IMG/VR virus record: IMGVR_UViG_3300037042_001757
Coordinates: 1-20,284 of that record
DNA from: a virus
Length of the DNA stretch: 20,284 nucleotides
Direction: 5' to 3' (one strand)
The position numbers and the translations under genes were made by a program. Shown piece by piece: positions 1 through 20,284 of the stretch. Numbering within the stretch: position 1 is the first letter of the stretch; each line of letters starts with the position of its first letter. The notes below the pieces were generated by a model. The model saw only the letters and a program-made list of their open reading frames with translations, did not search any database and was not told the DNA's origin.

Positions 1-1
1 T

Positions 2-481
2 GGTATATTTTGGTCAATCGGAGAGAGGGAGCTTCTAAGAGGTTGGCATGCAGTGAGTTTTGCAGGAGCAGCCTCAGATCTTCCAGTCAGCGCCCAATAC
101 GCCATGAGGAACGAAGCCACCGGAAAACCCCAAGTCGGTAAGGAATTGTTCCACAACATGTCCAGCGAGCTATGCTTTGTCTCCCGCTATTTCTTAGAGT
201 GCGAACAGCTTAAAGGAATAACGCCGGATCTTGCTTGGGAAATGACCCAACGAAAGTATGTGAGAAGGACCCGAAAGATTATAATTGAGAGCAAGACCGA
301 CATGAAAAAGCGTATAGGAAAGTCCCCTGACTTGTTCGATTCGTTCTCTGTCGGGCTCTTTGTTGCCCGTAAGGTTTTCGGTGCTATGGCGGGATCTGAG
401 GCAATAGAAGAAAGGAAGCGCAAAAATAAACAAAGCTTTAAAGAGCTTAAACAACGCTTGACTTTGAGGGAGAATTGGTAG
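2..481 (+). CDS. terL: Terminase large subunit, C-terminal part (5' end outside window)
   Basis: This is the end of the DNA-packaging motor subunit that pumps phage DNA into proheads and cuts it. The frame is open from base 2 with no natural start, so the gene begins upstream. About 159 residues are visible. They correspond to the RNase H-like nuclease half: the stretch MKKRIGKSPDLFDSFSVGLF matches the conserved late nuclease segment of TerL proteins (K-R-G-SPD-x-xD), whose Asp is normally a metal ligand. A preceding segment, KGITPDLAWEMTQRKYV, fits the helix before it. The tail is basic and Lys/Gln-rich. A GTG at 50 and later codons could be mistaken for starts. The next gene is a homing endonuclease placed 21 bases downstream. 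The motif is seen directly; the family call follows from it. The ATPase domain is not in view. Confidence 0.85.
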   Translation, partial: GIFWSIGERELLRGWHAVSFAGAASDLPVSAQYAMRNEATGKPQVGKELFHNMSSELCFVSRYFLECEQLKGITPDLAWEMTQRKYVRRTRKIIIESKTDMKKRIGKSPDLFDSFSVGLFVARKVFGAMAGSEAIEERKRKNKQSFKELKQRLTLRENW

Positions 482-502
482 AATCTTCCATTGATTTTTT
501 CT

Positions 503-1009
503 ATGGCTTCACTACTGACCGATTTAAAGCAGGATCGACTTAAAAAAATTTTAGACTATGATCCAGAAACTGGCGTTTTTACGTGGAAAGTAAATCGCCG
601 TGGAAGTGCTCGCGCAGGAACAAAAGCCGGAACCCCAGATCCGGTTGGGTATCATCAAATTAAGGTTTTTGGTCGCAGGTATCAAGCGCATAGACTTGCT
701 TTTTTATTTATGACTGGAAAATTCCCACTTAGTGAGGTTGATCATGTAAACAGGGATAACACGGACAATTCTTGGAAAAACCTCAGACAAGCAACAAGGT
801 CTCAAAATCTTGCAAACACAAAAATAAACTGTAGAAACAAATCTGGATATCGGAATGTTTGCTGGGACAAAGGAGTTGGAAAATGGAGGGCAGACGGCAA
901 GGTTAACAACAAATCAAAATATCTTGGTCATTTTAATTCTGCAAAAGAGGCGGCGAAAGTTGCCGAAGTTTGGAAAAAAGAAACATTTGGACAATTTGCA
1001 GCAGCTTAA
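503..1009 (+). CDS. Free-standing HNH homing endonuclease with AP2-type DNA-binding domain
   Basis: A 168-residue protein of the phage HNH_3/AP2 type. Residues about 60-100 hold the HNH core: AHRLAFLFMTG, then EVDHVNRDNTDNSWKNLR, with His, Asp-His and the Asn-Asn pairs of a beta-beta-alpha metal nuclease. Residues about 110-160 match an AP2-like DNA-binding domain: SGYRNVCWDKGVGKWRA, then KYLGHFNSAKEAA. Such proteins nick DNA at a homing site and spread their own gene. I start at ATG 503; a TTG at 491 would add four residues. No Shine-Dalgarno is seen. The gene sits between terL and a tail gene and ends one base before the next ATG. It interrupts neither neighbour, so it looks like an intergenic homing insertion. 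One 60-base line inside it (781-840) is 21/60 G+C, well below the head and lysis genes. Confidence 0.9.
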   Translation: MASLLTDLKQDRLKKILDYDPETGVFTWKVNRRGSARAGTKAGTPDPVGYHQIKVFGRRYQAHRLAFLFMTGKFPLSEVDHVNRDNTDNSWKNLRQATRSQNLANTKINCRNKSGYRNVCWDKGVGKWRADGKVNNKSKYLGHFNSAKEAAKVAEVWKKETFGQFAAA

Positions 1010-1010
1010 T

Positions 1011-1397
1011 ATGTCTACAGTTCAACTTCCAATAGCACTTGCAGACATCTGTATATTCCAAGGAGCCACCTTTAGCCAGACTCTAATCTGGGAGGTTGGT
1101 AATCCCCCTGCTCCTGTTAACCTTACGGGTTACAGTGCAAAACTGCAAGTCCGTTCTTCTGCCAAGTCTAAAGCCGTTATCATAGAATTGTCTACAGATA
1201 ACTCTCGTATCTCTCTGGGAACGGGTGGAAATATGACTACAGGTGCCATTAATCTTTTCATCAGTGCTGCAAACACGGGAGAATTAAGTGTTTGCGAAGA
1301 GGTAAAAGCAGTTTATGATCTTGAGATGACATCTGGATATACGGTTAGCCGCATACTTCAGGGCAACGTTATTATCGTACCAGAGGTTACCAAATGA
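1011..1397 (+). CDS. Tail/baseplate attachment-domain protein (BppU N-terminal-like), copy 1
   Basis: A 128-residue beta-rich protein. The pattern DICIFQGATFSQTL, PVNLTGYSAKLQVRSS, YDLEM and a final LQGNVIIVPEVTK is the familiar phage layout QG-x-[TD]-F ... PVxLTGYxAxxxxR ... YDLxx ... GxVxVxxxVT, found at the N-terminus of baseplate upper proteins and in small tail proteins. It is expected to be a beta-sandwich that anchors fibres or appendages to the virion. The start is ATG 1011, one base after the HNH stop; an in-frame upstream ATG at 855 lies inside the HNH gene and is rejected. The stop overlaps the next gene in ATGA. The protein at 3653-4024 is a diverged paralogue, so the two copies bracket the fibre between them. 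Fold family is a good match; exact virion role is inferred. Confidence 0.65.
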   Translation: MSTVQLPIALADICIFQGATFSQTLIWEVGNPPAPVNLTGYSAKLQVRSSAKSKAVIIELSTDNSRISLGTGGNMTTGAINLFISAANTGELSVCEEVKAVYDLEMTSGYTVSRILQGNVIIVPEVTK

Positions 1398-1711
1398 GCA
1401 GAATTTGCATCCCAACCCCAGCTTCTACAGTTATCGGAGTAGGCACAACGCCAGCAACAACCCCGAATTCTAATGTATTCAGGGTTGATACAACCATTAC
1501 TTCCACAACTGGGGCCTCCAATTCACTGGCAGCTTTGGATACGGCAACTGATGTTTATCCAGTCGGGATATGCGTTTTTCTCCCAAGTCTTGCTACTCCA
1601 GCAACCTATCAGTTGGTAAGTGGAACAGATGCAGAAAATCTTCCCTTTATTGTTCGTCCAAACGATTTCAACGTATCCACTAATGCCAAGGTATGGAAAC
1701 AACGAATGTAA
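1394..1711 (+). CDS. Hypothetical tail-module protein (105 aa)
   Basis: A 105-residue Thr/Ala/Pro-rich protein that I do not recognise. It has no membrane segment or signal peptide, and its composition (many Thr, Val and Ser; few charged residues except near the end) suggests a small beta-structured virion protein. It starts in an ATGA overlap with the preceding attachment-domain gene; AGAGG lies about 8 bases before the ATG and may serve as a ribosome binding site. Its stop overlaps the next start in TAATG. The tight coupling on both sides implies co-translation with the fibre gene and a related job, for example adaptor or fibre-associated protein. This is inferred from position only. Confidence 0.6.
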   Translation: MSRICIPTPASTVIGVGTTPATTPNSNVFRVDTTITSTTGASNSLAALDTATDVYPVGICVFLPSLATPATYQLVSGTDAENLPFIVRPNDFNVSTNAKVWKQRM

Positions 1712-3639
1712 TGATGAAATCTATTCTAACAACCATAGCCTTTTTTGCCCTTGCTGTTTCTGGGTTGGCCCAAACCCGTAGCGTCATTGTTAATACAGGT
1801 GGGGTTGTCCAGAGTCCGACTAACTTTTGGAGTGCTGATGTAACCAATGCTCGTAGCGGTCTTGGTCTGGGAACGGCAGCAACCAACCCCGCATCCGCAT
1901 TCCAGCCTTCGTCTTCTGTATTAACTAATCTTGCCAACAACAATGGATCTTCTCTTACCAACATATCCGCTTCTGGAGTAGTTGGGATTTTGACTACCAA
2001 CGGTAACGGAGCGGGACTGACAAACTTAACTGCCGCCAATATCACGGGAACAGTCGCACTGGCCTCCAATGTCACAGGAATTGTCGCTTTGGCAAACGGC
2101 GGAACGGGTGGAACTAATGCCGCTACGGCCAGAGCAGGACTTGGCGCAACCACTGCTGGTTCAAGTATGTTTACATTGATTAATCCTAGTGCCATTAGGT
2201 TCCTTCGGCTTAATAACGATAATACAATGTCTGCTCTTTCTGACTCTGATTTCCGAACAGCCATTGGCTTGGGAACGGCTGCGACAAATCCCGCAACAGC
2301 ATTTCAGCCATCGTCTTTGGCTTTATCCAATTTGGCTTCTAGCAATGGTGGTGCATTAACAAACTTGACTGCGGCAAATATTACTGGGGCCGTTGCCATT
2401 ACCAATGGCGGAAGCGGAGCTACTACGGCTGGCGGGGCAAGGACGAACCTCGGAGGTACTGCGGTAGGCAATTCGGTTTTTACGGCGATCAACGCTGCGG
2501 CTGCGGCTACGGCTATTGGACTTGGCACAACGAGCGAAGTTACATTTTCAACTGTTTCTTCAACCTTTGTGGCAACTACAAGCGGACTAGATGGAACCGC
2601 CGTCGCGCCAACCGGAATTCAATTTAATGGCGTTGCCGCCGCCACCACCCGCACCAACCTCGGTCTCCCCCTTGCGGCATTGACCAATACCAACACATCA
2701 GGATTTAATACTTCGCTCTATGGTAGTGGTACTAACCCCGTATTGTACAACACCAACGGAGAGGTGGTAAGTCCGACTAACTTCTGGCAGGTAGCCCCGA
2801 TTGTAACGAGGTTTGTAGAATTTGACCCCTCTACCAACGCAACAACAAATATCGTAGCGGCCCGAAACCTACACATCCACAGTCTGGCAATATCCAGAAC
2901 AGGGGTAACTTCGACCATCGCCCTACCGACCACCAACTCATTCAATGGGGACATAGCTTTGGTTGTCCATGAAGGCCCGACATCCAGTGTGACACAGGTC
3001 AGGACACAGGGATCAACCAACAACTTGGTGACGATGAACCGCACCGAAGAAGCGGTAGAGTTTGTCTACTACAACAGTGTGTGGCAGTTCAACCACAACC
3101 GATCATTTGTTGAGCCCATCTACTTCTCTGGCACCAATGCAGCAGTCAATGCGGCGGCAAGCAGAACAAATTTGGGATTGGGGAATAGTTCATCTCCAGA
3201 ATTTGCATCATTGCTTCTTTCTGGTTTAGCAAACACAAATTCTGTAGATTATGCAGTTTTTGTTGATGATACTGGTTCATTTTATTCAACATATGTTGGA
3301 GCGGCCCGCACCAACCTCGGGCTGGGCGCAACCAATGATGTCACCTTTTCTACACTAACTCTTTCAAGTGATTTAACTTTGGGCAGCGGAGATAATATTG
3401 TTCTATCCACAACAAACGGAACAAAAATTGGAACAGCAACAAACCAGCTTCTTGGCTTTTATAATAAAACTCCTATTACACAACCATCTTCAACAGGGGT
3501 CACCACAAACGGATTCACCACTGGTAGTGTTTCCAACGTTCACGCAAATAGCACATTCACTGGAGGTATAGGCACCAACGCATATACGATTTCGGATGTT
3601 GTAGCGCATTTGAAATCTCTTGGGCTCCTAGCGCCTTAA
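1711..3639 (+). CDS. Repetitive tail fibre protein with N-terminal signal peptide
   Basis: A 642-residue, Asn/Thr/Ala/Gly-rich fibre. It is built from many copies of the phage fibre motif (R-T-N-L-G-L-G and variants such as RSGLGLG, RAGLGAT, TAIGLGT), often followed by AATNPAxAFQPSS or xxVTFSxL, plus GAGLTNLTAANITGTV segments. The end, TNAYTISDVVAHLKSLGLL, resembles the C-terminal trimerisation segment of many phage fibres. Residues 1-21 (MMKSILTTIAFFALAVSGLA, then QT) look like a classical Sec signal peptide with Lys, a hydrophobic core and an Ala-x-Ala-like site, unusual for a protein assembled in the cytoplasm. I start at ATG 1711 (TAATG overlap with the previous stop) rather than 1693, because it gives the clean signal peptide. 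The fibre role is likely; receptor and export are unknown. Base composition is uneven: 3190-3300 is visibly AT-rich, suggesting mosaic exchange. Confidence 0.8.
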   Translation: MMKSILTTIAFFALAVSGLAQTRSVIVNTGGVVQSPTNFWSADVTNARSGLGLGTAATNPASAFQPSSSVLTNLANNNGSSLTNISASGVVGILTTNGNGAGLTNLTAANITGTVALASNVTGIVALANGGTGGTNAATARAGLGATTAGSSMFTLINPSAIRFLRLNNDNTMSALSDSDFRTAIGLGTAATNPATAFQPSSLALSNLASSNGGALTNLTAANITGAVAITNGGSGATTAGGARTNLGGTAVGNSVFTAINAAAAATAIGLGTTSEVTFSTVSSTFVATTSGLDGTAVAPTGIQFNGVAAATTRTNLGLPLAALTNTNTSGFNTSLYGSGTNPVLYNTNGEVVSPTNFWQVAPIVTRFVEFDPSTNATTNIVAARNLHIHSLAISRTGVTSTIALPTTNSFNGDIALVVHEGPTSSVTQVRTQGSTNNLVTMNRTEEAVEFVYYNSVWQFNHNRSFVEPIYFSGTNAAVNAAASRTNLGLGNSSSPEFASLLLSGLANTNSVDYAVFVDDTGSFYSTYVGAARTNLGLGATNDVTFSTLTLSSDLTLGSGDNIVLSTTNGTKIGTATNQLLGFYNKTPITQPSSTGVTTNGFTTGSVSNVHANSTFTGGIGTNAYTISDVVAHLKSLGLLAP

Positions 3640-3652
3640 CCCCGCATTATAA

Positions 3653-4024
3653 ATGACCAATATCTGGAAACTACAAAGGGACATTGAGATTGTCCAAGGC
3701 AAAACTTGGGAAGCCAAGTTTCGTTATTTAAGCCTATGCAGCAATGGCCGCAAGCCAGTTGCAGTAAACCTTACCGGATATACCGCGAGAATGGTTGTGA
3801 GGGAGTGTGCGGAGGATTCGGCCTACTTGCTTAACCTCACCACAGAAAATGGAGGGATTGTTTTGGGTGGAGTTGCCGGAACCATTGATATCGACGCAAC
3901 CCCGACACAAACATCCAACCTCACCGCTGGAGACGGGGTCTACGAGATTGAGCTTTATGTCGGATCAGATGTGATTGGATTCGCCCAAGGCAATGTAAAA
4001 GTTTATCAAGAGATTGTCCGATAA
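3653..4024 (+). CDS. Tail/baseplate attachment-domain protein (BppU N-terminal-like), copy 2
   Basis: A 123-residue protein paralogous to the one at 1011-1397. Shared landmarks in order are DIEIVQGKTWEAKF, PVAVNLTGYTARMVVRE, NGGIVLGG, YEIELYV and AQGNVKVYQEIV. Between them comes the same acid/Thr-rich loop. The fold expected from this family is a beta-sandwich used to attach or decorate tail appendages. It follows the fibre by 13 bases and precedes the mini-ORF at 4026 by one base. No Shine-Dalgarno is visible; the leader is CCCCGCATTATAA. DNA identity with copy 1 is low, so the duplication is old or the copies were acquired separately. Paralogy is read directly from the residues; function is inferred from family. 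Confidence 0.65.
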   Translation: MTNIWKLQRDIEIVQGKTWEAKFRYLSLCSNGRKPVAVNLTGYTARMVVRECAEDSAYLLNLTTENGGIVLGGVAGTIDIDATPTQTSNLTAGDGVYEIELYVGSDVIGFAQGNVKVYQEIVR

Positions 4025-4025
4025 T

Positions 4026-4103
4026 ATGGCTGCTACAGAAATCATAGATGTTTACGAGAATCCGGTTAAAAGAATCGACGTAATCGTAACCCTATCGCAA
4101 TAA
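4026..4103 (+). CDS. Possible 25-residue microprotein between tail and head modules
   Basis: ATG 4026 opens a 25-residue frame (MAATEIIDVYENP, then KRIDVIVTLSQ) that starts one base after the stop of the attachment-domain gene and ends 9 bases before the portal start. Its stop lies inside the TAATCCCGAAA element. Alternating hydrophobic and charged residues suggest two short beta strands, like the short N-terminal cap seen on some phage collagen-like or fibre proteins, so it could be a real peptide or a remnant of one. The tight packing with both neighbours is the main support. Confidence 0.4.
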   Translation: MAATEIIDVYENPVKRIDVIVTLSQ

Positions 4104-4111
4104 TCCCGAAA
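4102..4111 (+). promoter_or_regulatory. AATCCCGAAA element before the portal gene
   Basis: One of four perfect intergenic copies of AATCCCGAAA (others at 8212, 9589 and 11934). Here it ends one base before the portal ATG and overlaps the TAA stop of the mini-ORF, in the place where a ribosome binding site would lie. Function is unknown. Confidence 0.4.
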
Positions 4112-4112
4112 T

Positions 4113-6392
4113 ATGCACTCAAACGAAGGCAATGCAGAACTAGAGAATCTTCCAGAAAAAGGAGGTGCGCCAAAAAAGCGCATCAAATCATCTGACAACT
4201 TGGTTGCCATAAGCGATAAGTACATAGAGCAGGATGAAGAGGCTTCTTGGTTGCGGTCTCGGGCACAGGCACTGGTCAATGGAGAGGCTCCCTACGATTC
4301 CGAAGAACTGAAAAACAAGGGACTGACCCATGTGGTCAATAGCAACTTTGGCGAAGCCAGTGCCATTATGGAGGCCGCTCTTGCTCCCTACATTGAACTT
4401 CAGAACGGGGTTCCCCGTGTGGCCAACGTCATCTTGGACTCTTACGAGGGGGAATACAGCGAAGACTCCGAAGTCATCTCTGAGGAGTTTGACTGGATGC
4501 TTAAAGAATGGAGCGACTTTCCCTACAACATGCAGCTTCTCTCTCGGGAGTTTGTCGGTGATGGGGTCGGGATTGCCATGTGGCCTGATGAGCGGAGTGT
4601 CTTCTGGGAGCCCTGTGGACTCAAGGACTTCAAGGTGGCCCGTGATACCAAGGTATCTGACAACGCCATTGAGGTGGCTGTAGTCACCCGTAACATGAGT
4701 GTGAGCGAGCTTTACAACTACATCCGAAATCCCGAAATAGCCAAGAAGCTAGGGTGGAATATCAACAGCGTAAAGCAGGCTATCTGGAAGGCTTCGACCA
4801 AGTCCGACCAGTGGAAGAACTACACCAACCACTGGGAAGACTTTGAGCGGGAGATCAAGGAGAACGACCTCTACCAAGGAGAGAGTGCCTACCACAGAAC
4901 CCAGTTAATCTACGGCTACAACCGCGAGTTTGACGGCAAGTTCACCCAGCTTATCGCCTCCAAGGATAGTTCCGATTTCCTCTATGAGCGTTACAGCAAG
5001 TACAACAACGTCAACCAGTGCTTTGTCATCTTTACCTATGGGGTGGGTCAGGGAACCTTTCACACGATTCGGGGTCTGAAGCAGAAGATCTACAACCCGA
5101 TTCAGGTCAGCAACCGGATTCTCTGCCAAGCAGCACAAGCTGCCGTTACCTCTGGTCTAATCCAGCTTCAGGGCGATGCCGAAGCGATCCAAGATTTCCA
5201 ATACATTGAGGTCGGTCCCTACACCTTCATCCCAAGTGGGCTAACCCCGATCCAACTTCAACCTCCCTCCATCGCGACCCAAGGTCTTCCGGTTTACAAC
5301 CTGATGAGCCAAACCCTCCAGAACAACACTGGAAGCTACCGCTCACGGCAAACAAATCCCGACAACCAAGCAAGGTCGGCTACAGAGGTAGTCCAGCAGG
5401 CCCGTCAAGAATCCACCCTGAACGCCGCAGCATTGGAACTCTTTTATACCCCCTACAATAAACTCCTGACCGAACAGTACCGCAGGGCGGTTAACCCCAA
5501 CCTGACAGCAGCAGACAAGGGAGGGGCCTTGGCCCTTGAGTTCCGCCGCCGTTGTGCTCGTCGAGGGGTCAGCATTGAGCGTATGCGTAGCTTCCTTAAG
5601 GTTACCGCCATGAGGGCCATGGGTGACGGGAGTCCGGTAATGACTGAGATGGCCTCCAAGCAACTCATGGAGCTATATTCCCTGATGGACGAGAAGGGTA
5701 AAGAGAACGTCCTTCGTGCAGTTGTTGCTGGTATACCGGGAGTTGGCTACCAAAAAGTTAACATGTTTGTGCCTGAAGGCGAACCCCGCAAGATCATTGA
5801 CTTCGACATTGCCAACCTTGAGAACGGCAACCTCCGTCAGGGCATCCAGCAGTTGGTCCACGATAGCCAGAACCATGCTGTGCATATTGAGGCCCACATC
5901 CCAATGATTGCTGAAATCATTGAGGCCCATCGTCAGCAGCAGATGGCCGACGAACAGGCCATGGCAATCTTGCGTCCTGCTTCAGACCATGTGACCGAAC
6001 ATCTGGTCATGTTCTCCAACAACAGCTTTAGGCAGCAGGAGATCCGCGAACTCCGCCGCCAACTTCAGAACCTCACGGCCTACATCGATGAGCTTGAGCA
6101 GCAGGTGATCAACAGGGCCATGGCCGAACAAACCCAGATGCAGGAGGCCGCGATGGCCCCGCAACAAGGTGAACAGCCCCAGATCGATCCCAAAATGGAA
6201 ATGGAAATGCAAAAAGCACAGCTTAAACTTGCAGAGATGCAGGAGAAGCGGATGATGAACCAAGAAACCCATCAACAGAAGATGGAAACAATCCGGCAAC
6301 AAATGGCTCTCAATGACCTAAAGACCCGTAGTTCTATTCTGGAGAAAACGGCAAGGCCAGCAGGCAGACCCCCTCTGGCAGCGGGAATCTAA
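4113..6392 (+). CDS. Portal protein (P22-like, long form)
   Basis: A 759-residue head-tail connector subunit. Portals form a 12-mer ring at one prohead vertex, through which terminase loads DNA and onto which the tail docks. The length suits P22-like portals (about 700 or more residues). The N-terminal 30 residues are polar and basic. Residues about 60-300 hold the alpha/beta wing-like region with FVGDGVGIAMWPD and SVFWEPCGLKDFKVARD. The middle includes IYNPIQVSNRILCQAAQAA and RSATEVVQQARQESTLNAAA, typical of portal stem/clip helices. The last 130 residues (from about 630) are Gln/Met/Glu-rich heptad-like helices that could form the barrel inside the capsid. It is followed by scaffold and capsid genes, which is the usual head-module order. 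The start is ATG 4113, with no Shine-Dalgarno. Confidence 0.85.
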   Translation: MHSNEGNAELENLPEKGGAPKKRIKSSDNLVAISDKYIEQDEEASWLRSRAQALVNGEAPYDSEELKNKGLTHVVNSNFGEASAIMEAALAPYIELQNGVPRVANVILDSYEGEYSEDSEVISEEFDWMLKEWSDFPYNMQLLSREFVGDGVGIAMWPDERSVFWEPCGLKDFKVARDTKVSDNAIEVAVVTRNMSVSELYNYIRNPEIAKKLGWNINSVKQAIWKASTKSDQWKNYTNHWEDFEREIKENDLYQGESAYHRTQLIYGYNREFDGKFTQLIASKDSSDFLYERYSKYNNVNQCFVIFTYGVGQGTFHTIRGLKQKIYNPIQVSNRILCQAAQAAVTSGLIQLQGDAEAIQDFQYIEVGPYTFIPSGLTPIQLQPPSIATQGLPVYNLMSQTLQNNTGSYRSRQTNPDNQARSATEVVQQARQESTLNAAALELFYTPYNKLLTEQYRRAVNPNLTAADKGGALALEFRRRCARRGVSIERMRSFLKVTAMRAMGDGSPVMTEMASKQLMELYSLMDEKGKENVLRAVVAGIPGVGYQKVNMFVPEGEPRKIIDFDIANLENGNLRQGIQQLVHDSQNHAVHIEAHIPMIAEIIEAHRQQQMADEQAMAILRPASDHVTEHLVMFSNNSFRQQEIRELRRQLQNLTAYIDELEQQVINRAMAEQTQMQEAAMAPQQGEQPQIDPKMEMEMQKAQLKLAEMQEKRMMNQETHQQKMETIRQQMALNDLKTRSSILEKTARPAGRPPLAAGI

Positions 6393-6401
6393 TTTTTCCT
6401 A

Positions 6402-6429
6402 TTGACTAGTTGGTATAACCTTATAGGTT
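6402..6429 (+). promoter_or_regulatory. Candidate sigma70-type promoter before the 94-aa head gene
   Basis: TTGACT (6402-6407) and TAGGTT (6424-6429) are separated by 16 bases in the gap after the portal gene. The same CTATTGAC start occurs before the capsid gene at 8052. A small inverted repeat, AACCT-TAT-AGGTT (6417-6429), overlaps the -10 position and could be an operator or chance. The -10 match is weak. Confidence 0.3.
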
Positions 6430-6441
6430 GAATTATATCTA

Positions 6442-6726
6442 ATGGATTGGACAGATCAAGATGCCCGTTTTTGGGCCAAGACTTGGGAAGACCCCACCAT
6501 GGTAAAGGGCCTCAAGTTTATCGCAAAGAAGGTACGCCCACGGCGTAGTGCTGGTCCTGTGGCCCAAGGCTTTGATCTGTCTCCGGTATTTATCAAGAGT
6601 GCGGGATTCTATGAAGGAAGCCAAGAAGTGGTTGACCTTATAGAAACCCTTGGTAAGGGTAAGTTTGAAACTAGACCCAAGGTGGACATCCCAGAAGCTT
6701 TCTCTTACATAAACAAAGAACAATAA
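6442..6726 (+). CDS. Hypothetical small head-module protein (94 aa)
   Basis: A 94-residue soluble protein between portal and scaffold, not recognised. It begins MDWTDQDARFWAKTWEDP, has a basic centre (KFIAKKVRPRRS) and a C-terminal half ending PKVDIPEAFSYINKEQ. There is no membrane segment, Cys pair or nuclease motif. Small genes in this position of podovirus-like head modules are often minor head proteins or assembly factors, but nothing in the sequence fixes the role. The leader is AT-rich without a Shine-Dalgarno, and the gene ends 14 bases before the scaffold start, so the two are probably transcribed together. Confidence 0.6.
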   Translation: MDWTDQDARFWAKTWEDPTMVKGLKFIAKKVRPRRSAGPVAQGFDLSPVFIKSAGFYEGSQEVVDLIETLGKGKFETRPKVDIPEAFSYINKEQ

Positions 6727-6740
6727 AATAACTATATACT

Positions 6741-8045
6741 ATGTCCGAAATCCTCAATAGCGCCCTCACTGGTGAAGCAGACTTCGCTGGAACAATCTTC
6801 AATACTCCCGCTCCCGAAGCCGTGCCAGTAGCAGAGATTGCTCCTGTTGAAACTCCCGAAGTAAAGGAGGAGGCCCCCGCAACCCCGAAAGAAAAAGCGC
6901 CAGAGCCAAAAACGGAAAAGAAGAGCAAGGCAACCAAAGAGGAAACTTCCAAGGCTGTAGAGGAGATTACGAAGAAATCTTCGACAGAGAAACAGACAGA
7001 GACCCCGAAGGCTGAAGATTCCAGCGAGGATAGCGACCTTCCGGTCAACCCCCATTTTCAAGACAAGCCAGTAGCGGACAAGCCCGAAGGCGATGACTCC
7101 GAAAAAGGGATCCAGTCTTGGAAAGAGATTAAGAGCGAAATGAAGAAGGCCCGTGAAGAACGGGACCGGATCAAGGCCGAACTAGAGGCGACCAAGGAGC
7201 AGGTTGGCAAGTACGAGGGAGAGACTGTCAAGACCCTCCAAGAAGAGCTTGAGAACTACAAGACTCGCATGGCAGAGCTTAATCGCGAGCTAAAGACCGC
7301 CAACTTTGAACGCTCCCCCGAATACATTGAGACCATCAAGAAGCCCGTAATGACCCTTCAGGGAGACCTCAAGTCCATTGCAGAGGCCAATGATGCTGAC
7401 TTTTCCAAACTCTGGCAGGCCATTACAGAGCCCGATGTCCGTAAACGCACTGACTCCCTAGAAGATCTGACCGGAGACTTCAAGCGCATGGAGCAGATGT
7501 CCATTGTAAAAATGGCCGACAAGTACCATGAGTTGGCCCAATACCATGAGCGGTTCCAGCGTGAGGCGGAGTCCCTTTCTGAGGCCGAAAATGCCCGTAA
7601 GGCCCAATCGGAGCAGGAGTTTATTGAGAATGATCTGCGACTCCAAAAAGCTTTTACGGCCAAAACTTGGACCAACCTTGAAGACCGCTACAACTTCCTT
7701 CAAGAGATTGAGGGTAATGACGAGTGGAATGGTCAGCTTCGCGGGGCCAAGAAAACGGCAGCAGAGATTAACTTAGATCGACTGAGTGTAGAAGACCGCA
7801 GCGCCATTCTGTCTCGGGCAGCGGTGGTTCCGTTCCTTGAGAGCGCGATCAACCACTATAGCACCCAGCTAAAGAGTCAGGTCGAATCCCGAGACAAGAA
7901 GATCGCAGAACTAGAATCACAGGTTAAGTCATTTGTCGGAGCCACTCCTTCACTAGGAGGAACTTCAGAGGAAGCAAGCGATGACGAAGATACCAGTGAT
8001 AAGAGTATAACTAATTTTGGCGCATCTATTATGGGTCGGCGCTAA
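6741..8045 (+). CDS. Capsid scaffolding protein
   Basis: A 434-residue, highly charged protein between portal and capsid genes, the classic position for the internal scaffold that shapes the prohead and is then expelled. Residues about 35-135 are Lys/Glu/Pro/Thr-rich and probably disordered (repeated PKxEKKSK-like stretches). Residues about 130-190 form a long coiled coil (EMKKAREERDRIKAELEATK and following heptads). The middle and C-terminal parts are helical (VKMADKYHELAQYHERFQRE), and a Ser/Asp/Glu-rich segment precedes a short basic end, NFGASIMGRR, which could be the capsid-binding tip. No protease motif is seen. The call rests on composition, coiled coil and position rather than on a catalytic signature. 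The leader lacks a Shine-Dalgarno (AATAACTATATACTATG). Confidence 0.75.
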   Translation: MSEILNSALTGEADFAGTIFNTPAPEAVPVAEIAPVETPEVKEEAPATPKEKAPEPKTEKKSKATKEETSKAVEEITKKSSTEKQTETPKAEDSSEDSDLPVNPHFQDKPVADKPEGDDSEKGIQSWKEIKSEMKKAREERDRIKAELEATKEQVGKYEGETVKTLQEELENYKTRMAELNRELKTANFERSPEYIETIKKPVMTLQGDLKSIAEANDADFSKLWQAITEPDVRKRTDSLEDLTGDFKRMEQMSIVKMADKYHELAQYHERFQREAESLSEAENARKAQSEQEFIENDLRLQKAFTAKTWTNLEDRYNFLQEIEGNDEWNGQLRGAKKTAAEINLDRLSVEDRSAILSRAAVVPFLESAINHYSTQLKSQVESRDKKIAELESQVKSFVGATPSLGGTSEEASDDEDTSDKSITNFGASIMGRR

Positions 8046-8054
8046 AATTATCTA

Positions 8055-8084
8055 TTGACAATTGATTAGTTTTTAAGGTAGTCT
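8055..8084 (+). promoter_or_regulatory. Candidate sigma70-type promoter for the capsid gene
   Basis: A consensus TTGACA (8055-8060) is followed after 18 bases by TAGTCT (8079-8084), which keeps the key T, A and final T of the -10 box. It lies 10 bases after the scaffold stop and about 175 bases before the capsid ATG. A dedicated promoter fits the need for large amounts of capsid protein and the strong terminator after the gene. Confidence 0.4.
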
Positions 8085-8090
8085 CCCAAT

Positions 8091-8221
8091 CAAGACTTTA
8101 GTCTGGGTTGGTCACAGACGCCTCGTTAGCTGGCTTAGTGCTTTCTAAATTAAAATTGCCGTTGCTACTCCTCATCTGCGGCGTGGGGAAAAACAAACTT
8201 TGTTGCGGGAAAATCCCGAAA
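8091..8221 (+). promoter_or_regulatory. Structured 5' leader of the capsid gene with AATCCCGAAA in a hairpin
   Basis: The 213-base gap between scaffold and capsid holds no gene. It contains AGAC (8093-8096), GTCT (8101-8104) and AGAC (8116-8119), so that GTCT can pair either upstream (4-base loop) or downstream (GTCTG/CAGAC, 9-base loop): mutually exclusive hairpins. GCCG (8158) can pair with CGGC (8179). Finally CGGGA-AAA-TCCCG (8206-8218) forms a tight hairpin that includes the AATCCCGAAA element at 8212-8221. It is followed by an AT-rich stretch and the ATG, without a Shine-Dalgarno. A regulatory or mRNA-stabilising leader is inferred; no known riboswitch is recognised. Confidence 0.4.
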
Positions 8222-8258
8222 CATAAATTCAACCTTAATTAGAAAGAAATAAACAATT

Positions 8259-9512
8259 ATGTCAGCACAGACTGCTACTACTTGCGAAGCTATCAATGAT
8301 AACTTCGTGCGGGAGTCAGGGCGCGTAGCCCTCGGCACCTATCGTTTGGGTCTCTACAAAGATCCTTATCTCCGTTTTGTTTCCCAGTCGGCATTCCCCG
8401 ACAACATGGGCAAAACGATCACCAACATCATCGCCCAGCGCACCATCGCTACGGGTACTGGATGGGAAAACATTGGCTTTACTGGCGACGAGAACAGTCA
8501 AGACAATGCTTGCTTGGCCCCCGTTAAAAAGGTTGGCTATGCCTTCGACACCAAGACCTTCACCCTCCGTCAGCAGGCGGTTGAGTCGAACTTCATCTGC
8601 TTGGAAGATGTTCGCACCTCGACCTTCCCGATTGACGATGTTAACAACTACATCAAGATCTTGGCCGATAACGTCAACGTCGAGTGGATCAAACGTTATG
8701 ATGACGATTATCTCGCGCATTCGACCAAGTTGAGTGTGGAACCGGGAATTGATAACAGCGGAACCGTTACCTTCAATGGTACCACGGGCCTCGCCACTAT
8801 CGCCGGAACCCCCGCTCCTACGAGTGTTTTGACCCCCGGTGTCCTTCGTCAAATCCATGACAATCTCTATCAGGAGAATGCTGGTGATGACGGCGATGCG
8901 GTTACCGATGACGGTGCCCCTGTGTTCAACGTGTTCGCAGAGCGTGCCACCATTGAGAACCTGATCAAACTTCAACAGGAAGTTCGCGAGGACATCCGCT
9001 GGAGTGATCGCGTGAATGATCTGCTGGGAGCCAACGGTTCCTCGCTGTTGCCCAAAAAGGCATACGGCGGATTCGTGTTCCACAGCCGTCCATTCCCGAA
9101 ACGCTTCAACGACAACGGGTCCGGTGGATTCGTCGAAGTTGCTCCTTACAGCACCATAAATGCTGTTAAGGGCACCAAGGCGATCATCAACCCTGCCTAC
9201 AAGACTGCGAAGTATAGCTCGACGGTTATCTTCCATCCGAAGGCCATGGAGTGGCTCGTCCCTAGCACGAATGTCAAGGTCGGCAAACTGACCTATGATG
9301 CTCAGAACTATCGCGGCGACTTCAAATGGATCAACGAGTATGATCGTAACTGTAACCCTGACAAAAACAGCGGTTACTGGCGTGCGAAGATGGCGTGTGC
9401 GGTGAAGCAGATCGTCCCTACTTGGGGCTACTACATCCTGCACTTGCGTTGCAACCTCGCTGCCGATCTGGTCGCTTGCCCGACTTCAAGCGGATACGGC
9501 TACCTTCAATAA
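8259..9512 (+). CDS. Major capsid protein
   Basis: A 417-residue protein in the capsid slot: after portal and scaffold, with its own long leader, and closed by a strong terminator. Length and composition (Gly, Asn, Asp, aromatic residues) fit a HK97-fold shell subunit. Features visible include an N-terminal helix region (NDNFVRESGRVALGTYRLGL), an extended segment with DNMGKTITNIIAQRT, an internal Gly/Thr-rich stretch at about 165-185 (TFNGTTGLATIAGTP) and a C-terminal domain with YHHL-like strands ending PTSSGYGYLQ. There is no N-terminal prodomain or protease partner. It has several Cys residues (for example CEAINDN, CLAP, CLED, CNPD), more than many capsid proteins, so disulphide or metal cross-links are conceivable. 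The family call rests mostly on context. The long minus-strand frame opposite (8316-9443) is a shadow. Confidence 0.8.
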   Translation: MSAQTATTCEAINDNFVRESGRVALGTYRLGLYKDPYLRFVSQSAFPDNMGKTITNIIAQRTIATGTGWENIGFTGDENSQDNACLAPVKKVGYAFDTKTFTLRQQAVESNFICLEDVRTSTFPIDDVNNYIKILADNVNVEWIKRYDDDYLAHSTKLSVEPGIDNSGTVTFNGTTGLATIAGTPAPTSVLTPGVLRQIHDNLYQENAGDDGDAVTDDGAPVFNVFAERATIENLIKLQQEVREDIRWSDRVNDLLGANGSSLLPKKAYGGFVFHSRPFPKRFNDNGSGGFVEVAPYSTINAVKGTKAIINPAYKTAKYSSTVIFHPKAMEWLVPSTNVKVGKLTYDAQNYRGDFKWINEYDRNCNPDKNSGYWRAKMACAVKQIVPTWGYYILHLRCNLAADLVACPTSSGYGYLQ

Positions 9513-9535
9513 GGAGATAGGTTAGCATAACTCAC

Positions 9536-9576
9536 AAGAGGGGGAGGGGCGAAAGTCTCTCCCCCTTTTTGTTTTT
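9536..9576 (+). terminator. Intrinsic terminator after the capsid gene
   Basis: GGGGGAGGGGC (9540-9550), a GAAA tetraloop (9551-9554) and GTCTCTCCCCC (9555-9565) form an 11-bp stem with two G-T pairs, followed by TTTTTGTTTTT (9566-9576). A-rich bases before the stem can pair with the T tract. This is a near-ideal rho-independent terminator 27 bases after the capsid stop. Confidence 0.93.
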
Positions 9577-9588
9577 AATGCGTGACAA

Positions 9589-9598
9589 AATCCCGAAA
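9589..9598 (+). promoter_or_regulatory. AATCCCGAAA element downstream of the terminator
   Basis: A perfect copy of the 10-mer, 12 bases after the terminator T tract and 55 bases before the next ATG. A TATTGT-AAAAAA-ACAATA inverted repeat (9605-9622) follows directly. The position after a strong terminator would suit a start signal for the next transcript. Confidence 0.4.
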
Positions 9599-9604
9599 CT
9601 AGAT

Positions 9605-9622
9605 TATTGTAAAAAAACAATA
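9605..9622 (+). repeat. Short inverted repeat TATTGT/ACAATA
   Basis: Perfect 6-base arms separated by six A residues, in the 77-base gap between the capsid terminator and the 79-aa gene. It may be an operator or hairpin; the AT-rich setting makes chance possible. Confidence 0.35.
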
Positions 9623-9653
9623 GCAGAATAAAATTTAAACAAAGTACTATATT

Positions 9654-9893
9654 ATGAAACTTCCCGTGCCCCCTAACTATTCAATCCCCGAAGATATCGA
9701 AGATGGGCAATCCTTTGAGGAGCTTGTCACTTTTCGTCTAGAGGGAACCTCCCTTGTCCCCACGATGCTTGCTGGCGTCGAGATCCCCGCTGAAGACACC
9801 GAAGACGAAGCGGTTGAAGACATGGAAGAGGAAGACATGGCGGCTGCTGGCCCTATGGCTGGTATGGGAGAACGTATCATGGGAATGGCCTAA
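9654..9893 (+). CDS. Small acidic protein (79 aa), possible tail/head adaptor
   Basis: A 79-residue acidic protein that I do not recognise. The first 45 residues (MKLPVPPNYSIPEDIEDGQS onward, with ELVTFRLEGTSLVPTM) look folded. Residues 45-63 are a run of Glu/Asp-rich sequence, and the end is Gly/Met/Ala-rich (MAGMGERIMGMA). There is no signal peptide or membrane segment. It is the first gene after the capsid terminator and precedes the FN3/lectin protein by 21 bases, so it may open the second tail operon. The leader is strongly AT-rich (CAAAGTACTATATTATG) with no Shine-Dalgarno. A virion accessory role is only a positional guess. Confidence 0.6.
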   Translation: MKLPVPPNYSIPEDIEDGQSFEELVTFRLEGTSLVPTMLAGVEIPAEDTEDEAVEDMEEEDMAAAGPMAGMGERIMGMA

Positions 9894-9914
9894 CCTGTAA
9901 GGGTTCCATAGACT

Positions 9915-11153
9915 ATGGCCCTTCCAGTATTAGATGCTGTTTTTGCGTCCTCGGCAGATTTGCCAAGGATACAGATGCTTTCAAAATGGCTTACTGAGCA
10001 GTTGGGTTCGGGGTCCATCGCAGACTTCTCGACCCTTCCAGAGCGTTATCTCTATGCCAAGATCGCGGTATCGCTAGGAGGACCCCGCACAGAACAAGAA
10101 TACATAGAACTCCCCAAGAGCTATGCATGGAGCGACATCTACGGTGCAATCATTTTCAACCGCACCGCCCCTGCTGCCCCCAGCAGTTTGACCCTCACCC
10201 CGCTAACCTCATCTTCAATAAAGCTGGACTGGGTTACCAATGGGGCATCTGTTGCCTATTCTGTCGAAAGGTCTGTGGATGGAGCGGCATTTCAGGTTAT
10301 CGGGACCACAGCAATTGGGGCCACTACGGCAACCAACACCGGACTAAGTATTGCCAGCAACTACCAGTATCGCATCAGGGGATCTAGTGGTGGGTTTTTT
10401 ACGGGTTATAGCAACACGGCATCAGCCTCGACCTATGACGCCAATGCAAGCAGCTTTATTGCAACCAGTGGTGCTACAGACATTGTGGCCATCAATGACT
10501 TTGTTCTTGGAGTAAAGACCCTTGGTCTTTGGAATTCAATGGTGTGCTGGCCCTTGAGAAGTAGTCAAAACGCAGGCACGGGGACTACCGCCTATTCGCT
10601 GGGTGGTCTTGGGACTTACAATGGGACGCGGGTCAATGGGCCGACTTGGGGGGCTGATGGAATTACGCTGCTTGGTAGCAGTTCGCAATACATCAACACC
10701 AACTACAATTTCACCAATGACAACAACTTTGTGTTTGCCGTTGGCCGCTTTACGTCGGGATCTTTTGGCGACTTAATCACCGCAAAGGATCAGTTTGCAG
10801 TTGTGCTTCGCAATGATTCAGGGGGAATAGTTTCCGTTTTTAATCCCACTTTTAGCACTATTTTGTCGGGTGTAATCCCCATAAACACCTTTACGTCTTT
10901 AGCTGTAAGAAAGCCGACAGGATCGCCTGCAACGGCATGGCGGAATGGATCTTTGGTGGGAACTTCAGGCAGCAGCAGTGCCTATAATTCATCAACTGAA
11001 GCAGTGCTTTTGGGATGCCGAAATTTGTCGTCGCCTTCTATTTTTCTGACTGGCGCAATTCCATTTGCGATGATCTGCACAAGTCCCGCATCTGCGTCCG
11101 ACATTCACACGCTCTACAGCACCACACTCGGCCAAGGCATAACATTCGCATGA
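9915..11153 (+). CDS. Receptor-binding-type tail protein with FN3 and lectin-like domains
   Basis: A 412-residue virion protein, probably exposed. Residues 1-83 form an N-terminal domain with ADFSTLPERYLYAKI and YAWSDIYGAIIFNR, likely for attachment to the tail. Residues about 85-173 are a fibronectin type III domain (PAAPSSLTLTPL, IKLDWVTN, YSVERSVDGAAFQVIG, YQYRIRG, YSNTASAST). From about 195 to the end is a concanavalin/LamG-like beta-sandwich (LGLWNSMVCWPLRSS, YNGTRVNGPTWGADGI, FVFAVGRF, TLYSTTLGQG), a fold that commonly binds glycans. It lacks a signal peptide, unlike the other two fibre-like proteins. AAGGG lies about 13 bases before the ATG. The stop overlaps the next start in ATGA. 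Domain calls are good; receptor binding is inferred. Confidence 0.75.
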   Translation: MALPVLDAVFASSADLPRIQMLSKWLTEQLGSGSIADFSTLPERYLYAKIAVSLGGPRTEQEYIELPKSYAWSDIYGAIIFNRTAPAAPSSLTLTPLTSSSIKLDWVTNGASVAYSVERSVDGAAFQVIGTTAIGATTATNTGLSIASNYQYRIRGSSGGFFTGYSNTASASTYDANASSFIATSGATDIVAINDFVLGVKTLGLWNSMVCWPLRSSQNAGTGTTAYSLGGLGTYNGTRVNGPTWGADGITLLGSSSQYINTNYNFTNDNNFVFAVGRFTSGSFGDLITAKDQFAVVLRNDSGGIVSVFNPTFSTILSGVIPINTFTSLAVRKPTGSPATAWRNGSLVGTSGSSSAYNSSTEAVLLGCRNLSSPSIFLTGAIPFAMICTSPASASDIHTLYSTTLGQGITFA

Positions 11154-11497
11154 ACCACGAACAAAACCAACGCACCATCGCGGTTTCCCCCGACTCCGTA
11201 GCAACACTATTCCCGCAACTGCTCGCTCAATACGGCGAAGCACTCCAAGACGGCGCGGAGAGTGTAACAACCATCGGCGGGCATTGGGATGACAGCGCAC
11301 AGACGCGCATCCGTGCGGCCTCGCTCCACAAAGGCACGATCACGGGCCAACCGCTGACAGATGGTCGGGTAGCCTTTACCTGTCTCTGGCAATCAGATCT
11401 TGCTGCCGCATTTGACGCTGGAGAAATTGATGGGGTAACTGAGTTGACATCAGAGGAATTGGCTGGGTTGATGCCCGTGGAGGAGGGTATGCCATGA
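11150..11497 (+). CDS. Hypothetical tail-block protein (115 aa)
   Basis: A 115-residue acidic, Ala-rich protein with no recognised motif (MNHEQNQRTIAVSPDSVATL at the start, ELTSEELAGLMPVEEGMP at the end). The true start is ATG 11150 in the ATGA overlap with the previous stop; an in-frame ATG at 11015 would place 45 residues inside the lectin-like gene and is rejected. It overlaps the next gene by four bases as well, so translation is coupled across three genes. Its size and place behind a receptor-binding protein suit a fibre assembly chaperone or small virion protein, but no sequence feature proves either. Confidence 0.65.
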   Translation: MNHEQNQRTIAVSPDSVATLFPQLLAQYGEALQDGAESVTTIGGHWDDSAQTRIRAASLHKGTITGQPLTDGRVAFTCLWQSDLAAAFDAGEIDGVTELTSEELAGLMPVEEGMP

Positions 11498-11931
11498 GTT
11501 ACGAACTAAAGTGGGGCGAAAAAGAGGCAATTGGAAGGATTGCCGCAGCAGTAAGGGGAGACGAGGGAGATCCCGCATTAGTTGCTACCTATATCAACTG
11601 GCCATGGAGGTATCAGGTTGCGGCCATTATTAATAATTTCTATGCACCTACATATTTGGCAGCTTCTGGAGGCGGGATTTGGAAGCTTACAGTAGACAGC
11701 GATGGCATTGTCACTACAGAACTTATGGGATCTGGGAGCGGGGTTGCTTCTGTCCTTGTCAAGTCTCCCAATTCTAGTGTATTTTCTTTGACTGTAGATA
11801 ACAGTGGTATACTTACAGTAGCGCCAAGTGGATCATCTACAACCCGCCAATGGATTTCCTATCTATCTGGAAGCAATATCTTCTTGATTAAGGTGGATAA
11901 TAGTGGCATCCTAACAACCGAAAAACAATAA
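11494..11931 (+). CDS. Three-repeat beta protein of the tail block (145 aa)
   Basis: A 145-residue protein not matched to a family. The N-terminal 50 residues are helical (WGEKEAIGRIAAAVRGDEGD, then WRYQVAAIINNFY). The rest holds three spaced copies of one motif: LTVDSDGIVTTE, LTVDNSGILTVAP and IKVDNSGILTTE. The repeated GTAGAC/GTAGAT/GTGGAT codons lie at 11692, 11794 and 11893, so the period is 33-34 residues. Such V-D-x-x-G-I-L-T hairpins look like a small beta-propeller or stacked hairpin surface and could bind a receptor or partner. It has the clearest ribosome binding site in the plus-strand genes, GGAGGAGGG before ATG 11494. It starts in an ATGA overlap and is followed by AATCCCGAAA and the next fibre. 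Confidence 0.65.
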   Translation: MSYELKWGEKEAIGRIAAAVRGDEGDPALVATYINWPWRYQVAAIINNFYAPTYLAASGGGIWKLTVDSDGIVTTELMGSGSGVASVLVKSPNSSVFSLTVDNSGILTVAPSGSSTTRQWISYLSGSNIFLIKVDNSGILTTEKQ

Positions 11932-11933
11932 GG

Positions 11934-11943
11934 AATCCCGAAA
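11934..11943 (+). promoter_or_regulatory. AATCCCGAAA element before the second fibre gene
   Basis: A perfect copy of the 10-mer in the 19-base gap between two genes. It ends 7 bases before ATG 11951, again where a ribosome binding site would be expected, and no Shine-Dalgarno is present at proper spacing. Confidence 0.4.
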
Positions 11944-11950
11944 AAGCTAA

Positions 11951-13177
11951 ATGAAATACCTCATCCTTGCGGCAACCGCTCTTATCGGGCTCGCCTGTTC
12001 CTCCCATTCCCAAACTATAAAATCTTTGGGCTACGATACAACCAATGGCAGGGTGATTTATGGTGGGACCAACACCTTAACCTTCACCAATGCAGCCACC
12101 TTTTCGACCAACGTCACCGTAAACGGCAACCTCTCAGTCGGCTCCCTCACCACCACCACACCCTCCACATGGGCCTTGGACGCCACGCAGACCGCCGCAG
12201 CCACCAATGGACGCCTGACCCTGCCCAGCAACGCCAACGTAATTCGCCTAACCAACAACAATGCGATCAGCAGCGTGACGAATGGCGTCCTCGGTGCGTT
12301 CTACTATCTGGTCAACCAAGCGACCAACGCCGTGACCATCTCCAATGTCGGCGGCATCACGGTAGACGGCGCACAAAATTTGACCCTTTCCCCCAATGAG
12401 TCGGCCACCCTCGTAGCCACAGGCGCGACCAACGCCTCGGTTGCGGCTCGCGGGGATCTCAACAACGTGACCCTCACAGGCGTGGACAATCTGGCCACCC
12501 AACAGACGGCGAGCAGTGGGGCGAGTTTGATGACGCGGGGGTTGGCTGACCTTCGACTGTTTGCTCAGTTGGCATTGCTTGACCAAATAAGGTCAGACAT
12601 GGGGACGGTTCACGCGACCAACGGTGGCGGCGGGGCCATTGACATAAATGGCTTCGATTTAACCACCAGCACAAACAGCGCAAGCTCCAGCCTTTATCGC
12701 GGTTATTTTGGGTCTAAACAAACATTGTCTGGAACTGGTGGAAACACGATGTGGCAAGGACGGGTTGTCGCAGCGTGGGCGTTCAATCGTTTTAACACTA
12801 ACGTGGAGGTTCGGATGCAATTTGGGCGAAACCAGAGCGTTACTAACCACGGCCCATTAGATGAGCGAGGAATGGGCATCCGAGTAAACGGTAACAATAT
12901 GTTTTTTGAAACGCATGACGGAACAACGCATTTTGAGACAACCAACGCTGTGGCCTTGACGCATAATTTTGGACCGGATGTGTTTTGGGCGGTTTCTGAG
13001 TCTGGCGTAGCTCGTTTTTATCGCGGCGAAAGCACTTTGCTGGCCACCGTTACCAACAACGTGCCGACAACATTTAGCGCTGCTGCACAAAGGTGGGTCA
13101 TTAGCATCTCTAACACATCAACTGTAAGCTCTGGGTTCCGAGTCCGCTCCAACCCCGGATATATTTTGCAACAATAG
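11951..13177 (+). CDS. Second secreted-type fibre/virion protein
   Basis: A 408-residue Asn/Thr/Ser-rich protein. Residues 1-20 (MKYLILAATALIGLACSSHS, then QT) form a clear signal peptide. The Cys at 16 with GLAC before it is only a poor lipobox, since Gly rather than Leu is at -3, so ordinary signal peptidase cleavage after SHS or SSH is as likely. Residues about 22-190 are fibre-like (TNGRVIYGGTNTLTFTN, TVNGNLSVGSLT, LSPNESATLVATGATN), including a segment typical of phage structural proteins where NAVTISN is followed by a beta-helix-like run. Residues about 240-405 form a lectin-like C-terminal domain (MWQGRVVAAWAFN, DERGMGIRVNGNNMFFETHD, FWAVSESGVARFYRGE, RWVISISN). Like the 1711-3639 fibre it begins ...QT after the cleavage site. 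Host-surface binding is inferred. Confidence 0.7.
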   Translation: MKYLILAATALIGLACSSHSQTIKSLGYDTTNGRVIYGGTNTLTFTNAATFSTNVTVNGNLSVGSLTTTTPSTWALDATQTAAATNGRLTLPSNANVIRLTNNNAISSVTNGVLGAFYYLVNQATNAVTISNVGGITVDGAQNLTLSPNESATLVATGATNASVAARGDLNNVTLTGVDNLATQQTASSGASLMTRGLADLRLFAQLALLDQIRSDMGTVHATNGGGGAIDINGFDLTTSTNSASSSLYRGYFGSKQTLSGTGGNTMWQGRVVAAWAFNRFNTNVEVRMQFGRNQSVTNHGPLDERGMGIRVNGNNMFFETHDGTTHFETTNAVALTHNFGPDVFWAVSESGVARFYRGESTLLATVTNNVPTTFSAAAQRWVISISNTSTVSSGFRVRSNPGYILQQ

Positions 13178-13181
13178 CCGC

Positions 13182-13571
13182 ATGAAACTACTCCTCCAAT
13201 CCAACAACCAGCTAACCCGCTATTCCCGCAGCGGCGAATACGCCACCACAACCGCCATCCCCTTGGACGGCCCATTGGCCACAACCGCGCAAACCCTGCT
13301 TGCATGGCTACAATCCCAACTCGTCGAAGGCGAAAGTGTCGGCCAAGTGTTTCTTGAACCAGACGGCACGCACTCCGAATACGAGACATCGGTGGACGCC
13401 GAAGGTGTGGAATCACAAGTTGTGACTTCAAGCCGCGCAAAGTTGTCCGCCGCCGTGACCGCGCACGCCGCCGCCGGGTCACGCTCCGTTGTCTTCAGCA
13501 GCGAGTCTTTGCCCACTGAATTGCGGGATGGGCTGCTCTTGGCATGGGCGGCAATCGAGGGACTGCCGTGA
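13182..13571 (+). CDS. Hypothetical tail-block protein (129 aa)
   Basis: A 129-residue soluble protein, not recognised. It starts MKLLLQSNNQLTRYSRSGEY, has an acidic beta-rich middle (VGQVFLEPDGTHSEYETS) and an Ala-rich helical end (LSAAVTAHAAAGSRSV, LLLAWAAIEGLP). It follows the second fibre by four bases and overlaps the next start in GTGA. A role as fibre chaperone or small tail protein would suit the position. G+C is higher than in the surrounding genes, similar to the C-terminal part of the fibre before it, so the pair may have travelled together. Confidence 0.6.
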   Translation: MKLLLQSNNQLTRYSRSGEYATTTAIPLDGPLATTAQTLLAWLQSQLVEGESVGQVFLEPDGTHSEYETSVDAEGVESQVVTSSRAKLSAAVTAHAAAGSRSVVFSSESLPTELRDGLLLAWAAIEGLP

Positions 13572-13840
13572 GTATAGAAACGGTTCGTAATGAGCGAGGG
13601 GTAAAGCTCACTGTGAGTGAGTTGATTGCGGGAATCGGTCTTCTAATTGCTATATTAGCCGCCCTCAATGGCTGGATAGTTTTACCTGAACAAGTAAGAA
13701 CAGTGCAAAACAATGACGCCAAGCAGGATGCGCGAATTGAACTAATTCAAAAGGAGGCCGTTGTCCGCAATGAAACTCTAGCTCGTATTGATGAGCGCAC
13801 TAAAAGAATCGAAGAATATTTGCAATCCAAGGGATTCTAG
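13568..13840 (+). CDS. Single-TM coiled-coil protein of the lysis block
   Basis: A 90-residue protein with one membrane segment (about residues 19-39, IAGIGLLIAILAALNGWIVL) followed by a charged coiled coil (VRTVQNNDAKQDARIELIQK, then ETLARIDERTKRIEEYLQ). The layout recalls holin-associated or spanin-like proteins and XhlA-type membrane proteins, although XhlA normally has the helix order reversed. I choose GTG 13568, in a GTGA overlap with the previous stop and with GAGGGA about 5 bases upstream, over an ATG at 13544 that overlaps more and has no such site. It precedes two holin-like genes, so a part in lysis is likely; the exact role is not shown. Confidence 0.65.
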   Translation: MSIETVRNERGVKLTVSELIAGIGLLIAILAALNGWIVLPEQVRTVQNNDAKQDARIELIQKEAVVRNETLARIDERTKRIEEYLQSKGF

Positions 13841-13858
13841 TCTAGCTTTATAACCACT

Positions 13859-14146
13859 ATGAAATCACTACTTGCCAAAATCTGGGGGATCACCTCCTCC
13901 GTCTTTAACTTCTACCTTCCTATCCTCAAAGAGATTGCCTCTTCTTCTGTTGCAGCCCTCCTTCCCATTGCTCTGGAAATCGTCCAGTCCTTGGCCGAAA
14001 CCAAAAAGACGGGCAGCGAGAAGCGGGAGACCGCAGTCAAGAAGCTGACCTCCGAAGCCAAGAAGCTTGGTCTGGTTGCCTCCGAGTCCCTCATCCGCTT
14101 TACTATTGAGTCTGCCGTGCAGCGCAGCAAGATCGAAGCCCAATGA
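13859..14146 (+). CDS. Putative holin, LLH-type
   Basis: A 95-residue protein. The N-terminal half (residues about 10-45) is hydrophobic (VFNFYLPILKEIASSSVAAL, then LPIALEIVQSL) and could span the membrane once. The C-terminal half fits the LLH holin pattern: a charged stretch with TGSEKRETAVKKLTSEAKKL, then ESLIRFTIESAVQRSK, matching the family's K-x-x-A-V ... I-E-x-A-V ending. Holins open the inner membrane at a set time so that the endolysin or its effects reach the wall. It overlaps the next gene by four bases (ATGA), and that gene is also membrane-bound, so the two may work as holin and partner or antiholin. No Shine-Dalgarno is seen. Confidence 0.6.
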   Translation: MKSLLAKIWGITSSVFNFYLPILKEIASSSVAALLPIALEIVQSLAETKKTGSEKRETAVKKLTSEAKKLGLVASESLIRFTIESAVQRSKIEAQ

Positions 14147-14475
14147 AAGACCGCATCCTAGCCTTTCTCGTTAGCAAGCTGGGTGGATTAATGACCCCAG
14201 TCATTGCGGTTGTAGTTGGTTCTATTATCGCCCAACTGGCCATGGTGGACCCCAAGCTGGCCGAGTCTGTCGATCAGGTTAGTCTTACGGGGTTCTTGGT
14301 TGCCCTCATCCTTTCCTTGGTCAACTACTTCACCAACAAGGTCAACGTCAACGGGATCAAGAAGATCCAAGCCTTGGTCAATACCGATGTTGATGGGGTT
14401 GCGGGGCCGTTGACCTACACTGAGGTTCGCCGCGCCATTGCCGTTAAAAAGCCAGTGCGCCGTAAGAGCAAGTGA
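14143..14475 (+). CDS. Two-TM holin-like protein with C-terminal peptidoglycan-binding motif
   Basis: A 110-residue protein with two hydrophobic segments (about residues 14-34, GLMTPVIAVVVGSIIAQLAM, and 48-63, LTGFLVALILSLVNYF). They are followed at about 71-97 by IKKIQALVNTDVDGVAGPLT and YTEVRRAI, which is the core of a PG_binding_1 repeat (helix, V-DG-x-x-GP-x-T, helix). It ends with a basic tail, VKKPVRRKSK. A membrane anchor joined to a wall-binding half-repeat could tether the protein between membrane and peptidoglycan. The start is in an ATGA overlap with the LLH holin, and a GTGA overlap follows. The holin role is inferred from size, topology and place; the wall-binding motif is seen directly. 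Confidence 0.65.
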   Translation: MKDRILAFLVSKLGGLMTPVIAVVVGSIIAQLAMVDPKLAESVDQVSLTGFLVALILSLVNYFTNKVNVNGIKKIQALVNTDVDGVAGPLTYTEVRRAIAVKKPVRRKSK

Positions 14476-14645
14476 GACTTTCCCATGAACTACTCAAAGC
14501 CATCCTCGTCCAAACCCCGCCTGAAGAAGATCGCAGAAATTTCTTTGTACGCCTCCTTACCTCCATCAAAGTCGGGGTCAGCGTATCCCGAAAAAAAGGT
14601 AAGACTTCCCGATTCTTCCGAGTCGGAGGTGGAGCGGATTTCTAG
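14472..14645 (+). CDS. Short basic protein (57 aa) of the lysis block
   Basis: GTG 14472 overlaps the previous stop as GTGA, the same arrangement as at 13568, and opens 57 residues: VRLSHELLKAILVQTPPEED, then a basic part with RRNFFVRLLTSIKVGVSVSR and a glycine-rich end. It looks like a small folded or amphipathic helical protein with no known family. An alternative frame, ATG 14485 to 14685 (66 residues, Ser/Pro/Lys-rich), covers the same DNA; I prefer the 57-residue one for its overlap and more protein-like sequence, but either or neither may be real. It lies directly before the amidase, so a lysis accessory role is possible. Confidence 0.45.
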   Translation: MRLSHELLKAILVQTPPEEDRRNFFVRLLTSIKVGVSVSRKKGKTSRFFRVGGGADF

Positions 14646-14689
14646 GAATTGGGACATTGGCAAACGGGTTCCTTGTTGTCATTAGCCCC

Positions 14690-15304
14690 ATGTGGCAATG
14701 GATCTCAAATCTTTTCGCAAGGAAATCAAACAGTGGCCAAGCGCCATCCTTGCCGAGTACTTCCTCGCCCTCCAACGAGAACTCAAAACCCGAGCCCTCC
14801 ACCAAGACGGTCTATTTAGAGACAAGGCTCACAACCCCGAACAAAAGCCAAAGGAAGATAAGACCAGAGGCCATCGTCCTCCACCACAGCGGAGGAGGCT
14901 ACAACGGCGGGGTAAGCTGGATTCGCAACCTCGAAAGTAAAGTCTCCTACCATTGCCTAATTGCCCGAGACGGAAGGAGGGCGGTCTTTGGAGAGGACAC
15001 CGACAGAACATGGCATGCAGGGATAAGTAGCTGGAAGGGGCGCAAGGATCTCAATAGCTGGTCTATCGGGGTTAGCTGGGAAGGAGACACCTACACCTAT
15101 CCCTTGGGTGATACCGCCATTGAGTCGGCCTTGGACTACATCGTACCCCGCATGAAGAAGTGGGGGATTCCGGTCTCTATGGTCTTGGACCACCGCATGG
15201 TCAGCGGACCCCGAAAGAATGATATTGCACCAAAGCAGTATGGGGTGTTTATTGAAAGACTCCTAAAGAGACTCAAAGACGATGAAAAAGAAGAAGGAAA
15301 GTAA
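14690..15304 (+). CDS. Endolysin: N-acetylmuramoyl-L-alanine amidase (Amidase_2)
   Basis: A 204-residue zinc amidase that cuts the bond between N-acetylmuramic acid and L-Ala in peptidoglycan at lysis. Residues 1-55 are a Ser/Pro/Lys-rich linker. The catalytic domain starts near 60: AIVLHHSGGG supplies the first zinc His (H65/H66). SYHCLIARDGRRAVFGED and DRTWHAGISSWKG follow, then WSIGVSWEGD. VLDHRMVSGPRKNDIAP gives the second His (H168) and an Asp (D178) in place of the third ligand, as in many family members. I use ATG 14690; a TTG at 14657, with AGGA upstream, would add 11 hydrophobic residues. The end overlaps the zinc-ribbon gene. Preceding holin-like genes complete the lysis block. Confidence 0.88.
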   Translation: MWQWISNLFARKSNSGQAPSLPSTSSPSNENSKPEPSTKTVYLETRLTTPNKSQRKIRPEAIVLHHSGGGYNGGVSWIRNLESKVSYHCLIARDGRRAVFGEDTDRTWHAGISSWKGRKDLNSWSIGVSWEGDTYTYPLGDTAIESALDYIVPRMKKWGIPVSMVLDHRMVSGPRKNDIAPKQYGVFIERLLKRLKDDEKEEGK

Positions 15305-15425
15305 AAGGCCCAAACGTCCCGCAAACGAGCCATGCTACTTCTGTGGGTCAGAAAAGATTGAACACATCAAGATTGGCGTTGTCTCAATCTTCAGATGCAA
15401 GAACTGCGGCGAACAAACCGACTAG
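15282..15425 (+). CDS. Zinc-ribbon microprotein (47 aa)
   Basis: A 47-residue frame starts at ATG 15282, inside the end of the amidase gene. After a basic head (MKKKKESKRPKRP) comes a CYFC ... CKNC pair of knuckles 18 residues apart, the four-Cys layout of a small zinc ribbon. Such proteins often bind nucleic acid or regulate transcription. It ends one base before the next start. Size and the Cys spacing make a random frame unlikely. Its short length makes it easy to miss in automatic annotation. Confidence 0.65.
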   Translation: MKKKKESKRPKRPANEPCYFCGSEKIEHIKIGVVSIFRCKNCGEQTD

Positions 15426-15426
15426 G

Positions 15427-15687
15427 ATGGCCGACCACTCTCCAGAGATGCAGAAGGTGCTGGACCGTCTGGCTAGGGAACTTGTTGAGTACTTTGAATC
15501 CGGCATGGTTGTTGCCACCTTTCAGGATGGATCTACTACCAAGAATGCTTTTGTTAAATTCGGCAACGAATACGCAGTCGAGGGAATTGTTGCCAACATC
15601 CATGATATCCTCTACGGTCAGGAAGAAGAGGATGACGATGATGACTTGGATGACGGAGACCTCAAAAAGGTAATCAAAGATGGCTAA
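15427..15687 (+). CDS. Hypothetical acidic protein (86 aa)
   Basis: An 86-residue protein starting at ATG 15427, one base after the zinc-ribbon stop; an in-frame ATG at 15343 lies inside that gene and is rejected. A helical front (MQKVLDRLARELVEYFESGM) is followed by a beta-rich part (VVATFQDGSTTKNAFVKFGN), then a run of about ten Asp/Glu residues (EEEDDDDDLDDGD) and a basic end. The acidic tail could mimic DNA or hold a partner, but no family is recognised. It overlaps the next gene by eight bases. Confidence 0.6.
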   Translation: MADHSPEMQKVLDRLARELVEYFESGMVVATFQDGSTTKNAFVKFGNEYAVEGIVANIHDILYGQEEEDDDDDLDDGDLKKVIKDG

Positions 15688-15901
15688 AGGAATACTGAAA
15701 TTTGCCCTACCCGAAGAACAACCGGAATTTGAGTTGGCTTGTAAAGCAGGGGATCTTCTTTTTGTTCTTAACGGGTTTGCTAATCATCTTCGTTCTCATC
15801 TTCGCCATTCTACTGATCCCGATTGGGATACAGCTACTGTGGAAAAGCTTTACGAGCTTATTAATCAAATGAAGACAGAGTACTGTCTCCACTTTGAATA
15901 G
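15680..15901 (+). CDS. Small conserved phage protein (73 aa)
   Basis: A 73-residue protein with the layout F-x-LPEEQxEFELA-x-x-A ... LxxxxNHLRSHLRHS ... VEKLYELINQM, which I recognise as a recurrent small phage protein type found near DNA-metabolism genes. Its function is unknown. It is probably a two- or three-helix protein with conserved Pro-Glu-Glu near the N-terminus. It overlaps the acidic gene by eight bases and lies 16 bases before the DUF4406 gene. The family resemblance is from memory of the pattern, not from a search. Confidence 0.6.
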   Translation: MAKGILKFALPEEQPEFELACKAGDLLFVLNGFANHLRSHLRHSTDPDWDTATVEKLYELINQMKTEYCLHFE

Positions 15902-15917
15902 AACCAACACAACAACC

Positions 15918-16526
15918 ATGACCATATACCTGTGCGGTCCCATGACTGGGATCGATGACCTAAACCACCCCGCCTTCTTCAAGGCCGAATCCCGACTCAA
16001 AGAGCAGGGCTATACCGTAATCAATCCCGCCGCAATGGACGAGGAACTGGGCCTAGACCCCCACCAAGGGGTGATGGACCCCGAATTCCTTAAAAAGGCC
16101 GCACAGCGCGATCTGGAGGCCGTAATAGCCTCTGAGGGAATCGTCCTGCTTCCAGAGTGGGAGAAGTCCAAGGGAGCCAAGGCTGAACTGGCAGTGGCTC
16201 AGTGGTTGGGCAAGAAGGTCTACCTCTACCCCTCTATGGTGGAGTACGGTAAGGAGTCGATCTTGGACACGGCCAAACGCCTCACCTCCAGCGATAGGCA
16301 AAAGGACTACGGCCACCCCAAGGACAACTTCCGGCGTATTGCCGATCTTTGGAATATGTATCTTCTCAACCGCCAAAATCCCGAAACAGAAATCTCTATT
16401 GAGGATGTGGCTTGGATGATGGTCTTGCTTAAAATAGCGCGGGATCTCAACAAACCCACAGTAGACAACTTAGTCGATAGCGTGGGGTATATCCGTACCC
16501 TCGCCATGGTCAGAGGCATAGAATAA
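15918..16526 (+). CDS. DUF4406-DUF6378 fusion protein (nucleoside deoxyribosyltransferase-like)
   Basis: A 202-residue fusion. Residues 1-100 are DUF4406-like: MTIYLCGPMTGIDDLNHPAF, then GYTVINPAAMDE, RDLEAVIASEGIVLLPEWEK and SKGAKAELAVAQWLGKKVY. This is the nucleoside 2-deoxyribosyltransferase-like Rossmann fold. Residues about 115-202 match DUF6378: RQKDYGHPKDNFRRIADLWN, EDVAWMMVLLKIARD and DNLVDSVGYIRTLAMV, a helical domain. The two often occur as separate neighbouring phage genes, and here they are in one chain. A part in nucleotide salvage or base exchange is suggested by the first domain, not shown. I start at ATG 15918; a TTG at 15894 would overlap the previous gene. The perfect AATCCCGAAA at 16377 is coding here (Asn-Pro-Glu). 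Confidence 0.75.
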   Translation: MTIYLCGPMTGIDDLNHPAFFKAESRLKEQGYTVINPAAMDEELGLDPHQGVMDPEFLKKAAQRDLEAVIASEGIVLLPEWEKSKGAKAELAVAQWLGKKVYLYPSMVEYGKESILDTAKRLTSSDRQKDYGHPKDNFRRIADLWNMYLLNRQNPETEISIEDVAWMMVLLKIARDLNKPTVDNLVDSVGYIRTLAMVRGIE

Positions 16527-16530
16527 TCTT

Positions 16531-18114
16531 ATGAAGAACCCGCAACAACCCAACAAACGAAGGCTTTTCTTCGACATCGAAACCTCACCCAACGTGGTGT
16601 TGGCTTGGCGCACAGGCTTCAAGCTCTCTATCCCCCATGACAACATACTGGAGGAGAGGGCCATTATCTGCATCTGCTACAAGTGGGAGGGGGACGAGGA
16701 GGTCCATAGCCTTACTTGGGATCGCAAGCAGTGCGACAAGAAGATGCTGCGGGATTTTAGCGCGGTACTCAATTCGGCTGACGAAGCCATAGGACATAAT
16801 TGCGTTGATGTTAATGCAAGAGTTTTGACAAAAGACTTCAAGTGGATTCGGGCTGGTGACCTTAAAAATGGCAATGAATTAATGGGCTTTGATGAAGGGA
16901 TTCCTCCAAATTCCCAAAAAAGGACCGAAGGAAAATGGAACAAAGCGCAATACAAAAAAGAATATAGAACAATAGAAACTGGCGTTGTTTCTGGTTTTCA
17001 AACGAAAATTGCCGAATGCGTAAAAGTTGTTTTTGAAAACGGAGACGAGCTAATAACGACAAAAGATCACTATTGGCTTACGATGCCGCCAGTCTCTAAC
17101 GATCAGTCGTGGGTTGCTTCACAAGATTTGAAAAATAATTACAGGGTTAACAAGTATTTTTCTCCTTGGGAGCAGGATACAGGTTATGAGGCTGGATGGT
17201 TGTCTGGATTCATTTCTGGAGAGGGAACCCTAAAACAATCAGAAAGATCCTTTCAGGTTGATTTTTGCCAAAGAAAAACATCAACACTTGAACAAGCTTT
17301 GGATTATTGCAGAAAACTTGGTTATTCTTTTTCTGAACCAAAATCAAAACATTGTGGGGGACTTGGGCGCGGTGACACTTATTACACGCAATTCCACGGT
17401 GGAAAATTTAAGACCATGGAAATTATTGGGAGACTTGGAATTAAAAGATTTATTGAAAAAGTAGATTATTCAAAACTTGGCGTGTTGAAGGGAAAGAATG
17501 TTCCTAGGGTGAAAATTGTTTCAGTCGAAGATGTCGGAATGAAAGAGGTTGCCGTTTTTCAAACAAGTTGCAAAACGTTTTTTTGCGAGGGCTATCCAAT
17601 GCATAATTGTGACCGCTTTGATTTGAAATGGATTAAGACAAGGTGCCTCTACCACCGAATCCCGATGTATCCCAACTACACAACGCTGGATACCCTCAAG
17701 GTAGCCCGCAACCAATTCCTCTTTAACAGCAACAAGCTGGACTACATCGCCAAGTTCTTGGGCTTTGGGGGTAAAATGGACACCGGAGGGTTCGGCCTAT
17801 GGAAGGCCATCGTCCTAGACAAGTGCAGGGAGAGCCTCCAGAAGATGGTTGATTATTGCAAAATGGATGTGATCCTACTGGAGAGGGTGTACCAAGAACT
17901 CCGCACCTACGCCCCCCACAAGTTCAACTACGCCACTGCCTACGGTGGGGAGGCCCATGACTGCCCCAACTGTGAATCCCTCAATGTCTATGTAAACAAG
18001 ACCAAAACAACCGCTGGCGGTGTAGTTAAGAAGCAGATGCAGTGCAAGGACTGTGGATCTTACTTCACAATCAGCAATCGGAGCTACGAGAAGTATTTGG
18101 CTGAGAAAAGCTAG
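16531..18114 (+). CDS. DEDDy 3'-5' exonuclease with zinc ribbon, interrupted in frame by an intein
   Basis: A 527-residue precursor. Exteins are residues 1-90 and 360-527 and splice to 258 residues. Exo I is FFDIETSP (D15, E17); Exo II is GHN (88-90) joined to CDRFD (360-364); Exo III is YCKMD (Y442, D446), giving a DnaQ-like DEDDy set. A C-terminal zinc ribbon follows with C478/C481 and C505/C508. The protein probably trims or proofreads DNA ends in phage replication or recombination. Residues 91-359 are the intein, described separately; until it is removed, Exo II is split and the enzyme should be inactive. The start is ATG 16531, five bases after the DUF4406 gene, with no close Shine-Dalgarno. 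The stop shares CTAG with the convergent minus-strand gene. Exonuclease class and intein are both well supported; the substrate is not known. Confidence 0.88.
   Translation: MKNPQQPNKRRLFFDIETSPNVVLAWRTGFKLSIPHDNILEERAIICICYKWEGDEEVHSLTWDRKQCDKKMLRDFSAVLNSADEAIGHNCVDVNARVLTKDFKWIRAGDLKNGNELMGFDEGIPPNSQKRTEGKWNKAQYKKEYRTIETGVVSGFQTKIAECVKVVFENGDELITTKDHYWLTMPPVSNDQSWVASQDLKNNYRVNKYFSPWEQDTGYEAGWLSGFISGEGTLKQSERSFQVDFCQRKTSTLEQALDYCRKLGYSFSEPKSKHCGGLGRGDTYYTQFHGGKFKTMEIIGRLGIKRFIEKVDYSKLGVLKGKNVPRVKIVSVEDVGMKEVAVFQTSCKTFFCEGYPMHNCDRFDLKWIKTRCLYHRIPMYPNYTTLDTLKVARNQFLFNSNKLDYIAKFLGFGGKMDTGGFGLWKAIVLDKCRESLQKMVDYCKMDVILLERVYQELRTYAPHKFNYATAYGGEAHDCPNCESLNVYVNKTKTTAGGVVKKQMQCKDCGSYFTISNRSYEKYLAEKS
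16801..17607 (+). mobile_element. Intein with LAGLIDADG homing endonuclease motif inside the exonuclease
   Basis: 807 bases encode 269 residues that remove cleanly from the exonuclease. Block A begins with Cys (C91, CVDVNARVLTKDFKWIRAGD). Block B is GDELITTKDHYWL with the TxxH pair T177/H180. A LAGLIDADG-type motif is GWLSGFISGEG (222-232). The end is TFFCEGYPMHN with the penultimate His and terminal Asn (H358, N359), followed by Cys as +1 extein residue. These are all the splicing residues of a class 1 intein. Only one LAGLIDADG motif is clear; a second may be degenerate near IIGRLGIKRFIEK. Base content drops sharply: line 16861 is 21/60 G+C and line 17881, in the extein, is 36/60. Splicing is strongly expected; endonuclease activity is less certain. 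Confidence 0.9.
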
Positions 18115-18767
18115 AACTCCCTTAACTGAGCCCCTGTTGTGCTGTCGTAGATAGGACCATCTCCATCTTCGGGGTCGTAGGGCCAGTATTCGTGAATTGA
18201 AATGCTTAGTGAGCCGCTAACTGCATTACCTATAAATGCAGGGACAGTGATTCCATCAAGGTCTATGTCTATTGGGGTGTCATCTTCAGTTATACCAACT
18301 GTAGAAATATATTGAATCCCGGCGAGTAATTCGCAAGAGAACCGTGGGTAATAAAGGTCGCCTTGGCGCACAACTGCTGGTTGGGGTTGCAGGGATGCGT
18401 GCAAAACGAAACCGAACAACGAAAAGGAAAAGCCGGAGTCGGACTCGAAGTACTCCGCGAAGCGGGTGTAACTTTTGCAGACCAAATCTTTCTCGGTCTC
18501 GGGGTTTAGCGTGTCGAAGTAATTGAGCCCTCCGCCGGTATTAACAACAAACGTGGAAACGCTGTTGTTCCAAAAAATTACTTCGTGTGTAAAGTCGTCG
18601 AGTGTGTAAACGGCTTTCCACTTTTTTACCCGCCAGAACCATTTGATCAACCGCTCTAGTTCCACGCCGATGGGGAAAATTTTCTCAATGGGTAAACCCC
18701 CTAAGTCATCTGGAAACTCATTGGCGATGCAAAATGGAAACAAACCCAAATGTCTTACCGTGGCCAT
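18111..18767 (-). CDS. Hypothetical phage protein (218 aa), minus strand
   Basis: A 218-residue protein rich in Phe, Tyr, Trp and acidic residues, not recognised. It starts MATVRHLGLFPFCIANEFPD, continues with LERLIKWFWRVKKWKAVYTL and ends SISIHEYWPYDPEDGDGPIY plus STTGAQLREF. No signal peptide, membrane segment or catalytic motif is evident; alternating hydrophobic residues suggest a beta-rich virion protein. It lies 12 bases downstream of the 302-residue gene on the same strand, so they form an operon with the two genes further right. Its stop (CTA at 18111-18113) overlaps the stop of the exonuclease within CTAG. No clear Shine-Dalgarno is visible. Confidence 0.65.
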   Translation of the reverse strand: MATVRHLGLFPFCIANEFPDDLGGLPIEKIFPIGVELERLIKWFWRVKKWKAVYTLDDFTHEVIFWNNSVSTFVVNTGGGLNYFDTLNPETEKDLVCKSYTRFAEYFESDSGFSFSLFGFVLHASLQPQPAVVRQGDLYYPRFSCELLAGIQYISTVGITEDDTPIDIDLDGITVPAFIGNAVSGSLSISIHEYWPYDPEDGDGPIYDSTTGAQLREF

Positions 18768-18779
18768 GCTCTATTATTC

Positions 18780-19688
18780 TTATTCTGGAAGATTTGGCTC
18801 TTTGTTCCATACAACAAACCAGTAATTTTTTGCTGTTCCATTTTCGCATACGGCAAATTCTTTTGCAATTGCTGGACCATCTTCAACGTCCTTTAGAAGC
18901 GAATCTCCACCCACATAATATTCAGAAGTTTCCAGATCGGGTCCGTCTAATGTGGAAGATTCGGATTTAAAAAGAGCAAAAACCGTGCCCTGTCCGTCTG
19001 CCCTGTTTAAATATACACCAATAGGTCCTGCGGCTCTTTGTTCTGTTTCAAACCCATCCAGCCGTGTTTTGTATTCATCCATTGTCTCGCCCTTTTGGCG
19101 GATATCAGATGTTTTATCAAAATCTGGATCAGACTTTTTGCCCTCTTCTCTCCGAGCTTCGGCGGCAGCATAGGCATCTCTTGTGGAGTTGTCCTCCGCG
19201 CCCTTTCTTGTTCCAAAATCAGAATCATTAAGTCGAGAGGTTCTTTGTAAAATCTCAAAATCAGATCCCCCTGCCTTGCTTCCAAAATTTGGATCATCCA
19301 GTCTTGACGGCAAATATGGTTGATTAAAATTGGCATTTCCCATAGTGCCAAAGTCCTCGCTTGCTGTTGACCTTCTTGCGGTATTAAAGGATATCGAGCT
19401 TCCTTCAATTACCGGACCCTGTCCATCAATCGTAACCTTTTTAAGGGTATCAACAACCGCCTGCCTTGCTATCTCGCGAGTGTCAGGAAGGGGCGTGATG
19501 TACTGGGGTTCCGGTATGGGGGGGAGTGGCTCGACCATTGGAGGAAATTGACTTCCACCGATGGCCTCTTGGTCCATCCTCGCGACCTGTTCCGCAATGA
19601 TGTTAGAAGACCTAGTGTCTTGTGCTGGAGGGATCGGGCCAGATGTTGATTCATCTATGCCACCACCCGAAAGAATGTCATCACTCAT
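18780..19688 (-). CDS. Hypothetical Asp/Ser/Pro-rich protein (302 aa), minus strand
   Basis: A 302-residue protein without known family. Residues 1-75 are Pro/Ser/Gly-rich and probably flexible (GGSQFPPMVEPLPPIPEPQY). Residues about 125-165 contain an internal repeat (SRLDDPNFGSKAGGSDFE and SRLNDSDFGTRKG). Residues 165-215 are charged and helical (AYAAAEARREEGKKSDPDFD). The C-terminal 90 residues look folded (GPIGVYLNRADGQGTVFALF, ending AKNYWFVVWNKEP). It has a strong ribosome binding site, AGGAG (bases 19693-19697 on the minus strand) four bases before ATG 19688, unlike most plus-strand genes. The structure, disordered arm plus C-terminal beta domain, would suit a virion or tail-associated protein, but this is inference. 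Confidence 0.65.
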   Translation of the reverse strand: MSDDILSGGGIDESTSGPIPPAQDTRSSNIIAEQVARMDQEAIGGSQFPPMVEPLPPIPEPQYITPLPDTREIARQAVVDTLKKVTIDGQGPVIEGSSISFNTARRSTASEDFGTMGNANFNQPYLPSRLDDPNFGSKAGGSDFEILQRTSRLNDSDFGTRKGAEDNSTRDAYAAAEARREEGKKSDPDFDKTSDIRQKGETMDEYKTRLDGFETEQRAAGPIGVYLNRADGQGTVFALFKSESSTLDGPDLETSEYYVGGDSLLKDVEDGPAIAKEFAVCENGTAKNYWFVVWNKEPNLPE

Positions 19689-19731
19689 TTATCTCCTAAT
19701 TACTATCAAAGTTGGCCCCACCAACATAAAA

Positions 19732-19866
19732 CTAGGTTGGTTCTGGCAAGGGAGGGAGCGGTTTCAGTTTGGGGAGTTCCGGCAGAGAAGGTAAGGCAGG
19801 CAGGGGAGGAAGAGGAGGAAGAGTGGGTTCCTCTGGCAATTCGGGGAGATTCAGGGTGCTGTTCAT
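19732..19866 (-). CDS. Leu-Pro repeat microprotein (44 aa), minus strand
   Basis: A 44-residue frame starting at ATG 19866 on the minus strand. From residue 7 on it is almost only Leu-Pro steps separated by one charged or small residue (LPELPEEPTLPPLPPLPALP, then SLPELPKLKPLPPLPEP). The regular L-P-x pattern would form a polyproline-like rod. No Shine-Dalgarno is seen; the leader is A/T-rich (AAATAATAAAAACATG). It lies between the two larger minus-strand genes with 43 bases before the 302-residue start, in which GTTGG-CCCCA-CCAAC (19711-19725) can form a short hairpin. Either a tiny virion/scaffold-like protein or a low-complexity frame without function. Confidence 0.45.
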   Translation of the reverse strand: MNSTLNLPELPEEPTLPPLPPLPALPSLPELPKLKPLPPLPEPT

Positions 19867-19889
19867 GTTTTTATTATTTTATATGAGGA

Positions 19890-20284
19890 TTATAGGCTTG
19901 GCAAGTAAACTTCAATAATTTCGGTAATCCAGATTCCCTGCTTCCAGTGTTCGCTCTGACGGGCCACCTCAACGTAGTTGCCCCAATCAAGATCGACCTG
20001 TCTGGTTGCTGGTATGGTAAAATTCTCCCCACTGGGAAGAGTTACGGGAATATCACTTCTTAAACATTTTGGAAGCGTTAAATTAAAAATTGATTTTCCT
20101 CTAGAGGTTGTTGTGCTTTCTGATACTGATTCATTTTCAGATGAGCTTGTTCCACTGCTTGTAGAAGAGGATGTGCCACTATTGGTCCCGCTGCTGGTGG
20201 AGCTATTGGTCCCGCTAGACGTTGATGACTGCGTCCCGCTTGAAGTGGAAGAACTTGTGCCGCTATTCGTGGATGAGCTAGTCC
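19890..20284 (-). CDS. Ser/Thr/Gly-repeat protein, C-terminal part (5' end outside window)
   Basis: At least 131 residues on the minus strand, open to the right edge, so only the end is visible. The first part is an 8-residue repeat, T-x-S-S-T-S-S-G. A short Glu/Ser-rich linker (SENESVSESTTTSRG) then leads into a folded C-terminal domain of about 75 residues (KSIFNLTLPKCLRSDIPVTL, QVDLDWGNYVEVARQSEHWK, ending ITEIIEVYLPSL). A Ser/Thr/Gly stalk before a compact domain is typical of a flexible spacer in a virion or surface protein. The stop is at 19890-19892, 23 bases before the Leu-Pro microprotein start. The family is unknown. Confidence 0.7.
   Translation of the reverse strand, partial: TSSSTNSGTSSSTSSGTQSSTSSGTNSSTSSGTNSGTSSSTSSGTSSSENESVSESTTTSRGKSIFNLTLPKCLRSDIPVTLPSGENFTIPATRQVDLDWGNYVEVARQSEHWKQGIWITEIIEVYLPSL
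20139..20284 (-). repeat. 24-base tandem repeat encoding TxSSTSSG
   Basis: Read on the minus strand, six to seven copies of a degenerate 24-base unit encode TSSSTNSG, TSSSTSSG, TQSSTSSG, TNSSTSSG, a half copy TNSG, then TSSSTSSG and TSSS. The half copy shows that the array changes length by recombination or slippage. It continues beyond the window edge. Confidence 0.85.

Follow-up and report, generated by a model that had tools for sequence, protein, structure and literature searches.

The analysed stretch of DNA, hereafter the window, comprises 20,284 nt from an uncultured phage (IMG/VR record IMGVR_UViG_3300037042_001757) and contains on its plus strand, as do all features described below, an open reading frame of 527 codons at 16531-18114, in which the sequence of a putative exonuclease is interrupted by an insert of 269 codons (16801..17607). 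The insert begins with the first base of a cysteine codon (Cys1 at 16801), ends with the last base of a terminal asparagine codon (17607) and is free of stops, and its removal leaves a continuous frame of 258 codons. By alignment and PolB-exonuclease fold, the N-terminal extein (residues 1-90; 16531..16800) carries Exo I (FFDIET, D15/E17) and the GHN of Exo II, and the C-terminal extein (residues 91-258 and stop; 17608..18114) carries the Cys directly following the insert (+1), the DRFD of Exo II (D95), Exo III (YCKMD, Y173/D177) and a CxxC...CxxC zinc ribbon (C209/C212/C236/C239). The joined extein thus displays D15-I-E17 (Exo I), N90-x3-F-D95 (Exo II) and Y173-x3-D177 (Exo III), which together place it in the DEDDy class, and these motif residues are nearly all invariant in its relatives. 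It further matches phrog_403 (‘DNA polymerase exonuclease subunit’), and the structural model of an intein-free relative from IMG/VR (L004, 97% identical), which served as a stand-in for the spliced exonuclease whose structure prediction the initial annotation had proposed, adopts a PolB exonuclease fold (Z 17.8, 2.4 Å over 173 residues, 5n2h). Sequence and model together mark the 258-residue joined extein as a stand-alone PolB-type DEDDy exonuclease with predicted 3'-5' activity. This is in agreement with the initial annotation, which had described a DEDDy exonuclease with a zinc ribbon, an intein between the N and the xxxFD of Exo II and a joined product of 258 residues, the junction being exact and in frame. 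In the precursor, Exo I and the Asn of Exo II lie on one side of the insert, and the Asp of Exo II and Exo III on the other. Because this splits Exo II between its Asn and its Asp, an exonuclease that has yet to splice is very probably inactive.

A phrog_403-type exonuclease, gp1 of Flavobacterium phage tooticki6-1, is 53% identical over the whole extein and shares the Exo motifs and the zinc ribbon, but is intein-free, its +1 residue being Gly. In the related contigs of 26-54 kb, which are possibly fragments, no PolA or PolIII-alpha was found that could partner the exonuclease; a search for phrog_17 matched only the exonuclease itself. The gene directly upstream (15894-16526) encodes a fusion of DUF4406 (nucleoside deoxyribosyltransferase-like) and DUF6378. 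The large proteins encoded at 4113-6392 and 8259-9512, in an apparent structural region, matched neither PHROGs nor, by tblastn, any of 50,697 records of isolated phages, and the lineage of the phage therefore has no isolated member in this collection.

The ends of the insert coincide with the splicing blocks of inteins: Cys1 forms block A, and H268-N269 followed by the +1 Cys forms block G, with block B (TTKDH, residues 86-90; TxxH as T87-K-D-H90 at 17059..17070) in between. Cys1 and H90 are invariant in the 23 aligned sequences of the family described below. The two halves of a Hint splicing domain, assigned from the structural model and Hint matches, and for the C-terminal half also from the family alignment, occupy 16801..17151 (about residues 1-117, boundary approximate) and 17497..17607 (blocks F and G, terminal MHN). 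A His is often present in block F of inteins and is missing from that of the insert. The base composition also sets the insert apart, as its GC content is 0.384 compared to a contig mean of 0.491, which makes it approximately the lowest-GC stretch of 807 nt in the contig (the true minimum lies 23 nt off), and GC3 is 0.32 in the insert versus 0.71 in the extein. Curated intein models remained below their cut-offs (PF14890, 18.0 of 35.8; TIGR01445 intein_Nterm, 21.6 of 24.5 bits); PF14890 is matched at E ≤ 0.01 by 11 of 23 members of the intein family. As a search of PDB chains with the single intein sequence gave chance matches only, a family profile and fold comparison were needed. The AlphaFold2 model of the insert (mean pLDDT 88) superimposes on the gp41-1 intein (6riz) with a Z score of 19.0 and an rmsd of 1.6 Å over 122 aligned residues, which predicts a Hint fold.

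While scanning IMG/VR with the single intein sequence yielded one relative only (IMGVR_UViG_3300032301_000602), a profile scan identified 26 further full-length relatives. The insert aligns end to end with these approximately 26 inserts, each of which ends at its own splice junction in another protein. They share its architecture (about 240-270 aa, Hint domain and one LAGLIDADG motif) but are only 23-34% identical to it and reside in other exteins and at other sites, interrupting PolA (family A polymerase) and UDG-PolA fusions at several sites, RecA, a helicase, glycosyltransferases, an amidase and proteins without Pfam match. Two of the polymerase genes (L030, 1-4776; L032, 2059-6222) apparently harbor two different inteins each, one of the single-LAGLIDADG family and another with LAGLIDADG_2 or HNH/NUMOD4 domains. 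Among isolated phages, tblastn identified full-length relatives at 27-28% identity in the Pham3880 terminase-like protein and in Gordonia phage portal proteins. The Pham3880-g intein of cluster C1 mycobacteriophages (ET08 gp239, ScottMcG gp245) aligns over all 269 residues with about 28% identity and shares Cys1, the VLT.D..W...G..L.GFDE block, the single LAGLIDADG motif and the HN end with the insert, but differs in its terminase-like host protein, Ser instead of Cys at +1 and Asp at LAGLIDADG position 6. Splicing of this intein has been demonstrated, and precursor could still be seen (PMC5050341). The portal-protein intein of Gordonia phage Newt (gp8) is 27% identical over the full length and has the same block pattern, differing in its portal extein and in Thr at +1. 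Without exception, the relatives start with Cys, end with HN, are followed by Cys, Ser or Thr and possess exactly one LAGLIDADG motif, and the catalytic splice-junction residues of the insert are invariant across the family alignment. For profile scanning of genome contigs the 23-sequence intein alignment was too divergent; an alignment of six sequences recovered five weak bacterial or MAG loci.

The central part of the insert (about residues 118-232; 17152..17496, boundary approximate) represents a putative homing endonuclease domain of the LAGLIDADG type, as indicated by a sub-threshold match to PF14528, which is matched by 10 of 23 family members, and by the family profile, which matches the LAGLIDADG enzymes of solved structure I-HjeMI, I-MsoI and I-AniI over this region. 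Its single motif, LSGFISGEG (residues 134-142; 17200..17226), has kept Glu (E141) at position 8, the usual catalytic acidic position. Position 6 is Ser in the insert and Asp in the other family members, and endonuclease activity could therefore be reduced. Most intein endonucleases have two LAGLIDADG motifs per chain, the alternative being one motif in a homodimer. As exactly one motif occurs in all 23 family members, a homodimeric endonuclease is suggested. Elsewhere in the window, at 491-1009, a free-standing protein with HNH_3 and AP2 domains is encoded (Pfam E 8e-13 and 2e-5), which is probably a second, independent homing endonuclease of the same phage.

To compare the extein with its intein-less homologues, IMG/VR was scanned with the joined extein, which returned 18 loci. 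Six of these are intein-free and 96-98% identical in the aligned protein, four over the full length (L003-L006, 96-97%) and two partially (L013 and L016). The full-length relatives span all 258 residues with a clean junction and no insert. The absence of the insert from close relatives, the GC minimum, the position of the ends at splicing blocks, the end-to-end alignment with inserts in other proteins and the predicted Hint fold together show that the insert is neither a chance feature nor an integral domain and strongly support the 269-residue intein that the initial annotation had placed at 16801-17607; we regard an intein of the class 1 type within the exonuclease gene as very likely. The only other carrier found was IMGVR_UViG_3300032301_000602 (L002/L019, 54 kb; hereafter L002), whose intein is 99% identical at the protein level. 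DNA patterns for inteins at the same site with Cys, Ser or Thr at +1 likewise recovered L002 only, the other eight contigs being intein-free, although these patterns require an exact HN-x-D[R/S]FDxKW-type junction and may miss further cases.

The close alleles differ in the residue following the insertion site. The +1 codon (17608..17610) is TGT (Cys) in both intein-bearing alleles, whereas every close intein-free allele has GGA (Gly); accordingly, the former read GHN-C-DRFD and the latter GHN-G-DRFD. GHNCDRFD had initially been taken as the conserved Exo II core, which does not hold, as within this clade the Cys is peculiar to the intein-bearing alleles. Inteins of the class 1 kind need Cys, Ser or Thr at +1 to splice. 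As the close intein-free alleles have Gly at this position, the +1 Cys most likely arrived with the intein. Conversely, a Cys allele may have existed before and been the target of the intein. A tolerance for Cys is indicated by an identical pair of loci (L017/L018; 135-875 and 3124-3864), 51% identical relatives that are intein-free and still read GHNCDRFD, which may have arisen by natural variation or persisted as a scar from an intein since lost; a search for closer relatives of this pair found none. They are, however, the only two Cys alleles among 98 sampled intein-free alleles, the others having Gly (83) or Ser (13), and the GGA codon of the close intein-free alleles is two base changes away from TGT, which renders a pre-existing Cys rather unlikely.

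Seven differences are fixed between intein-bearing and intein-free alleles, four of which lie within 30 nt of the insertion site (at -4, 0, +2 and +26 nt). This clustering is significant when compared to variable sites (p = 0.006), but includes the +1 codon, which is demanded by splicing. As two of the four near-site differences are the +1 codon itself, they provide modest evidence that the flanking differences may represent a co-conversion tract, and with only two intein-bearing copies known, the shared flanking changes rest on a single contrast. Any such tract is short, as differences between the window and L002 resume within some dozens of bases.

Between the window and L002, the intein DNA differs at 11 of 807 sites (98.6% identity) compared to 67 of 774 sites in the extein (91.3% identity; Fisher p = 4e-12), with 87% identity in the region of the upstream gene. 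At synonymous sites, a divergence (dS) of 0.049 in the intein compares with 0.478 in the extein. As the intein is far less diverged than the exonuclease flanking it, the sequences indicate that it moved between the two lineages recently, after their split. The dN/dS of the intein is about 0.10, a rough value based on few changes, which suggests that both the splicing and the endonuclease halves are maintained. Purifying selection is likewise evident in the extein when both carriers are compared.

The initial annotation had proposed that splicing times the nuclease. As a domesticated post-translational switch, the intein would delay the exonuclease until conditions permit splicing; since its position splits the active-site motifs, the precursor probably lacks activity before splicing, conditional splicing has been reported for other inteins, e.g., the mycobacterial DnaB intein (PMC6195587), and the Pham3880-g intein left visible precursor. 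However, phage proteins that are 96-97% identical do without the intein, the very low synonymous divergence indicates recent spread rather than long retention, and the endonuclease domain is under purifying selection, as a homing element needs. Regulation of the nuclease by splicing, although possible, is thus unsupported, as closely related phages are intein-free; recent horizontal spread fits a selfish homing element, and we consider a switch highly unlikely. Even less credible is that the insert has degenerated or lost the ability to splice and either keeps the exonuclease inactive or acts as a structural domain, since the sub-threshold scores of intein family models, the missing block F His and the Ser at LAGLIDADG position 6 are outweighed by the invariant splice-junction residues, the low dN/dS of the intein, a +1 Cys precisely in the insert-carrying alleles and purifying selection on the extein between both carriers.

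With high confidence, we therefore infer a mobile homing intein with a single LAGLIDADG motif in Exo II of the PolB-type exonuclease of an uncultured phage, for which splicing, cleavage and conversion are deduced from the features above. From the 527-aa precursor, the intein (269 aa) would be released through the chemistry of Cys1, His90, Asn269 and the +1 Cys, yielding an exonuclease of 258 aa in which GHN is followed by Cys rather than by the Gly (or Ser) of the ancestor. Once free, the endonuclease would cleave the GHN/G junction in intein-free alleles of co-infecting relatives, and repair off the intein-bearing copy would install the intein and a short flanking tract including the +1 Cys codon. 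Inclusion of this codon would be required, as Gly at +1 could not splice. If the native Gly is indeed unable to support splicing, no homing event could succeed unless the +1 codon, at least, were co-converted, and the Exo II motif would keep its Gly-to-Cys exchange even if splicing were perfect or the intein were later lost, which we consider somewhat more likely than not.

The intein belongs to a known kind of mobile element, and its insertion site is new among the papers searched. Intein-bearing phage exonucleases described in the literature are RecB-like (PMC5050341), and no inteins in the PolB-type exonuclease family were found in the papers searched, which included few subscription papers, InBase lying outside this search. 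With the protein described here, a stand-alone PolB-type exonuclease joins the phage intein hosts and is linked to a broad family of single-LAGLIDADG phage inteins sitting in many unrelated proteins. Judging from the swap from Gly to Cys, inteins may be able to occupy empty sites that lack a splicing nucleophile, and the near-identical alleles with and without the intein allow direct tests of homing, of co-conversion and of the cost that an active-site intein imposes.
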